Of a stretch of 64,000 nt of DNA, positions 1 through 64,000 are shown in pieces. Made by a program: the position numbers and the translations under genes. Below the pieces are notes generated by a model. It had not been told where the DNA came from, ran no database searches, and saw only the letters and a program-made list of their open reading frames with translations. This DNA is from Verrucomicrobiia bacterium (GTDB lineage: Bacteria; Zixibacteria; MSB-5A5; DSPP01), in assembly GCA_035574275.1 (NCBI GenBank), contig DATLYY010000075.1, forward strand, positions 62,001-126,000. Reading direction: 5' to 3'. Positions within the stretch are counted from its first letter, which is position 1; each line of letters begins with the position of its first letter.

Positions 1-1
1 C

Positions 2-1240
2 GCCGTGATGGTCCTGCAGAAAGAGGAAAAATTGACCCGCGCCGCCCAACGGGACACGCTGGAGCACGGTGCCTCCGCCTGGCTCGGCAAATTGGGCCGC
101 TTCGCCATCCGCCGCCGCAAGCTGCTGCTGGTAAGCGGGCTGGTTTTGGCTCTCTTGGCCTTCATCGGCACCACCAAAATCCACGTCAACAACAACATGG
201 TGAACTGGTTTAAAAGTGGTAGCGAACTGCGCACCGCCGACCGGGTGATGAACGCCAACCTGGGCGGAACCTCCTTGGGCTACGTGGTGGCCAAAGGCGC
301 AGCGGAGGGGACCATCATCGAGCCGGCCAATCTGAACCACCTGGAAAAGCTGCAAAAAGAGCTGCAAACGCTGCCCGTGGTGGGAAAAGCGTCATCAATT
401 GTCGACTTGGTCAAACGGATGCATCAGGTGATGAACCAAAATAATCCGGAATACTACCGCCTGCCGGAGGATAAAAAAGTGGTCGCCCAGTATTTATTTA
501 TGTTCGGCATGGCCGCCAAACCAGCCACGCTAAACAACCTGATCGACTACCCCTATCAGGAAGCCAACCTGTTCGTGCAGTTGAAAACCTGGGACGCCGC
601 CGCCATGCAGGCCGTGATTGACAAACTTGAACACTTCCAGAAAGAAAATCCGGGGAGTCAACTAACCTTCCAGCCCGCCGGCACGGCCTATTTCAATCTG
701 ATCTGGAACAACGAAGTGTTAAACGACGTCGTGCGGATGTTTGCCGTCGCCCTGGTATTGGTGTTTCTGATTTTGAGCGTAAATTTCCGCTCCTTCAAAT
801 GGGGGCTGGCCAGTTACGTCCCCTTGGTTTTCACCATTCTTTTGATTTACGGCTTCATCGGCTGGGTGGGAAAGGATTTCGATATGCCGGTCTCCGTTCT
901 CTCCACCCTCTCCCTGGGGATGGCGGTCGATTTCGCCATCCACTTCGTCAAGCGCTTCAAGCAGCGCCTAACAGAAACCCCGAACTTGGAGGAGGCCCTG
1001 GTCTGGACCGTGGAGCGCCCCGGCAAGGGGATTTTGCGCAACGCCCTTTTGTTTTCGCTGGCCTTTTCGGTGATGATTTTTGCCCATCTAACGCCGTACA
1101 TCACGGTGGGCATTTTCATCGCCGCCTTGATGACGGTATCCGCCTTTTTGACTTTAACCTACCTGCCGGCTTTGATAATGACGTTCCGAAAATCGCTTGT
1201 GCCCGTTGCAATACAACCAGCAAAACAGGAGGTAATGTGA
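2..1240 (+). CDS. RND/MMPL-family transporter, C-terminal half (partial)
   Basis: The gene is cut by the left edge of the window. The visible part (about 412 codons) looks like the second half of a two-repeat RND exporter of the MMPL/HpnN type. A basic linker is followed by one membrane helix (LLLVSGLVLALLAFIG), a periplasmic domain of about 170 residues, and a block of five helices containing LSLGMAVDFAIHFVKRF, the charged helix typical of these pumps. Family members move lipids or hydrophobic compounds out of the inner membrane using proton motive force. It ends with TGA inside the GTGA overlap with the next gene, so the two are co-translated. The apparent start at 5 is probably internal. 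The substrate cannot be told from the sequence. Confidence 0.85.
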   Translation, partial: AVMVLQKEEKLTRAAQRDTLEHGASAWLGKLGRFAIRRRKLLLVSGLVLALLAFIGTTKIHVNNNMVNWFKSGSELRTADRVMNANLGGTSLGYVVAKGAAEGTIIEPANLNHLEKLQKELQTLPVVGKASSIVDLVKRMHQVMNQNNPEYYRLPEDKKVVAQYLFMFGMAAKPATLNNLIDYPYQEANLFVQLKTWDAAAMQAVIDKLEHFQKENPGSQLTFQPAGTAYFNLIWNNEVLNDVVRMFAVALVLVFLILSVNFRSFKWGLASYVPLVFTILLIYGFIGWVGKDFDMPVSVLSTLSLGMAVDFAIHFVKRFKQRLTETPNLEEALVWTVERPGKGILRNALLFSLAFSVMIFAHLTPYITVGIFIAALMTVSAFLTLTYLPALIMTFRKSLVPVAIQPAKQEVM

Positions 1241-2055
1241 AAACAATAAACAGATTTTTGCGCCGAACGGCTCTGCCGGCTTTTTTGGCCCTGCCGGGAC
1301 TCGTTCTGGCCCAGAAAACACCGACCCCGCAGGAAATCGCCGCGCAGTACCAAAAGGCCTTTTACTATCCCGGCAAGGATATGAAGACCGTGGTCTCCAT
1401 GCGCCTGGTGGAAGGAGGGGGCAAGGAAAGGACGCGGGAGCTGACCTTGTTGCGCAAAAATACGGAGGGCTCCGAAGACCAGAAATATTTCATCTTTTTC
1501 CACCAGCCGGCCGACGTGGAGGGGATGACTTTTTTGGTTTACAAGTACCCCCAAAAAGACGACGATCGCTGGCTTTTTATGCCCGCTTTGGATTTGGTCA
1601 AAAAAATCGCCGCCAACGACAAGCGCTCCAGCTTCGTCGGCTCCGATTTCACCTACGAGGATGTCTCCGGCCGGGATTTGAGCGAGGATGACTTCTCGGT
1701 GATCAAAGAGGAGAAAGTCGGGGAGAAGGACTGCTACGTCTTGAAGTCGGTCCCCAAAAACCCCAAAAGCGCCGATTACGGCTACAAGCTTTCCTGGATT
1801 GACAAAACGACTTTCCTCCCCTTGAAGGAGGAATATTACGATCTCCGCGGTGGGCTGTATAAAATCTTCACCGCCGAGGAAATTCAGGAAGTCGCCGGCG
1901 TTCCCACCATCGTCCGCCGCAAAATGGAAAACACAAAAAATAAACACCAGACCACGGTCGCCTACGGCCAGGTGGAATACAACCTCGGGCTGGAGGCGGA
2001 CTTGTTCACCGAGCGGTTTTTGAAAAGACCGCCCGCCAAATGGATTAAACGATAG
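1237..2055 (+). CDS. LolA-like outer membrane lipoprotein-sorting family protein
   Basis: The start is the GTG at 1237, which overlaps the stop of the transporter gene (GTGA) and follows a good AGGAGG site at 1228-1233. The 272-residue product has a signal peptide (LPAFLALPGLVLAQ) and then a domain of the type annotated as outer membrane lipoprotein-sorting protein. Recognisable segments are RWLFMPALDLVKKIA and SFVGSDFTYEDVSGRD. This family sits in the periplasm, has a LolA/LolB-like fold, and is often encoded next to MMPL pumps, as here. It may carry the hydrophobic substrate of the pump between membranes, but that role is inferred. The open frame extends upstream of 1237, but that part lies inside the transporter gene and lacks a better start. 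Confidence 0.8.
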   Translation: MKTINRFLRRTALPAFLALPGLVLAQKTPTPQEIAAQYQKAFYYPGKDMKTVVSMRLVEGGGKERTRELTLLRKNTEGSEDQKYFIFFHQPADVEGMTFLVYKYPQKDDDRWLFMPALDLVKKIAANDKRSSFVGSDFTYEDVSGRDLSEDDFSVIKEEKVGEKDCYVLKSVPKNPKSADYGYKLSWIDKTTFLPLKEEYYDLRGGLYKIFTAEEIQEVAGVPTIVRRKMENTKNKHQTTVAYGQVEYNLGLEADLFTERFLKRPPAKWIKR

Positions 2056-2068
2056 AAAGGAGAAAAAA

Positions 2069-2269
2069 ATGCAACTCGAAAAGACCCTGCGGCTGATTGC
2101 CGGCACGTTCATTCTCGTCAGCCTGGCGTTGGCCTACTTCGTTTCCTATTACTGGCTTTTGTTGACGCTTTTCGTTGGCTTGAATCTCTTTCAATCCGGC
2201 CTGACCAACTGGTGCCCAATGATGACAATTTTACGCAAGTGCGGAATGAAGGAGAAAGCGACGGCATGA
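2069..2269 (+). CDS. DUF2892 (YgaP-like) small membrane protein
   Basis: This 66-residue protein has two membrane helices, an N-terminal RLIAGTFILVSLALAYF and a GLNLFQSGLTNWCPM segment. The order helix, short turn, helix, NWCP then a basic tail matches the DUF2892 family, the membrane part of YgaP-like proteins. The start has a strong AAAGGAG site 7 bases upstream. It sits 13 bases after the LolA-like gene and its stop overlaps the next start (ATGA). Its exact role is unknown; the context suggests an accessory to the transporter and barrel on either side. Confidence 0.75.
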   Translation: MQLEKTLRLIAGTFILVSLALAYFVSYYWLLLTLFVGLNLFQSGLTNWCPMMTILRKCGMKEKATA

Positions 2270-3501
2270 GGACTTTCCGCTTTTGGGCGGCCGCCCTCCT
2301 GTTCACATTTGTTGGACGGGCGGCCGCTCAAGAAATCGACTGGCACGGCTTTGTTCTGGCCAACTATGCCCTGCGCACGGCCAAAGCCGCGCCGAATCCA
2401 ACCTTCGGCGATTTTCTCTTGGCCGACCAGCGGTTGCAGTTGAAGCTTTCCGCCGCAGAAGGGGAAGGCCGGGCCTTTGCCAAAATCGATTTTTTTCAAG
2501 ACGCCTTGACCTCCGAATCTGAATTGGAAGTGCGCGAGGCGTTTTTGGACTACCGCGCCGGAAATTTCGACCTCCGCGCCGGGCGGCAGATAATCACCTG
2601 GGGCTTGGGGGATCTGCTTTTTGTCAACGACCTTTTTCCCAAGGATTGGCAGGCCTTTTTTTCCGGCCGGCCGGTGGAGTATCTGAAAGTCGGGGTGGAC
2701 GGGCTCAAAACAACCTTCACCTCCTCCCTTTTTTCGGCCGAACTAACCGCCCTTCCCTTTTTCGAGCCGGACCGCCTGCCGACCCCCGACCGCTTTTTCC
2801 TTTACAATCCGTTCGCGTCAATGCCGAATCAGATGGAAACCAAACCCTCGCGCCAGTTTGAAAATGTAGAAGCGGCCGGCCGGCTGTATCGCAACGTTGC
2901 CGGAATTGAACTTGCTCTATACGCCTACTGCGGCTTTTTCAAAAGCCCGTTAGCCCGAGCGGACAGCGTTTCTGTAACGTACTTCTTTCCCAAGCTTTCC
3001 GTTTATGGCGCCAGCGCCCAAAGAACCGTTCAGAGCGGCATTTTGAGCTTGGAATACGGCTTCTACGACTCCCGGCAGGATAGGCGTGGGGATAATCTTC
3101 TCATTCCCAACTCCTCCCACCGTTTTCTGGCCGGATACCAAAGGCAGGGCTGGACCGATTTTGCCTACGCCCTGCAATTCTTTGGCGAAGTGATGCAGGA
3201 CTATAAATCCTACGAGGCCGCCCTCCCCCCCGGCTTTCCCAAGCAGGATCGCTTTAGGCAAATGCTCACCCTGCGGCTGACCCAATGGTTGAAGTACCAA
3301 ACCTTGAAGCTTTCCGGCTTCGGCTTTTACAGCCCTTCGGACGAGGATTACTACCTGATTCCGGAAATTCAGTACAAACTTTCGGACAAATTGTGCCTGA
3401 TTTTGGGCGGCAATCTCTTCGGCGGTAAAAAAGAGACCTCCTTCTGGGGCCAGTTCGACCAAAATGACAATGTCTATTCCAGTTTGCGATTTGATTTCTG
3501 A
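2266..3501 (+). CDS. Outer membrane beta-barrel protein
   Basis: The ATG at 2266 overlaps the preceding stop as ATGA. The 411-residue product starts with a clear signal peptide (FWAAALLFTFVGRAAAQ) and continues with alternating short beta-strand patterns, including a GRQIITWGLGDLLFVNDLF segment of the kind found in DUF1302-like porin families. It ends in an aromatic residue (SSLRFDF), the usual terminal signature for BAM-assembled barrels. As the last gene of the transporter, LolA-like and DUF2892 set, it may provide the outer membrane end of a lipid or solute export route, but this is inference. An upstream in-frame ATG at 2212 would remove the signal peptide from the N-terminus, so 2266 is preferred. 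Confidence 0.75.
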   Translation: MRTFRFWAAALLFTFVGRAAAQEIDWHGFVLANYALRTAKAAPNPTFGDFLLADQRLQLKLSAAEGEGRAFAKIDFFQDALTSESELEVREAFLDYRAGNFDLRAGRQIITWGLGDLLFVNDLFPKDWQAFFSGRPVEYLKVGVDGLKTTFTSSLFSAELTALPFFEPDRLPTPDRFFLYNPFASMPNQMETKPSRQFENVEAAGRLYRNVAGIELALYAYCGFFKSPLARADSVSVTYFFPKLSVYGASAQRTVQSGILSLEYGFYDSRQDRRGDNLLIPNSSHRFLAGYQRQGWTDFAYALQFFGEVMQDYKSYEAALPPGFPKQDRFRQMLTLRLTQWLKYQTLKLSGFGFYSPSDEDYYLIPEIQYKLSDKLCLILGGNLFGGKKETSFWGQFDQNDNVYSSLRFDF

Positions 3502-3850
3502 AGCCAAGCCAGAACGGGCTAAGTGATTGCTTGACAACAGACAGTATTCAGCCTGACGCCGATGGCACTGTATCGACAGCACTCCAACGACTGTGGAAAT
3601 ACACCCTTTACGCGTCTTTCTTTTACAGGCAAAAGTCTTGTTTCAAAGCAACCAAAATCGCAAATCCTGCGTATAATCTTGTGGAAATGGTCGTTTGCGC
3701 GAATTAACTGTTTGCCGGTCAACGGCTTGCATTAAAATCGAGGTCTTGGAAACAAGAATCTTGACAGAAAGTGCAATTGAGGTATATTGAGGTTTTGTCT
3801 TAAAAATCGATTGAGCGGCCGGAGAGCACCGGCCGTGGAGGAGGAAGAGA
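3502..3850. other. Intergenic region upstream of htrA
   Basis: About 350 bases with no credible gene. The only strong signal is the sigma-70-type promoter at 3761-3788. An isolated TTGACA at 3531 has no partner -10 at proper distance. A TATAAT at 3672-3677 has no -35. No tRNA or clear terminator hairpin was seen after the barrel gene. Confidence 0.5.
3761..3788 (+). promoter_or_regulatory. Sigma-70 type promoter for htrA
   Basis: TTGACA at 3761-3766 and TATATT at 3783-3788 are separated by 16 bases, giving a near-consensus promoter. Transcription would start about 3795, leaving a leader of roughly 57 bases before the TTG start of the protease gene. Confidence 0.75.
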
Positions 3851-3851
3851 G

Positions 3852-5315
3852 TTGGTTCGTCTTAAAAACCAGCGGTTTCTGAGCTATTTTTTTATTGCCG
3901 GCTTTTTCACTCTGGTCGGCATTTTTATCGCCACGGGGCTGGACTTGCCCAGCCGGAGCTTCAGTCAGGAAAAAAGAAGTGCCACCTATCTTAATGCCGG
4001 GGTGGTTTCCCCCTTTGTGGCGGTGGTGGACCGGGTGCGGGACGGGGTGGTGAACATCTCCGCCGAAAAGGTGGAAGATTTGAGCCGCTATCATTCCTGG
4101 TTTCCCTTCGGCGACCGGCGCCGGGTCCCAAGTTTTTCGCTCGGCTCCGGATTCGTGTTCGACCCGGAGGGTTATGTTCTGACCAACAATCACGTGATTG
4201 CGGAAGCCACCGAAATCTGGGTGACCCTTTCCGACCAATCCCGCCTCAAGGCCCGGCTGGTCGGTTCCGACAAGGAGACCGATGTGGCGGTTTTGAAGAT
4301 TGAACCGGATCAGAAACTGCGGGCGCTCGATTTGGGGAATTCCGATTCGTTGCGGGTCGGGGACTGGGCCTTGGCCGTCGGCAATCCGTTTCCCCAGGAA
4401 AATCTGGACCGGACGGTGACCGTTGGGGTGGTCTCCGCCAAGGGGCGCTCCAATCTGCAGTTCGGCCGGGATGAGACCCCCGCCTACCAGGATTACATCC
4501 AGACCGACGCCGCCATCAATCAGGGGAACTCCGGCGGGCCCCTGGTGGACATTCACGGACAGGTGGTGGGAATCAACTCCGCCATCGCCTCCCCGTCGGG
4601 CGGCAACGTGGGAATCGGATTCGCCATTCCGATTAACTTAGTCAAGGAGATTCTCCCGGAATTGATGCGCTCCGGCAAGGTCACCCGGGGATGGCTGGGG
4701 GTGTCCCTGCAGGATTTGAACAAGGATTTGGCCGCCTCGTACGGGCTGAAAACCAACGAAGGGGTCATTCTTTCCGAGGTTTTTGAGTCCGGCCCGGCCG
4801 GCGCCGCAGGACTACGGCAAGGGGACGTGATTATAAAGTTCGACGGCAAGAAAGTAACGGACGTGACCCAGTTCCGTTTTTGGGTCGCCTCCGCCGGACC
4901 GGGAAAAGCCGTGACGGTGGAGGTGTTGCGCAACGGCAAACCGATGTCCTTTACCGTCCGGCTGGCTGAACGGAACGCCTCCTTGGCCTCCATTTCCGGC
5001 CGGCAGCGTCCTTCCGCCCCGGCCGATGCGCGGCTGGGAATGACCATCCGCACCGCCACCCGCGAGCTGGCCCAGCGCTTTGACGTGGAGTATCATCCCG
5101 GCGTCATCGTGTTGGATGTGGAACCGGGCAGCCCGGCCGACCGGAAAGGGATTGAGCCGGGGTTTATCATTTCCGAAGTGAACGGGCGGCCGGTAGCCTC
5201 GGAAAACGATTTTCAGGAAGCCTTGAAAGGGGCCCGCAAGGACCGCCCCCTCTCGCTTTTGATTCGGGATTTGGATTCCCAGCCCAGCTACGTGGCGCTG
5301 CGGGCCGGGGAATAG
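3852..5315 (+). CDS. degP: Periplasmic serine protease, HtrA/DegP family
   Basis: The 487-residue protein has an N-terminal membrane/signal segment (FFIAGFFTLVGIFIATGL), a trypsin-like domain and two PDZ domains (about 270-370 and 385-480). The catalytic triad is visible as His114 (TNNHVIAEA), Asp144 (KETDVAVLKI) and Ser227 (GNSGGPLV). Members degrade or refold damaged envelope proteins. The start is a TTG at 3852 preceded by a GGAGGAGG site. No ATG or GTG fits better, since the signal segment begins immediately after it. The sigma factor gene follows after 89 bases with no obvious terminator, so the two may share a transcript. Confidence 0.93.
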   Translation: MVRLKNQRFLSYFFIAGFFTLVGIFIATGLDLPSRSFSQEKRSATYLNAGVVSPFVAVVDRVRDGVVNISAEKVEDLSRYHSWFPFGDRRRVPSFSLGSGFVFDPEGYVLTNNHVIAEATEIWVTLSDQSRLKARLVGSDKETDVAVLKIEPDQKLRALDLGNSDSLRVGDWALAVGNPFPQENLDRTVTVGVVSAKGRSNLQFGRDETPAYQDYIQTDAAINQGNSGGPLVDIHGQVVGINSAIASPSGGNVGIGFAIPINLVKEILPELMRSGKVTRGWLGVSLQDLNKDLAASYGLKTNEGVILSEVFESGPAGAAGLRQGDVIIKFDGKKVTDVTQFRFWVASAGPGKAVTVEVLRNGKPMSFTVRLAERNASLASISGRQRPSAPADARLGMTIRTATRELAQRFDVEYHPGVIVLDVEPGSPADRKGIEPGFIISEVNGRPVASENDFQEALKGARKDRPLSLLIRDLDSQPSYVALRAGE

Positions 5316-5404
5316 GGAACGATTGAGGCGAAAAAACTGTTTTAAGAAGTTCACCGGCAAAGGATAGGAACCAAACCGGAAAATAAAGAAGGAGAAGGAA
5401 TAAC

Positions 5405-6259
5405 GTGGCACGGCAGTCGAAGAAATACCGGGACGAGGATCGCTCGCTTGATTTGTACCTGAAGGAGATCGGCGAGACCCCCTTGATCACCGCCGCCGAG
5501 GAGGTGACCTTGGCCAAGCTCATCCGGGCCGGCGACCAGGAGGCCCTGGAAAAACTGACCAAGGCCAATCTGCGCTTTGTGGTCTCGGTGGCCAAGCAGT
5601 ACCAGAACCAGGGACTTTCCTTGGCTGATTTGATCAACGAGGGGAACATCGGGCTGATCAAGGCGGCCAAGCGGTTTGACGAGACCCGCGGCTTTAAGTT
5701 CATCTCTTACGCCGTCTGGTGGATTCGGCAGGCGATTTTGCAGGCCTTGGCCGAACAGTCCAGAATTGTCCGGCTTCCCTTGAACCGGGTCGGCACGCTC
5801 CACAAAATCGGCAAGGTTTCCGCCGCGCTGGAGCAGGAACTGGGGCGGGATCCTTCGGCGGACGAAATCGCCACCCAGCTTTCGCTGACCGAAGGGGAGG
5901 TCTCCGACACCTTGAAGATTTCCAACTCCCATCTCTCGCTGGATGCCCCCTTTTCCACCTCGGAGGACAACTCGCTGATTGACGTTCTGGAGGACGACAA
6001 CCAACCCTCCCCGGACGAGGAGCTTTTGCGCGATTCCTTGCGTTCGGAAATCGAAAAGGCCCTGGACACTCTGACCCCGCGCGAGGCGGAAGTCATCAAT
6101 TTGTATTTCGGGCTGAACCATGAAAAGGCCCTGACCTTGGAGGAGATCGGCGCCCGCTTCAACTTGACCCGCGAGCGGGTGCGCCAGATCAAGGAAAAGG
6201 CGATTCGCCGCCTGCGGCACGCCTCCCGCTCCAAGGCCTTGCGCGCCTACTTGAACTGA
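5405..6259 (+). CDS. rpoD: RNA polymerase sigma factor, RpoD/SigA type
   Basis: The 284-residue product has regions 1.2 ([17 protein letters not shown]), 2 ([37 protein letters not shown]), 3 and 4 (the helix-turn-helix [19 protein letters not shown]). It lacks region 1.1 and the non-conserved insert. That short architecture is what the primary sigma factor looks like in Bacteroidetes, Chlorobi and their relatives, so this may be the housekeeping sigma of the organism. A stationary-phase RpoS-like role is the alternative. The start is GTG at 5405 after an AAGGAGAAGG site. Confidence 0.92.
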
Positions 6260-6311
6260 AATTTTTCGGCCCGCTCGTGAGAGCCGGTTTTTAGGTATCA
6301 CCTCCCCACAG

Positions 6312-6340
6312 CCGCCTCGAGAAATCGGGGCGGTTTTATA
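6312..6340 (+). terminator. Rho-independent terminator after rpoD
   Basis: A 9-bp stem (6312-6320 with 6325-6333, one G-T pair) is closed by a GAAA tetraloop and followed by TTTTATATTT. It lies 53 bases after the sigma factor stop. Confidence 0.8.
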
Positions 6341-6368
6341 TTTGAGGGGACGTAAAAAAACTTAAATT

Positions 6369-6377
6369 TGTTATAAT
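6369..6377 (+). promoter_or_regulatory. Extended -10 promoter (TGTTATAAT)
   Basis: A perfect extended -10, TG at 6369-6370 and TATAAT at 6372-6377, lies 18 bases before the DoxX-like start. No good -35 is present, as is common for extended -10 promoters. Confidence 0.55.
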
Positions 6378-6395
6378 TCCTGGTGGGAGGTAACG

Positions 6396-6839
6396 ATGGA
6401 CGCTTTCCAAAAACTCTTCGGCCGCTTGGATTCTGCCCTTGTGAAATTCATGCTAAACTGGGGGATAAAGCTTCTGCGCTCTTCTTTGGCGGTCGTTTTT
6501 ATCTGGTTCGGACTTTTGAAGGTTTTCAAGGTTTCCCCGGTTTTTGATTTGGTCGCCCAGACCGTCTATTGGTTCCCGCCCGAATGGTTTGTTCCCTTTC
6601 TTGGATTTTGGGAAACGGTGGTTGGTTTGGGCCTTTTGTTCGGAAAAGCTCTCCGGTTCGTTCTTTTGCTTTTCTTTATGCAAATGGCCGGCACTTTTTT
6701 GGTATTGATATTCCACCCAGGACTCTCCTTTCAAAACGGCAACCCGCTGCATCTGACGGTTTTGGGAGAGTTTGTGGTGAAAAATCTGGTGCTTATTGCG
6801 GCCGGCCTGGTCGTCGGAACCACGGTGCGGCGTAAATAA
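6396..6839 (+). CDS. DoxX/DUF417-like integral membrane protein
   Basis: The 147-residue protein has about four membrane helices. The first helix pattern (SLAVVFIWFGLLKVFK) followed by VPFLGFWETVVGLGLLF resembles the DoxX superfamily and DUF417 proteins (YkgB-like), small inner membrane proteins of uncertain function sometimes linked to redox stress. The start has a GGGAGG site 7 bases upstream and its own extended -10 promoter. It stands alone between two hairpins, so it is probably a single-gene unit. The family call rests on helix layout and a few motifs only. Confidence 0.6.
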   Translation: MDAFQKLFGRLDSALVKFMLNWGIKLLRSSLAVVFIWFGLLKVFKVSPVFDLVAQTVYWFPPEWFVPFLGFWETVVGLGLLFGKALRFVLLLFFMQMAGTFLVLIFHPGLSFQNGNPLHLTVLGEFVVKNLVLIAAGLVVGTTVRRK

Positions 6840-6862
6840 GGGCAATCCCCATAGGGTTGCCC
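6840..6862 (+). terminator. Possible weak terminator hairpin
   Basis: The inverted repeat GGGCAA...TTGCCC (6840-6845 with 6857-6862) has a further CCC/GGG pairing inside it. It follows the DoxX-like stop directly but lacks a proper T-run, so its terminator role is uncertain. Confidence 0.4.
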
Positions 6863-6883
6863 CCGCAATTTCTTTGAGCCATA

Positions 6884-7780
6884 TTGCTGGCCGTGCCGCA
6901 AAAACGAAGTTTTCTGCTTCCCGCCGACATTGCCACGCTGGGTTATCTTCTCATCATATCGATTCTGGTTTTATTTTTCAATCCCCAGCTCCCCGGCTGG
7001 TGGCGGTTTTTGCTTCTGCATTTGGGGATTGCGTCATCCATTCTGTTTATAGCGAGCATTCACCGGGAACATCCGGCCTACCGGTTTTTTAGAAACTGGT
7101 ATCCCTTTTTGCTAATCACCTTTCTATTCTGGGAAGCGGAGAACTTCGTGCATTTGATTTATCCGGATTGGAAAAACAACTGGCTGATAGCCGCCGATTT
7201 CCAATTATTAGGCGCCCACCCGACCGTAGCCCTGGAACAAATTACCAATCCCTATGCGACTGAGTTTTTCGAGTTTATTTATTTCACCTACTACTTTGTT
7301 CCGCTCTTTGGGCTTTGGATTTATCTCAAGCAAACTTCAAAAGACTTCCAGCAATTCGCTGCTCATTATCTTTTAGCCCTCTATTTGGGTTATCTGATTT
7401 TCCCTCTCGTTCCGGCCGAAGGACCCTGGAAAACCCTGGCCGGGCAGCAGACGATGCTGATTGAGGGAAAGTGGATTTTCCGGCAGCTGAACGATTATTT
7501 GCATCACAAAGGGGCCATCGTGGGGGGCTGTTTTCCCTCCACCCATCTTTCCGCCGCCACGGCGGTAATCTTTGCCGCCGCCCGGCTGAACAAGAAACTT
7601 TTTTGGGGAACGGTCATTTGGTTTGCGCTCCTGTTTTTTTCCACCGTTTACGGCCGATACCATTATGTAGTGGACGGGCTGGCCGGGATGGTAGTTGGAG
7701 GGCTCGCCTTTGTAGTTTCCTCTGCTTTTGTTAAACGGCGCTATCCAGAATCCGCCCCGCGCGGCGCAGAAACGAGGTGA
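6884..7780 (+). CDS. PAP2-superfamily membrane phosphatase
   Basis: The product (about 298 residues) has six or so membrane helices and the two C-terminal PAP2 signatures: the PSTH motif in GGCFPSTHLSAATAV, and GRYHYVVD, which carries the catalytic histidine and aspartate. The shape is closest to the Aur1/inositol-phosphorylceramide-synthase-like branch of PAP2 proteins. It lies 4 bases upstream of a CDP-alcohol phosphatidyltransferase, so a role in making or dephosphorylating a phospholipid head group is likely. The start is uncertain: TTG at 6884 or GTG at 6893, neither with a strong ribosome site. Confidence 0.8.
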   Translation: MLAVPQKRSFLLPADIATLGYLLIISILVLFFNPQLPGWWRFLLLHLGIASSILFIASIHREHPAYRFFRNWYPFLLITFLFWEAENFVHLIYPDWKNNWLIAADFQLLGAHPTVALEQITNPYATEFFEFIYFTYYFVPLFGLWIYLKQTSKDFQQFAAHYLLALYLGYLIFPLVPAEGPWKTLAGQQTMLIEGKWIFRQLNDYLHHKGAIVGGCFPSTHLSAATAVIFAAARLNKKLFWGTVIWFALLFFSTVYGRYHYVVDGLAGMVVGGLAFVVSSAFVKRRYPESAPRGAETR

Positions 7781-7784
7781 AACG

Positions 7785-8432
7785 ATGCAGGCCAACATTA
7801 TAACCATCGCCCGAATTGTCTTGGTCTTTGTCGCCATCTCCCTTTTCGGTTCGGGCTTTTGGGCCAACCTTGCTGCCACGCTCCTTGTGGCGGCGGTGAT
7901 CTGGATGGACGCCTGGGATGGCTACGTGGCCCGCAAGCTGGGAATCGCCTCCAAGCTGGGGGCGCTCTTGGACATCACCGGCGACCGGATCGTGGAAAAC
8001 GCCCTCTGGATTTACTTTGCGGTCATCAACATGGTGCCGCTCTGGATGCCCTTGGTGGTGATTTCCCGAAGCTTCATCGTGGACAGCCTGCGCGCGGTCG
8101 CCTTTGCCGAGGGAAAAACCGCCTTCGGGCCGGACACGATGATGAAATCCCCCGTGACCAAATTTCTGGTCGCCGGGCGCTTCTCCCGCGGGCTGTACGG
8201 CTTCGCCAAAGCGGCCGTGTTTATATGGTTCGGGCTTGTTCTCACGCTGGTTTCCGCCGCCGCGGAAGGGATGTTCCTCCTTCCGCGTGGACTTTTCCGC
8301 TTTATCGTACTCTTCGGAGACCTTCTGGCCTATGGCACCGTGATTCTATGCATCCTGCGCGCCCTGCCGGTCTTCTGGGACGCTTGGCCGCTGGTGGTCA
8401 AAAAACAGTATCCCCGCTCGGACGAAATTTAG
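7785..8432 (+). CDS. CDP-alcohol phosphatidyltransferase
   Basis: The 215-residue membrane protein carries the full family signature D-x2-DG-x2-AR-x8-G-x3-D-x3-D, seen as MDAWDGYVARKLG followed by GALLDITGD. The enzyme joins a CDP-activated lipid to an alcohol (glycerol phosphate, inositol phosphate or similar) in the inner membrane. It is of PgsA size, but the acceptor cannot be named from sequence. The ATG at 7785 follows a GAGGTGA site that contains the stop of the PAP2 gene. Pairing with a PAP2 phosphatase suggests a two-step head-group synthesis (transfer, then dephosphorylation), as in phosphatidylglycerol formation. Confidence 0.88.
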   Translation: MQANIITIARIVLVFVAISLFGSGFWANLAATLLVAAVIWMDAWDGYVARKLGIASKLGALLDITGDRIVENALWIYFAVINMVPLWMPLVVISRSFIVDSLRAVAFAEGKTAFGPDTMMKSPVTKFLVAGRFSRGLYGFAKAAVFIWFGLVLTLVSAAAEGMFLLPRGLFRFIVLFGDLLAYGTVILCILRALPVFWDAWPLVVKKQYPRSDEI

Positions 8433-8456
8433 CCCGGCGGTCCTTTCAACCCAAAT

Positions 8457-8492
8457 AAAAAACGGCCCCGGAGTCCTTCGGGGCCGTTTTTC
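8457..8492. terminator. Bidirectional terminator
   Basis: A GC-rich 9-bp stem (ACGGCCCCG at 8462-8470 with CGGGGCCGT at 8479-8487) is flanked by an A-run on the left and a T-run on the right. It serves the converging genes ending at 8432 and 8507. Confidence 0.9.
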
Positions 8493-8506
8493 TTGCGGCA
8501 AGAATC

Positions 8507-9103
8507 TTACTGCTGTCCTCCCGAGCCGAGCCCGTCCCCATCTTCGGTGACCGCCCATTTCGAGAAATGCAGAACAGAAAAAGTGGCCGTGCCGAGTATC
8601 ACCGTGGCCGAACCCGCTTTTTCCCACTGCCTAGTATTCGGGTTGTAATACCACAAGTGCAGAACCTTGCCGTTCTGTCCGGGGGCGCGGTGGGCCAAAA
8701 GAACCGGTTTAAGGAAATTCAGCCCATCCGGCCCGAAGTCATAGAAAGTGATATTCGCGCGGGAATCAAACCGGGCCGATGCCGTGATATAAGTCGGCTG
8801 CAAAAGGCTTCCGACCGGAAAGGTCAAAAGCGATACCCGGTTCGTGTTTTGAACCGGAATGGCCAAAACTCCTCCCAACCAGCCAATCAGTTTCCCGACC
8901 GTGTTCCCCAACAGGTCCCCGACGATCGGGAGATTAGCGGGCGGCACGGTGGAAACCTGACCAGCGGCCGGATTCGGCGCCTGGCTGACAACCGGCGCGG
9001 TGGGGGTTTTCTGGCTGCAGCTAAAAGCCAGAAAGAAAAGGGCGATGCCGATTACCCCAAGCCCGCCGGCCATGTGCGCAAGGAACCTACGCAGTGGTCG
9101 CAT
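8507..9103 (-). CDS. Putative lipoprotein, paralogue 1 (DGLGSGGQ tail)
   Basis: The 198-residue product begins with a basic N-terminus, a hydrophobic segment and a probable lipobox at Cys29 (FFLAFSC). A Pro/Ala-rich linker leads to a beta-rich domain with FDSRANITFYDFGPDGLNFL and WYYNPNTRQWEKAG, which looks like a ZU5-type fold (tentative). It ends in HFSKWAVTEDGDGLGSGGQQ. The start was set at ATG 9103 because AAAGGAG lies 6 bases upstream; an ATG at 9118 is also in frame. It lies directly downstream of its paralogue, from which it differs mainly in the linker. Function is unknown. Confidence 0.7.
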   Translation of the reverse strand: MRPLRRFLAHMAGGLGVIGIALFFLAFSCSQKTPTAPVVSQAPNPAAGQVSTVPPANLPIVGDLLGNTVGKLIGWLGGVLAIPVQNTNRVSLLTFPVGSLLQPTYITASARFDSRANITFYDFGPDGLNFLKPVLLAHRAPGQNGKVLHLWYYNPNTRQWEKAGSATVILGTATFSVLHFSKWAVTEDGDGLGSGGQQ

Positions 9104-9165
9104 ACCGACTCCTTTCATTCAAGCGTTCGTTTTTTCTTTTTTGCGTTACGGGATATGCCACTTTG

Positions 9166-9852
9166 CTACTGCCCTCCGGAGCCGAGGCCGTCATAAGGGG
9201 CCCCGTATTTGGAAAAGTGCTTGATGACAAAAACCGCCCGGCCGTTTTGAACCCGGGCCACGCTCTCCTCCTCCCATTTGTTGGAGAGGGGGTTGTACCA
9301 GGAAAGTGCCAGAAGGGTTCCGTCCGGAAAGCGGGTGGGCTGCACCAGATAACAATCTTTCAGGTAGACCAACCCTTCCGGGAAAAAGTCGTATATCGCC
9401 ACCGACATTTTCTCGTCCCGGGTGGAAACCAGATCGGCCCGTAATCTTAGATTCCAGCTTTTGTCCAGTGCGCCGTCCGGCACGATCAAAAGGGCGGTAT
9501 CCTTCGTTCCGATCGGGAACTTGACGGTGTAGCCGGAAGAACCAACCGATCTTTCGACCGGTTCGCCGGTCTCGGTGGCGGCATAATCCAGCGAGTCCGG
9601 CTCAAACGCCACCACCGTTTCGGCTTCCGGCTCCTCGATAAATTCATCGGGAGCCTCCAAGTATTTTCCGACCGGCTTTTTGACGAACTCGCCGGAGGAT
9701 TTTTCCGTCACAACAGATTTCAGAACGACCGGTTGTCCTTGGGGGGCCGTGGGAATCTGCCGACTGCAGCTGAAAACCAGAAAGAAAAGCGCAATGCCGA
9801 CAACACCCGCGCCGCCGGGCAAATGATTGAAAAACCTGCACAGTGGGTTCAT
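9166..9852 (-). CDS. Putative lipoprotein, paralogue 2 (DGLGSGGQ tail)
   Basis: The 228-residue product mirrors the gene downstream. It has a basic N-terminus, the hydrophobic stretch GVVGIALFFLVFSC with Cys29 as the probable lipidated residue, an acidic linker rich in Glu, and a beta-rich domain (VAIYDFFPEGLVYLKDCYLV, LSWYNPLSNKWEEE). It ends in HFSKYGAPYDGLGSGGQ. The start is ATG 9852 with AAAGGGG six bases upstream. The two genes are 62 bases apart and probably arose by tandem duplication. The identical terminal tail stands out because the linkers have diverged completely. Function is unknown. Confidence 0.7.
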   Translation of the reverse strand: MNPLCRFFNHLPGGAGVVGIALFFLVFSCSRQIPTAPQGQPVVLKSVVTEKSSGEFVKKPVGKYLEAPDEFIEEPEAETVVAFEPDSLDYAATETGEPVERSVGSSGYTVKFPIGTKDTALLIVPDGALDKSWNLRLRADLVSTRDEKMSVAIYDFFPEGLVYLKDCYLVQPTRFPDGTLLALSWYNPLSNKWEEESVARVQNGRAVFVIKHFSKYGAPYDGLGSGGQ

Positions 9853-10230
9853 GGGCAACCCCTTTCGCCAACGGTTATAGAAAACTGCAATGTTATGGGA
9901 AGCATTATCAAATTAACCCTTTTTCCTTTCCTCCTCTTTTTCCGTCCTTGGATTTGCGCAAACGGCGTGCGGGTTGAAAAATTTTTCCTAAAAACGTAAC
10001 CGGCTGTCCTTCACGGGGTTTTGCAGCAACAAGCAAGGGAGAGGCCGGTTTTCGAAACAAATTTTGGCATTTTTTGTGGGGACAAACCCCCATGGCTATG
10101 GGAAAAGAACCATATTAAAAGCGACCGGTCGCCATTCATTTTTTGCTTGATTTTGCCCCCCTATTTTTTTTACCTTCCGGCAATAATTTGTTTGAAAGCA
10201 ACCGTGAAATGACAAGAGGAGTGTGAAAAT
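9853..10230. other. Divergent intergenic region
   Basis: About 380 bases between the lipoprotein pair (minus) and the histidine-bearing membrane protein (plus). It is richer in A and T than the genes around it. I see no convincing gene or promoter pair. A small GGGG/CCCC hairpin lies near 10078-10092. The only clear element is the ribosome site (AGAGGAG, 10215-10221) of the gene at 10231. Confidence 0.4.
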
Positions 10231-11289
10231 ATGAACGGTTCAAATACAATGGCCGTTGACACCGACAAAATCTGGCTGCGCAACAAAGAATGGGACCTGC
10301 TCTGGATAACCGGTTCAGCCGTTCTGGTCGCCTTTCCCATCATATTGTACAGTTTTTTCAAAACCGATCAGGCCCGCATCATTATCAATTTGGTTGTGAC
10401 CGTCTTGGTGGGGGGGCCGCACATGTACGCCACGGCCACCCGCACGGCCATGGAGCCGAATTTTGTCGGCCGGTATAAATTCCTGTTTTTTCTCGGCGTT
10501 TTGGTCATCCCTACGGCCGTGATTGCCCTGACGTTGACCTCCTACACCCTGCTTCTGACCACCTTTTTCTCCTGGGCTTCCATTCACATCTTGCACCAGG
10601 CCTCCTACATCGCCGGGAGGTACAACGACCGGAGCCCCGTTCCGATGTCCCGCTCTTCCCGTTTGTTGGATTATGCCTTCATAGTCAGCTCCCTCTATCC
10701 AATTGGCGTTTATAAACTGGTGGAGGGAACCTTTCAGATAGGACCGACCAAGCTGCTCTTTCCACCCTTCTTACAGACCCGTCTTTTGACTTATCTCGCC
10801 TTCGCATTTTTCCTCGGCTGCTTAACCCTTTTCACAGCCCGCACGATTCGGGAAATCCGGACGAAAACCGCCAACTGGCCAAAAATCCTTTTCGTGTACA
10901 CCACGGCCGGCGTCGCTTTTGTCGTTCCGGCCTTCAATAATCTGGACACCGCCTTTCAGGGGTTCAACACCTGGCATTCCCTGCAGTATCTCGCCTTGAC
11001 CTGGCACATTAACCAACTGCGCAAACAGAAAGGGGCCATCGGCAGCCCATTCGTGAACAAAATGATGGAAGGGGAAAGCACCCGGAAATTTTACGGCTTC
11101 AACGTCCTTTTGACCCTTATTGCCGGGGCCTTCATTTACGTGGTATACAAACTTTCCGGTTTCAGCGTAGACCAGAGCTACTACACGGTGGTGCTTTCCT
11201 TTCTGCTCTTGCACTACTATCTGGATCACTTCCTCTTCTTTTCCAAGGAAGATGAGCTGAAACCGGCCTTTTCCCCGGCTCGGGCGTAA
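10231..11289 (+). CDS. Polytopic membrane protein with paired histidines, function unknown
   Basis: I do not recognise this 352-residue protein. It has about eight membrane helices. Histidines sit in or near the helices: His64 (GGPHMYATATRT), His119 and His122 (ASIHILHQASY), His249 and His259 (NTWHSLQYLALTWHIN), His328 and His333 (LLHYYLDHFLFF). The arrangement recalls membrane metal-dependent enzymes such as Brp/Blh carotenoid oxygenases or fatty acid hydroxylases, but no family signature matches exactly. The start is ATG after AGAGGAG. The next gene begins 2 bases after its stop, so the two are almost certainly made together. Confidence 0.7.
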   Translation: MNGSNTMAVDTDKIWLRNKEWDLLWITGSAVLVAFPIILYSFFKTDQARIIINLVVTVLVGGPHMYATATRTAMEPNFVGRYKFLFFLGVLVIPTAVIALTLTSYTLLLTTFFSWASIHILHQASYIAGRYNDRSPVPMSRSSRLLDYAFIVSSLYPIGVYKLVEGTFQIGPTKLLFPPFLQTRLLTYLAFAFFLGCLTLFTARTIREIRTKTANWPKILFVYTTAGVAFVVPAFNNLDTAFQGFNTWHSLQYLALTWHINQLRKQKGAIGSPFVNKMMEGESTRKFYGFNVLLTLIAGAFIYVVYKLSGFSVDQSYYTVVLSFLLLHYYLDHFLFFSKEDELKPAFSPARA

Positions 11290-11291
11290 CA

Positions 11292-11651
11292 ATGGGAGCG
11301 CTCTGCAACATCGGCCCCAAGGAGATTCAAAAGCGTCTCCGGATGGGACTGGTTGCGCTTGGTTTTTCCGTGATTTTGACCCTTTTATTTGCCATTGTAA
11401 ACGAGCCGAATGCCGCCTACGGCCTCTTGTTCTTGTTGCTGTTCTTCGCCGCCCTGGGGATTTCGCAGGCCTTTTTCTGCACGTGAGTGTTTTTGGGCTT
11501 GCGCCGGGCGCGCAATTTGGACACGGGAATCGAAAAGCTACCCAACGATGCTGTTTCGAAATTCTTTCAGCACCGCTCCGAGTTGATAATCCTCGGCTCG
11601 TTTCTTCTGGCTTTGCTGCTTTCGCTGGGGGCCTGGCGGCTTTTTAGTTAG
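11292..11651 (+). CDS. Small membrane protein with in-frame TGA (possible selenoprotein or nonsense-interrupted gene)
   Basis: The first 64 codons (11292-11483) encode a cytosolic start (MGALCNIGPKEIQKRL), two membrane helices and the sequence QAFFCT. TGA follows at 11484-11486. The same frame then continues for 54 codons as VFLGLRRARNLDTGIEKL and a further helix (LIILGSFLLALLLSLGAW) up to TAG at 11649-11651. Read through, the product is 119 residues, and from memory resembles small proteins with a Cys at the TGA position. A 6-bp hairpin (11499-11515) starts 12 bases after the TGA. Either TGA encodes selenocysteine or the gene is broken. The full frame overlaps mutY by 8 bases. Confidence 0.6.
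11499..11515 (+). promoter_or_regulatory. Candidate bacterial SECIS hairpin
   Basis: Stem TTGCGC (11499-11504) pairs with GCGCAA (11510-11515) around the loop CGGGC. The loop begins 18 bases after the TGA at 11484-11486 and has G as its second base. These values fall inside the usual bacterial SECIS limits as I recall them. No bulged U is obvious. Confidence 0.35.
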
Positions 11652-12756
11652 GCAAAAGCCTTCCCAACGCCAAAGAGGGCACGATTCTTTTGTTGGCCTT
11701 TGGAAAAGGATACCTTTCCAGTTCCTTCGGCCGAACCCAGCGGACCTTCTGGCATCCCAGCGCTTGAGGTGTCCCTTTTTTGTAAAAGCAGTGAAAAACC
11801 GAAAGGGTGATGGAAAAATGGGAATAGCTGTGGTGAATTGTTTGCGCCCGGGCGCCTACTCGGACGGAAACGCCGGTTTCCTCCCGTACTTCCCGGCGGC
11901 AGGCCTCCGCCAGCGTTTCTTTCGATTTTCTTTTCCCGCCCGGAAACTCCCACAATCCCCCTAAAAGCCCGTCCGGTTTTCTTTGGGCGATAAGAATTTT
12001 TCCATCTTTCCAAACGATGCCGGCGGCAATTTGATAATGCGGCGCTGTTATTCTTCGCCGGGGTGACGGAAACCGTTCCACTTCTCCGGATTGGTACGCA
12101 CGGCAGAAAATCTGAACCGGACAAATCCCGCATTTCGGATTTTTGGGAAAGCAAACCAAAACCCCCACCCGCATCAAAGCTCGATTGAAGAGGCCCGGTT
12201 GCTTGCGGTCCAGCAGGGGAAATGCCGCTTCGGCCAGTCTTTTTCTGTTTCTTGGACTAGAGAAACTTCCCGGCATTGCCAAAACCCGCGACAGAACCCT
12301 GAAGTTGTTGCCGTCGATGGCCAAATAGAGCTGATGATGAATGAAACTGGCCAAAGCCGCCGCCGTGTAATCCCCCACCCCCGGCAGGGCGCGAATTTGT
12401 CCGTAGTCGTTTGGTATTCGGCCGCCGTGCTTCTGAACTATGATTTGAGCCGCCCTCTTTAAGTACCTTGCTCGCGCATAATATCCCAACCCCTCCCAGA
12501 GCTTCAAAAGCTTCTGCATCGGCGTTTTTGCCAGCACTTCAAAAGAGGGAATTTCTTTGATCCAGCGCTCATAATAGGGCAGGGCTTGGTCCAAGCGGGT
12601 TTGCTGCAGCATTATTTCAGAGATAAAGACCCGATACTCCCGATTTTTTTGGGTCAGATGTCCAACCCCATCCTGCCAGGGAAGCGTCCGGCGGTTTTTT
12701 TCGAACCAAGCCAAAAGCGCGCGCCGAAATTTCTTTGCCTCGGAAATGGAAACCAT
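11644..12756 (-). CDS. mutY: A/G-specific adenine glycosylase MutY with C-terminal Nudix domain
   Basis: The 370-residue enzyme removes adenine mispaired with 8-oxoguanine. Glu47 (EIMLQQTRLDQA) and Asp148 (AIDGNN) match the catalytic residues. The helix-hairpin-helix is LPGVGDYTAAA. The four cluster ligands Cys202, 209, 212 and 218 have the expected C-x6-C-x2-C-x5-C spacing for [4Fe-4S]. The C-terminal domain keeps a complete Nudix box (Gly274 to Val296, REVREETGV), whereas in MutY this domain mainly reads 8-oxoG and is often degenerate. The start codon lies only 8 bases from an extended -10 promoter, so the message may be nearly leaderless. Confidence 0.95.
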   Translation of the reverse strand: MVSISEAKKFRRALLAWFEKNRRTLPWQDGVGHLTQKNREYRVFISEIMLQQTRLDQALPYYERWIKEIPSFEVLAKTPMQKLLKLWEGLGYYARARYLKRAAQIIVQKHGGRIPNDYGQIRALPGVGDYTAAALASFIHHQLYLAIDGNNFRVLSRVLAMPGSFSSPRNRKRLAEAAFPLLDRKQPGLFNRALMRVGVLVCFPKNPKCGICPVQIFCRAYQSGEVERFPSPRRRITAPHYQIAAGIVWKDGKILIAQRKPDGLLGGLWEFPGGKRKSKETLAEACRREVREETGVSVRVGARAQTIHHSYSHFSITLSVFHCFYKKGTPQALGCQKVRWVRPKELERYPFPKANKRIVPSLALGRLLPN

Positions 12757-12764
12757 CGTCGTTC

Positions 12765-12773
12765 AATATAACA
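12765..12773 (-). promoter_or_regulatory. Extended -10 promoter for mutY
   Basis: On the minus strand TGTTATATT reads from 12773 to 12765, with the mutY ATG starting at 12756. A GTGCCA -35-like hexamer lies 17 bases upstream of the TATATT. The expected leader is only a few bases. Confidence 0.5.
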
Positions 12774-12786
12774 CCCGGTAAAAACC

Positions 12787-12815
12787 ATGGCACTTGCGCC
12801 GGTTTTGATTATATT
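12787..12815 (+). promoter_or_regulatory. Possible promoter for prs
   Basis: ATGGCA (12787-12792), 17 bases, then TATATT (12810-12815), 23 bases before the prs ATG. The -35 matches four of six consensus bases. It overlaps the -35 region of the divergent mutY promoter. Confidence 0.45.
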
Positions 12816-12838
12816 TTGCGCCCTTTGGGAAGGAGAAG

Positions 12839-13774
12839 ATGGCGAACCGACTGAAACTGTTGACCGGCACGGCCAACCGGCCGTTGGCGGAAAAGATTGC
12901 CCAGTTTTTGGGACTCCCCTTGACCGCCTGCGAGGTTTCCCGCTTTTCGGACGGGGAGATTTTCGTGCAAATCAACGAAAACGTGCGGGGGGCGGACGTT
13001 TTCATCATCCAGCCCACCAACCCCCCGGCCGAAAATCTGATGGAGCTTTTGATTTTAATCGAAGCCAGCCGCCGGGCTTCGGCGGAAACCATCACGGCGG
13101 TGCTCCCCTACTACGGTTATTCCCGGCAGGATCGCAAGGATCAGCCCCGTGTGGCGATCACCGCCAAGCTGGTGGCCAACTTGATAACGGTGGCGGGGGC
13201 CGACCGGGTGATAACCATGGATTTGCATGCCTCCCAGATTCAGGGGTTTTTCGACATTCCTTCCGACCATTTATACGCCTCCTCCATTTTCAACCGCTAC
13301 TTTCTGGACTTGAAACTTCCCGACCCGGTGGTGATTTCGCCGGATGTCGGCGCCATCCGGATTGCCCGGGCCTTCGCCAAAAAGCTGGACGCCGGGCTGG
13401 CGATTATCGACAAGCGCCGCCCGCAGGCCAACCAGGCGGAGATTTTGAACATCATCGGCGACGTGGAGGGAAAAACCGTCATCATCCGGGATGACATGGT
13501 GGATACCGCCGGCACCATTGTGCAGGCGGCCGACGTGTTGGCCCAAAAGGGGGCCCGTGCGGTCTACGCCTGCGCCACCCACCCGGTCCTTTCCGGGCCG
13601 GCGCTGGAGCGGATTGGGAAGTCCAAAATCAAAAAATTCGTGGTCGCCGACACCATCGATTTGTCCGCCAAGAGGCTGCCTTCCAATCTGGAGGTGCTCT
13701 CTTCCTCGGCCCTTTTCGGGGAATCGATCCTGCGCATCTCGCGCGGAGAGTCGGTTTCCTCCTTGTTTGATTAG
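12839..13774 (+). CDS. prs: Ribose-phosphate pyrophosphokinase (PRPP synthetase)
   Basis: The 311-residue protein makes PRPP from ribose 5-phosphate and ATP, feeding nucleotide, histidine and NAD synthesis. The class I features are present: RFSDGEIFVQINENVRG near the N-terminus, the flexible-loop region YYGYSRQDRKDQPR, the metal-site segment MDLHASQIQGFFDIP, and the PRPP-binding loop RDDMVDTAGTI. Length is typical. The ATG follows AAGGAGA closely. Its neighbour downstream, L25, is a common partner in Gram-negative and Gram-positive genomes alike. Confidence 0.97.
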   Translation: MANRLKLLTGTANRPLAEKIAQFLGLPLTACEVSRFSDGEIFVQINENVRGADVFIIQPTNPPAENLMELLILIEASRRASAETITAVLPYYGYSRQDRKDQPRVAITAKLVANLITVAGADRVITMDLHASQIQGFFDIPSDHLYASSIFNRYFLDLKLPDPVVISPDVGAIRIARAFAKKLDAGLAIIDKRRPQANQAEILNIIGDVEGKTVIIRDDMVDTAGTIVQAADVLAQKGARAVYACATHPVLSGPALERIGKSKIKKFVVADTIDLSAKRLPSNLEVLSSSALFGESILRISRGESVSSLFD

Positions 13775-13888
13775 CCCGAATATGTTATCTTAAATCCTTC
13801 GCAAACAAACGGGTGCGGCCGGTTTTGCCCCCCTTTTGTTGCTTTTTGATTTGACCCGGTATTGAAACGCTAAGTAAAAGGAGCAGCC

Positions 13889-14656
13889 ATGAAGGAAATT
13901 TCGTTTAAAGTCCAGGCCCGCAAAGAGGCCGGCAAACAGAAAGCCAAAAAATTTCGCACCCGGGGGCTTTTGCCCGGGGTGGTTTACGGGGAGGGGAAAT
14001 CCACCCCGGTCGTTTTCAATGCCCACGAGTTTGAAAATTTGTACCATTCCATCCGCGGCGAAAACGTCTTGATCAACTTGGAGATTGAAAACGGCGGCCG
14101 GGAGACCCAAAAGACCTTGATTCGGGAAATCCAGCGGGAGCCGGTCTGGGGAAGGATTCTGCACGTTGACTTCCAGCACGTTTCCCTCTCCAAAAAAATC
14201 ACCGTGAAAGTCCCCGTGCACCTGATTGGAACCCCGGTGGGGGTGAAGGACACGGGCGGAATTTTGCAGCACACCTTCCGCGAACTCGAAATCTCCTGTC
14301 TGCCGACCGAAATTCCTCAGCATATCGATGTGGACGTCTCCCAGCTCAAAATCGGCGACTCCATCCACGTCCGGGATTTAAAGCTGGCCGAGGGGATTCA
14401 GATTCTGGTGGACGGCGACCTGTCCGTCGCCTCCGTGGTGCCGCCGACCATCATCAAGGAAGGGGAGCTGGAGGCTGCCGCCGAAGTGGCCGAGCCGGAA
14501 GTGATTACCGAGCGGAAGCCGGCCGAAGGGGAGGAAGAGGAAGAAGGGGCCGAAGCCAAAGGGAAGGAAAAGAAACCGGCCGAAGCGAAGGCCGAAAAGA
14601 AAGCCGAACCGGCCAAAACAGAAAAGAAAGAAGAGAAAAAAGCCGAAAAGAAATAG
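13889..14656 (+). CDS. rplY: 50S ribosomal protein L25 (general stress protein Ctc family)
   Basis: The 255-residue product has the N-terminal L25 domain, which binds 5S rRNA (SFKVQARKEAGKQKAKKFR, LLPGVVYGEGKSTPV), then the C-terminal beta domain of the long TL5/Ctc type. The last 60 or so residues are almost only Lys, Glu and Ala, a low-complexity tail seen in many long L25 proteins. The start ATG has AAAAGGAG eight bases upstream. It follows prs after 114 bases and is ended by a strong terminator. Confidence 0.95.
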   Translation: MKEISFKVQARKEAGKQKAKKFRTRGLLPGVVYGEGKSTPVVFNAHEFENLYHSIRGENVLINLEIENGGRETQKTLIREIQREPVWGRILHVDFQHVSLSKKITVKVPVHLIGTPVGVKDTGGILQHTFRELEISCLPTEIPQHIDVDVSQLKIGDSIHVRDLKLAEGIQILVDGDLSVASVVPPTIIKEGELEAAAEVAEPEVITERKPAEGEEEEEGAEAKGKEKKPAEAKAEKKAEPAKTEKKEEKKAEKK

Positions 14657-14672
14657 CTTTTTTGGTTTTCCG

Positions 14673-14702
14673 AGGGCGGGTCTCCCCGCCCTTTGCTTTT
14701 TA
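14673..14702 (+). terminator. Rho-independent terminator after rplY
   Basis: AGGGCGGG (14673-14680) pairs with CCCGCCCT (14685-14692) around a TCTC loop, followed by a T-rich tract (TTGCTTTTTAG). Confidence 0.85.
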
Positions 14703-14733
14703 GAAAAACGAGCAGGACGTTGAAAGGCAAAAT

Positions 14734-15468
14734 TTGAAAGGCGTCATTTTGGCCGGCGGGTTGGGGACCCGGCTTTACCCCTTAACCAAGATTACCAATA
14801 AACATCTTCTGCCGGTCTTCGACCAGCCGATGATTTTTTATCCCATCCAGACCTTGGTGGAGGCGGGGATCAAGGACATCTTGATTGTCACCGGCGGCAA
14901 CTCGGCGGGGGATTTTTTGCGCCTTTTGGGAAACGGCCGGGCCTTCGGGCTCAAGCATTTGAACTACACCTACCAGGAAAAAGAGGGGGGCATTGCCGAA
15001 GCAATCGGCTTGGCGGAGCATTTTGCCGAGGGGGAAAAGGTTCTGGTGATGCTCGGGGATAATTTGATTTTCGACTCCATCCGGGACGATGTGGAAAATT
15101 TTAAGCGCCAGCGCGCTGGCGCCAAGATTTTTCTGAAAAAAGTGACCAATCCGAGGGCCTACGGCGTGGCGGAGGTGAAGGGAGGGCGGGTTTTAAACAT
15201 CGTCGAAAAACCAAAAAAGCCGAAATCCGACCTGGCCGTAATCGGAATTTATATGTACGACAACGAGGTCTTCGACATCGTAAAAACCTTGAAGCCCTCG
15301 GCCCGCGGGGAGCTCGAAGTGACCGACATCAACAACGCCTACATCGGCAAAGGGACAATGACCTATTCGGTTTTGAAGGGGTTCTGGGCCGATGCCGGAG
15401 AATCGATCGAGGCGTTGGCCGAAGCGGGGCGCCGGGTCTTCGAGTACCGAACCAAAAAGACCAAATGA
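14734..15468 (+). CDS. rmlA: Glucose-1-phosphate thymidylyltransferase (RmlA-like)
   Basis: The 244-residue nucleotidyltransferase activates glucose 1-phosphate with dTTP, the first step to dTDP-rhamnose. Visible motifs are the N-terminal GGLGTRLYPLTKITNKHLLP signature, LVMLGDNLIFD (metal site) and VEKPKKPKSDLAVIGIYMY. It is the shorter form of the enzyme. The start is TTG at 14734, directly after the terminator of rplY, with GAAAGG upstream. It overlaps rmlD by four bases (ATGA). Related enzymes with other sugars cannot be excluded, but the rmlD neighbour supports the rhamnose pathway. Confidence 0.88.
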   Translation: MKGVILAGGLGTRLYPLTKITNKHLLPVFDQPMIFYPIQTLVEAGIKDILIVTGGNSAGDFLRLLGNGRAFGLKHLNYTYQEKEGGIAEAIGLAEHFAEGEKVLVMLGDNLIFDSIRDDVENFKRQRAGAKIFLKKVTNPRAYGVAEVKGGRVLNIVEKPKKPKSDLAVIGIYMYDNEVFDIVKTLKPSARGELEVTDINNAYIGKGTMTYSVLKGFWADAGESIEALAEAGRRVFEYRTKKTK

Positions 15469-16391
15469 GCCGTGTTCTGGTCACCGGGGCCTTGGGGTTG
15501 CTCGGGCTGAAAATCGCCCAGCTTTTCGCCAAGGACCCGGCTCACGAACTGTTGGCCACCTTCACGAACAGCAAGGAAAACTGGACCTTCGGCATTCCGT
15601 CCGAGTTGGCCAGCGTGGCCGACTTCGGGGCCGTCGCCGCCCTTTTTTCCTCCTTCAAACCGGAGGTGGTCATCAACTGCGCCGCCTATTCCAAGGTGGA
15701 TCAGGCGGAATTTGAGCGCGCGCAGGCCTACCAGGTGAATGCCGAAGCGGTCGGCTTTCTGGCGCAGGAAGTCAAACGGCTGGGAAGCCTTCTGGTTCAT
15801 TTTTCCACCGACTACATCTTCGACGGCAAAGCCGGCCCCTATTCGGAGGAGGCCCGCCCCAACCCGCTCGGTTATTACGCCAAGACGAAATACTGGGGGG
15901 AGGAAAAGGTGGTGCGGGTCGGCTGCCGCCATCTGGTGGCGCGCACAAACGTGCTCTTCGGCGTCCACGAGCTCGCCTCCAAGCCGAATTTTTTCATGTG
16001 GCTCGTGGGGGAACTTTCCCAAAACCGACCGGTCAAAATCGTCTCCGACCAGTACAACAACCCGACTTTGGCAGACAATCTGGCGGCCTTGGTGAAGGAG
16101 GCGGTGGAAAAAAACGTCGAGGGAATTTTGAACCTGGCGGGCAGGACCTATCTTTCCCGCTACGATTTTGCCATGCGGATCGCCCGCTTTTTCGGCTACG
16201 ACCACGAGCTTATCACCCCGATTGACACAGCCTCGCTCAAACAGCCAGCCCCCCGCCCCCTGTTGGGGGGCGTGCGCATCGAAAAAGCCCAGTCCGTTTT
16301 AAAAACTCCTTTTTACACGGTGGAGGAAAGTTTGGCTTTTCTGAAAAAGAGCTACGAGCCGTTCTTTGCCGCCCACCCCCGGCCCGCCTGA
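15465..16391 (+). CDS. rmlD: dTDP-4-dehydrorhamnose reductase
   Basis: The 308-residue short-chain dehydrogenase-type protein has a nucleotide-binding loop near the N-terminus (VTGALGLLGLKIAQLF), a catalytic Tyr and Lys in GYYAKTKYWGEE, and the FSTDYIFDGKAGPYSEE segment typical of RmlD. It reduces the last intermediate to dTDP-L-rhamnose. Its ATG overlaps the stop of rmlA. rmlB and rmlC are not in this window. A closely following transporter and a glycosyltransferase form the rest of the cluster. Confidence 0.88.
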   Translation: MSRVLVTGALGLLGLKIAQLFAKDPAHELLATFTNSKENWTFGIPSELASVADFGAVAALFSSFKPEVVINCAAYSKVDQAEFERAQAYQVNAEAVGFLAQEVKRLGSLLVHFSTDYIFDGKAGPYSEEARPNPLGYYAKTKYWGEEKVVRVGCRHLVARTNVLFGVHELASKPNFFMWLVGELSQNRPVKIVSDQYNNPTLADNLAALVKEAVEKNVEGILNLAGRTYLSRYDFAMRIARFFGYDHELITPIDTASLKQPAPRPLLGGVRIEKAQSVLKTPFYTVEESLAFLKKSYEPFFAAHPRPA

Positions 16392-16394
16392 CGG

Positions 16395-17732
16395 ATGAAA
16401 CTCCTGTCGCAAAGCGCCGCCGGGCTGATTAATCTTAGCGAGCGGCTCATCCCCTCCGCTTTCGTCATTGCCTTGATTCTGACCCTCTTCACCTTCGGTA
16501 TGTCCTTGGGGGTGGTCGGGATTTCGCTGGGCGACACCATTCACTTCTGGGGGAACGGTTTTTGGGAGCTTCTGACCTTTGCCATGCAGATGGCGCTGAT
16601 AATTTTGACCGGCTACATCGTCGCCGCCTCCGCCCCGGTGGCCGCTTTTTTGGAAAAAGTCGCCGGGCTGGCCAAAGGCCCCAAAAGCTCCATTTTGGTA
16701 ATGACCTTGGCCTCGCTCGCGCTGGCCTTTTTCCACTGGGGGCTTTCAATGGTCGGCTCGGCGCTTCTGGTTCGACAGATTGCCAAAAGAAAAACCGGCG
16801 TGGACTATCCGCTTTTAGTTGCCGCCGCCTATTTGGGAATGGGCTGCACCTGGCACGCCGGCCTCTCTGCCTCGGCTCCCCTTTTGGTGGCCACGCCGGG
16901 GCATTTTCTCGAGGCAAAAATCGGCGTCATTTCGACCGGGGAAACGATTTTTTCAAGTTTTAATTTGATTTTGGTCGGCCTCGTCACGCTTGTTTTGGCA
17001 TTCCTGGTCCCGGCTTTGCATCCCGCCCCCGAAAAAAGCCGCCCGGTCGATCCCCAACTTTTGGAAACCTTCGGCAGCCGGGAAAACTACCGGCTTTCCA
17101 AGCCGAAAAGCTGGCTCGATTGGTGGGAAAAGACGCCGTTCCTCAATGTTTCCTTTGCCCTCGTTGCCGGACTTTGGCTTTGGATGCGTTTTGCGTCCGG
17201 TAAGACCAATCTGGATATTAATCTTCTGAATTTCGTTTTCCTTTTCATGGGCCTCGCCCTCCATTCCTCCCCGCAGAGCTTCTGGCGGGCGGCGGAAGAA
17301 GGGGGGAAGCTGGTTTTCGGCGTCTTCGTTCAGTTTCCCTTCTACGCCGGGATGTACGGCATCATCAAGGATTCGGGTTTGGCGGAAATTGTCGGCAACT
17401 GGTTCGTTTCCATTTCTTCGGCCAAAACTTATCCTTTGCTCGTGTACTGGTACTCCGGGCTGGTGAACTACTTTGTCCCCTCCGGCGGCTCCAAGTGGGC
17501 CATCGAGGCGCCGTATCTTTTGGACGCCGCCCAAAACCTGGGCGTGCCGACCGCCAAGGTGGTCACCTCCTACGCCTGGGGGGATATGGCCACCGATTTG
17601 ATTCAGCCCTTCTGGGCCATCCCGCTTTTGACCGTGGCCAAAGTGGAATTCAAGGAGATTCTGGGCTACGAGCTTCTGATTTTTCTGGTTTACATCCTGA
17701 TCGTCTCGGCCGCCTTTTTTTTCTTCATTTGA
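16395..17732 (+). CDS. atoE: Short-chain fatty acid transporter, AtoE family
   Basis: The 445-residue integral membrane protein has about ten to twelve helices and matches the AtoE family (short-chain fatty acid uptake). Recognisable segments are SLALAFFHWGLSMVGSALLV, GMGCTWHAGLSASAPLLVAT and NYFVPSGGSKWAIEAPYLLD. It starts 3 bases after the rmlD stop and overlaps the following glycosyltransferase (TTGA). Its placement inside a sugar cluster looks like chance operon packing. The true substrate is unproven. Confidence 0.85.
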   Translation: MKLLSQSAAGLINLSERLIPSAFVIALILTLFTFGMSLGVVGISLGDTIHFWGNGFWELLTFAMQMALIILTGYIVAASAPVAAFLEKVAGLAKGPKSSILVMTLASLALAFFHWGLSMVGSALLVRQIAKRKTGVDYPLLVAAAYLGMGCTWHAGLSASAPLLVATPGHFLEAKIGVISTGETIFSSFNLILVGLVTLVLAFLVPALHPAPEKSRPVDPQLLETFGSRENYRLSKPKSWLDWWEKTPFLNVSFALVAGLWLWMRFASGKTNLDINLLNFVFLFMGLALHSSPQSFWRAAEEGGKLVFGVFVQFPFYAGMYGIIKDSGLAEIVGNWFVSISSAKTYPLLVYWYSGLVNYFVPSGGSKWAIEAPYLLDAAQNLGVPTAKVVTSYAWGDMATDLIQPFWAIPLLTVAKVEFKEILGYELLIFLVYILIVSAAFFFFI

Positions 17733-18847
17733 AAATCCTGCAGGTCATAACCTCCGGCGGCTGGGGGGGAATGGAAAAAGTCCCCTTGGACTGGCACAAT
17801 TTCTGGCTGTCGGAAAAAAAGGAGAGTCACCTTTTGGTTCGGGGAAAAACCCCCTTATCCGAAAAGCAAACTGAAACGCCAAACTTGCTCACCGCCCAAA
17901 ATCGTTGGGGGTTGATTGCGAAAATCCGTGAGTTGCTGACCGAAAAGAAAATCGACTTGGTCATTTGCCATTATCCCAAAGACCTGCCCTATTTGGTCTG
18001 GGCGCTAAGAAAATACCCAGAATCCAAACTCTTTTTGGTCAAACACCAATCCCCCGGAAGCCCCAAGAAAGATTTTTACCACCGCTGGCTTTATTCCAAA
18101 GTCAGCCGCATTCTGCCGGTTTCCGATTTTCTGGCCGAAAAATGCCGCGCCGTCTATCCCGTCGGACCGGAAAAAATCGAAACCCTGCACAACGGCATTC
18201 TGCCGGAGAACTGGAAAACGGCTCCGGAACTGCGCGAAAAAACCAGAAAAGAATTGGGTTGGACGGGTGGCGAAATCGTGGTCGGAATGATTTCCCGCAT
18301 CACCCCGAAGAAGGGGCATCTCGATTTAACCCGGCTGGCGCCCAAACTTTTGGAAAGGGAGCCGAAACTTCGTTTTCTCATTGTCGGCGGCTGGTACCCC
18401 CACGATAAAAAGCTTTTTATTCAGTGTTTTGAGGAAATTAAACGGGAGGGGCTGGGCCCCTACTTTTTCTGGAGCGGCCCGCGCGGGGTGGCCGACGTGC
18501 GCCCCTATCTGGCCGCAACTGACATTTTTCTTTCGCTGGCGTATGAGGAATCGTTCGGCCTCTCGGTTATCGAAGCAATGGCCGCCGGTTTGCCGGTCAT
18601 CGGCCCCCAAGCCGGCGCCATCCCGGAAATCATCAACGATGGAAATGAGGGGTTTCTGATTCCGTTGTCCGACTTTGTCGGCGGCACGGGTGAAAAACTT
18701 GCAACAGCGGTGACCAAGCTTGCAGAGAGTACTGACCTCCGCAAACAAATGGGAGACACCGGCCAAAAGAAGGTGGTTGAAAAGTTTGCCCTCCCTTTGA
18801 TTTTGAAAAAACTGGAAAAGATTTACGAAACGGCCAAGGCTGGTTGA
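17729..18847 (+). CDS. Glycosyltransferase, family 4 (GT-B)
   Basis: The 372-residue protein has the GT4 pattern: an N-terminal KILQVITSGGWGGMEK, a central LPVSDFLAEKCRAVYPVG, then VVGMISRITPKKGHLDL and the donor-site motif EESFGLSVIEAMAAGLPVIG with its E-x7-E. Such enzymes add sugars to LPS or other surface glycans at the inner face of the membrane. The start is TTG at 17729, overlapping the atoE stop. The longer open frame to the left lies inside atoE and has no family similarity. Its end overlaps the convergent mrp gene by 25 bases. Confidence 0.9.
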   Translation: MKILQVITSGGWGGMEKVPLDWHNFWLSEKKESHLLVRGKTPLSEKQTETPNLLTAQNRWGLIAKIRELLTEKKIDLVICHYPKDLPYLVWALRKYPESKLFLVKHQSPGSPKKDFYHRWLYSKVSRILPVSDFLAEKCRAVYPVGPEKIETLHNGILPENWKTAPELREKTRKELGWTGGEIVVGMISRITPKKGHLDLTRLAPKLLEREPKLRFLIVGGWYPHDKKLFIQCFEEIKREGLGPYFFWSGPRGVADVRPYLAATDIFLSLAYEESFGLSVIEAMAAGLPVIGPQAGAIPEIINDGNEGFLIPLSDFVGGTGEKLATAVTKLAESTDLRKQMGDTGQKKVVEKFALPLILKKLEKIYETAKAG

Positions 18848-19899
18848 GGTAAGGTCGCCGCCAGCTTCCGGGCGATTTCGGCGTACAGCCGCCCGGTGGC
18901 GGAGTCCTTGCGGTAAATCGAAACCGGCTCCCCCCGGTCCGACCCTTCCCGGATTTCTACTTTGATCGGAATTTCGCCGATGAGCGGCACTCCAAGTTTC
19001 CCGGCCAGCTCCCGCCCGCCTCCCTTGCCGAAGATGTGAATCTTTTCCCCCTGCGGCGTCTGGAAGTAGGACATATTTTCCACCACCCCCATAATTTTCA
19101 AGTGCGCCACCTCCGCCAGCTTGGAAATCCGCGCGGCCACGTTAAAGGCCACCTTCTGCGGCGTGGTGACGATTAATATCTCCGCCTCCGGCAACGCCTG
19201 CGCCACGGTGATGGAAACATCCCCCGTTCCCGGCGGCAAATCCAGAAGCAGGAAATCAAGCTCCCCCCAAAAAACGTCGGTCATAAACTGGGTGATCGCC
19301 TTGTGCAGCATCGGTCCGCGCCAAATGACCGAGGCATCCTCCGGCACTAAAAAACCGATGGAGATGACCTTGACGCCGTCTTTTTCGAGCGGGATAATCA
19401 TCTGGTTGATGACCGTGGGGCGTCCGGAAACGCCTAACATTTGCGGGATGGAAAATCCATACACATCGGCATCAATGACGCCGACTTTGTAACCGGAAGC
19501 GGCCAACGCCACCGCCAAATTGGCGGTCACCGTCGATTTCCCCACCCCCCCTTTGCCGGAGGCGATGGGAATGACTTTTTTCGGGCGCTGCCCGGCGAAA
19601 AGCTGGCTTTGTTTTCTTCCGGTCAACTGCGCCACCAGTTCGTCCCGCTCTTCTTTGGCCATCACCCCCAAATTGACCTGAACGGAGCACACCCCATCAA
19701 GGTTGGAGACCGCCTCGGTCACATCCTTCTCCACTTTTTCCCGCAGGGGACAGCCGGAAATGGTCAAAGCGACATCGACGGTCACCCTCCCCCCCTCCAC
19801 GCTCACTTTTTTGACCATCCCCAGCCGGACAATGGAAATCCCCAGTTCGGGGTCCTTTACGCCTTCCAGCGCTTTCCAGATTTGTTCTTCAGAAATCAT
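18823..19899 (-). CDS. mrp: Mrp/NBP35-type Fe-S carrier P-loop ATPase
   Basis: The 358-residue protein has an N-terminal MIP18/DUF59 domain (WKALEGVKDPELGISIV, TISGCPL) and a ParA-like ATPase domain with the deviant Walker A GKGGVGKS at 115-122. Mrp/ApbC proteins carry or insert Fe-S clusters. The usual CxxC pair after VENMSYF is absent; the sequence is VVENMSYFQTPQGEKIHIFG. That suggests altered cluster binding, or that the family branch lacks the pair. It lies alone on the minus strand with 198 bases upstream that hold two palindromes. Confidence 0.92.
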   Translation of the reverse strand: MISEEQIWKALEGVKDPELGISIVRLGMVKKVSVEGGRVTVDVALTISGCPLREKVEKDVTEAVSNLDGVCSVQVNLGVMAKEERDELVAQLTGRKQSQLFAGQRPKKVIPIASGKGGVGKSTVTANLAVALAASGYKVGVIDADVYGFSIPQMLGVSGRPTVINQMIIPLEKDGVKVISIGFLVPEDASVIWRGPMLHKAITQFMTDVFWGELDFLLLDLPPGTGDVSITVAQALPEAEILIVTTPQKVAFNVAARISKLAEVAHLKIMGVVENMSYFQTPQGEKIHIFGKGGGRELAGKLGVPLIGEIPIKVEIREGSDRGEPVSIYRKDSATGRLYAEIARKLAATLPQPALAVS

Positions 19900-19970
19900 A
19901 TAAGGGGCAGATACGTTTTTCAGGTTTTCGACACTGCCAAAAGCAATATAATCAACTTTTTTAGCGTAGC

Positions 19971-20035
19971 GGAGGACTTTAGTCCTCCATTTTCAATGTT
20001 GCGGCTGTTGCGTCAGGAGTAACTCCTGACGCAAC
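19971..20035. repeat. Two adjacent palindromes (REP/BIME-like)
   Basis: GGAGGACT-TT-AGTCCTCC (19971-19988) and GTTGCGTCAGGAGT-A-ACTCCTGACGCAAC (20007-20035) are both perfect inverted repeats, separated by 18 bases. They lie between the BFN gene and mrp, after the BFN stop. The style (short, perfect, paired, intergenic) matches REP-type elements mobilised by REP-associated transposases. Either could also end transcription of the BFN gene. Confidence 0.65.
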
Positions 20036-20097
20036 AAAGGGTATCAATATTTCCCTATATGTTCTGGGAATTGAATTGCAAAAAACGAGGGAAAAAA

Positions 20098-20619
20098 CTA
20101 AAGCGAGTACCGGCCGAAATCTTCTGGATTGATGCGCCGCAGCCGTTCCCTCAGCGAATCGGGGGATTCCCCTCCCTGCTCCGGCCCGCCGATGGGCCCC
20201 ATCTGGTCTTTCTTGTCCTGGAAAAGCTCCTCGTTGACAAAAATGGGGGCTTTCGATTTCAAAGCCAAAGCCAAAGAATCGGAAGGCCGGGCGTCGATTT
20301 CCACCATGTGGCTGTTGACGGAAACGTATATTTTGGCATAAAAGGTCTGGTTCACCAGCTCGGTCACCTCGATTTTTTCCACTTTCCCCCCCATCATGGA
20401 AATGACCGATTTGATTAAATCGTGGGTCAAAGGCCTTTTGGAGGGGATGCCGGAAAGCTCCATCGCAATCGCCTGTGCCTCGAAGGGGCCGATCCAGATG
20501 GGTAAAACCTTCTCCCCGCTCGGGCCGGAGGCGTCCAGCGGGGCCAGAATCACCACCGGCGACTGGGTGGAAACGTCCAGGGCCAGTCCGTTTATTTTGG
20601 ATTGAATCATAAGAGCCAT
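20098..20619 (-). CDS. Bifunctional nuclease (BFN/DUF151) family protein
   Basis: The 173-residue protein matches the DUF151 family, named for plant bifunctional nucleases. Key parts are PVVILAPLDASG, LPIWIGPFEAQAIAMELSG and RPLTHDLIKSVISMMGG near the N-terminus and VEIDARPSDSLALALKSKAPIFV near the C-terminus. Bacterial members are common but their role is not settled. The start may be ATG 20619 or the second ATG 20610; neither has a strong ribosome site. It is 47 bases downstream of rplI and may share its transcript. Confidence 0.88.
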   Translation of the reverse strand: MALMIQSKINGLALDVSTQSPVVILAPLDASGPSGEKVLPIWIGPFEAQAIAMELSGIPSKRPLTHDLIKSVISMMGGKVEKIEVTELVNQTFYAKIYVSVNSHMVEIDARPSDSLALALKSKAPIFVNEELFQDKKDQMGPIGGPEQGGESPDSLRERLRRINPEDFGRYSL

Positions 20620-20666
20620 CCGTTGTACCCGCTTCCCTTAGTAATACGCTCCAAAGGTGCTTCCGT

Positions 20667-21128
20667 TTACCCCGAAATCTCCTCTTTTTTCCGCACCACC
20701 CAGAGTTTTACCGTGGCGGTGATATCCAGCCCCAGTTTCACCGGCACTTCGTAAATTCCGAGCGCCTTGATCGGCTCCTCCAGCTCGATTTTCCGCCGGT
20801 CCACGCTGACCCCCTGCTGGGCCAAAAGCTCGGCGACCTCCGAACTGGTGACCGACCCGAACAGCCGATCCTCCTCCCCTGTTTCTTTTTCGGTCATTAA
20901 GGAGAGTTTCTCTATGGTCTGCTTCAGCCGTTCCAGCTCCCGGCGCTTTTTCTGGTCGCGCAAGGCCTTTTCCCGGGTGATGTGCTCGACCGCGCGCAAA
21001 GTTCCCTTGGTGGCCACGGTGGCCAGCTGACGCGGTATCAAAAAGTTCCGGGCGTAGCCGTCCGCCACGCTGACCACCTCTCCCACCTTTCCCAGTTTTT
21101 CCACGTCTTCTTTTAAAATGACTTTCAT
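20667..21128 (-). CDS. rplI: 50S ribosomal protein L9
   Basis: The 153-residue protein shows the N-terminal L9 signature (MKVILKEDVEKLGKVGEVV, ADGYARNFLIPRQLA), the long connecting helix (residues about 45-80, many Lys/Arg/Glu) and the C-terminal domain (DRRKIELEEPIKALGIYEV). It binds 23S rRNA at the base of the L1 stalk. It begins immediately after the stop of the DUF2232 gene, in the conserved order rpsF, rpsR, DUF2232, rplI. Confidence 0.97.
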   Translation of the reverse strand: MKVILKEDVEKLGKVGEVVSVADGYARNFLIPRQLATVATKGTLRAVEHITREKALRDQKKRRELERLKQTIEKLSLMTEKETGEEDRLFGSVTSSEVAELLAQQGVSVDRRKIELEEPIKALGIYEVPVKLGLDITATVKLWVVRKKEEISG

Positions 21129-22055
21129 TTATTCCTCGCTTTCCTTTGCCAAACCAACTTTTTTGAGCCCCCGAAAATCAAACCGGCTGTCCAAAAACCC
21201 GACCGCCGACAGAATGAAAAAAGAGGCCAGCCCGAAGAGCACCAGCCAGATGTAAAAAAGCCCCTTGATGGCCCAGTGGGTGCGCAGCTTTTTGAAAAAA
21301 TACTCCAGATTGGAGGTTCCGCAGATGGCGTAGACGAAAACCACGATCAAAAGCAGGTTGTCCGCCGCGCGCACCCAGCCATTCTGCAGAAAAAGATGCC
21401 CCGCCAGCCCGGCGCCAAGCAGAAAAATCAAAAAGAAGGGCGCCTGCCAGGTGACAAACTTCTTCGGCCCCGGGGAAAAAACACCCGCCCGCCCCAGGGC
21501 CCAGAGGGCCAAAAGATGAGCCATCGCCAAAAAGAAAAAACTGGATATAAAGTAGAGGGCCGGGATCACGTCGATGATGAACTCCAGATACGATTGCACC
21601 GCCTTCTGCAACTCGGCGGCTTGGACCGACGAACCGAACCCGGCAAAAAGCTGTTTCATCGTTTCACCCATGGAGGCAAGCTGGAGCTTGACCGAATCAT
21701 AGGCAAACGACACAAAAAGACCCGTCGGAACCACCGCCGAAAAAGCCATGACCCAAAACGCCCGCCCGTATGCCATTTTTTTCGCCACCGCCAGTCCGGC
21801 CGCGGCGGCCGGAAGGAGGATCAAGGCGAAATAGATCGCCGAGGTCATCCAGCTTTTTCCCATCCAGCCGGAAGCCGCCGTCAGAACGAATATCCACCCG
21901 AGCGAGGTCTTCACCGGCAGCCGCCCGAAAAGGAAGATCAAGGCCGCCGTAAGCGCCAGATTAATGACGAATACCAGCCCCGCCGGCACCCAGCCGCTGG
22001 TGGCCAAGACGGCCAGGCCGAAAGTTAAGGCCAAAAGAAAGGCGTTTTGCTTCAT
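21129..22055 (-). CDS. DUF2232 (YybS-like) integral membrane protein
   Basis: The 308-residue polytopic protein has about eight membrane helices. The segment [20 protein letters not shown] and its position between rpsR and rplI match DUF2232/YybS proteins, which occur in this ribosomal operon in many phyla. No function is firmly known. It overlaps the rpsR stop (ATGA) and abuts rplI, so translation of the three is linked. Confidence 0.85.
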
Positions 22056-22336
22056 TTATGAAATTCCGAAACAAACGGCAAAATCGCCAGATGCCGGGCG
22101 TATTTGACGGCAATGGCCGCCTCCCGCTGGTGCTTGGCGCAGTTCCCCGTGGCCCGGCGGGGCAGAATTTTTCCCCGCTCGGAGACCAAACGGCGCACCT
22201 GCCGCTCGTTCTTGTAGTCGATCGGGTCAAAGGGGTTGGCGCAAAAGCGGCAGCTTTTCTTGGCGGCCGGCGGACGGCTTCCCCGATCTCCCCTTTCCCT
22301 CGAATGTTCCTCTTCCCGTTCAAAGCGGCGCGGCAT
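22052..22336 (-). CDS. rpsR: 30S ribosomal protein S18
   Basis: The 94-residue protein has a basic N-terminal extension ([17 protein letters not shown]) and the S18 core: [29 protein letters not shown] and [20 protein letters not shown]. The CxxC and the later Cys/His are the pattern of zinc-binding S18. It overlaps rpsF by one base (TAATG). No ssb gene sits between rpsF and rpsR, unlike in many Firmicutes. Confidence 0.97.
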
Positions 22337-22695
22337 TATTCCACTCCTTTCGCTTCAAGCTGCGGCGTCGGCGGCTCCGGGCGGGTGGGAACCGGCTTGG
22401 CCACCACGGTCAAATGGCGCAGAATCTCCTCGTCCAGCCGGATGTTCCGCTCCAGCTCCCGCGGCAGTTCCCCGGGCGCCTGATATTGGAAAAAGACGTA
22501 ATACCCCTGCGAGCGGTGGCGGATGGGATAGGCCAGCTTGCGCACCCCCCAAATTTCTTTCTTCTTGATTTCCCCGCCGGCGGCCGTAATCAGCCCTTCG
22601 TAGCGGGAAACCTTCGCCTCCCATTCCGCTTCCGGCAGAATGGGGGACAAAATCAAAGTCGTTTCGTAGTTTTGCATTCCTCTCCCTTCGGTCAA
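22336..22695 (-). CDS. rpsF: 30S ribosomal protein S6
   Basis: The 119-residue protein has the S6 ferredoxin-like core ([65 protein letters not shown]). A short proline/glutamate tail follows. It binds 16S rRNA as a pair with S18. First gene of the rpsF-rpsR-DUF2232-rplI operon; the leader contains a hairpin at 22707-22730 that might be involved in S6:S18 feedback. Confidence 0.97.
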
Positions 22696-22706
22696 AAGTT
22701 CAGCTG

Positions 22707-22730
22707 CCTCCGAGCGTTGGGGCTTGGAGG
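22707..22730 (-). promoter_or_regulatory. Leader hairpin upstream of rpsF (possible S6:S18 binding element)
   Basis: On the minus strand CCTCC-A-AGC and GCT-C-GGAGG pair around the loop CCCAAC, 12 bases or so before the rpsF ribosome site. Many bacteria carry an S6:S18-binding hairpin in this position. The match to that motif is only by position and general shape. Confidence 0.3.
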
Positions 22731-22804
22731 GAGCAGGGTCAAACCCGTTTTAATGGGCACTGTTAAGGTAAGAATTTTAGTCGAAAAATCAAGCCCGCCC
22801 CCTT

Positions 22805-23140
22805 TCAAAACAGATGAAAATGCCTCTCCAGGGGCCGGCCGTTTTTGTCGAAGCGCACCTTTTCCTTCGTCAATAACGCCTTTTGAAGGGCGTTATAGGG
22901 AGGAGGAACGGTAATGCCGTTTTTCCCGAGAACCCGGTGCCAGGGAACCTTCGAACCCTGCGGTAGCGAAGCCATCGCAAACCCCACCCGGCGGGAAAGC
23001 CGCGGATTCCCCAAAACCCGCGCGATGGTGCCGTACGTGGTCACTTTTCCCGGCGGAATGGTGTTCACCAGCCGGTAAATTCGGACAAACAAACCCTCCG
23101 GCTTTGTTTCCGCTTCTTCTTTTACACTTTTCCTTTTCAT
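22805..23140 (-). CDS. Alkyltransferase-like protein (ATL)
   Basis: The 111-residue protein is the DNA-binding domain of the O6-alkylguanine-DNA alkyltransferase family (YRLVNTIPPGKVTTYGTIA, GNPRLSRRVGFAMASLP). The active-site PCHR motif is replaced by PWHRVLG, with Trp in place of the acceptor Cys. That substitution defines ATL proteins, which bind O6-alkylguanine and hand it to nucleotide excision repair, without repairing it themselves. UvrB lies elsewhere in the window. Its ATG overlaps the receiver-domain gene (ATGA), placing it at the tail of the queuosine operon. Confidence 0.9.
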   Translation of the reverse strand: MKRKSVKEEAETKPEGLFVRIYRLVNTIPPGKVTTYGTIARVLGNPRLSRRVGFAMASLPQGSKVPWHRVLGKNGITVPPPYNALQKALLTKEKVRFDKNGRPLERHFHLF

Positions 23141-23502
23141 CCAAATTTGACGAATTGACCAACGATTTTCCCGAGATTCAGCGTGACCTGTGAATTCGGC
23201 ACCACCGTCGTCGCTCCAGCTTTCAGCCCCGCTTCCCTAATAGTTTTCTCCTCGTGACCGCAGTAGCCCACAATCGGCAAATCCGGCAAATTTTTCCGCA
23301 AGCTCCGCACCACTTCCAGCGCTTTTTCACCTCCAAATCCAAGATTCACCAAAACGAGCGAACTTTGCGCCGCTTTTCCAACGAGTCCGTTATTGCCCGG
23401 CAAGGTTGATTCGACTTCCAGTCCCAAAGCTGCAAGCCCGGACGAAATTTGCGAAATGAACAGAAGCTGGTCGTCGATAAGCAAAACTTTCTGGCTCGCC
23501 AA
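23137..23502 (-). CDS. Degenerate response-regulator receiver domain protein
   Basis: The 121-residue protein has the CheY-like beginning (KVLLIDDQLLFISQISSGLA) with the acidic pair Asp10 and Asp11. The expected phospho-acceptor Asp is Asn53 (LVLVNLGFGGEKAL), and the conserved Lys near the end is not present (ATTVVPNSQV). It is therefore a stand-alone pseudo-receiver that should not be phosphorylated in the usual way. It starts 4 bases after the FolE2 stop and overlaps the ATL gene. Why it sits in a queuosine operon is not clear. Confidence 0.75.
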   Translation of the reverse strand: MASQKVLLIDDQLLFISQISSGLAALGLEVESTLPGNNGLVGKAAQSSLVLVNLGFGGEKALEVVRSLRKNLPDLPIVGYCGHEEKTIREAGLKAGATTVVPNSQVTLNLGKIVGQFVKFG

Positions 23503-23506
23503 GGAA

Positions 23507-24334
23507 CTAAAACGCCGTGGTTATTTTTTCCGGCGCCCAGAAGGGAATTGTGGAAACCGGGCCGAGGACAGACCCACGCTCGACCAAGGCGTAAGCATTG
23601 TGATTGTGTATTGATTCGAGCGATTCCACCTCCACCCGGAAACCGGAAACCTCTTCATCATCCTCCAGTTCGAGCGTGATTTCCCGCACCAAATCCTCCA
23701 CAAATCGGGGATTGGCATACGCCCTTTCGGTCACGAATTTCTCATCCTCCCGTTTCAAAAGGGAAAACAGTTCGGACGAGGCCTTTTCCTCCACCAGTGC
23801 AATCAGTTCTTCGAACCAGACAAAGCGGGAGGCCTCCACCCACAACCCGACCAAACTTCTTTGATTATGCGCCCCGGCTGCCGAAATCTCCTTGGAACAG
23901 GGGCAGAGCGTGGTCACCGGCACCGAAACCCCCACCGTGCCGCGATAAGAATCAGACAGATAAGCGGCAAAAAACGCCCGATATTCCAAAAGCCCACGCT
24001 CCCCCGTTACGGGCGCCTGTTTTTCGATGAAGTAGGGGAAAGCAAGTTCCAGATAAGCATCCCGAGAGCCGAATGACTCCTTGGTGTCCGAAAGAATGGA
24101 AGCCAGATTGGAAACCCCTATTTCATCTTTATGCCTGTGCACCAGCTCCACGAAGCGGGAAAGATGGGTGCCCCGCAAATCACCGGCCAAATCGACAAAC
24201 ATCGAAATGTTGGCCACCGTTTTCTGCCGCCCCGCCTTCTGGTCCAAAACCTCCACTGGATAGCGCAGGTTTTTGATGCCGACCCGGTTCAAGGGGACGT
24301 TCCGGAAATCCTTTTCGCTCTGCAAATCACGCAT
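23507..24334 (-). CDS. folE2: GTP cyclohydrolase FolE2 (type IB)
   Basis: The 275-residue enzyme opens GTP to dihydroneopterin triphosphate, the first precursor for preQ0 (and folate). FolE2 features are NVPLNRVGIKNLRYPVEV at the start, ANISMFVDLAGDLRGTHLSR, the metal-site segment TTLCPCSKEIS (Cys144, Cys146) and ISAAGAHNQRS. FolE2 is the metal-flexible alternative to zinc-dependent FolE. The ATG at 24334 lies inside the end of queC (8-base overlap). A longer in-frame opening is inside queC and has no FolE2 similarity. Confidence 0.95.
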   Translation of the reverse strand: MRDLQSEKDFRNVPLNRVGIKNLRYPVEVLDQKAGRQKTVANISMFVDLAGDLRGTHLSRFVELVHRHKDEIGVSNLASILSDTKESFGSRDAYLELAFPYFIEKQAPVTGERGLLEYRAFFAAYLSDSYRGTVGVSVPVTTLCPCSKEISAAGAHNQRSLVGLWVEASRFVWFEELIALVEEKASSELFSLLKREDEKFVTERAYANPRFVEDLVREITLELEDDEEVSGFRVEVESLESIHNHNAYALVERGSVLGPVSTIPFWAPEKITTAF

Positions 24335-25019
24335 GGATGCTCTCTTTCTTTTTGTAGGGAATCGGGTCTTCGATCCCCGCTTGGGCAAATCCTTTAAGCC
24401 GCAGCCGGCAGCTGTCGCACACCCCGCAGGCCAAATTTTCATTTTGGTAACAAGACCAGGTCAAATGGAACGGAACACCCAATTCGCTCCCCTTGCGGAC
24501 GATTTCCGCCTTGGAAAAATGAATCACCGGCATCCAAATATCAATTTTCGTCTCCGGTTTGGTTCCCAAATCGATTGCCTTTTCAAACGCCTTGTAAAAA
24601 ACCTCCCGGCAGTCGGGATAGCCGGAGCTGTCCTCCTCCACGGCGCCGATGACGAGTCGGGAAGCTCCCAAAACCTCCCCCCAGGAAGCGGCGATTGAAA
24701 GCCCGTGGGCATTGCGGAACGGCACGTAGGAAGTCGGAATCGTCGTTGAATCGACACCGGCGGTCGATACCGGAATTTTCTCGTCCGTCAAACTGGAACC
24801 GCCGATTTGTGAAAAGTAGGGAAGAGGAACCGCCATTCGCCGGTGGATGCCGTAAAAATCACAAATTTCTTGAAAGGCGCGCTCCTCCCCCCTTTCTGTT
24901 TTCTGCCCGTAGTTCAAATGCAGCCCGGCGGCGGCAAACCCTTCCTTCAAAGTCATGGCGAGCGCCACGGCCGAATCCATCCCCCCGCTTATTAAAACAA
25001 CGGCCAACGGCCTCCTCAT
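24327..25019 (-). CDS. queC: 7-cyano-7-deazaguanine synthase QueC
   Basis: The 230-residue enzyme converts carboxy-deazaguanine to preQ0 with ATP and ammonia. The PP-loop is VVLISGGMDSAVALAMTL near residue 10; the zinc site is near the C-terminus (CYQNENLACGVCDSCRLR). It overlaps queE by four bases and folE2 by eight. Length and motifs are normal. Confidence 0.96.
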   Translation of the reverse strand: MRRPLAVVLISGGMDSAVALAMTLKEGFAAAGLHLNYGQKTERGEERAFQEICDFYGIHRRMAVPLPYFSQIGGSSLTDEKIPVSTAGVDSTTIPTSYVPFRNAHGLSIAASWGEVLGASRLVIGAVEEDSSGYPDCREVFYKAFEKAIDLGTKPETKIDIWMPVIHFSKAEIVRKGSELGVPFHLTWSCYQNENLACGVCDSCRLRLKGFAQAGIEDPIPYKKKESIHA

Positions 25020-25657
25020 ACGCCTTTAGTCTCCGGATGCCAGATGAACTTGTGCATTTGCAGTTGAAAGCGCACCGGCAACCTGTCCTGCAAAATCCAC
25101 TCCACCACGTTCACAGGCTCCAGCGCTCCGAAAACGGTGGAGAAAAGAACTGTCGCCCTTCTGTCCAGTTGATGCTTGCGCAAAACGGCAACCGCCCAGT
25201 CATAATCCCCCCGGTCGGCCAGAACGAACTTCACTTCGTCCTTGGGAGTCAGAAAATGGATGTTCTCCCAGCGGTTTTTGTGTTCCATCTTGCTGCCAGG
25301 ACATTTGATGTCCATTATCTTGATGGCTGCCGGATTTAATTTGTCGAGCAAAATCGAGCCGCTGGTCTCGATAAGCACTTTGAATCCGGCTACTATTAGT
25401 TTATCCACCAAGACAAAGCTTTCCCTTTGCAAAAGCGGCTCCCCGCCGGTCAGTTCCACCAGCTTGCAGCCGAACTGACTCACTTCCGCCACGATTTGGT
25501 CGAGCGCTTTCCATTCCCCCTCGTAAAAGGCGTATTCCGTGTCACACCATACACAGCGCAAATTGCATCCGGTCAGCCGGACGAAAACGCAGGGGAGCCC
25601 GGCGTAGGAGGATTCCCCCTGAATGGAAAAGTAGATTTCGTTGACCTTCAAACTCAT
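25016..25657 (-). CDS. queE: 7-carboxy-7-deazaguanine synthase QueE (radical SAM)
   Basis: The 213-residue radical SAM enzyme carries C-x3-C-x2-C at Cys31, 35 and 38 (TGCNLRCVWCDTEYAF) and the early SIQGESSYAGLPCVFVRL segment typical of QueE. It turns carboxy-tetrahydropterin into CDG. It overlaps both neighbours (ATGA with queC, ATGA with queD). Confidence 0.95.
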   Translation of the reverse strand: MSLKVNEIYFSIQGESSYAGLPCVFVRLTGCNLRCVWCDTEYAFYEGEWKALDQIVAEVSQFGCKLVELTGGEPLLQRESFVLVDKLIVAGFKVLIETSGSILLDKLNPAAIKIMDIKCPGSKMEHKNRWENIHFLTPKDEVKFVLADRGDYDWAVAVLRKHQLDRRATVLFSTVFGALEPVNVVEWILQDRLPVRFQLQMHKFIWHPETKGV

Positions 25658-26019
25658 TTGGAATAGGTGACTGAATATTTTTCCGTTTCCCAGACCCGTA
25701 CCTTTAGCGGCCTGACGCCGGACGGAAGCCGTTTTTCCAGCTCGCCGTAAATCCAGGCGGCGATGTTTTCCGACGTCGGATTTTTCTGGTCAAACGGCGG
25801 CAGGTCGTTCAGATTGCGATGGTCCAGCGGCTCGGTGATCTCCTTCAACAGCTTTTTGACCTCCTTGAAATCGATGGCGATGCCGACATCATCCAATCCA
25901 TTGGCGGTCACCACCGCTTCGGCCTTCCAGTTGTGGCCGTGGTCGCGGGCGCAGTCCCCGTTGTATCCCGCCAAATGGTGGGAAGCGGCAAAGGTTGTAA
26001 AGACCGAAATTTCGTACAT
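25654..26019 (-). CDS. queD: 6-carboxytetrahydropterin synthase QueD
   Basis: The 121-residue protein belongs to the PTPS family. The zinc histidines are in FAASHHLAGYNGDCARDHGH, with the catalytic Cys between them, and the downstream LDHRNLNDL and PTSENIAAWIY segments are present. It makes carboxy-tetrahydropterin from dihydroneopterin triphosphate. The ATG at 26019 has GGGG upstream; an in-frame ATG at 26100 would add 27 unrelated residues. First gene of the preQ0 operon queD-queE-queC-folE2. Confidence 0.95.
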   Translation of the reverse strand: MYEISVFTTFAASHHLAGYNGDCARDHGHNWKAEAVVTANGLDDVGIAIDFKEVKKLLKEITEPLDHRNLNDLPPFDQKNPTSENIAAWIYGELEKRLPSGVRPLKVRVWETEKYSVTYSK

Positions 26020-26062
26020 AATTCCCCGGTTTTTGTCCAAGTTTGGGTCTTTTTTCGCTCTT

Positions 26063-26091
26063 AATATCCGCAAAATTCTCCCCGGCGTCAA
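26063..26091 (-). promoter_or_regulatory. Promoter of the queuosine operon
   Basis: On the minus strand TTGACG (26091-26086), 17 bases, then GATATT (26068-26063). The transcript would have a leader of about 40 bases before queD. I see no preQ1 riboswitch in that leader. Confidence 0.5.
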
Positions 26092-26188
26092 CCCTTCCAA
26101 AAAACGCTTTCCATCCGAACGGTTTTAATCGAGCCGTAAAAAAATCCTTTTTCTCCCAACCAAGCCGCTGAAAAACCGGCACTTATCC

Positions 26189-26212
26189 AAATTGTTTCGC
26201 GTGAAACAATTT
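26189..26212. promoter_or_regulatory. Inverted repeat: near-consensus parS site or corA terminator
   Basis: AAATTGTTTC (26189-26198) pairs with GAAACAATTT (26203-26212) around GCGT. The inner 16 bases, TGTTTCGCGTGAAACA (26193-26208), differ from the parS consensus TGTTTCACGTGAAACA at one central base. It is 68 bases beyond the corA stop, so a terminator is possible, but the T-run is on the strand without an upstream gene. Confidence 0.45.
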
Positions 26213-26279
26213 TTTTCCTCGCAAATTTGCAACGAACGGCGTGGCGTTTTTGGGAAAAGGTATCAGGAACCGGAAACCA

Positions 26280-27236
26280 TTAAATCCAGTCCCGTTTTTT
26301 GAAATACCGCACCAGCCCAAGAACCGAGCCGGCCATAAATCCGAGCAGAATCCAAAAACCGGTGATGCTGTCGGAAAGGGGCAAATGGGCGAAATTCATC
26401 CCATAAATCCCGGCGATTAGGGAGGGGACCAAGATAATGGCTCCCCAGGAGGTCATCTTTTTCATCGTCTGATTCAAATTGTTGGAAACGATGGACAGGT
26501 GCACCTCGATAGCAGTCGACAAAACATCATGATAAATGGAAACGCTGTCGTAAAGCGCGGCCAGATCGGCGTAGTGCAGCCGGAATTTGGAGAGCAGGCC
26601 TCGATCGAGATTTTCGGCGTACTCCTTCTCGATGCTGGAAATCACCTCCCGGTTGGCGGCCAAATCCTTGCGGTAAAAAACCAGCGCTTTTTTGATGGCC
26701 AGAACCTGTTTTAAAACGACATCCCGGGACGTGCCGGCAATCACTTCCTCCTCCACCTCTTCGACCACATCCTCCACCGCCGCCAAAGCCGCCCGGTAGC
26801 TTTCGATGAACTCATCCAGCAAAACGTACAAAAGCATCGTCGGCCCCTTGGCGAAAATGGAAGCCAGCCGCTGGGGCGGATAGCGTCGAATCCGCTCCAT
26901 GCTGGTGGAGGGGTGGCGGTGTAGCGTGATGAAGTCCTTCTGTTTTTTGGAAATCAGAATCACGAACGGCTGGGTGTACGCCTCCCGCTCCCCGCGCAAG
27001 GCGGAGCGGAAAATTAAAAGGGTGTACTGTTCGTAGTTTTTGGTGACCGCCCCCTGCGTCCGGCCCAGATTGTCCTTCAACTCTTGAACTTCCAACTTGG
27101 AGAGCCCGGCCGCCTGCGTTAGTTCCAAATCGGTTGGGTTTTCAAAATCAACCCAGCCGATGACTCCCGGCTTGGCTATCTCCTCCAGTTTTCCTTCCCG
27201 GACAATCCCGGACTCATAAATCAGGGTCTTGACCAT
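26280..27236 (-). CDS. corA: Magnesium/cobalt transporter CorA
   Basis: The 318-residue protein ends with two membrane helices joined by the GMN signature (AGIYGMNFAHLPL). The large cytoplasmic part has the helical funnel typical of the family (RIRRYPPQRLASIFAKGP, YKAYR-like helices), and the short basic tail YFKKRDWI. It forms pentamers in the inner membrane. It overlaps the M1 peptidase gene by one base (TAATG) and is its operon partner. Confidence 0.94.
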   Translation of the reverse strand: MVKTLIYESGIVREGKLEEIAKPGVIGWVDFENPTDLELTQAAGLSKLEVQELKDNLGRTQGAVTKNYEQYTLLIFRSALRGEREAYTQPFVILISKKQKDFITLHRHPSTSMERIRRYPPQRLASIFAKGPTMLLYVLLDEFIESYRAALAAVEDVVEEVEEEVIAGTSRDVVLKQVLAIKKALVFYRKDLAANREVISSIEKEYAENLDRGLLSKFRLHYADLAALYDSVSIYHDVLSTAIEVHLSIVSNNLNQTMKKMTSWGAIILVPSLIAGIYGMNFAHLPLSDSITGFWILLGFMAGSVLGLVRYFKKRDWI

Positions 27237-29833
27237 TACCGCTTCTTTTCCAAGGCTTCAATACGCTGTCGTAGCCCCTTGTTTTCATCCTCCAGCCCTT
27301 CCAAGCGGGCCCGCAGCTCGTCCATATCGGAAAAGTCCTTTCGGCCGGTGCGGATTTCCTCGATGGAATGGCGGGCGGCCTTGACCAGTTGGTAGTGCGC
27401 TTCGCTCGTTTCAACCTTTTTTAACTCTTCAATTGATTCCGGGTCGCCGAAAGTCCCCAAGGCCTCGATGGCTGAAAGACGGGCATTGTACTTGGGGTCG
27501 CTCAAAAAACCCACCAGCGTTTTTCTGATTTTCTCTTTCAAGCGGGAGGCGGCCAGCCCTTCATCCCTTCCCAGATAATGCCCCAGTTTTCCCAAGGCCT
27601 CGATGGCGGCCGAGCGGATGGGGAAGGAACGGCCGTAGGCCGTGTGCGCGAACAGAATATCGACTGCTTTGGCATCCTTCAATTCCACGAACCCTTTCAA
27701 GGCAGCCGTGGCGATGACCTCGTTGTGGGAGGAACGCCCAAGCCCTTTTTGCAAAAACTCGAAGGCGTCTTTTGGCTGCAGTTCGGCAATAGTGGTCATT
27801 ACCTGCGCCGCCACGGCGTAGCTCGTATCGGCGGCAAAAACCTGTTTCAGCCGGGCAACGACTTCCCCATCTTCGGGAAAATTTCCAAGCGCTTTTACAC
27901 AATTGCGGCGGACGCGGGAATCGGCATCCGACAAACCGGCCAAAATCGCTTTTTTGGCCTTCTCGCCGCGAATTTTGCCGAGAGACAAAGCCGCCTCCCG
28001 GCGAACATCGAAAAACCGGCCGGACTTCAGCGCCTTGGCCAGTGCTTCGACCGTTTCGTCTGAAACGAAATTTCCCAACGCCTCCGCTGCCTCCCGCCGG
28101 GATTCGGCAAAGGAGCTTTGAGCCAACTGGTAGCGCAAAGCCCCCTCCGTCCGTTCAAAATCCACTTTTTTCAAAACCGTGAGCCGGGGGTCGATTTCCA
28201 CCATTTTTGGGCGTTCCGAACCGGGGATGTAAAAAACTTCCTCCTTTTGATCTATCCAGAGCGTGTCATGAATGGTCTCTTTTGCAGCCGTAACGACAAT
28301 TGGCAACTGCATCCGGAAAAGCGGTGTGAGGGAATCAGTTGTCTGCGTTTGCTGGACGGTGATTTTGGTGGCCTTGGCGGAATCATCCCAACGGGAGCGG
28401 ATTTTAAGCTCCGGATACCCTCCTTTATAGACCCACTGCTGGAAAAACCAGTCAAGATTCTTGCCGCTCGCTTCTTCCATCGCTTTTTCGAAATCGGCGG
28501 TGACCACGCTGCCGGCGTAATGCTTTTTGCAGTAGTGATTGATTCCCTTCCACCAAAGCTCCTCACCCAGATAGTTGCGCAGCATGTGCAAAACCCATCC
28601 CCCTTTGGGATAGGCATGAGAGTCGAACACATCCAAAGGGTCGGTATAGTATTGGGTGACGATCGGGCGGCGGTACTGTTTGTCTTCCCGCAAATAATCA
28701 TCCCGGCTGTCCCGCATCTCCACCGGCATATAATCGGGGCCCAGATCATACTCCTGGAACAAAGCGTCGAAGTAGGTGGCGAACCCCTCGTTCAGCCAGA
28801 TATGCGACCAGTCCCGGCAGGTGAGCAAATCCCCCCACCACTGGTGGGCCAGCTCGTGCGCCACCAGCCCTTCCGATTTGTAATCCTGGTGCGCCAGCCG
28901 GTCGTGCAAAGTCCTTTCCGTCTGGGTGGTGGCGGAGATGTTTTCCATCCCCCCCCACATAAACTCGTCCACCGTGGCTTGGGAATATTTTTCGTACGGA
29001 TACGGCACGCCGATTTTTTCGGAAAAAAAGCGCATCATCTTGCCGGTCTTACCGAAAGAACGAATCGCTTTTTCCTTTTCACCCGGCGGGTAGTAGAACA
29101 GAACCGGCACCACTTTGGTCTCCCCGCCGGCATAGACGGTGGTTGTCTCGGCGTGCATTTCGTATTCCCCGGCCACCAGCGATATCAAATATGGGACGTG
29201 CGGCACGTTTTCCCGCCAGTGGAAAACTCGCTTGCCGCCGGCGCGCGTGTCGGAAACCAGCTCCCCGTTGGAGACCGCCAGATATTTCTCCGGCACGGTG
29301 ACAATCATTTCCGAAGTCGCCCGGTCGTTGGGATAATCGTAAATCGGAATCCAAAAGCGGGTGTTTTCGGTCTCCCCCTGCGTCCAGATTTGGCGGCGCT
29401 TGCGCGGGTATTTGGCGTCCGGCTGGATGAAATAAAGCCCCGCTTTTGGCCGGCCGCCGTATTCGATGGTGACGGCAAACGTGTCGGCAAAAGCCCGGTA
29501 CGGCAGCCGCAAATCGATTTTCAGCCCTTCCTCCAACTGCTCGAAGAGGAGCAAATTCCCGGTCGGGTCGGTGACCTTTTTAATCTCCAGCCCGACGGCA
29601 TCCAGAAACAAATATCGCTGGTCGGGCAAAAGGGGCGTAAAGGTGTGGGTGACCTTGCCGGATAACGAGCGTTCCGTTTCGTTGAAGGCAATTTCCAGTT
29701 TGACGTGGATTAAGTCGAAGACCCGGTCGCGGGCGTAGTGAAAATCGGAATACCGGTCCCCCCACCGCCCGCGGGCCGCAAGGGGGGGAATCGAAACGAG
29801 TACGAAAAGTCCGGCGGCTAACCAACGGCGCAT
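27236..29833 (-). CDS. M1-family metallopeptidase with HEAT-like repeats
   Basis: The 865-residue protein has a signal peptide (WLAAGLFVLVSIPPLAARG), a beta-rich N-terminal domain, and the M1 catalytic domain: GGMENISATTQTERTL, then HELAHQWW (His326, His330) with NEGFATYFD downstream for the third zinc ligand. After about residue 565 come five or so HEAT/PBS-like repeats (for example VRREAALSLGKIRGEKAKKA and SRVRRNCVKALGNFPE), and the last 30 residues form a coiled coil (ELRARLEGLEDENKGLRQRI). The start at ATG 29833 has GGGAGG six bases upstream. It likely cleaves peptides in the periplasm or outside. Confidence 0.93.
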   Translation of the reverse strand: MRRWLAAGLFVLVSIPPLAARGRWGDRYSDFHYARDRVFDLIHVKLEIAFNETERSLSGKVTHTFTPLLPDQRYLFLDAVGLEIKKVTDPTGNLLLFEQLEEGLKIDLRLPYRAFADTFAVTIEYGGRPKAGLYFIQPDAKYPRKRRQIWTQGETENTRFWIPIYDYPNDRATSEMIVTVPEKYLAVSNGELVSDTRAGGKRVFHWRENVPHVPYLISLVAGEYEMHAETTTVYAGGETKVVPVLFYYPPGEKEKAIRSFGKTGKMMRFFSEKIGVPYPYEKYSQATVDEFMWGGMENISATTQTERTLHDRLAHQDYKSEGLVAHELAHQWWGDLLTCRDWSHIWLNEGFATYFDALFQEYDLGPDYMPVEMRDSRDDYLREDKQYRRPIVTQYYTDPLDVFDSHAYPKGGWVLHMLRNYLGEELWWKGINHYCKKHYAGSVVTADFEKAMEEASGKNLDWFFQQWVYKGGYPELKIRSRWDDSAKATKITVQQTQTTDSLTPLFRMQLPIVVTAAKETIHDTLWIDQKEEVFYIPGSERPKMVEIDPRLTVLKKVDFERTEGALRYQLAQSSFAESRREAAEALGNFVSDETVEALAKALKSGRFFDVRREAALSLGKIRGEKAKKAILAGLSDADSRVRRNCVKALGNFPEDGEVVARLKQVFAADTSYAVAAQVMTTIAELQPKDAFEFLQKGLGRSSHNEVIATAALKGFVELKDAKAVDILFAHTAYGRSFPIRSAAIEALGKLGHYLGRDEGLAASRLKEKIRKTLVGFLSDPKYNARLSAIEALGTFGDPESIEELKKVETSEAHYQLVKAARHSIEEIRTGRKDFSDMDELRARLEGLEDENKGLRQRIEALEKKR

Positions 29834-29976
29834 ACATCCTCCCTTGAGCAAACAATTCAACGGCCCGCACCCTCCCGGCCGTTCTTTCATTTAAGACGGG
29901 AATATACGTATGCCCGAATGGATGGCAATATGGCGTAACGGCCAGAATTCTCTATCTTCCAGACGTGGAAAAGAAA

Positions 29977-30798
29977 ATGCTTAAGATCGGCCATTCCCCT
30001 GACCCAGATGATGCTTTTATGTTTTACGGGCTGGCCAAGGGAAAGGTCAAAATCCGGGACTTTGAAATCGAGCATGTTATGGCCGACATTCAGACCTTAA
30101 ATGAGCGGGCCTTCAAAAAGGAATTGGAAGTCACCGCCGTTTCCGCCTTTGCTTTCACGCAGATGGCCGGGGATTACTGGATAATGAAAACCGGCGCCAG
30201 CATGGGGGAGGGCTACGGCCCGATTCTGGTGGCGCGTGAACCGATTCAAACCGAGGATTTGAAAGGAAAAAAAGTGGCTATCCCCGGCGTTTGGACGACG
30301 GCTTATCTTTTGGCGCAAATCTACTTGCCGCCGTTTGAACCGGTGCCGGTCGATTTTGCCAACGTGTTTGAAACAGTCAAGAGTGGTAAGGCGGAAGCGG
30401 GCGTCATCATCCACGAAGGGCAGTTGACTTATCCGGAAACCGGTTTGCACAAAATCGCCGACTTTGGCCAGCTTTGGTTTGCCGAAACCGGACTCCCTCT
30501 CCCCTTGGGGCTGGACGTGGTGCGCAAGGATCTGGGAAAAACGCTGGCGGAGGAAATTTCCACCGGACTTAAAAAAAGCATTGAATACGGCTTTGCCCAT
30601 GAACCGGCGGCACTGGACTACGCCCTGCAGTTCGGCCGCGGCATCGGTATGGCCACGGGCCGCAAATTTGTGCGGATGTATGTCAACGACTACACCCTCG
30701 ATATGGGACAAAAAGGGGAGAGGGCCTTGAAGCTGCTTTTCGACAAAGCAGCTAAAAAGGGAATTCTAAAAACTAAACCGGAAGTGGAACTGGTTTAG
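29977..30798 (+). CDS. mqnD: 1,4-dihydroxy-6-naphthoate synthase MqnD
   Basis: The protein (273 residues from ATG 29977; a GTG at 29965 is possible) begins with the MqnD signature KIGHSPDPDDAFMFYGLA and has the two-lobed periplasmic-binding-protein-like fold (VSAFAFTQMAGDYWIMKTGA, GVIIHEGQLTYPETGL). MqnD cleaves cyclic dehypoxanthinyl futalosine to the naphthoate. It is transcribed away from the M1 peptidase gene and converges with the rest of the futalosine genes, whose last gene ends 4 bases from its stop region. Confidence 0.93.
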   Translation: MLKIGHSPDPDDAFMFYGLAKGKVKIRDFEIEHVMADIQTLNERAFKKELEVTAVSAFAFTQMAGDYWIMKTGASMGEGYGPILVAREPIQTEDLKGKKVAIPGVWTTAYLLAQIYLPPFEPVPVDFANVFETVKSGKAEAGVIIHEGQLTYPETGLHKIADFGQLWFAETGLPLPLGLDVVRKDLGKTLAEEISTGLKKSIEYGFAHEPAALDYALQFGRGIGMATGRKFVRMYVNDYTLDMGQKGERALKLLFDKAAKKGILKTKPEVELV

Positions 30799-31874
30799 CA
30801 GTACCGGATAATCTCGTATAGGGTGGTGCGCTGGGCGGGACGGAAGCCCGCTTCCTTTATCAAAGTAACAACTTCTTCTACCGTCACCTGATTTACAAAC
30901 CCGGTTGCCTCGTGGACATGCTCTTCAAAAAGCGTCCCGCCGAAATCATCCGCTCCGAAGTAGAGTGCCGCCTGCCCCGCTTTTTTCCCCTCAGAAAACC
31001 AGGAGGCCTGAATGTGATCGAAGTTGTCAAGATACAAACGGGAGACGGCAATCATCCGCAAATAGGCGTTCGCCCCGGCGTAAAAGGGGATATGCTTTTC
31101 CAGCTTGGTGTTCCCCGGCTTGAAGCTCCAGGGAACAAACGCCGTAAACCCTTTGGTCTCATCCTGCAGGGTGCGGATTGAATCGAGGTGGGTGATGACA
31201 TCCTCCGCCGTTTCGATATGCCCGTACATCATCGTGGCAGTGGAACGGAAACCTAACTCATGCGCTTCCCGGTGCACGTCCAGCCATTTGTTGGAAGTCC
31301 CTTTAATGCGGGAAAATTTCCGCCGCACCCGGTCGGAAAGCATCTCCGCCCCACCCCCCGGCAGGGTGAACTGTCCCGCCTCTTTCAAACGCCGCAGAAC
31401 CTCCCGCGTGGAAAGTCCGGAAACCTCCGCCATCCCCCAAATTTCCGGCGCCGAAAAGAAATGCGGCGTCAACTTCGGAAAAAGCTCCCGGGTTTTGCGA
31501 ACCAAACCGGTGTAGTAATCCATCGGTAAATCGGGATGTACGCCTCCTTGCAACAAAACGGTTGTCGCCCCCTGTTCCTCCGACCATTTTATTTTCTTCA
31601 GGACTTCATCGTGCTCCAGAGTATAGGCATCCGCCGCATCGGCGTGGCGATAAAAAGCGCAGAAAACGCAGTCGTAGTTGCAGACGTTCGTGTAGTTCGG
31701 GTTGGTGTCAACCACGAAGGTGACCACATCCTCGGGCAGCCGCTCCGCTTTTTTCTCCGCCGCCAGCTCCCCTAAATCCAAAAGGGACGCTTCCTTGTAA
31801 AGGAGAACGCCCTCGTCGAAGGAAAGCCGTTCCCCGATGCGGATTTTTTCTTTTAAGACTTCAAACAACGGCAC
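30795..31874 (-). CDS. mqnC: Cyclic dehypoxanthinyl futalosine synthase MqnC (radical SAM)
   Basis: The 359-residue radical SAM protein carries Cys65, Cys69 and Cys72 (NVCNYDCVFCAFYR) and the family segments LLQGGVHPDLPMDYY, GQFTLPGGGAEMLSD and WSFKPGNTKLEK. It cyclises dehypoxanthinyl futalosine. The start is GTG at 31874, with GGAGGAGG just upstream and a 14-base overlap with mqnA; the longer open frame lies inside mqnA. Its stop overlaps the end of the convergent mqnD by four bases. Confidence 0.95.
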   Translation of the reverse strand: MPLFEVLKEKIRIGERLSFDEGVLLYKEASLLDLGELAAEKKAERLPEDVVTFVVDTNPNYTNVCNYDCVFCAFYRHADAADAYTLEHDEVLKKIKWSEEQGATTVLLQGGVHPDLPMDYYTGLVRKTRELFPKLTPHFFSAPEIWGMAEVSGLSTREVLRRLKEAGQFTLPGGGAEMLSDRVRRKFSRIKGTSNKWLDVHREAHELGFRSTATMMYGHIETAEDVITHLDSIRTLQDETKGFTAFVPWSFKPGNTKLEKHIPFYAGANAYLRMIAVSRLYLDNFDHIQASWFSEGKKAGQAALYFGADDFGGTLFEEHVHEATGFVNQVTVEEVVTLIKEAGFRPAQRTTLYEIIRYC

Positions 31875-32637
31875 CCGCCTCCTCCAACATTTTGGCCTTA
31901 ACCAAAGCCGACTTGAAGAGTTCCAGCCCCTTTTTCTCTTCCGGGCCGAGACGATAGATAATGCCCCGCAGATAGGCCGTCCGTTCTTCCAGCGTCCCCA
32001 AATCATCCGAACCCAGAGCCGCCACATTTTCCAGATTCGCCAGACATTTTTCCAGCGAACTTTCCAGTTGGATTTTTATTTTTTCCAAAACGGCGGACGG
32101 AAGCGTTTTGCGGAAGGCCCAGACGGCAAAAACAAAAGGCAGCCCCGTCCAGTGATACCAGAATTCCGACAAATCGTAAAGGTAACGATACGTGCGCAGC
32201 TTTTTCCGTTTCTCCGCCAACGCCTGGTTGCCGATTAAAAGCATCCCGGCCGATTTTTGGGTAATGTCGGTGGTGTAGCGCAGCCCCGTTTGCTTTTCCT
32301 TCCCTTCCAAAATGAGACGCATAAGCCGGAACGAGGTGGCGGTCTGGTCGGTGACGGCAATCTGCTTGTCGCTCAAATCCCACAGCGGGCAGTCGGTGAA
32401 AAGCAGAATGCTTTTTACCGGTCCCCGGGCGGCAATCCCCAAGTCCAGAGCGGAAAATTCATCCTCGACGGTGAAAAAGTCGTAAAGGGACAAAAGTCCG
32501 CCGTCGATTTTCCCCTCCCGCGCCAGATTCCCCAGTTGGCCGGGGAAAAGCTCCACCGTTTCGACCGGCAGCCTTTCCCAGCCGGAATAAAACGGAAAGG
32601 AATTCAAATAGGGGATTTTGCCAATGACCGGCTTCAT
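31861..32637 (-). CDS. mqnA: Chorismate dehydratase MqnA
   Basis: The 258-residue protein opens with KPVIGKIPYLNSFPFYSGW and contains GGLLSLYDFF and DQTATSFRLMRLIL, the segments expected for MqnA. It converts chorismate to 3-enolpyruvyl benzoate, the committed step of the futalosine route to menaquinone. Its start overlaps the mqnE stop by four bases. Confidence 0.93.
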   Translation of the reverse strand: MKPVIGKIPYLNSFPFYSGWERLPVETVELFPGQLGNLAREGKIDGGLLSLYDFFTVEDEFSALDLGIAARGPVKSILLFTDCPLWDLSDKQIAVTDQTATSFRLMRLILEGKEKQTGLRYTTDITQKSAGMLLIGNQALAEKRKKLRTYRYLYDLSEFWYHWTGLPFVFAVWAFRKTLPSAVLEKIKIQLESSLEKCLANLENVAALGSDDLGTLEERTAYLRGIIYRLGPEEKKGLELFKSALVKAKMLEEAGAVV

Positions 32638-33770
32638 GCCACCTGCGGCTGCAATTCCTTTTTTGGCGCGGCGCCGTTTTCGTACACGTGCAACACGTTG
32701 TAGCAGGCGTCCCGCTCCACCGGAATTCTCCCCGATTCCCGAATCATCGCCATCAAGCGGCTGCGCGTAAGCCCCGCCGGGCTTTCCGCCAAGGCCAGAT
32801 GGGCGATTTTCTCCTCCCCGATGGTGCCGTCCAAATCATCCCCGCCGAAGTTCAAACCAATGGAAGCTGTGTTTTCTCCCAACATTACCCAGTACGATTT
32901 GATATGGGGGAAATTGTCCAGAACGAGCCGGCTGGTGGCCAAGGTGCGCAAATCGTCGATGGCCGAAGTAAACCGGTCGGTGATGCCGGTATTGCCGGGC
33001 TGAAAGGCCAGCGGAATGAAGGTCAAAAAGCCGCCGGAGCGTTCTTGTTGGGCCCGCAGCTTGAGCAGATGGTCAATCCGTTCTTCGAGCGTTTCGATAT
33101 GGCCGTAGAGCAGTGTCGCATTCGATTTCAACCCTAGCCGGTGGGCCGTGTCATGAATCTCCAGCCAGCGCTCCTCGCCGATTTTTTTGTCGAACAGTTC
33201 TTTCTTCACACGTTTCGAAAAGACCTCTGCTCCGCCGCCGGGCAGGGCGACCAGCCCGTGCTCCATCAGTTTTTTCAAAACCTCCTCGATGGAAAGCTTG
33301 GCCCGTTTGGCGAAAAAATCGATTTCGACGGCGGTGAACGCTTTTAATTGCGCTTTCGGAAAATGCACACGAATCCGGTCCATCAATTCCAAGCTGTGAC
33401 TCAAATCCCAATCCGGCCAAAGCCCGCCTACGATGTGCACTTCGTGCAACTCATCATTCAGGCGCGCCAACGCCTCCTCGGTGGTCATGTTGTAGGCATG
33501 TTTGTCCCCCGGCTTGGCCGCAAAATCGCAAAACTTGCAGTCCAGAACGCAAAGATTGGTGGGGTTCAGTTGGGCGTTAATGACGAAATAGACGTAGTTG
33601 TCCGATTTTTGCTCCTTGACCCAGGAGGCCATTTTGCCGAGCGCAATCAAATCGCGCGTCTGCAAACAGATAAGCCCATCCTCCCTTTCAAGCGGCCTGC
33701 CGGAGGTGACCTTTTCCCAGATCGGCTCGAGTTTTTTATCTTTGAATCTTATATCCGGTATTCGTTCCAA
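32634..33770 (-). CDS. mqnE: Aminofutalosine synthase MqnE (radical SAM)
   Basis: The 378-residue radical SAM protein has Cys74, Cys78 and Cys81 (TNLCVLDCKFCDFAAKPG), EEVLKKLMEHGLVALPGGGA and IPLAFQPGNTGI. It joins enolpyruvyl benzoate to SAM-derived adenosine. The start is TTG at 33770, inside the end of the UbiD-like gene (22-base overlap), with AAGGTGGA nine bases upstream. mqnC and mqnE are paralogues; the GDKHAYNMT segment after the cysteines marks this one as MqnE. Confidence 0.94.
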   Translation of the reverse strand: MERIPDIRFKDKKLEPIWEKVTSGRPLEREDGLICLQTRDLIALGKMASWVKEQKSDNYVYFVINAQLNPTNLCVLDCKFCDFAAKPGDKHAYNMTTEEALARLNDELHEVHIVGGLWPDWDLSHSLELMDRIRVHFPKAQLKAFTAVEIDFFAKRAKLSIEEVLKKLMEHGLVALPGGGAEVFSKRVKKELFDKKIGEERWLEIHDTAHRLGLKSNATLLYGHIETLEERIDHLLKLRAQQERSGGFLTFIPLAFQPGNTGITDRFTSAIDDLRTLATSRLVLDNFPHIKSYWVMLGENTASIGLNFGGDDLDGTIGEEKIAHLALAESPAGLTRSRLMAMIRESGRIPVERDACYNVLHVYENGAAPKKELQPQVA

Positions 33771-35500
33771 CGCGCATCCACCTTTTTGACCACTTTTAAG
33801 TCCATTTCAATGGGGGGAGGATAACCGCTTTTAAAAGTGGCGTCAATACCTAAAACTCCGCGGTAGACGGGCGCGGCACCAATGAGTTTGGCGGAGGTGA
33901 AAACAATGTCCCGCGCGCAATCAAAGCGGGTGAAAATTCCCCAGAGCAGATTCTCTTCGTCCTGCAAATTCACGTCTGCGCTGACGGCCGCGGCCAGTTT
34001 GACCGGCGCATCCAGCTTCTGCACCAAATCCTCCACCAATCGGCGGCCGTTAACTTTAGTTTTGACCACCAGCAGACAATTTTCCAAAAGAACAAATTCC
34101 TCTATTCCCGGCACGGATTTCAGCCAATCCAGCTTTGGCTTTTCGGATACAGACGCCGCACCCGATTTGCGGGTGGCGTCCAGAATCATCTTGCTTCCCA
34201 GATTCATTTTGAAGCTGGTAAAATCGAGCGTATCCAAGGGCACGCCGGGCAGAAGCAGGAAATCTTCCGCCGAATCGAAATTCGCCGCAATTTCGCGCAA
34301 AACGGCGCGGAAGTTTTTGACCTCCACCCCGCCGGAAACCACCGCGCCGATTTTGGTCAAGCCCAACTGCCCCTGCCCCAAAAGCGAAAGCGCCGTTTTC
34401 ACCCCTTCCTTGGCAAAACGATTGTTCACCGAAACGGCCAAAAGATTGTGAAACCCCGCCTGGTAGTAGCTCCACATATCCTCGATTTCCGGATGCATCA
34501 GTTTTATCAAGGGGCCCAGCACCTCCTGTACGGCGTCCCCCATCCAGCGATCCTCCTGCGGCGGCTTGCCGACAATGGAGGCGACAAATATCGCATCCCG
34601 GCGGCGGGTGATTTTTTGGGCGTGAAAAACCGGGAAGGGGGCCGGATGGGAATAATGGCCGAAATGGTCGCCGAACGGCCCTTCCTCTTTGCGTTCATTC
34701 GGCGGACAAACTCCTTCGATGACCAGTTCCGCTTCAGCCGGCACTTCCAAATTCAAACTTTTGGCCTTCACCATCCGCGTCGCTCCCTGCCGCAAAAACC
34801 CCGCCAGCCGCACTTCATCTATCCCTTCCGGCAGGGGCGCCACGGCGGATAGAATCAAGGCCGGATCCACGCCGCAAACTACCGCCACTTCCTGCGGAAT
34901 TCCCATCTTCTCGCACTCGAAATAATGAAACCCGCCCCCTTTTTGAATCTGGTAATGCATCCCGGTCGTAGTCGGCGAATAAACATGCATACGGTAGATG
35001 CCGACGTTGCGGATTCTGGTCTTGGGACTTTCCGTGAACATCAACCCCAGTGTCCCGAACCGCCCGCCGTCCTTCGGCCAGCAAAAAAGAAAGGGGAGTT
35101 TGTCCAAATCCGGCTCTTCGATGACTTCCTGCACCGGCGCGGCGGAGCGTCTTTTCGTTCCGCTTTTTAAAAAGCGCTTAATCAGCGGCCGATGTCCAAA
35201 CATTCTTTTAAACGAAAAATTCGGAACATCCTGCGCCAACCGGACAAGCGACGCTCCCAGTTCCGCCGGGGGAACTCCCAACGCCCATTCAACCCGCCTT
35301 TTTGCGCCAAGGATATTCACCGCCAGAGGAAACGACGACCCCTTGACGTTTTCAAAAAGCAAAGCCGGGCCTTCGTTTTTCACCACCCGCGTGACGATTT
35401 CCGTGATTTCGAGATACGGATCGACTTCCGCTTTGACCCGCCGCAAATCCCCTTTGGATTCGAGGAAATCAAGAAAAGATCGAAGCGAGTGGAAGCTCAA
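33749..35500 (-). CDS. UbiD-family decarboxylase (menaquinone, MqnM-like)
   Basis: The 583-residue protein belongs to the UbiD family of prenylated-FMN decarboxylases. Motifs include LRSFLDFLESKGDLRRVKAE, RNVGIYRMHVYSPTTTGMHY, and GPFGDHFGHYSHPAPFPVFH, which carries the E-x-D/H region of the active site. In futalosine organisms a UbiD-like enzyme takes off the carboxylate of prenylated dihydroxynaphthoate. Its neighbours UbiX and UbiA fit that job. It overlaps ubiX by four bases. Confidence 0.92.
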   Translation of the reverse strand: MSFHSLRSFLDFLESKGDLRRVKAEVDPYLEITEIVTRVVKNEGPALLFENVKGSSFPLAVNILGAKRRVEWALGVPPAELGASLVRLAQDVPNFSFKRMFGHRPLIKRFLKSGTKRRSAAPVQEVIEEPDLDKLPFLFCWPKDGGRFGTLGLMFTESPKTRIRNVGIYRMHVYSPTTTGMHYQIQKGGGFHYFECEKMGIPQEVAVVCGVDPALILSAVAPLPEGIDEVRLAGFLRQGATRMVKAKSLNLEVPAEAELVIEGVCPPNERKEEGPFGDHFGHYSHPAPFPVFHAQKITRRRDAIFVASIVGKPPQEDRWMGDAVQEVLGPLIKLMHPEIEDMWSYYQAGFHNLLAVSVNNRFAKEGVKTALSLLGQGQLGLTKIGAVVSGGVEVKNFRAVLREIAANFDSAEDFLLLPGVPLDTLDFTSFKMNLGSKMILDATRKSGAASVSEKPKLDWLKSVPGIEEFVLLENCLLVVKTKVNGRRLVEDLVQKLDAPVKLAAAVSADVNLQDEENLLWGIFTRFDCARDIVFTSAKLIGAAPVYRGVLGIDATFKSGYPPPIEMDLKVVKKVDARWNEYRI

Positions 35501-36045
35501 AGCTCCTCTTCTCTCCAGCCGCCCGGCACTTCCACCCCCATCAAACGAAAAATTTTGTTGGAAAAATCCCGGTAGGTATCCTCGAGCGTTTTGGGCAGGG
35601 TGTAGAACGGCGGCGAAATCGGCATCACAATCCCTCCCGCCCGTGAAACTTTAAGCGCGTTTTCTAAAGCAATCGAGGACAGCGGCGTCTCCCGCACGGC
35701 CAAAATGATTCTTCGGCGCTCCTTCAGCGCCACTTCCGCCGCGCGGGTAATCAAGGTGTCAGCAATCCCCGCCGCGATTTTGGCCAGAGTCGAAATGGAG
35801 CAGGGATGCACCACCAGATAGTCGAAGGGGTTGGAGCCGGAGGAAAACGGCGCCGCCAGCTCCTTGTTGGAAAAAATCTTGGCGCAGTGGGATGCCAAAT
35901 CTTCCGGCGAAAGCCCGGTCTCCATCTTTAAAACCGCCTTCCCCCAGTCGGAAATAACCAGATACTTCTCCCCCGGACAGCGTTTGAGAAAATCGACCCC
36001 GTAGATGATGCCGGAAGCCCCGGTCATCGCAATGATGGTTCTCAA
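35497..36045 (-). CDS. ubiX: UbiX-family flavin prenyltransferase
   Basis: The 182-residue protein has TIIAMTGASGIIYGVDFL, VVHPCSISTLAKIAAGIADT and RAAEVALKERRRIILAVRETP, all typical of UbiX. It makes the prenylated FMN cofactor needed by the UbiD homologue next door. It overlaps both neighbours by four bases (ATGA), so cofactor and enzyme are made together. Confidence 0.95.
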   Translation of the reverse strand: MRTIIAMTGASGIIYGVDFLKRCPGEKYLVISDWGKAVLKMETGLSPEDLASHCAKIFSNKELAAPFSSGSNPFDYLVVHPCSISTLAKIAAGIADTLITRAAEVALKERRRIILAVRETPLSSIALENALKVSRAGGIVMPISPPFYTLPKTLEDTYRDFSNKIFRLMGVEVPGGWREEEL

Positions 36046-36875
36046 AAGTTTGCTCTCCCAACTGCCACCACGCCCAGAACGACAAACCCCACGGCGGCGT
36101 TGATTTTGAAAAAAGCCAGTTCAATATTTTCCGCCACCCGATGCTGCCAGACCAAAAGCACCCCCACGGCCACAAGTAGCGCGGCCGACCAGAGGTTGGG
36201 AAATTGCCAGACCATTAAAACCGCAAGCGAAGCAAAACCGAGTACGTGCAATATGCTTGAAACCACAAGCGCCTTTGCCTTTCCAAGCAAAACGACGAGC
36301 GAATGCAAACCCTGTTTCCGGTCAAACTCCTCGTCCCCAACGGCATAAATGATGTCAAACCCGGAAACCCAAAAAAAAGAGAAAAGTCCGAGCAGAATCG
36401 AAGGCCCGCAGCCGGAAAAGGTGCCCATCACCGCCATCCATCCCCCCAAAGGTGCGATGGCGGAAGCCGCGCCGAGCCCAAAATGCGCCAAGGGTGTAAA
36501 GCGCTTCATATACGGGTAAACCAAGAAAATGACCAAGGGAATCGGCGAAAGAATGAAGCACCAGGAATTTAGCATCGCCGCGGCGATGATGTAAACGAGT
36601 GCGGAAACGACCGCAAATCCCCATGCTTCGCCGACTTTGATTCTTCCCGCCGGCAGCTCCCGCGTCGCCGTGCGCGGGTTCAAGGCATCAATCCGGGCGT
36701 CAATGATGCGGTTCAGGGCAAAGGCCGTTGAGCGCGCCCCGGCCGCGGCCAGAAGAATCAACAAATACTCTTTCAGCGTTACCGAAAACCCCTTGGCCAA
36801 AAAGGCCCCGGCGTACACCATCGGCAAAGAAAACAGGGTATGCTCGATTTTCACCAGCCGGGCGTATTTCAGCAT
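36042..36875 (-). CDS. UbiA-family prenyltransferase (MqnP-like)
   Basis: The 277-residue membrane protein has eight or nine helices with the two aspartate-rich motifs NRIIDARIDALNPRTATREL and YAVGDEEFDRKQGLHSL. It attaches the polyprenyl tail; here, with the futalosine genes, the acceptor should be 1,4-dihydroxy-6-naphthoate (MqnP role). This assignment rests on context. First gene of the operon mqnP-ubiX-ubiD-mqnE-mqnA-mqnC. Confidence 0.92.
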   Translation of the reverse strand: MLKYARLVKIEHTLFSLPMVYAGAFLAKGFSVTLKEYLLILLAAAGARSTAFALNRIIDARIDALNPRTATRELPAGRIKVGEAWGFAVVSALVYIIAAAMLNSWCFILSPIPLVIFLVYPYMKRFTPLAHFGLGAASAIAPLGGWMAVMGTFSGCGPSILLGLFSFFWVSGFDIIYAVGDEEFDRKQGLHSLVVLLGKAKALVVSSILHVLGFASLAVLMVWQFPNLWSAALLVAVGVLLVWQHRVAENIELAFFKINAAVGFVVLGVVAVGRANF

Positions 36876-36933
36876 ATCGGGGAAAAAAGAAGTTTTCCGC
36901 CTTAGGTCAAGCCTTTTGATTTTGGCCCGTCCC

Positions 36934-36962
36934 TTGTTATTGCCCTCCCCATCCGCTATACT
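36934..36962 (+). promoter_or_regulatory. Promoter of the RRM protein gene
   Basis: TTGTTA (36934-36939), 17 bases, TATACT (36957-36962). The transcript would start near 36969, giving a leader of about 114 bases. Confidence 0.65.
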
Positions 36963-37045
36963 GCCCCCCGACTCCGTCGGTACGGGGTTCTGCCTCCCTG
37001 GGCTTCTTCCGCCTCAAAGAGGCCATACAATTGCGGAAGGGATTG

Positions 37046-37067
37046 CCGTTTCCAAAAGTGGAAACGG
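37046..37067 (+). promoter_or_regulatory. Leader hairpin before the RRM gene
   Basis: CCGTTTCC (37046-37053) pairs with GGAAACGG (37060-37067) around AAAAGT. It ends just before the weak GAAAAGAG ribosome site, so it could affect translation. Confidence 0.5.
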
Positions 37068-37082
37068 AAAAGAGTTTTTGGT

Positions 37083-37454
37083 ATGGCAGTAAAGTTGTAC
37101 GTAGGTGGACTCTCCCCGCAGGTCACCACGGAGGAGCTGCAAGCCCTCTTTGCCCAGGTCGGCACGGTGGAGTCGGTGAACATCATCAATGACAAGTTCT
37201 CCGGCCGTTCCCGCGGCTTCGGCTTTGTGGAAATGTCCAGCAAGGGAGAGGCGGATGAGGCGATTCTAAAACTCTCCGGCCAGGTTTTGGGCGGCTCGCC
37301 GATAGTCGTGAACGAAGCCCGTCCCCAGGCCCCGCGCACAGGCGGCGGAGGGGGCGGTTTTGGCGGTGGGTACGGCGGGGGCGGTGGCCGGCGCAGCGGG
37401 GGAGGTCCCCGGCGTCCGGGCGGTGGCGGCGGCGGCCGGCGCGGCCGGTATTAA
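37083..37454 (+). CDS. RNA-binding protein with one RRM domain and Gly/Arg-rich tail
   Basis: The 123-residue protein has RNP2 (KLYVGGLSPQ) and RNP1 (SRGFGFVEM) of an RNA recognition motif (residues 3-80), followed by a tail of almost only Gly, Arg, Tyr and Pro (RGG-like). It resembles the small cold-inducible RNA-binding proteins of cyanobacteria and other bacteria. It stands alone, with its own promoter, a leader hairpin at 37046-37067 and a terminator. Confidence 0.93.
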   Translation: MAVKLYVGGLSPQVTTEELQALFAQVGTVESVNIINDKFSGRSRGFGFVEMSSKGEADEAILKLSGQVLGGSPIVVNEARPQAPRTGGGGGGFGGGYGGGGGRRSGGGPRRPGGGGGGRRGRY

Positions 37455-37483
37455 ATCACGACAGAACTAAACCCGAATCAAAC

Positions 37484-37514
37484 AAAAAAGCACCGCTTTG
37501 GCGGGGCTTTTTTC
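37484..37514. terminator. Bidirectional terminator
   Basis: AAAAAAGC-A-CCGC and GCGG-G-GCTTTTTT pair around TTTG, with A-run and T-run on either side. It separates the convergent RRM and clpC genes. Confidence 0.8.
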
Positions 37515-37528
37515 GTTTCGCGTCTAAT

Positions 37529-39988
37529 TTACCGCGCCGCTTTTTCCAGCTTTTTACGGGTTTTGGGGCTGAAGGTGAAGACCAGCTTTTCCGCCCCTTC
37601 CGGCCAGTCGATGGAAACGTCGGCGTCCGAGGTGTGCTGTCCGCGGAGCAGTTCTTCCGCCAGCGGGTCTTCTAAGTGCTTCTGGATGGCCCGGCGCAAG
37701 GGGCGCGCCCCAAAGACCGGATCAAACCCTTTTTCGACCAAAAATTCCTTGGCCCGGTCGGTCAGGGCAAACGAAATTCCCTTCTCGGAAATCCGCTTGG
37801 CCACGTCCGCCAGCATGATGTCGATGATGGAAAGAATCTCGGTCCGTCCCAAAGCATGGAAAACCACCGTCTCGTCAATCCGGTTTAACAGTTCCGGGTT
37901 GAAAAGCCGCTTCAGCTCTTCCGTGACCTTGGTTTTCATCTGCCCGTAGGAGGATTCTTCCGACTCCTTGGCAAACCCGAGCGACTTGGAGTGGCGGATT
38001 TCCCGCGCCCCCACGTTGGAAGTCATAATCACAACGGTATTCTTGAAGTCCACCTTGCGCCCGAATGAATCGGTCAAAACGCCGTCATCCAACATCTGCA
38101 ATAAAATATTGAAAACCTCCGGATGGGCTTTCTCGATTTCATCCAAAAGCACGACCGAGTACGGCTTGCGCCGCACCTTTTCGGTTAACTGTCCCCCTTC
38201 TTCGTAGCCCACATACCCCGGCGGCGCGCCGACTAAACGAGAGACGGCGAATTTTTCCATGTACTCGGACATGTCAATCCGCACCAGCGCGTTTTCGTCC
38301 TCGAAAAGGAAGGAGGCCAAAGCCCGCGCAAGTTCGGTCTTGCCGACCCCCGTGGGGCCCAAAAAAATGAAACTGCCGATGGGGCGGCGCGGGTCGGAAA
38401 GCCCGGCCCGGCTGCGCCGGATCGCCTTGGAGACAATTTCAATCGCTTCCTTCTGCCCCACCACCCGCCGGGTCAGCTCCTCTTCCATCCGGAGCAGCTT
38501 CTGCGATTCTTTTTCCTCGAGGCGGAAAATCGGGATGCCGGTCATCACGGAGACGACTTTGGCAATCTCCTCGGTTTTCAACTCCACCATCTGCTTGTTC
38601 CGCTCCTCCTCCCAACCCTTCTTCATCTTTTCCGCTTCTTCCTTTTTCAACTTCAATTCATCCCGCAACTGGGCGGCCCGCTCAAACTCCTGGTTTTTGA
38701 CCGCCTGTTCCTTGTCTTTCTGGATGGACAGAATATCCTGCTCCAGTTCGGAAAATACCGGCGGCTTGGTGAAACTGGACAAATGCGCCCGGCTCCCCGC
38801 CTCGTCCAGAACGTCGATCGATTTATCCGGCTGGAACTTGCCGGATATGTACCGGTCGGAAAGCTTGACGGCGGCGTCCAACGCCTCGTCGGAGATTTTC
38901 ACTTTGTGATGCTCTTCGTACTTGGGGCGCAGCCCCTGCAGAATCTTCAGCGTGTCGTCTGCCGAGGGGGCCTCCACCATCACGGTCTGGAATCTCCGTT
39001 CCAAAGCTCCGTCCTTTTCGATGTATTTGCGGTACTCGTTCAAGGTGGTGGCGCCGATACACTGTAATTCTCCCCGTGAAAGGGCCGGTTTGAAAATGTT
39101 GGAAGCGTCGAGCGACCCTTCCGCCCCCCCCGCACCTACGATGGTGTGCAGCTCGTCGATGAAGATGATGACGTCTTTGGAATTGACAATTTCGTTCATC
39201 ACCGCTTTGAGCCGTTCTTCGAATTGACCGCGATACTTGGTGCCGGCCACCAGGGATGCCATGTCGAGGGTCACCACCCGACGATTCTCGAGGGTTTGCG
39301 GAACTTTTCCTTCAACGATCCGCTCGGCCAGCCCTTCCACGATGGCGGTCTTGCCGACTCCGGGTTCGCCAATTAACACCGGGTTGTTCTTTTTGCGGCG
39401 GGATAGAATTTGCGTCACCCGCTCAATTTCGTTCTCCCGGCCGATAATCGGGTCCAGTTTCCCCCGGCGGGCCAGCTCGGTCAAATCCCGGCCGAAATGG
39501 TCCAGAGCCGGCGTTTTGCTCTTTTTCCGTTTTTTGCCGAAGGCGGAGGGCTTTCCGGTGATGATGTTCTTGAGTTCTTCGTATGCCTCCTTGTAATCCA
39601 CGTCGTACATGGAGAGCACCTGCGCGGCGACCCCCTCTTCTTCTTTCAGGAGTGCCAAAAGTATATGTTCGGTGTCGATATCCTTCGATTTTAAAGCCCG
39701 CGCCTCCTGCCCGGACAGCTCGAGCGTCTTCTTGGCCCGGGCGGTCAGGGGAAGCTGCCCCATCACCATCGTCCCGCCGGAGGGCTGCACCACGTCCTCC
39801 ACGGACTGACGCAACTCGTTTAGATCCAGCCCGATGTTGGTTAAAATCTCCACCGCCCGGCCCTCTCCCAGTTTGATTACCCCCAGAAGCAAATGCTCGG
39901 TTCCGATGTAGTCGTGCTTTAAACGGGCCGCCTCGTCCCGGGCGTATTCGATCGCTCGGCGGGCTCTTTCGGTGAACATCTCGTTCAT
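37529..39988 (-). CDS. clpC: ATP-dependent Clp protease ATPase subunit ClpC
   Basis: The 819-residue unfoldase has two N-terminal Clp_N repeats (about 1-145, [19 protein letters not shown]), ATPase domain 1 ([13 protein letters not shown]), a middle coiled-coil/UVR segment ([18 protein letters not shown]), ATPase domain 2 ([15 protein letters not shown]) and the C-terminal D2-small domain. The UVR segment distinguishes ClpC from ClpA/ClpB. It feeds ClpP. The upstream mcsA and mcsB genes make the arginine-phosphorylation tag and adaptor that ClpC recognises in Firmicutes. Regulator CtsR is not in the cluster. Confidence 0.97.
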
Positions 39989-40030
39989 GCGTTATCCTTC
40001 CTTCTCCTATCCAATAATACGCTCGTTCAA

Positions 40031-40050
40031 GGAAAATGCAATCATTTTCC
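40031..40050. repeat. Hairpin between mcsB and clpC
   Basis: GGAAAATG (40031-40038) and CATTTTCC (40043-40050) form a perfect 8-bp stem with loop CAAT. It lies 43 bases before clpC; it might attenuate or process the mRNA. Confidence 0.4.
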
Positions 40051-40070
40051 CCTTTAAAAACTAAAACCCC

Positions 40071-41153
40071 TTAAACCGTCTTGGAGTTCCCCGCCCCGTT
40101 GGGGGCCCCTTTTTCGATGCGGGAGCGGACCAGCTCCGCCCGCAAAGCGTCTCGTTCCCCGGGCTCCATCTCCCGCCCGGCGAACTTCTGCAAATGGGCC
40201 GGCTGGCAGAGCAAAAGCAGCTCGTTGACCAGTCCAAGGGGGACGTCCTTGATGACCCCCATTCCCAGCCCCAGCCGCACGGCCGAAAGCAGATTCATCA
40301 CCTCGCTGGAGGTCAAAACCCTGGCGAAGCGCAAAATCCCGTACGCCCGCCAGATTTTATCCTCGATCTGCTCCTTGGCGTCCCGCGAAAGCACGTAGCG
40401 GGCGTTTTCCTCGTATTCGATCACCTGGCGGGTCACCTTTTCCAGCCCTTCCAAAATCTCCTCTTCCGAGCGCCCCAGGGTGGTCTGGTTGGAAAGCTGC
40501 AGCAAATTCCCCAGAACGTCCGTCCCCTCGCCGTAGAACCCCCGCACCGCCCAGCCCACCTTGGTGACCCGGTTGATGACCGAATCGATCTCCCGGGTCA
40601 AAACCAAAGCCGGCAGGTGAATGAGAACAGAGGCCCGCATCCCCGTGCCGACGTTGGTCGGACAGGCGGTCAAATACCCGAATTCTTCATCATATTCAAA
40701 GGCCAGGTTGGCGGAAAGCTCGGCATCCGCCTGGGTCGCCAGCTCATGCGCCTTTCCCACCTCCAGTCCGGAAGTGAGGGCCTGAATCCGCAAGTGATCC
40801 TCTTCGTTGACCATCACGGAGAGCGACTCATCCTCCCCCAAAAAGAGTCCGTATCCCTCGCCGCTTTTCATAAACTCCGGGGAGATGACGTGCCGCTCCA
40901 CCAAAAAGTCCCGGTCCATCCCCGCCAGTTCCCCGTTCTGGAAAAACTTGCCGCTTTTCAACAAAATGGAACGCTCCACGGCCGAGCGCACCTCACCCAC
41001 CACCTTCTTCCGCAGTTCGGCGTCCGTCGCGGGGGGAAATTTGAAACGGTACAAATTGCGCGCCAGCCGGATGCGGGAGGAGAGAACGATGCCCGCCTGG
41101 GGACCGATGCCGGAAAGCCAGGCGGCCGGTTTGCCGGAAAGTTCTTCGAACAT
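40071..41153 (-). CDS. mcsB: Protein arginine kinase McsB
   Basis: The 360-residue protein shows the McsB/guanido-kinase pattern: VLSSRIRLARNLYRFKFP (the ATP-contacting arginines), FLVERHVISPEF, SVMVNEEDHLRIQALTSG (the catalytic Glu and loop) and CPTNVGTGMRASVLIHLPAL. It phosphorylates arginines of damaged proteins to mark them for ClpCP. It starts one base after the mcsA stop. Confidence 0.95.
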   Translation of the reverse strand: MFEELSGKPAAWLSGIGPQAGIVLSSRIRLARNLYRFKFPPATDAELRKKVVGEVRSAVERSILLKSGKFFQNGELAGMDRDFLVERHVISPEFMKSGEGYGLFLGEDESLSVMVNEEDHLRIQALTSGLEVGKAHELATQADAELSANLAFEYDEEFGYLTACPTNVGTGMRASVLIHLPALVLTREIDSVINRVTKVGWAVRGFYGEGTDVLGNLLQLSNQTTLGRSEEEILEGLEKVTRQVIEYEENARYVLSRDAKEQIEDKIWRAYGILRFARVLTSSEVMNLLSAVRLGLGMGVIKDVPLGLVNELLLLCQPAHLQKFAGREMEPGERDALRAELVRSRIEKGAPNGAGNSKTV

Positions 41154-41154
41154 G

Positions 41155-41658
41155 TCAGTCCTGCCTCATCAAAGTCTTGATGCGATCCCTGAGCCGGGCC
41201 GCTTTTTCAAAATCCTCGGCGGCAATCGCTTTTTTAAGCTCGTCTTCCAATCTTTTTTCCTCGATTAAAACGGTCTCTTTTTGCGGCACCTGGGTGGGCT
41301 TCCGCCCGATGTGCCGGGTGGAACCGTGAATTCGCCGGAGCAAATCGGAAACCTGCGGCTGGAAGGTCCGGTAGCACTGCCCGCAGCCAAAACGCCCCAC
41401 CTTGGAAAACTCGGCAAAAGTGAAGCCGCATCCCGGGCAGCGCGCCTCTCCCCCCCGCCCCCTTTTCTTTTCCGTCGCCTCCCCCATCATGGAGGACAAA
41501 ATTTCGGCCAAAGGAAAGGGAACCTGCACGAGCGGATTGGCGGTCATTCCCCGCTTCTCGGCGCACTCCCGGCACAGATTCAACACCGTTTTCTTGTTGT
41601 TTACGATTTGGGTCAGGTGGACCCCCGCATCGTTTTTTCCGCATTCCTGACAGAGCAT
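41155..41658 (-). CDS. mcsA: McsA, zinc-finger activator of McsB
   Basis: The 167-residue protein has two zinc ribbon-like pairs of CxxC (MLCQECGKNDAGVHLTQI with LCRECAEKRG, then RCPGCGFTFAEF with GCGQCYRTF) and a C-terminal UVR motif (AIAAEDFEKAARLRDRIKTL). McsA activates McsB and bridges it to ClpC. It overlaps lolD by one base (TAATG). Confidence 0.93.
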   Translation of the reverse strand: MLCQECGKNDAGVHLTQIVNNKKTVLNLCRECAEKRGMTANPLVQVPFPLAEILSSMMGEATEKKRGRGGEARCPGCGFTFAEFSKVGRFGCGQCYRTFQPQVSDLLRRIHGSTRHIGRKPTQVPQKETVLIEEKRLEDELKKAIAAEDFEKAARLRDRIKTLMRQD

Positions 41659-42329
41659 TATTGTTGCACCAGCTTTCTATCTCTAAGTTCCAAAACCCGG
41701 TCGGCCCGGCGGGCCAGTTCCGGATTGTGGGTTGCGACCACGAAGGTCCGTCCCTCTTGTTTTAACTCGGAAAAGAGCGCATGCAGTTCCCCGGCGGTGG
41801 AGGAATCCAGATTTCCGGTCGGCTCGTCGGCAAAAACCACGCGCGGAGAGCCGATCAAGGCCCTCGCCACCGCCACCCGCTGCGCCTCCCCTCCCGAAAG
41901 ATTATACACCGGTTCCGCCCCTTTTTCCTTCAGCCCCAGCCGCTCCAAATAACGGAAGGCGGTCGCCAAAGCCGACGTTTTTTCCTCTCCCCGCATCAAG
42001 AGCGGAAAGGCGGCGTTTTCCCCGGCCGAAAAATCGGCCAGAAGATGATGAAATTGGAAGATGAACCCGAATTTTCGGTTGCGGATTTGGGCCTGTTTTT
42101 CGCCCGACAGTTTGCCGATTAGCTCGCCGTCCAAGATGATTTCTCCTCCCTCCGATTGATCCATAAGCCCCAGCAAATTAAGCAGGGTCGTTTTTCCCAC
42201 GCCGGAGGCCCCCACCACCGCCACCATCTCCCCGGGTTCGACGGAGAAATCGAGCCCGTCCAGAACCACCAGCCGTCCGGCCGCCGTCGCGTAGGTTTTT
42301 TTCAAACCGACCGCCTGCAAAACCGGCAT
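41658..42329 (-). CDS. lolD: ABC transporter ATPase, LolD family
   Basis: The 223-residue ATPase has Walker A VGASGVGKTTLLNLLG, signature LSGGEAQRVAVARALIG and Walker B VVFADEPTGNLD, with the LolD-like lipoprotein-export layout. It should power LolC/E, encoded upstream, to release lipoproteins from the inner membrane. The two are split by 114 bases with no clear promoter, so one transcript is likely. No lolA or lolB homologue lies beside them, though a LolA-like gene is at 1237. Confidence 0.9.
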   Translation of the reverse strand: MPVLQAVGLKKTYATAAGRLVVLDGLDFSVEPGEMVAVVGASGVGKTTLLNLLGLMDQSEGGEIILDGELIGKLSGEKQAQIRNRKFGFIFQFHHLLADFSAGENAAFPLLMRGEEKTSALATAFRYLERLGLKEKGAEPVYNLSGGEAQRVAVARALIGSPRVVFADEPTGNLDSSTAGELHALFSELKQEGRTFVVATHNPELARRADRVLELRDRKLVQQ

Positions 42330-42443
42330 CTTTAAATATCTCCTCCCGAAAATCCCCCGTCAAGCCGGCTCCCCCGTCCTGCATCTGCGCGATTGCCGCG
42401 CCGCCGGCCTCTGTTTTTATTGTCGCCCGAAAATAATTTTCCT
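42330..42443. other. Gap between lolC/E and lolD
   Basis: About 114 bases with no gene. On the minus strand a purine-rich GGAGGAG site precedes lolD. I see no convincing terminator or promoter. Confidence 0.3.
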
Positions 42444-43676
42444 TTATCCGCCGGCACGAATTGCCTCCACGGCCGGAAGGGACGAGGCCTTTTTCGCCGG
42501 ATACAAAGTGGCCAAAAACGAAAGTAAAATGGCAGCGGCCGAAACCGCCGCAAAGTCCGCCAGCTTGAACCCCACCGGCAGGAAATCGATGAAATAAATT
42601 TCCGCCGGCAGCCGGATGAAATGGTATTGGTACTGCAGCCAGGCCACGGCATACCCCAAGAGATTGCCGAAGAAAATCCCCAGAATCCCAATCCCCGTCC
42701 CCAAACTTATAAAAACGGTGCGGATGTTTTGGGCCGTTGCCCCCATCGCCACCAGGATCCCAATCTCCTTTTTCTTCTCCAAAACGAGCATCACTAAAGA
42801 AGAAACGATGCTGAAAGCCGCCACCGCCACGATTAAACTTAAAGCCACGAACATCGCATATTTTTCCAAGCTCATCCAGGAAAAAAGATTTTTATGCATC
42901 TCCTGCCAAGAAACGCTGTAAGCGGGCGACGGCAAGAATTGGTTTAACGTTTCCGAATACCGCTCCGCCTCGTTGGGGTTTTGGAGACGAATCTGCAGCC
43001 CGGTCACCCGCCCGTCGAAATCAAACAGTTCCTGCGCTTTGGACAAATGCACGTAGGCCAAATTGGCGTCGTACTCGTACATCCCGGTCTCGAAAACGCC
43101 CGACATCTTGAACTTCTTTACTTTGGGGGAAACACTCCCCCCCATAAAAACCTGCCCCCGCAGGGAAAAGAGCAGCACCGAATCCCCGAGCGTGACCCCC
43201 AGCCGCTGGGCCAGTCCCTTTCCCAAAAGAATTTTCGGCAGCGAATCGGGGCCAGCGTTTAAGTTGAAATCCCCGGCGACGATTCGCTCCGCAATTTTGG
43301 TTGCCTTCGGTTCTTCCTCCGGCAAAATGCCTCGCACGATGATGCCGTCGTTTTCCAAGCGGGAAGAGATCGCGGCCTTGTAGTAAACGAACGGCGCCCG
43401 GGCTACGAATCCGGGAAATGAAGCGAGCAGCGAGTCGAGGGATTGCCAGTCGGTAAGTCCCACGTCGCCGGAGGTGAAAATCACCACGTCGGCGGTGGTT
43501 CCGAGGATGCGGTCTTTGACTTCCGCCTCGAAGCCGTTCATCATCGACAAAACAAAAAGGAGGGCCGCCACGCCGATGGCGATCCCTCCGATGGAAATGA
43601 AGCTTGTGGCGGAAACAAAGCGCTCCCGGCGGCGGGAACGGAAGTAGCGCCCCGCCACCAGAAACTCCCAGCGCAC
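42444..43676 (-). CDS. lolC: Lipoprotein-releasing ABC permease, LolC/E family
   Basis: The 410-residue permease has the four-helix MacB/FtsX topology: N-terminal helix with FVSATSFISIGGIAIGVAAL, a large periplasmic domain (about residues 45-260), and three C-terminal helices (FVALSLIVAVAAFSIVSSL). With LolD it would extract lipoproteins. A single LolC/E-type gene is present, where proteobacteria have LolC plus LolE; a homodimer (LolF-like) is likely. The start is GTG, overlapping the lysS stop (TAGTG). Confidence 0.9.
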   Translation of the reverse strand: MRWEFLVAGRYFRSRRRERFVSATSFISIGGIAIGVAALLFVLSMMNGFEAEVKDRILGTTADVVIFTSGDVGLTDWQSLDSLLASFPGFVARAPFVYYKAAISSRLENDGIIVRGILPEEEPKATKIAERIVAGDFNLNAGPDSLPKILLGKGLAQRLGVTLGDSVLLFSLRGQVFMGGSVSPKVKKFKMSGVFETGMYEYDANLAYVHLSKAQELFDFDGRVTGLQIRLQNPNEAERYSETLNQFLPSPAYSVSWQEMHKNLFSWMSLEKYAMFVALSLIVAVAAFSIVSSLVMLVLEKKKEIGILVAMGATAQNIRTVFISLGTGIGILGIFFGNLLGYAVAWLQYQYHFIRLPAEIYFIDFLPVGFKLADFAAVSAAAILLSFLATLYPAKKASSLPAVEAIRAGG

Positions 43677-45193
43677 TATGTCTCCTCCGGCGGCTCGTGT
43701 CCGAGAGGGCGCATCTGCGGGAAGAACAAAACATCCCGGATGGAGCTCTGGTCGGTCAAAAACATCACCAGCCGGTCCAGCCCCAATCCCAGCCCGCCGG
43801 TCGGCGGCATCCCGTATTCGAGCGCGTTCAAATAATCCTCGTCCAATTCGTGCGCCTCCTCATCCCCTTTTTCTTTCAAAGCCAATTGCTGCATAAACCG
43901 CTCCCGCTGGTCAAGCGGGTCGTTCAGTTCGGAAAAGGCGTTGGCCATCTCCTGTCCCATGATGAAAAGCTCAAACCGCTCGGTCAGGCGGGGATTGGAA
44001 CGATGTTTCTTGGCAAGGGGCGAAATCTCCGCCGGATAATCGGTCACAAAAGTCGGATTTTGCAGCCCCGGCTGCACCTTTTCCGAAAAGAGAATATCGA
44101 CCAGAACCCCCCAGGTCGGATTCGCGGGCACCTCCAGCCCCATTTTTCTGACGGCGGAAGCCAGCGCTTTCTCGTCTTGCGAAAGACAATCCACACCGGT
44201 CGCCTCTTGGATGGAATCCAGAAGCGAAATCTCCTTCCACTCCCCGGCCAGATTGATGGTTTTCCCCTGATGCGGCACTTCCAGCTTCCCCAAAACTTTC
44301 TGCGCAATGTGGAGGATGAGATTTTTAGTGAGCTTCATAATATCCCGGTAGTCGTGGTACGCCCAGTACAGCTCCATCATCGAAAACTCCGGGTTGTGGA
44401 AGCGGTCAATCCCCTCGTTGCGGAAGTCCTTGCACACCTCGTATACCTTCTCGTACCCGCCCACGACCAGCCGCTTCAAGTACAGCTCATCCGCAATCCG
44501 CAGGTAAAGGGGGATGCCCAAGGCGTTGTGAAAGGTTTTGAAAGGCCTTGCCGTCGCCCCTCCATAGAGGGGCTGCAGAATCGGGGTCTCCACTTCAAGG
44601 AATCCCTCTCCATCCAGATACTCCCGCATCGCCCGGTAGATGGCCGTCCGCTGGACAAAAACCTCACGGACGCCGGGGGTGACGATTAAATCGACGTACC
44701 GTTGCCGGTAGCGCAGCTCCACATCCTTCAGCCCATGCCATTTTTCCGGCAAGGGGCGGAGTGACTTGGCTAAAACTTCGAGACGCGCCGCCCGCACCGA
44801 AATTTCTCCCTTGTGGGTTCTGAAAACTGCGCCCGTGATGCCGACGAAATCCCCGACATCCAAATCATTAAGCAATTCATACTGCTTCCCCAAAACATCC
44901 GCCTTGGCGTAGATTTGAATCTGCCCCAAATCATCTTGGATATGAAAAAAGGTGGACTTGCCGTGCTCCCGGAACGACCGGATCCGCCCGGCGACTTTTA
45001 CTTCTTTTTCTTCATGAGCGGCAAAGCCGGCTTTTATCTCCTCCGAAAAATGCGTCCGCTCAAACTTATGGGGGTAGGGGTTTATCCCTTTGGAGACCAG
45101 CCGCCCCAGCTTCTCCCGCCGGTGCGCCAAAAGCCCATTCAAAGGTCTTTCGTGTTGTTCTTGCCCCCTTGATTGTTCCGGCACTTCCGTCAT
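43676..45193 (-). CDS. lysS: Lysyl-tRNA synthetase, class II
   Basis: The 505-residue enzyme has the N-terminal OB-fold anticodon domain (EVKVAGRIRSFREHGKSTFF) and the class II catalytic core with motif 2 (CKDFRNEGIDRFHNPEFSMM) and motif 3 (GMPPTGGLGLGLDRLVMFL). Length is normal. It leads the minus-strand run lysS, lolC/E, lolD, mcsA, mcsB, clpC. Confidence 0.97.
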   Translation of the reverse strand: MTEVPEQSRGQEQHERPLNGLLAHRREKLGRLVSKGINPYPHKFERTHFSEEIKAGFAAHEEKEVKVAGRIRSFREHGKSTFFHIQDDLGQIQIYAKADVLGKQYELLNDLDVGDFVGITGAVFRTHKGEISVRAARLEVLAKSLRPLPEKWHGLKDVELRYRQRYVDLIVTPGVREVFVQRTAIYRAMREYLDGEGFLEVETPILQPLYGGATARPFKTFHNALGIPLYLRIADELYLKRLVVGGYEKVYEVCKDFRNEGIDRFHNPEFSMMELYWAYHDYRDIMKLTKNLILHIAQKVLGKLEVPHQGKTINLAGEWKEISLLDSIQEATGVDCLSQDEKALASAVRKMGLEVPANPTWGVLVDILFSEKVQPGLQNPTFVTDYPAEISPLAKKHRSNPRLTERFELFIMGQEMANAFSELNDPLDQRERFMQQLALKEKGDEEAHELDEDYLNALEYGMPPTGGLGLGLDRLVMFLTDQSSIRDVLFFPQMRPLGHEPPEET

Positions 45194-45370
45194 AGACAGC
45201 GAATATTAGGGGAAATCCGAGGGGAGTCAAGAAAAACCACCCTCGCTGGAACACCCGCTCTTTTTTTGGAAACAAAAACGGGCCTTCCGGAGGAGGGGGA
45301 CGGAAGACCCATTTTGCCTTGGGAGGAAAAAGGCCAAGCTTTATCCCGGGCGCAGCCGCGGGTTGAACTC

Positions 45371-45388
45371 AAAAACCTACGGGTTTTT
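45371..45388 (-). terminator. Hairpin across the stop of the 45377 gene
   Basis: On the minus strand AAAAACC pairs with GGTTTTT around a short loop that includes the TAG, giving a weak U-rich terminator-like stem. Confidence 0.4.
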
Positions 45389-46000
45389 CTCCTTCTTGAC
45401 GATGGACAGAATGTTCTGCAGCGAGGTGGTGACGTTGGTCAAAACCTTGGAATAGCGTTTCAAAAGCTCGGTGTACTGCCAGCGCATCGAAAAGGCCTTT
45501 TCCGGGAATTCGAAAAGCTCGAGTAGCGTCCGTTTGTAAATCTCCTCCACGTATTTCAAGACATAAAACGGAAAGTCGGGAATGTTCGGGTCGGTCGTCT
45601 CCCCTTTGGCCAGCCGCTCCTTGTAAATCTCCACCCGCTCCAAAACGACTGTGCCGAAGCACCACGGGCTCATCACCACGGCCAGATTGCCGGATTCGGG
45701 GTAAAAGGCATAAACGGTTTTCAAAACCACGTCCACGATGACCTTGCGCGCCCGGTAATAGGCAATTGTTTCGCTCATCCGCGGGTCGGTGGCCGCGAGT
45801 TTGGCGTTCAGGGCCTCTTTTTCCTCCAGACAGCGCAGCTCTACCTGTTCTAAAAAGCGATAGTAATCGGCAAAATGAACTTTTACGTTTTCGTTGACGG
45901 AAAGGATGTAAAGCCCTGCTTCATCTTTCCCCACGCGAGGGTCTGAAAGGAAGCGCATTTTTTCCGGTGTGAATCCCGGCGCTATTCCGTTGGAAAGCAT
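45377..46000 (-). CDS. Conserved-looking protein of unknown function (207 aa)
   Basis: I do not recognise this protein. It is soluble, mainly helical, with few Cys (two) and no signal peptide or membrane segment. Features are YYRFLEQVELRCLEEKEAL, a KVIVDVVLKTVYAFYPESGN strand-helix part, and a basic C-terminal helix (ILSIVKKEKNP). Codon use matches its neighbours, so it is a real gene. It is preceded by 287 non-coding bases, and followed by lysS after 183 bases. Confidence 0.65.
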   Translation of the reverse strand: MLSNGIAPGFTPEKMRFLSDPRVGKDEAGLYILSVNENVKVHFADYYRFLEQVELRCLEEKEALNAKLAATDPRMSETIAYYRARKVIVDVVLKTVYAFYPESGNLAVVMSPWCFGTVVLERVEIYKERLAKGETTDPNIPDFPFYVLKYVEEIYKRTLLELFEFPEKAFSMRWQYTELLKRYSKVLTNVTTSLQNILSIVKKEKNP

Positions 46001-46287
46001 TCCCCATTTTCTCCTTTAACCCTCCGCTTTCTGCATTTTGCAACCGCTGTGCCACAGAACCGAATTTTGGAGACGAATATTCGACGGAAAAACCCCATTA
46101 AAAATTCCCGTTAATCAGTTGCGGATAAGCCGATTATGGTATGGGCGAATCCCCATACTTTTTCCGTCCATCCAAAACGGCGGAAATTGACGAGGAAGCG
46201 TCAAAAAACCGCTGTGCAAGGAGGCGCACAAATGTAGGGATGTATTGCAGTGCATCCTCATTCCCCCTCTCTGTATCGGAGAGGGGG
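46001..46287. other. Intergenic region with two palindromes
   Basis: No convincing gene. It holds a GTATGGG/CCCATAC hairpin (46139-46145 with 46152-46158) with a T-run on the plus strand, and the 9-bp palindrome at 46263-46287 adjoining the coaX stop. Confidence 0.4.
46263..46287. repeat. CCCCCTCTC/GAGAGGGGG palindrome (dispersed repeat type)
   Basis: CCCCCTCTC (46263-46271) and GAGAGGGGG (46279-46287) are a perfect 9-bp inverted repeat, followed by TTAGGGGGTAAGG. This form (CTCTCTGTATCGGAGAGGGGG) looks like a widespread dispersed palindrome seen in many genomes, as I recall. It abuts the coaX stop codon. Confidence 0.5.
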
Positions 46288-47061
46288 TTAGGGGGTAAGG
46301 TCTGCTATAATTCTCAACCCCTTCAGCGTCAAATCCGCATCAACTTTCTGTATCCGCTTGGACAACCCGGTCACTGTTTTCGCCAGTCCCCCCGTGGCTA
46401 TGACCTTGACTTTGGTGCGCAATTCCTTTTCAATTTCCATCACCATCCGGTCAATCCCCCCCGCCGCGCCAATGAGAATTCCGGATTGCAGGGCCTCCTC
46501 CGTTGAACGCCCTATGGCCTTCCGCGGCTTTTTCAAAGCCACTTTGGGCAAAAGCGCTGTCCTGCGCACCAAATCCGCCGAGGCGGTCTCCACCCCCGGC
46601 CCGATGGCGCCCCCCAGATACTCTCCTTTCTTGGTGACGACCTCAAACTTGGTCGCCGTCCCCAAATCGACCACAACGATGGGCCCGCCGTAGAGATAAA
46701 ACCCCGCGATGGCATTCGCCAGCCGATCCGTTCCTAACTGTTCCGGTTTTCGGTAGCCGATTTTCAGTCCAACCGGCAGGGCGGCGGAAACCAAAAGCGG
46801 CTTTATCCCGAACCTTGTCTGGATGACCGTGGTATAAACATTGGTCAGGCGCGGCACTACCGAGGCGACTACGGCCTTCTCGAGGTAGGGGGTGCTTGAA
46901 AGCTTTTTTGCAAGAAAGGTGGAAAGCATTTCCGCACATTCTTCAACCGCCAGCTCCAGTCGGGAGCCGAACCGGTCGGAATGCATCAGCCGGGAACCCC
47001 GAAAAAGCCCCGCCGTTGAGGTGGTGTTTCCTATATCCAAAGCTAAAACAAGCCCGGCCAT
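46288..47061 (-). CDS. coaX: Type III pantothenate kinase CoaX
   Basis: The 257-residue protein belongs to the ASKHA fold: LALDIGNTTSTAGLFRGS (phosphate 1), VVDLGTATKFEVVTKKG (phosphate 2), GTDRLANAIAGFYLYGGP (pantothenate loop) and VIATGGLAKTV. It phosphorylates pantothenate in CoA synthesis. The gene ends at the palindrome at 46263-46287. Confidence 0.96.
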   Translation of the reverse strand: MAGLVLALDIGNTTSTAGLFRGSRLMHSDRFGSRLELAVEECAEMLSTFLAKKLSSTPYLEKAVVASVVPRLTNVYTTVIQTRFGIKPLLVSAALPVGLKIGYRKPEQLGTDRLANAIAGFYLYGGPIVVVDLGTATKFEVVTKKGEYLGGAIGPGVETASADLVRRTALLPKVALKKPRKAIGRSTEEALQSGILIGAAGGIDRMVMEIEKELRTKVKVIATGGLAKTVTGLSKRIQKVDADLTLKGLRIIADLTP

Positions 47062-47105
47062 ACGGCCAAAAAGCAGGGCCAGGCCCCCTTTGTCAAAACC
47101 TATTT

Positions 47106-47122
47106 GGCCCGGTTACCGGGCC
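47106..47122. promoter_or_regulatory. 17-base palindrome between coaX and the TPR gene
   Basis: GGCCCGG-TTA-CCGGGCC is a perfect inverted repeat in the divergent promoter region, 23 bases upstream of the TPR -10. It could be an operator or simply a stable hairpin. Confidence 0.4.
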
Positions 47123-47141
47123 CGTTTTATGCGCTTAAAAC

Positions 47142-47150
47142 TGTTATATT
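47142..47150 (+). promoter_or_regulatory. Extended -10 promoter for the TPR gene
   Basis: TGTTATATT (47142-47150), 11 bases before ATG 47162. The leader would be only a few bases long. Confidence 0.45.
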
Positions 47151-47161
47151 AGGTGGCTGAT

Positions 47162-47887
47162 ATGAAAATCCCGTTCGCCGGCTTGATTCTCGTAATCCTT
47201 TTTTCCACCGCCCCGGCCCAGGAGCAAAAGCCAGCCAATTCATTGGAAACTTCCGGAAAGGCTGTCCAGCCCCCTCAGGCCAAGACTGCCGACTCTGCCG
47301 ATTTCTATTTCAAATGGGCCAAAGCCCTTTGCGATTCCGCCAACTACCGGATGGCGGTTTTGAAGTTCAAACGGGCGGTCATCATCCGCCACAATTTCCC
47401 GGAGGCTTGGACCGAATGGGGGATCGCCCTGGCCAATTTGGGACGCACGGAGGAGGAGATTGCCAAGTACCAGGAGGCGATAAAAATCGACTCCACGTAC
47501 GGCGACGCCTACTTCAACTGGGGGACGACTCTGGCCAACCATCAGCAGTTCAAGGAGGCAACCGAAATTTTTAAAAAGGGAATCGCCGCCGCCTCCAAAT
47601 ATCCCAAAAACTACGAGGGACTGGGAAAAGTCCAGAACCAGACCGGCTTTTATTCAGAGGCCATAAAGAGTTTCGAAAAATCGCTGGAGCTGAATCCCGC
47701 CAACCCTTGGGCCCTCTTCTGGCAGTCCGGCTGCTACGCCCGGCTGAAAAAGAAAGCCGAATCGCTGGCCGCCCTGGAAAAGGCGATCCAGTGGGGGGGG
47801 GATTTTTATAAAATGGAAGCCCAAAAAGACGGCGCCTTCAACTCGCTCTGGAACGATCCCGACTTCAAGAAAATAGTCGGCCTTTAA
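47162..47887 (+). CDS. Secreted TPR-repeat protein
   Basis: The 241-residue protein has a signal peptide (FAGLILVILFSTAPAQ) and four tetratricopeptide repeats between about residues 40 and 190, for example AWTEWGIALANLGRTEEEIA, DAYFNWGTTLANHQQFKEA and NYEGLGKVQNQTGFYSEA. TPRs bind other proteins; no enzyme domain is present. The ATG at 47162 has AGGTGG upstream. The GTG nine bases before it is an alternative start. uvrB follows after 17 bases. Confidence 0.85.
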   Translation: MKIPFAGLILVILFSTAPAQEQKPANSLETSGKAVQPPQAKTADSADFYFKWAKALCDSANYRMAVLKFKRAVIIRHNFPEAWTEWGIALANLGRTEEEIAKYQEAIKIDSTYGDAYFNWGTTLANHQQFKEATEIFKKGIAAASKYPKNYEGLGKVQNQTGFYSEAIKSFEKSLELNPANPWALFWQSGCYARLKKKAESLAALEKAIQWGGDFYKMEAQKDGAFNSLWNDPDFKKIVGL

Positions 47888-47904
47888 ACCCGCAATAAGA
47901 ACCG

Positions 47905-49905
47905 ATGTCTCCGTTTCAAGTAATCTCCTCCTACGAGCCGAAAGGGGATCAGCCGCAGGCGATTGAGGCTCTTGCCAAGGGGATCCGGGAAAACCGCCGC
48001 TATCAAACCCTCTTGGGCGTCACCGGCAGCGGCAAAACCTTCACCATGGCCAAGGTCGTGGAGGCGGTGCAAAAGCCGACTTTGGTCATCTCCCACAACA
48101 AGACGCTGGCCGCCCAGCTCTACGGTGAGCTGAAAAGTTTTTTCCCCAAAAACGCCGTTGAGTTTTTCATCAGCTACTACGACTATTACCAGCCGGAGGC
48201 CTATGTTCCCCAGTCGGACACCTACATCGAAAAGGACACCTCGGTAAACGAGGATATCGACCGGCTCCGCCTGCGCGCCACCAGTTCCCTTTTGGAACGG
48301 GAGGACACCATTATCGTCGCCTCGGTCTCCTGCATCTACGGCTTGGGGTCGCCGGAGGACTACCGCGAAATGATGGTGTTTGTCGAAGTCGGCCAGAAAA
48401 TCGACCGGGACAAGTTTTTGAAGATGTTGATAGATATCCATTACAACCGCAACGATTTCGAATTCGGCCGCGGCACTTTCCGCGTCCGCGGCGACGTGGT
48501 GGAGGTGCACCTGGCCTACGAGGAAAACGCCGCCCGGGTGGAGTTCTTCGGCGACGAAATCGAAAAAATCTCGGTCATCGATATTTTGAAGGGCGAAGTG
48601 CTGGAGGAAAAAAAGAAGGCCAGCATTTACCCCGCCAAGCATTTTGTAACCACGATGCCCAAAATCGAGCGGGCTGTAAAAACCATTGAGGAGGAACTGG
48701 CCCAACGACTGGAGTTTTTTCGTTCGCAGGGAAAGCTCTTGGAAGCCCAGCGGCTCGAGTCCCGCACCCGTTTTGACATCGAAATGATGAAGGAGGTTGG
48801 CTACTGCACCGGGATTGAAAACTATTCCCGCCATCTGGCCGGCCGAAAGCCCGGGGAAAGACCGTTCACCCTGCTCGATTTTTTCCCCAAGGATTTTCTC
48901 TGCATTATTGACGAGTCACATCAAACCCTGCCCCAAATTCGCGGTATGTACAACGGCGACCGAGCCCGCAAGGAGGTGTTGGTGGAGTATGGCTTCCGTC
49001 TTCCGTCGGCTTTGGACAACCGCCCCCTTTTCTTCGAAGAGTTTGAATTTCTGATTCCTCAGTTTGTCTATGTCTCCGCTACGCCGGGGGATGTGGAGCT
49101 GGAAAAATCGGAAGGGGTGGTGGTGGAGCAGATTATCCGCCCAACCGGACTCATCGACCCCAAGATTACCGTCAAGCCGCTCGCCCATCAGGTGGACGAT
49201 TTGCTGGAGGAAATCCGCAAGCGGGTGGCCAAGGGGGAGCGGGTTTTGGTGACGACATTGACCAAACGGATGGCGGAGGACTTGGCCGACTATCTGGCGC
49301 AGATGGGAATAAAAGTACGCTACCTGCATGCCGAAATTGATGCCATCGAGCGCACCGAAATTTTGCGCGACCTACGCCTGGCGGAATTCGACGTTCTGGT
49401 CGGCATCAATCTCTTGCGCGAAGGGCTCGATTTGCCGGAAGTTTCCCTTGTGGCGATAATGGACGCCGACAAGGAGGGATTTTTGCGCTCCGACCGTTCG
49501 CTCATCCAGATTTCCGGCCGGGCCGCCCGGAACAAGGCCGGCGAGGTGGTGATGTATGCCGATGCCATCACGGACTCGATGAAAAAAGCAATTGCCGAAA
49601 CCGGGCGCCGCCGAAAAATTCAGGAAGAGTACAACCGCGCGCACGGCATCGAGCCGCAGACCATTTTCAAAAGCAGGGAGGAAATCATGAAAGCCACCCT
49701 GTTTGCGGACTCCAAAACCCCGCCGGAAGCGAAGGAGGAAAAGCTGGACTTGTTCGAGCGGATGGAGCTGGAGGAACGCATCGCCGCCCTGACCCGCGAG
49801 ATGAAGCGCCGCGCCTCCCAGTACGAGTTCGAAAAGGCCGCCGCCTACCGGGACGAAATCGCCAAGCTGAAGGCCCGGTTCAAAAAAACCGGCAAAAGAA
49901 GCTGA
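47905..49905 (+). CDS. uvrB: Excinuclease ABC subunit UvrB
   Basis: The 666-residue helicase-like protein has Walker [17 protein letters not shown], the beta-hairpin region [30 protein letters not shown], motif [10 protein letters not shown] and the C-terminal UVR domain ([17 protein letters not shown]), which binds UvrC. It verifies DNA damage in nucleotide excision repair. Length is typical. The ATL protein at 22805 would be a natural partner in feeding alkylguanine lesions into this pathway. Confidence 0.97.
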
Positions 49906-49928
49906 TTTCTTTTTTCTTTCGTCGGGCT

Positions 49929-49934
49929 TATATT
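49929..49934 (+). promoter_or_regulatory. -10 element for the 49947 lipoprotein
   Basis: TATATT lies 12 bases upstream of ATG 49947. No good -35 is seen. The leader would be about 5 bases. Confidence 0.3.
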
Positions 49935-49946
49935 GCCTCTGGTGGT

Positions 49947-50885
49947 ATGTTTTTGAAACGGATGCTATTGCTAAACTTCAACAAGCTTGTTCTTCTCCTC
50001 ATCGGGGCCCTCCTCCTGATTTCGCTCTTCACCTCCGGCTGCGAAAAATCGGTAAAAGTCAGCTTCACCACCCGTGACATCATCCGCTTTTTAATCCGCG
50101 ACAATCCCGGCATCTTTTCCAACTCCTTTCTGGACACTACGCGGGTCAATGCCGCCGGCAGCGATTTTTTCTTTTCCCGCAGTTTTACGGTCAAATCGCT
50201 GGACACCGTCATCACCTTGAACGATTTGGATACCATTTCGATCAGCCCCTTGAACGTCGTCCCCAAATCCCCCCGCGATGCCGGCGCCGAAATCATCGAC
50301 ACGTTGATCGGCCAGTTGAAAATCGACAGCGCGGGCAACCAAAAACCCGTCCGGAATTTCCGCCTCCCGGTGACCAAGTTCGGCTACTTTCAAAAACTGC
50401 AGTCAGATGCCTTCGTAAACCGCGGCTGGCTGGTGCTCGGTGCCACCCAGACCTTCGTGGGTGTTGATCGCATAATGGATTCCGTGCAACTGGTCGGAAT
50501 CAACTCAAACCGGGACACGCTGATCATCCGCCAGGCGCGCAATGCGAACCTGGACCCTCTTTCCGATCCGCAGGTCTTCAAAGTCCGTACGAATCCCTAC
50601 CAGTTTCTTCCGGGCGACTCGGTCGAGGTCCGCGTCTGGGTGAAAATCTCGACCTTCGATACCGTATACGTTTTCTGTCATATCAATGATTTCTCCTCCA
50701 TCCGGCGAATACAACTCGGGGAAGTTAGTCCGGGAGAATTTCAGGGCGGTTTCAAACTGGTCGCCGATTCCCGCTTGGATTACAACTTTTGGCGCGTGGC
50801 GGTGGATGCCATAGCCCATTCCACTTTGACCGGCGGCTCCTTTGACAACGAAATCTGGGGCATCATTTACCAGGTGCACCCCTGA
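49947..50885 (+). CDS. Putative lipoprotein of unknown function
   Basis: The 312-residue protein has a hydrophobic N-terminus ending in a lipobox (LISLFTSGC), so Cys32 should be lipidated. The rest is beta-rich with many Asp and Ser (for example SLDTVITLNDLDTISISPL, VFKVRTNPYQFLPGDSVEVR, FDTVYVFCHINDFSS), which suggests immunoglobulin-like or similar sandwich domains. No family is recognised. ATG 49962 is an alternative start. It lies between uvrB and the aldehyde dehydrogenase gene. Confidence 0.7.
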   Translation: MFLKRMLLLNFNKLVLLLIGALLLISLFTSGCEKSVKVSFTTRDIIRFLIRDNPGIFSNSFLDTTRVNAAGSDFFFSRSFTVKSLDTVITLNDLDTISISPLNVVPKSPRDAGAEIIDTLIGQLKIDSAGNQKPVRNFRLPVTKFGYFQKLQSDAFVNRGWLVLGATQTFVGVDRIMDSVQLVGINSNRDTLIIRQARNANLDPLSDPQVFKVRTNPYQFLPGDSVEVRVWVKISTFDTVYVFCHINDFSSIRRIQLGEVSPGEFQGGFKLVADSRLDYNFWRVAVDAIAHSTLTGGSFDNEIWGIIYQVHP

Positions 50886-50912
50886 CCTAAAATGCCGATA
50901 TTACTATAACTG

Positions 50913-52364
50913 ATGGAATCGCCGACGGTTAGGGAACATCCGGGGGAACGGCTCTTCATCGGGGGGGCCTGGGTTTCCGGAGGAAACTTCCTCGAGGTGA
51001 CCGACAAGTTCACGGGCAAGCAAATAGCCGCCATCTCCACGGCCGACGAGGAGTTGGTGGAAATGGCCGTCCGCTCCGCGGAGGCCGGCTTTGCCGCCAT
51101 GAAAACCCTCCCCGCCATAAAACGCGCCGAATTGCTGGAGAAAATCGCCGGCGCCCTGCGCGAAGCGGCGGATGAATTCGGTGCGGGACTAATTGCCGAA
51201 GCGGGCAAGCCGGCCCGTCTGGCCCGCCAGGAAGTGGAACGGAGCATCCAGACCTTCAAATTTGCCGCCGAGGAAGCCAAGCGCATCCACGGCGAAACCG
51301 TACCGCTGGACGCCCAGAGCGGCTCGGAAAAAAAATTCGGTTTCTACCATCGTTTCCCCGTCGGCGTCGTCGCCGCCATCACCCCATTTAACTTCCCTTT
51401 GAATCTGGTCGCCCACAAACTCGCCCCTGCGCTCGCCGCCGGTTGCTCGGTTGTTCTCAAACCATCCTCCTTGACGCCGCTGACCGCCTTGAAGATCGCC
51501 AAAATTGTCGAATTCGCTGGCGCTCCGGCCGGCGCGTTCAACGTCTTGGTCGGCTCCGGAGGAACGGTCGGCAACTGGCTGGTAACCCATCCCAATGTGG
51601 CGATGGTCACCTTCACCGGCTCGGCCGAGGTGGGAAAAGAAATTCGCGCAAAAGCCGGGCTTAAGAAAACGCTTCTGGAACTGGGGAACAACTCCGCCGC
51701 CATTGTGGACGAGACCGCCGATCTGGACTGGGCGGCGCAAAGATGTGCCGCCGGGGCCTTTGCCTATGCCGGCCAGGTCTGCATCTCCCTCCAGCGGATT
51801 TACGTCGAAAAATCGGTCGCACAGCCCTTCGTCGATAAGCTGGTGAAGCTGGCCAAAAATCTCAAAACCGGCGACCCCAAACTGGGCACCACGGACGTCG
51901 GCCCCCTCATTTCAGAAGCGGACGCCCGCCGCGTGGAGGATTGGGTGGCGGAAGCCAAAGCGGCGGGAATGGAGGCCAAATGCGGCGGCCGCCGCAAGAA
52001 CGCATTCTACGAGCCGACCGTTTTATACGGCGACCCCTCCGGCTGCCGCATCGGCACGGAAGAGCTCTTCGGCCCGGCGGTCACCGTCACGCCGTATGAA
52101 AAATTTGAAGAAGCCACAGCCGCCGTCAACGCCACCCGCTACGGGCTGCAGGCCGCCATTTTCACCAAGAATTTGAACCGCGCCTTTGCCGCCTTCCGCG
52201 AACTGGAAGTCGGCGGCGTCATTATCAACGATTCCCCCGCCTACCGCGCCGATTTGATGCCCTACGGCGGCGTCAAGGAATCCGGCTCCGGCCGCGAAGG
52301 AGTGCGCTACGCCATCGAGGAAATGACCTGCCTCAAAATGGCCGCCCTGCATTTGCCGGAGTAA
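50913..52364 (+). CDS. NAD(P)-dependent aldehyde dehydrogenase
   Basis: The 483-residue ALDH has the nucleotide-binding and catalytic residues Asn160 (TPFNFPLNLVAHKLAPALA), Lys183 (VVLKPSSLTPL), Glu256 (LLELGNNSAAIV) and Cys290 (FAYAGQVCISLQRIYV). The usual ELGG is changed to ELGN. Overall it resembles the lactaldehyde/phosphonoacetaldehyde-type branch, oxidising small aldehydes to acids. The ATG is preceded by an A/T-rich stretch without a strong ribosome site. The exact substrate is unknown. Confidence 0.9.
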   Translation: MESPTVREHPGERLFIGGAWVSGGNFLEVTDKFTGKQIAAISTADEELVEMAVRSAEAGFAAMKTLPAIKRAELLEKIAGALREAADEFGAGLIAEAGKPARLARQEVERSIQTFKFAAEEAKRIHGETVPLDAQSGSEKKFGFYHRFPVGVVAAITPFNFPLNLVAHKLAPALAAGCSVVLKPSSLTPLTALKIAKIVEFAGAPAGAFNVLVGSGGTVGNWLVTHPNVAMVTFTGSAEVGKEIRAKAGLKKTLLELGNNSAAIVDETADLDWAAQRCAAGAFAYAGQVCISLQRIYVEKSVAQPFVDKLVKLAKNLKTGDPKLGTTDVGPLISEADARRVEDWVAEAKAAGMEAKCGGRRKNAFYEPTVLYGDPSGCRIGTEELFGPAVTVTPYEKFEEATAAVNATRYGLQAAIFTKNLNRAFAAFRELEVGGVIINDSPAYRADLMPYGGVKESGSGREGVRYAIEEMTCLKMAALHLPE

Positions 52365-52493
52365 CTGCCAACTTTCAAATCGTTCCCTTTCGCATTGCAA
52401 CAAGCTGACCTTCATTGGTTTAAATCAAAAACCTTCTTCTTCGCTCCCTTAGTGATGCTTGACGGAAATCAAGCGAGACGCTCTAAAAATCTC

Positions 52494-52521
52494 TTGACAC
52501 AGGGGGGCTGGTATTTATACT
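52494..52521 (+). promoter_or_regulatory. Strong promoter for the BNR/dockerin gene
   Basis: TTGACA (52494-52499), 16 bases, TATACT (52516-52521). Five of six -10 bases match the consensus. Confidence 0.8.
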
Positions 52522-52628
52522 AATAGAGTCAGTGGATTATCTAAATCTGCTGATTATATTAGTGTTAAGAGGTGAGGAGTGTTATAATGTGTCCGGTTCG
52601 CTGCGTATCAGAAGTAAAGGAGGATGGT

Positions 52629-54017
52629 ATGCGCATACCGTGCCGGGGCAGGAAAACGTGGGCGTTTCTCTTTTTAATTGTTATCGCTAACGCAACTTTG
52701 GTTTTTTCCCAACCCCCCAATATCTACACCTTCTCCGGCGATGTGGACCTGGGAGTGCAGTTCCTATTGGGTTTTCAAAGCTCAGGTCAGCATTACATCG
52801 GAGTGAGGGGGGACACGGTTTACGTGATAACCTCCAACGGCTGGACCTGGTGTTCAAAATCCACTGATGGAGGGCAAACCTTCGGTACGCCCGTGCGGGT
52901 CAATTCCACTGCAGAGGCCTACAATCCTTCGATGCGGGTAGATACAGGGGGAATAATCTATGTGGCCTATCAAGATGAATTTGCTGACATCCGATTTACC
53001 AAGTCCACGGATGGAGGGGTAACATTTATTCCGGGAGTTAAAGTCAATGATGACACCATCCCACAGGTCGGCCAGGAAAAGCCCGCCATTGCGGTCAATA
53101 ATAAAGGACAAATTTTCATTGCTTGGAACGATCAACGGAATATAGCTCGGCCCGGCCGAACGGTTTTTTCTGCAGCAAGTTTCGATGGAGGATTAATCTT
53201 CACCCCGAATGTTCAAGTGAGCGAACCCGATATTTCTGCGGGTGTCAGTGACATTGCCGCCGATGATAGTGGGAGAGTTTATGTCCTTTACGGAGGAGTA
53301 GCTATTGCTCGGAGTATTGATACTGGACAGAGTTTCCCATCCCGCACCTATATCACGGAGCCGTTATGGCTACTCGGTTTCACCAGTATGGCTGTCTCAG
53401 GACCCTTCGCGGGCATAGTCGGCGTTGCTGCACCACCTGATGACGTTTTTAAGACCTCAATTTGTTTTTCTGCCAGCTGCGACTACGGACAGACCTTTTC
53501 CCCCATTGTTTTAGTAAATGACGACAGCTTATCCGGCAATTCATACCCCTCGTTATTTTTTAACAACGGTGCATTTTTTGTAAGCTGGAACGGGGAGCGT
53601 TCAGGCCGATTTCGAGATATTTATTTCAGCTATAGTTCCGATACGGGTCAGACGTTTGCTCATAGCAAACAAGCCAACTCGGACACATTGACCGATGCGG
53701 TCTCTCCGTCGCTGGCCATAAATGAAGCAGGTAAGGCCTTTGTGGTATGGCTGGATCCACGGCGCGACCCCTGGTATGAGGAGGATTGGCATCCTTTTGT
53801 GGCAGTTGGCAACCCTACTTATATAAAAGGGGATTTAAACTTGGATCTTATTTTATCAATAGCCGATGTTGTTACACTTATTAACGTAGTTTTTTTGAAT
53901 TCTTCTTTTCCTGCGCCCTTCGAAAATGCAGATGGAAATTGCGACGGGATTTTGCGACCCGTCGATGTAGTGTTGGAATTGCAAGCGGTCTTTTTAGAAC
54001 AGGATTTTCCTTGTTAA
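52629..54017 (+). CDS. Secreted BNR/Asp-box repeat protein with C-terminal dockerin
   Basis: The 462-residue protein has a signal peptide (TWAFLFLIVIANATLVFSQ) and six Asp-box-like repeats of a sialidase-type beta-propeller, such as STDGGQTFGTPVRVN, STDGGVTFIPGVKVN, SCDYGQTFSPIVLVND and SSDTGQTFAHSKQAN. The C-terminus is a dockerin-like pair of calcium loops (GDLNLDLILSIADVVTLINV and NADGNCDGILRPVDVVLELQ). The catalytic sialidase residues are not evident. ATG 52629 has AAGGAGG upstream; ATG 52587 and 52572 are less likely. The gene uses more A/T-ending codons than its neighbours. Confidence 0.8.
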   Translation: MRIPCRGRKTWAFLFLIVIANATLVFSQPPNIYTFSGDVDLGVQFLLGFQSSGQHYIGVRGDTVYVITSNGWTWCSKSTDGGQTFGTPVRVNSTAEAYNPSMRVDTGGIIYVAYQDEFADIRFTKSTDGGVTFIPGVKVNDDTIPQVGQEKPAIAVNNKGQIFIAWNDQRNIARPGRTVFSAASFDGGLIFTPNVQVSEPDISAGVSDIAADDSGRVYVLYGGVAIARSIDTGQSFPSRTYITEPLWLLGFTSMAVSGPFAGIVGVAAPPDDVFKTSICFSASCDYGQTFSPIVLVNDDSLSGNSYPSLFFNNGAFFVSWNGERSGRFRDIYFSYSSDTGQTFAHSKQANSDTLTDAVSPSLAINEAGKAFVVWLDPRRDPWYEEDWHPFVAVGNPTYIKGDLNLDLILSIADVVTLINVVFLNSSFPAPFENADGNCDGILRPVDVVLELQAVFLEQDFPC

Positions 54018-54156
54018 CAGAGATGTTTTATGATACACCTCGCAAAATGGCATCCCTTTAGTTGTAGTCCTCCGCCCGAACAAAACAAGAGAAGCATTCT
54101 GGATTCAATCAGTTTTTTTGTAACCAGTTTTAATTGGGAATTAAATGGGAGGATTT

Positions 54157-56678
54157 ATGAAAAAGATTGGATTTGCTTTCGGGACTTTGGCTTTGGTTTT
54201 TGGTCTCCTGAATCCGGGATGGAGTCAGGACCAAATTCCCGGCCAAATTTATGTAAGCTTCAAGCCGAACAGAGTGACACTCGAGACGGACACCAGTGGC
54301 TTTATGGTATGCCACATTGACTACCTCGATTCGGTAAATTTAGCAAACGAACTGCAGGCGATCTTCAACGTGAACTGCGGCGATTGCCCGCTTTTGGAAA
54401 ACGATTATATAGCGGTCTTTCCGGACAGCGCCGACATTCCCGACTTGGTTGACGCCTATCTGGCGGATACCAACGTTATATGGGCGGGCGCTCGATATTT
54501 TCCGGTTTTTGATTTCACCCCCAACGATTCCTTTTTCGCCAAGCCCTCGCCATCGGCAACACCTTCCAGCTACCAGTGGCCGCTGGATTCCGCTCACCTG
54601 CAAATGGAAAAGGCCTGGGACATTACCAAAGGAGATACTGGCGTGGTTATCGCCATTCTGGACAGTTGGCACGCTTGGCGGCACCCGGATTTGGAGACGA
54701 CCGCTTGGCTTAACTACGGCGAAGATAGGAACGGAAATGGCCAATTCGACCCCGAGCCGTATCCCACCGGCGATCTGGACAGCGTGGATAATGACAATGA
54801 CGGGTATATTGACAACATGCTTGGTTATCATTTTGACGCTGTTGACAGTAATAATGAATTGGTTATTTGTAATCCGAATCCGGAGCCGATTCTTAACTCA
54901 CAATGGGATAGTAACCTTGTACCGCAATATCCGCACCTCCAGCCTTTCAAGCACGGTACTTGGACTTGGGGCACCGTGGCCGCCAAAACCCACAACTATC
55001 GGGGGGTGGCCGGGGCTGGATTTAACTGTCGAGTGCTGCCGGTTGGCTTCGACAATTATGCGCCGGTAGGTCCCGCCTTTTGCTACTTGTTGCAAATGAA
55101 GCTCCAACACGGCATCCCTCATATCGTCAATATGAGCTTTAGGGTCACACCCGCGACCCCAAACGACACCGTTCTTGTGGATTCCCTCTACGGTTTGGGG
55201 GTCGTCCTTATTGGGGCCGCAGGGAATGATTTTGGCCGTGAGGTTGCCAATTTCCCCGCTGGGCGCCCGAAGGTGATATCCGTGGCGGCTACGGATAGCA
55301 ACGATTACAGGGCGCATTTCTCGACCATTGATACTACCGTTGACCTTTCGGCGCCGGGTTTCAATTATATGACACAAATTGACTTTGATATTGATAGTAA
55401 CAAAGTGGTGGGGTATGGATACGCTTCCGTGGATAGTTCCTACACCCCGCCCTATTTTATTAAGGGAACCTCCTTCTCTGCTCCTCTCGTTGCCGGAGTT
55501 GCCGGTCTGGTGCGTTCGCTTTTCCCATCTTGGTCGGTGGACGAAATTATGGCCAAAATAAGAAGCTCAACGGACTCCATACAGTATCACTCCCAAGCGG
55601 ATAGAGATTCGTTAGCTGGAAAATTTGGCACCGGCCGTCTGAACGCCTACAAGGCGGTCACCTTCTTCGGGAACATTCCCAACTCGGCCAACGACACCAC
55701 GCTGGACGGGGTGGTTTACGTCTCCGGGGATATAACGGTACCGGCCGGAAAGACCCTGACTTTAACGGCAGGAACGTCCTTGAAGTTTGTTTCTGGGGAC
55801 GTGATGCCTTCCACCGGCAATCCGAGTCCGGGGAAGGGGCAGTTAATCGTCAAGGGAACCTTGACCTGTCTGGGAAGTGTGTCGGATTCAATCATTCTAA
55901 CTTCGTTTCAGTCCTCGCCCCAAGCGGGGACTGGGCCGGGATTTTGATTGATACGAATGGCAGGGCGAATATCGAGTTCACCCGTTTCAGCTATGCCGAC
56001 ACCGCTTTGGCTGTTTGCGGAGATACGGCCACGGTGGTAGTGTATAATTCCACGTTCAATTATTTCAACGGGGCGGCGGTTTCGAGTAGAAGCTACAAGA
56101 CCAAACTGGGCGGGATATATCCGGTTCCGAATCCCCCGGATTGCGGCAGAAATAATTTCCTGATGAACACGGCCACTTCGGGGGCGAAGGCGGTGATTAA
56201 GACAACCTCTCCCGGTGGAACCTTGAAAGCGGAAGGGAACTGGTGGGATTCCGTGCCGCCGCCCAGCAGCTATTTTTCGGGCAACGTGGACAGAACGCCG
56301 TATTTGACGGGAGTGGCCACGCCCGATTCCTGCAATGCGGGCGGGCAGTTTTCAGAACCCCCACCGGAGGAAAAAGTGGCCGTCCGGCCAATCGTGCCCA
56401 CCCACTTTGAGCTGGCCCAGAATTATCCCAACCCGTTCAATCTCACGGCTACCATCGAATATGCTTTGCCTCAAGCGGTGAAGGTGGAGTTGAAGGTATT
56501 CAACATTCTCGGACAAGTAGTGCGTACACTGGTGGACGAAGAAAAACCGGTCGGCTATCATCAGGTTGTTTGGGATGGGAAAGACCAAACGGGACAGCCC
56601 GTTTCATCCGGCATCTACTTGTATCAAATCAAAGCCGGGGATTATGTTGAAACCAAGAAAATGCACTTGCTGAAATAA
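54157..56678 (+). pseudogene. Secreted subtilisin-like (S8) protease with frameshift at 55926-55929
   Basis: The first frame (54157-55947) encodes a signal peptide (FGTLALVFGLLNPGWSQ) and an S8 domain with Asp169 (VVIAILDSWHAWRHPDLE), His266 (KHGTWTWGTVAA), Asn (GAAGNDFGRE) and Ser439 (KGTSFSAPLVAGVAGL). A beta domain follows, then the frame stops at 55945-55947. A -1 shift at GGGG (55926-55929) joins it smoothly (AGDWAGILIDTNGRA) to the second frame, up to 56678. That part ends in a T9SS/FlgD-like domain (HFELAQNYPNPFNLTATIEY ... SSGIYLYQIKAG). The start has GGAGG five bases upstream. Whole product is about 840 residues. Confidence 0.75.
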
Positions 56679-56696
56679 TTCTCCTTGCTTCCAAGA

Positions 56697-56726
56697 AAGC
56701 CGCTCCGCTTGGAGCGGCTTTTTTTT
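56697..56726 (+). terminator. Rho-independent terminator after the subtilase
   Basis: AAGCCGCTCC (56697-56706) pairs with GGAGCGGCTT (56711-56720) around GCTT, followed by a T-run. Confidence 0.93.
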
Positions 56727-56871
56727 GAAATTTTACAGAGTTGCAAAAACACAACAAAATGTGCGGCACTTTTGTCACGCCCAGAAAAAGAGGATTTTCT
56801 GCAGTCAGGCATTTCCGCCCCCCCTTCACCCCTTGCCAAAGCCCGCCAAAAAACTTTTCTTGTAATTTGAA

Positions 56872-58266
56872 ATGAACAAAACCCAGCGCACGATTAAAGC
56901 GCCCGTTTCCATTTCCGGCGTGGGGCTGCACACCGGCAACCAGACCAACCTGACCTTCAAGCCGGCCCCCATCGACTCCGGCGTGACCTTCGTCCGCACG
57001 GATTTGGAGGGAAAGCCGGAAATCGCCGCCCATATCTCCAACGTGGTGGATATCCTGCGCGGCACCACCATCGCCAAAGGGGAGGTCAAGGTCTATACGG
57101 TGGAGCACGTAATGGCGGCTTTGGCCGGGCTGGAAATCGACAACGTGATAGTCGAGTTGGACAACAACGAGCCCCCCGTCGGCGACGGTTCGGCCATGCC
57201 CTTCATCGAAATTCTGCAAAAAGCCGAAATTGTCGACCAGGACGCCCCCCGCAAGTTTTTGGAAGTGGAAACCCCGATTTCTCATTCGATGCCCGACCGC
57301 CACGTCGACCTGGTGGTCCTGCCGTCGGATGATTTCCGCGTGACTTTTTTGGTGGACTACAAAAACCCCGCCCTGGGCACCCAGTACACCTCGATGGTCT
57401 CGCTGAAGGATGAGTTCGTGAAGGACTTCGCCCCCTCCCGCACGTTTTGTTTCCTGTCGGAAGTGGAAAGTTTGGCCAAACTCGGGCTTATCAAAGGGGG
57501 CAATATGTCCAACGCCGTGGTGATTTGCGACGACGGCGTCGGCCCGGACGACCTGAAACGTCTGAAAAAGATGCTCGCCTTGAAGGATGACCTCTTCATC
57601 GGCAAAAACGGGCTGATGAACGACGTTCCGCTCCGCTTTCCCAACGAACCCTGCCGCCATAAGGCGCTCGATTTGATTGGGGATTTGGCCTTGCTCGGCG
57701 TGCCGTTGAAAGCCCACGTTTTGGCGGCAAGAAGCGGACACGCCGCCAACGTGGAGTTGGCCAAAAAACTCCACTCCCTCTACGAAAAAGAACAAATCAA
57801 GGCCAAGTATCAAAAGGAGCAAAAAACCGAATATTTGCTGGATATCCGCGCCATTCAGGAAATTTTGCCCCACCGCTATCCGTTTTTGTTGATTGACCGG
57901 GTGATTGATTTGGATCCCAAGAAAAAAGTCGTGGCGATAAAAAACGTGACCATTAACGAGCCTTTCTTTCAGGGGCATTTCCCCGGCCATCCGGTGATGC
58001 CGGGGGTTCTGATTGTGGAGGCAATGGCCCAGGCCGGCGGCTTCTTGATGCTCCACGCCGTCCCCGATCCCAAAAAAACCGTGGCCTACTTTCTGGGGAT
58101 GGATGCCGTCCGCTTCCGCAAGCCGGTCGTTCCCGGCGACACGCTGCGGCTGGAAGTGGAAATGCTCTCGATGCGCCGCGGCACCTGCAAAATCTCCGGC
58201 AAAACCTACGTGGGGGAGGCCTTGGTGGCGGAAGCGGAAATGATGGCCGCCATTGTGGACAAGTAA
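56872..58266 (+). CDS. lpxC-fabZ: Fused LpxC deacetylase - FabZ dehydratase
   Basis: The 464-residue fusion carries LpxC (about 1-315) with zinc ligands His79 ([16 protein letters not shown]), His263 and Asp267 ([16 protein letters not shown]) and catalytic His290 ([13 protein letters not shown]). FabZ follows (about 320-464; [38 protein letters not shown]). LpxC commits UDP-acyl-GlcNAc to lipid A; FabZ supplies hydroxyacyl chains for fatty acid synthesis. The fusion is known in Bacteroidetes and Chlorobi. It opens the lipid A operon that runs to lpxK. Confidence 0.95.
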
Positions 58267-58284
58267 GTGCTGAAAGAAAGCGTA

Positions 58285-59061
58285 ATGGAATCGATGATTC
58301 ACCCCACGGCTATTGTTTCTCCAAATGCCCGTCTCGCTGCGGATGTGGAGATCGGGCCGTACACGGTGATTGCGGACGACGTTGAAATCGGCCCGAAAAC
58401 CAAAATCGCTTCCAGCTGCTTTATCGATAACGGCGCCCGCATCGGCGCCGAGGTGGAAATTTACCACGGCGCGGTGGTCTCCGGCCGCCCCCAGGACTTG
58501 AAATTCGCCGGGGAGAAAAGCTTTTTTTTCGTGGGGGACAAAACCATAATCCGGGAATACGTCACCCTGCACCGCGGCACCTCCGCCACCGGTAAATCAA
58601 CGGTCGGGAAAAACTGTTTACTCATGGCCTATACCCACGTGGCCCACGACTGCCGGGTGGGGGACAATGTGATTATGGCCAATGTCGCCCAGTTGGGGGG
58701 GCACGTCGAAATCGGCGACTGGGCCATCATCGGCGGCGGCACCGTGGTGCACCAGTTCTGCAAAATCGGCCCCCACGTAATGGTCGGCGGCGGCTTCCGC
58801 ATCACCCAGGACTTGGTGCCGTACGCCCTAGCGGCCGGCTATCCGCTGCGGGTGGTGGGGATCAACAAAATCGGCCTGGAACGCCGCGGTTTTCAAAAGG
58901 AAACAATCGCCGCCTTGGAAAAGGCCTTCCGCTATCTTTTCCGCGGAAAATTGAACACTTCTCAAGCTGTGGAAAAAGTCAAAGCTGAATTTGACTCCCT
59001 GCCGGAGATAAGGATTCTTCTGGACTTTATCGCCGGTGCCGAACGGGGTTTGATTAAGTGA
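58285..59061 (+). CDS. lpxA: UDP-GlcNAc acyltransferase LpxA
   Basis: The 258-residue protein consists of left-handed beta-helix hexapeptide repeats (IHPTAIVSPNARLAADVEIG, GDNVIMANVAQLGGHVEIG) and a helical C-terminus. The catalytic His is in TYTHVAHDCRVG-like context (AYTHVAHDCRVGDNVIMAN). It adds the first hydroxyacyl chain to UDP-GlcNAc, or to its 3-amino analogue if the next gene works as suspected. ATG 58285 was chosen; GTG 58267 and ATG 58294 are alternatives. Confidence 0.95.
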   Translation: MESMIHPTAIVSPNARLAADVEIGPYTVIADDVEIGPKTKIASSCFIDNGARIGAEVEIYHGAVVSGRPQDLKFAGEKSFFFVGDKTIIREYVTLHRGTSATGKSTVGKNCLLMAYTHVAHDCRVGDNVIMANVAQLGGHVEIGDWAIIGGGTVVHQFCKIGPHVMVGGGFRITQDLVPYALAAGYPLRVVGINKIGLERRGFQKETIAALEKAFRYLFRGKLNTSQAVEKVKAEFDSLPEIRILLDFIAGAERGLIK

Positions 59062-60047
59062 AAATCGGCCTCGTGGGGTTGGGGCACTTGGGTCGGCTCC
59101 ATTTGAAAAGCTGGCTCGGTCTCCCCAAAGTCGAAGTCACGGGTATTTACGACATTGACCCGGTCAAGACCAAAACCGCCGCGTCCGACTTCGGCGTCCG
59201 GCCCGCCGCCAGCTTCGAGGAACTGGTGGAAAAATCGGAGGCCGTAGATTTGGTCACGCCGACGATTACCCATTTTGAGCTGGGAAAAAGGGTTTTGGAA
59301 TCGGGCAAAAACCTTTTCGTCGAAAAACCCCTGACTTCGTATGTGGACGAAGCCGAGCGGCTTATCGAAATCTCCGAGCAAACGGGACGGCTCCTTTTCA
59401 TCGGCCATATCGAGCGCTTCAACCCCGCCTTCGAAAAGCTGCTTTCCTTCTCGCCGGAACCCTTGTTTATCGAAGTCCACCGCCTGGCCTCTTTTTCCCC
59501 CCGCAATTTGGATGTCGATGTGGTTTTGGATTTGATGATTCACGATCTCGATTTGGTTCTGAAACTGGTCCAAAGCAAACCGGTAGAAGTCCGCTCCTCG
59601 CTGGCCCCCGTGCTTTCCGCCCAGCCGGATATTGCCAACGCCCGCATCCTTTTCGAAAATGGATGCGTCGCCAATCTGACTGCCAGCCGCATCTCGGTCG
59701 CTAAAATGCGCAAGTTCCGGCTCTTTCAAAAAGAGGCCTATTTTTCCGTCGATTTGCTCGAAAAAACCTTGGAAGCGTATGTGCTTTTGCCGAATGCCGC
59801 GCACATCCCCCCCGAGGATTTGGTGCGGTTGCCCCTTTCCTTCGGCGAGCGCTCCATCGCCATGACCCAGTTCCAGCCCACCGCGGAAAGTGACATGCTC
59901 ACTGCGGAACTTTCCGAATTTGTCGCCGCCTGCCAGAAGCGGGGCACACCGCGCGTCACTCCCGAAGAGGCGATGGAGGCGGTCCGGCTGGCGCAGAAGG
60001 TGACCAAGGCCGGGCTCACCTCGCTGGCCGTTCTGCAGAATGCCTGA
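59058..60047 (+). CDS. Gfo/Idh/MocA-family oxidoreductase (GnnA-like candidate)
   Basis: The 329-residue protein has the N-terminal Rossmann motif (KIGLVGLGHLGRLHLKSWL) and the Gfo/Idh signature KNLFVEKPLTSYVDEAERLI, with Lys in EKP. The GTG start overlaps the lpxA stop, and the stop lies inside lpxB, so it is fully part of the lipid A operon. In Acidithiobacillus and Leptospira a protein of this family, GnnA, oxidises UDP-GlcNAc at C3 so that GnnB can add an amine. No GnnB aminotransferase is present in this cluster, so the function is uncertain. Confidence 0.85.
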   Translation: MKIGLVGLGHLGRLHLKSWLGLPKVEVTGIYDIDPVKTKTAASDFGVRPAASFEELVEKSEAVDLVTPTITHFELGKRVLESGKNLFVEKPLTSYVDEAERLIEISEQTGRLLFIGHIERFNPAFEKLLSFSPEPLFIEVHRLASFSPRNLDVDVVLDLMIHDLDLVLKLVQSKPVEVRSSLAPVLSAQPDIANARILFENGCVANLTASRISVAKMRKFRLFQKEAYFSVDLLEKTLEAYVLLPNAAHIPPEDLVRLPLSFGERSIAMTQFQPTAESDMLTAELSEFVAACQKRGTPRVTPEEAMEAVRLAQKVTKAGLTSLAVLQNA

Positions 60048-61170
60048 AGTTTTCATCTCCGCCGGCGAGGCCTCCGGCGATTTTCTGGCCGGAGCGCTGG
60101 TGGCGGAGATGAAGAAAATCCATCCCAATCTGAACTTTTCCGGCCTGGGCGGCCCCTCCCTGCGTTCCGCAGGAATACAGACGCTATACGATATCAATGA
60201 TTTGGGCGTGGTCGGCTTCTGGGAAGTGGCCAAAAAAATCCGCTTCTTTCGCAAGGTTCTCTCCCAGGTCAAAACCGAACTGCAGACCCGAAAACCGGAC
60301 TTGGTTCTCCTGGTCGACTACCCCGGAATGAATTTGAAAATCGCCCGACTGGCCAAATCGCTGGGGCTTAAGGTCGGCTACTTCGTCTCCCCCCAGTTCT
60401 GGGCCTGGAAGGAAGGTCGGGTGGAAGCGGTCAAAAAAAACGTGGACAAAATGGTGGTGCTTTTCCTTTTCGAAATCGATTTCTACAAAAAGCACGGCCT
60501 CGAGGCCGAATGCTACGGCCACCCCTTTCTTGATCTGGTCAAGCCGGAAATCCCCAAAGCGGAGTTTTTCCGGCAAAACGGCCTCGACCCCCTGCTTCCT
60601 TTGATTTCCTTCTTCCCCGGTTCCCGCAAACAGCAGTTGGAACGGCACCTCCCCTTGATTTTCCAAACCCTTTCCCGTTTGAAAGCCGACGGTCTTCGCT
60701 TTCAAAGCTGCTGGGGTCTGGCGCCGGGACTTTCAAAAGAATGCTCGGCGCAAATGTTGCCCGAAGAGTTCAAACCGGAGGTCAAGCTCATCGACCAAAG
60801 GCGTTACAGTTTGATGGCCGCCTCCGACTTCGCCCTTTCCTCCGTCGGCACAATCACGTTGGAGCTCGCCTTGCTGCAAACCCCCTTTCTGATTTTCTAC
60901 AAAACCTCCCCGTTGACCTACTTTCTGGCCAAGCGCTGGGTCAAACTGCCTTACGTGGGACTGGTAAACCTCGTTGCTGAAAAGAAAATCGTCCCGGAGT
61001 TTCTGCAAAGCGAAGCCATGCCGGAAAAACTGGCCGAATCCGCGTACTTTTATTTGAAGGAGCCTTTGCTGTCCGCGCGGCTGAAAGAAAAGCTGGCAAC
61101 GGTTCGCGAAAACTTGGGCTCCCCCGGCGCGCTCCCCAAAATCGCCGCCTCTTTTTGCCGGCTTGTCTAA
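60040..61170 (+). CDS. lpxB: Lipid A disaccharide synthase LpxB
   Basis: The 376-residue GT19 enzyme shows FISAGEASGDFLAGALVAEM, VDYPGMNLKIARLAKSLGLK, SPQFWAWKEGRVEAVKKNVD and AASDFALSSVGTITLELALL, all typical of LpxB. It joins UDP-diacyl-glucosamine and lipid X. It overlaps the Gfo/Idh gene by eight bases. A LpxD and an LpxH/I gene are not in the window. Confidence 0.95.
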   Translation: MPEVFISAGEASGDFLAGALVAEMKKIHPNLNFSGLGGPSLRSAGIQTLYDINDLGVVGFWEVAKKIRFFRKVLSQVKTELQTRKPDLVLLVDYPGMNLKIARLAKSLGLKVGYFVSPQFWAWKEGRVEAVKKNVDKMVVLFLFEIDFYKKHGLEAECYGHPFLDLVKPEIPKAEFFRQNGLDPLLPLISFFPGSRKQQLERHLPLIFQTLSRLKADGLRFQSCWGLAPGLSKECSAQMLPEEFKPEVKLIDQRRYSLMAASDFALSSVGTITLELALLQTPFLIFYKTSPLTYFLAKRWVKLPYVGLVNLVAEKKIVPEFLQSEAMPEKLAESAYFYLKEPLLSARLKEKLATVRENLGSPGALPKIAASFCRLV

Positions 61171-61197
61171 ATAAAGCCTTTTGCTTTACTTCCTTTT

Positions 61198-62451
61198 ATG
61201 CTTTTCTTTTTGTACCGAATCGGATTCTGGCTCGCTTTCCCCGTTCTTTTTTTATGGATGCTGGCGGAAGCGGCCGTGGAAGGCCGCAAAATCTGGCAGC
61301 GCCTGGGCATGGCTTTGCCCAAACCGGCGGGAGGGAAACGCATCTGGCTGCACGCCTCTTCAGTGGGAGAAGTCAACGTTTTGGACTTGCTTGTTCCCCA
61401 TATTCAAAACAGTTTTCCCGGTTTTGAAGTTGTAGTTTCCACCTTCACGACCGCCGGCCGCAAACGGGCCGAAGCGCTGTTCGGCTCCGCCCAGCCGAAA
61501 ATCGAAGTTTTTTATCTGCCGCTCGATTTGTGGGGCGTGGCCGAAAAGGTGCTGGCATCGCTTTCTCCTACTTTTTTGGTTTTGACCGAAACCGAGCTTT
61601 GGCCCCATCTGCTGGCCGCCTGCGCCCGGCGAAACATCCCCGTCTTTCTGGCTAACGGCTCCCTCTCCGAAAAAAGCGCCCGCCGCTACCGAAACCTCCG
61701 TTCCGTTTTCGCTCCCGGCATTCCCGCCTTCCAGAAACTTTTGGTGCAGACCGAACGGCACAAAACGCTTTTTGCCGAACTGGGCATCCCCGCTGGCCGA
61801 ATCGAAACCGTCGGCCAGACCAAGTACGACATGCTCTGGCGGATGGACGTCCCCGAGCCGCCCGCCAAGCTGAAACCCTTCTTTTACTGGGCCGCCGGCT
61901 CCACCCGTCCCGGCGAGGAGGAAAAATTGCTGGCTGCCCAAAAACTTCTGTCCGGAAAATTTCCCAATCTGAAGTTGATTCTGGCCCCCCGCCATCTGGA
62001 ACGGCTGCCGGAAATCGAAACCCTCCTTTCAGCCTCCGGCTTGTCCTTCAAGCGCGCGAGCGGGGATTTGGACTGCCAGACGCCTGTTCTTCTTTTGGAC
62101 GAAATGGGGGGGTTGACATCGGTCTACGCCGGCGCACAAGCCGCCTTCGTCGGCGGGACGTTGGCCCCCTTCGGCGGGCATAATTTGCTGGAGCCCCTTT
62201 CCGTCGGAACTCCGCTGGTCTTTGGGCCTCACACGGAAAGCGTCCTGGAAACCGCGAACATTTTAACTAAAACCGAAATCGCCCGCGCGGTCGCCTCGCC
62301 GGAAGAACTGGCACAGGCCATCGAGCATTTTCTGGAGCGAAAACTTTCCCGCGCCGAAGTCCGCCAAAAGGCCCAAACCGCCTTCGCCCCCTGGGGAGGG
62401 GTGGCCGAAAAAACCGTCTCCAAAATCCGCCAGGCAACGGGCCAGCCCTGA
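61198..62451 (+). CDS. waaA: Kdo transferase KdtA/WaaA
   Basis: The 417-residue protein has an N-terminal membrane helix (LFFLYRIGFWLAFPVLFLWM) and GT30 features: WLHASSVGEVNVLDLLVPHI, STFTTAGRKRAEALF, VLTETELWPHLLAACARRNI and LAPFGGHNLLEPLSVGTPL. It adds Kdo to lipid IVA. It follows lpxB after 27 bases and precedes lpxK, forming the order lpxB-kdtA-lpxK. Confidence 0.95.
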   Translation: MLFFLYRIGFWLAFPVLFLWMLAEAAVEGRKIWQRLGMALPKPAGGKRIWLHASSVGEVNVLDLLVPHIQNSFPGFEVVVSTFTTAGRKRAEALFGSAQPKIEVFYLPLDLWGVAEKVLASLSPTFLVLTETELWPHLLAACARRNIPVFLANGSLSEKSARRYRNLRSVFAPGIPAFQKLLVQTERHKTLFAELGIPAGRIETVGQTKYDMLWRMDVPEPPAKLKPFFYWAAGSTRPGEEEKLLAAQKLLSGKFPNLKLILAPRHLERLPEIETLLSASGLSFKRASGDLDCQTPVLLLDEMGGLTSVYAGAQAAFVGGTLAPFGGHNLLEPLSVGTPLVFGPHTESVLETANILTKTEIARAVASPEELAQAIEHFLERKLSRAEVRQKAQTAFAPWGGVAEKTVSKIRQATGQP

Positions 62452-62471
62452 CCGAAAGCCGGTTTTACCCA

Positions 62472-63476
62472 ATGCAAAAACTTTTTCCCCATCCCCTCTG
62501 GCTCCCCTTTTCCTGGCTCTTTCGCTTGGGGGTGGCGCTCAAAAACCTTCTGTATGATTACGGACTAATGCCGGTCTACCGCCCGCCAATGGCGGTCATC
62601 TCCGTCGGCGGTCTGGAGATTGGCGGCGGCGGCAAAACGCCAGTGCTTCTGACGCTCATTCGCCACTTTTCCAACCGCGGCACCAATTTGGTCGTCATCT
62701 CCCGCGGCTATAAAAGACGCTCGGATGGAATTCAATGTATCAATAAAGAAACCGACTGGCGCACCTTCGGCGACGAGGCCTATCTGGTTTGGCGGAAAAC
62801 CAAGGTGCCGGTGGTGGTGGGGAAAAAATGGTGGGCCGCCCGCTGGGCCGCGGAAAACCTGAACCCCGAACTGCTTCTGGTGGACGATGGTTTCCAGCAC
62901 CGCGCGCTGGCCCGCACGGTGGATATCGTGGTCAGTTCCGATTGGGATGCCGTGAAATCGGAGCCGCTTTTGCCTGCTGGGCGTCTGCGCGAACCGGCGG
63001 ACAATCTCCGCCGCGCCCACCTGTATCTTCTGCGCCAGCGCAAAAACCCCAAAATCCCTTACGACCTTCCGGCCTTTTCCTTTTCATACGAATTGACCCG
63101 CGCCCGCCTCTGGCCGGACCGGCGCGAGCTGGAGCTTTCCGCCCTGAAACAAAAAAAGCTTTTCCTCTTCGCCGGTTTGGGCCGCCCGGAAAATTTTTTG
63201 GAAGCCGCCAAACGCTGGGAGCTTTCGGTGGCCGGTTCCTACTTTATGCCCGACCACCATCCCTACACGCAGGCCGAAGCCGACTGGCTGGTGGAAAAAA
63301 GTAAAACGGTCGGGGCCGATTTTTTGGCCACCACCGAAAAGGACGCCGTCCGTCTCTCCGGCCTCAAGCTGCCCGATTTTTCGCTCGTCGTTTTGGAAAT
63401 CGAGTGCAAAATCGAGGGGAAAGAGCTTTTTTTCCGCAAACTGGAGGATCGCCTCTTTGGCCGCACGTTCGTTTGA
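62472..63476 (+). CDS. lpxK: Tetraacyldisaccharide 4'-kinase LpxK
   Basis: The 334-residue kinase has the P-loop variant ISVGGLEIGGGGKTPVLLTL, VISRGYKRRSDG, GDEAYLVWRK and the DDGFQHRALARTVDIVV signature of LpxK. It phosphorylates the 4'-position to give lipid IVA. The stop overlaps the nadB coding region by 20 bases. Confidence 0.95.
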   Translation: MQKLFPHPLWLPFSWLFRLGVALKNLLYDYGLMPVYRPPMAVISVGGLEIGGGGKTPVLLTLIRHFSNRGTNLVVISRGYKRRSDGIQCINKETDWRTFGDEAYLVWRKTKVPVVVGKKWWAARWAAENLNPELLLVDDGFQHRALARTVDIVVSSDWDAVKSEPLLPAGRLREPADNLRRAHLYLLRQRKNPKIPYDLPAFSFSYELTRARLWPDRRELELSALKQKKLFLFAGLGRPENFLEAAKRWELSVAGSYFMPDHHPYTQAEADWLVEKSKTVGADFLATTEKDAVRLSGLKLPDFSLVVLEIECKIEGKELFFRKLEDRLFGRTFV

Positions 63477-64000
63477 TTTTCTGGTGCTCGGTTCCGGGGT
63501 GGCGGGACTCTCCTTCGCCTTGAAGGTCGCCCCGCGCGGAAGAGTGGCGGTTGTCACAAAGAAGAAACGGAGCGAATCGAACACCAACTACGCCCAGGGG
63601 GGCATTGCCGCCGTCTTCGACTCCGCCGACTCGTTCGAAAAACACGTGCAGGACTCGCTCACCGCCGGTGCAGGACTGTGCAAGGAAGAGGTCGTCCGTC
63701 AAATCGTCCAAGCCGGCCCCCGGCTCATCCAAGAACTGGCGGGGTGGGGGGCCCAATTCACCCGCGAAGACGGCCGTTTTGCCTTGGGACGCGAAGGGGG
63801 ACACTCCCAAAAAAGGGTGGTGCACGCCCACGACTTTACCGGCCGCGAACTGGAGCGCTCGCTGGTGGAAAGGGTGAGGCAGGAAAAGAATATTGAAGTT
63901 TTCGAGCACCATTTTGCCTTCGAGCTTTTGCATAAGGACGGCCGCATCTGGGGCGCCTATACCTACGACTCGGAGGATAACGTCGTTGAAACATTTTCGG
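63457..64000 (+). CDS. nadB: L-aspartate oxidase NadB, N-terminal part (cut by window end)
   Basis: From the TTG at 63457 (GGAGG nine bases upstream, inside lpxK) the frame runs open to the window end, 181 codons. It has the FAD-binding start DFLVLGSGVAGLSFALKV, the NadB-like TNYAQGGIAAVFDSADS, and EGGHSQKRVVHAHDFTG. NadB oxidises aspartate to iminoaspartate, the first step of NAD synthesis. Fumarate reductase/succinate dehydrogenase flavoproteins share the fold, but the NYAQGGIAAV segment fits NadB. Confidence 0.9.
   Translation, partial: MAARSFDFLVLGSGVAGLSFALKVAPRGRVAVVTKKKRSESNTNYAQGGIAAVFDSADSFEKHVQDSLTAGAGLCKEEVVRQIVQAGPRLIQELAGWGAQFTREDGRFALGREGGHSQKRVVHAHDFTGRELERSLVERVRQEKNIEVFEHHFAFELLHKDGRIWGAYTYDSEDNVVETFS

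Follow-up and report, generated by a model that had tools for sequence, protein, structure and literature searches.

Annotation routinely mistakes selenoprotein genes for truncated ones. A 2026 catalogue assigns bacterial selenoproteins to 119 families, and most of the selenocysteine (Sec) residues known so far are redox-active (PMC13188914). The hairpin that accompanies the UGA codon in bacteria, the bacterial SECIS (bSECIS), has published limits of 3–9 nt for the loop, 4–16 bp for the stem, a G in the first two loop positions and a distance of 16–37 nt from the UGA, to which an energy limit of −7.5 kcal/mol is added (PMC13188914). Among the families that are still uncharacterised are GOS_A, GOS_B and GOS_C as well as DG, DW and DF; GOS_A is represented by 2 Sec and 155 Cys sequences (PMC2398784).

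Here we describe a small membrane-protein gene at positions 11292–11651 (+ strand) of the window, that is, of the whole 64-kb stretch of DNA that was analysed (contig C75 of a Candidatus Zixiibacteriota genome of 2.5 Mb in 79 contigs). With a confidence that leaves little room for other readings, we identify it as a selenoprotein gene, in which SECIS-directed insertion of Sec at a UGA codon would yield a 119-residue inner-membrane protein belonging to a family with either Sec or Cys at this site.

The reading frame and its in-frame UGA

The frame starts with ATG at position 11292, reaches TGA at codon 65 (11484–11486, + strand), continues for 54 further sense codons and ends with TAG at 11649–11651. 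Translation of 11292–11651 reproduces the frame described in the initial annotation, which had also placed the TAG in an overlap with mutY. The TAG indeed lies just within the 3′ end of a mutY-like open reading frame on the opposite strand (11644–12756), and the 3′ ends of both genes share 8 bases. On the other side, the gene of a 352-amino-acid membrane protein (10231–11289) ends 2 nt upstream of the ATG; it has no usable match in Pfam or NCBIfam and was not seen at the corresponding place in the same-genus genome G001. Further upstream, two adjacent lipoprotein-like genes on the − strand (8507–9118 and 9166–9858) are paralogues with 35% identity, apparently the result of a tandem duplication.

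The window contains 10 TGA sites, that of the selenoprotein gene included, at which the frame is open before the TGA and for at least 50 codons after it and a comparable hairpin is present; the two others that were inspected are ordinary gene ends after complete LpxK and MocA-type domains. Since the pattern of frame and hairpin in one sequence is thus not above chance, the case must rest on comparison with relatives. The abundance of such sites is in line with the UGA being an ordinary stop codon of a 64-residue protein, followed by a frame that is open by chance or is the decayed remnant left by a nonsense mutation or a read error. Also in line with an ordinary stop, the hairpin of the window gene is no stronger than those of dinucleotide shuffles (z of −0.15 to −0.63 in single-sequence folding).

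Comparison between two congeneric genomes gives a dN/dS of 0.25 before the UGA and of 0.096 after it. Purifying selection is stronger downstream of the UGA than upstream, and the value of 0.096 indicates that the codons after the UGA are translated and under constraint. The initial annotation had named a nonsense mutation or a read error as the rival explanation; an error in the reads and a recent mutation are both excluded, because the UGA is also present in the independently assembled congener and in dozens of species from other phyla. With the UGA kept at the same site across several phyla, Cys homologues that read straight through it and a downstream part that completes a confident predicted fold (see below), we consider an ordinary stop highly improbable.

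The Sec/Cys column and the SECIS-type hairpin

A six-frame search identified a homologue with 75% identity and the same UGA in the independently assembled genome of the same genus, together with distant homologues within the phylum; nearly all of these have UGA at the same site, and one has Cys. For a second search on GTDB contigs, we used a degenerate DNA pattern accepting TGA, TGC or TGT at this position. Members were found in Gemmatimonadota, Acidobacteriota, Myxococcota, Chloroflexota, Latescibacterota, Spirochaetota, Omnitrophota and Bacillota (some of these phylum labels stand for single metagenome bins), and the Bacillota member Marinithermofilum abyssi (Thermoactinomycetaceae) is cultivated. 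Nine of the 76 pattern matches turned out to be MinD of Synechococcus and relatives and were set aside as false. A search of plasmids for the family gave no match.

Because the degenerate pattern was blind to codons other than those for Sec and Cys, we added an unbiased profile search of about 400 relatives each of one Gemmatimonadota, one Chloroflexota and the Marinithermofilum genome. The column at position 65 of the 60 members found in this way contains 42 TGA codons, 18 Cys codons (TGC or TGT) and no other codon, and in none of the TGA members does the matched stretch contain a second TGA. In total, the UGA codon and the hairpin are shared by over 80 related genes, which come from at least seven phyla, and Sec members outnumber Cys members among the family genes found. 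The homologues align over their whole length. On the tree, about six changes between Sec and Cys are needed, at least four of which are forced by well-supported branches.

The Cys that the initial annotation had expected at the TGA position of related proteins is therefore present, whereas the C-T-U motif that it had proposed holds for this genus only. Cys63, the first residue of this motif, is confined to the genus, and the family as a whole has K-T-U or K-T-C within the motif NIGP...Q.R.KT[U/C]V..A.RG.R[N/D][L/M]D.G. One homologue (L008:1480–1740, in genome G037) has a shortened frame and three in-frame TGAs, which occupy the Sec site, an Arg/Gln site and a position where relatives often have Trp. 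This gene is probably decayed; a recoding is the alternative.

The hairpin of the window gene (11499–11515, + strand) begins 12 bases after the UGA and consists of a 6-bp stem (TTGCGC, 11499–11504, and GCGCAA, 11510–11515) and the 5-nt loop CGGGC (11505–11509), which starts 18 nt after the UGA. Folding of the region gave the structure that had been claimed from inspection, and the assertion that its dimensions suit a bacterial SECIS is borne out by the published limits: loop size, stem length, position of the G and spacing fall within them in the window gene and in all 80 Sec genes tested. In terms of energy, the bare 17 nt (−7.1 kcal/mol) fall short of the −7.5 kcal/mol limit, but the hairpin together with its flanking pairs (−12.3 kcal/mol) surpasses it.

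As controls for the family-wide signal, we used synonymous-codon versions of each gene, matched for third-position GC, and took the best hairpin within the limits of PMC13188914. The mean best hairpin of the 80 UGA genes is −8.5 kcal/mol, compared with −3.1 kcal/mol in their synonymous controls, whereas the 21 Cys genes do not exceed theirs (−2.9 versus −2.7 kcal/mol). Hairpin strength differs between UGA and Cys genes with a Mann-Whitney p of 1.4e-10, a value uncorrected for the relatedness of the sequences. The apical loop starts 16–19 nt past the UGA in 80 of 80 UGA genes, and this position and the G-rich loop, common to all Sec genes tested, are absent from most Cys genes. The bases of the stem differ by lineage (GCGC/GCGC, CGCA/TGCG, GCGA/TCGC, GCCT/AGGC, CCGC/GCGG), and GG or GU is kept in the loop. 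Stems that are rebuilt around a constant loop are expected of an RNA element and not of protein constraint alone.

Genes for selenocysteine decoding in the host genome

A search of the genome for selA, selB, selC and selD, suggested in the initial annotation, located all four. The gene for tRNA-Sec (selC, anticodon UCA) is situated immediately 5′ of selA and selB. NCBIfam confirms the identities of SelA and SelB, and SelB has the C-terminal SECIS-binding winged helix; in the domain scan, SelB-wing_3 is present and SelB-wing_2 is absent. The selD gene (L021:1351–2412, contig C42) has an in-frame UGA of its own at codon 19, in a GGUAGK context, followed by a hairpin of 8 bp whose GGU loop begins 17 nt past this UGA. 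Mechanical ORF calling puts the start of selD late, at a GTG. A further AIR-synthase match (L025) resembles PurM by sequence and was rejected as SelD. Since the genome has selC-selA-selB and a UGA-bearing selD with a hairpin layout like that of the window gene, we predict that the organism decodes UGA as Sec.

SelA is present in 39 of the 42 UGA-bearing genomes, and two of the remaining three have tRNA-Sec. It is also found in 7 of 8 Cys genomes and in 123 of 133 genomes of the phylum, and because it is near-universal in these bacteria, its co-occurrence with the UGA form adds little support. One SelA match (G084:C64:9957–11036) has a TGA within its open frame. Three metagenome-assembled genomes with the UGA form (G019, G132 and G160; loci L006, L017 and L068, the last in G160) have neither SelA nor a tRNA-Sec above the curated cut-off, and G019 is rated 100% complete despite the lack of a detected SelA or clear tRNA-Sec. 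As selC, selA and selB adjoin in the genome of the window, the absence of a single contig could be enough to account for such a pattern; these bacteria may also have lost decoding recently or carry a broken gene.

The three genomes would fit a reading of the UGA as Trp, Cys or Gly, through an altered code or programmed readthrough, and read-through as such is well supported by the dN/dS values. Nevertheless, such a reading has an exceedingly small probability. The ordinary LpxK and MocA genes of the window stop at TGA where their domains end, position 65 exchanges with Cys alone and never with Trp, Gly or Arg, the SECIS signal is found on UGA genes and not on Cys genes, and selA, selB, selC and selD are all in the genome. 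The UGA at 11484–11486 is thus almost certainly read as selenocysteine.

Predicted fold, function and relation to known selenoproteins

The AlphaFold2 model of the 119-residue product is of high confidence (pLDDT 95.1, pTM 0.87), and this extends to the residues encoded downstream of the UGA. Predicted transmembrane helix 1 comprises residues 9–35 (11316–11396, + strand) and helix 2 residues 42–62 (11415–11477, + strand), the latter ending just before Thr64 and Sec65. A short helix begins right after Sec65 and is followed by a conserved β-hairpin (residues 73–82; 11508–11537, + strand) with the motif RG.R[ND][LM]D.G, seen in both alignment and model. The long C-terminal helix (residues 86–118; 11547–11645, + strand) includes predicted transmembrane helix 3 and is encoded wholly after the UGA, in agreement with the earlier view that this part is protein-like and contains a membrane helix. 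The model is mostly a helical membrane protein with a small β-hairpin and lacks a thioredoxin fold with UxxC or CxxU. Searches with its fold against PDB and viral models and with the sequence against the PDB gave no match.

The positive-inside rule orients the segments of membrane proteins. Applied to the arginine- and lysine-rich segments of the model, it suggests a cytoplasmic orientation of the Sec segment. The decoding genes, the hairpin and the model lead us to infer the following sequence of events. SelB with Sec-tRNA(UCA) would bind the hairpin at 11499–11515, and Sec would be inserted at the UGA to give a single inner-membrane protein with two membrane helices, a short helix on the membrane surface with Sec at its start, a small β-hairpin and a long third helix. 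By analogy with other selenoproteins, the selenol or thiol of the Sec/Cys residue likely takes part in redox reactions on the cytoplasmic side of the membrane, where it could reduce, for example, a peroxide, a disulfide or a reactive electrophile. A Cys is found no more than three residues before NIG in about half of the members and could be the partner of the Sec/Cys residue; the genus of the window has the C-T-U pair as well.

The residue might instead bind a metal or another ligand or have a regulatory role, an alternative that competes with the proposed function and not with Sec insertion. In its favour, no partner Cys is invariant among the members (about half lack the Cys before NIG, and few have one after Sec), and there is neither a thioredoxin fold nor a fold match in the PDB. 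On the other hand, most known Sec residues are redox-active (PMC13188914), and a nucleophilic selenolate would agree with the strict exchange of Sec and Cys and with the predicted location where a helix begins. We regard a non-catalytic role as unlikely, although it deserves serious consideration. The gene neighbourhood was dropped as a clue to function, as no gene partner is conserved between phyla in the neighbourhoods compared; the few immediate neighbours scanned encode an HlyD-like protein, TetR regulators, a sugar epimerase, a beta-lactamase-type protein and others.

Scans against Pfam and NCBIfam release 20, the latter including all 64 aligned members, gave no usable match; the sole NCBIfam match with E < 0.001 among the 64 members is a weak one to CrcB in one member. 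Likewise, no entry of the 2026 catalogue was recognised when compared by name and motif (PMC13188914), and none of the families newly reported in the deep-Sep paper fits. On these comparisons, which cover the Pfam and NCBIfam models, the catalogue and the deep-Sep families but not the sequences of GOS_A or of the 2026 groundwater candidates (Deng et al. 2026), the family appears to be an undescribed selenoprotein family. Because Sec members outnumber Cys members among those found, searches starting from Cys proteins would find the family poorly, and this Sec-rich make-up may explain its absence from the 2026 catalogue and NCBIfam. On this reading, standard gene callers split the gene in two in many genomes of Gemmatimonadota, Acidobacteriota, Myxococcota, Chloroflexota and Zixibacteria. 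The cultivated host M. abyssi makes the biochemistry directly testable.

Like GOS_A, GOS_B, GOS_C, DG, DW and DF, the family was predicted computationally and is uncharacterised. GOS_B, GOS_C, DG, DW and DF have NCBIfam accessions in the review table, none of which matched the window family, and GOS_A is set apart by its ratio of Sec to Cys, the reverse of that in the Sec-rich window family, and not by sequence. The window gene shares with selD of the same genome a UGA followed by a hairpin, and presumably the same SelB reads both; SelD, however, is a soluble enzyme with the AIR-synthase fold and is unrelated in sequence. With bacterial selenoproteins in general (PMC13188914), the family has in common the in-frame UGA, a SECIS within the published limits, Cys homologues and the Sec machinery, but it differs in being a small three-helix membrane protein that lacks a thioredoxin fold and a family-wide UxxC or CxxU. 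On balance, we favour the view that it is an undescribed, mainly Sec-using family of small three-helix membrane proteins. It has no recognised relative by fold, occurs in at least seven bacterial phyla and is present in cultivated Thermoactinomycetaceae, and a lone selenol would carry out its redox chemistry at the cytoplasmic face. The known selenoproteins would thereby gain one that is embedded in the membrane and has no thioredoxin fold.
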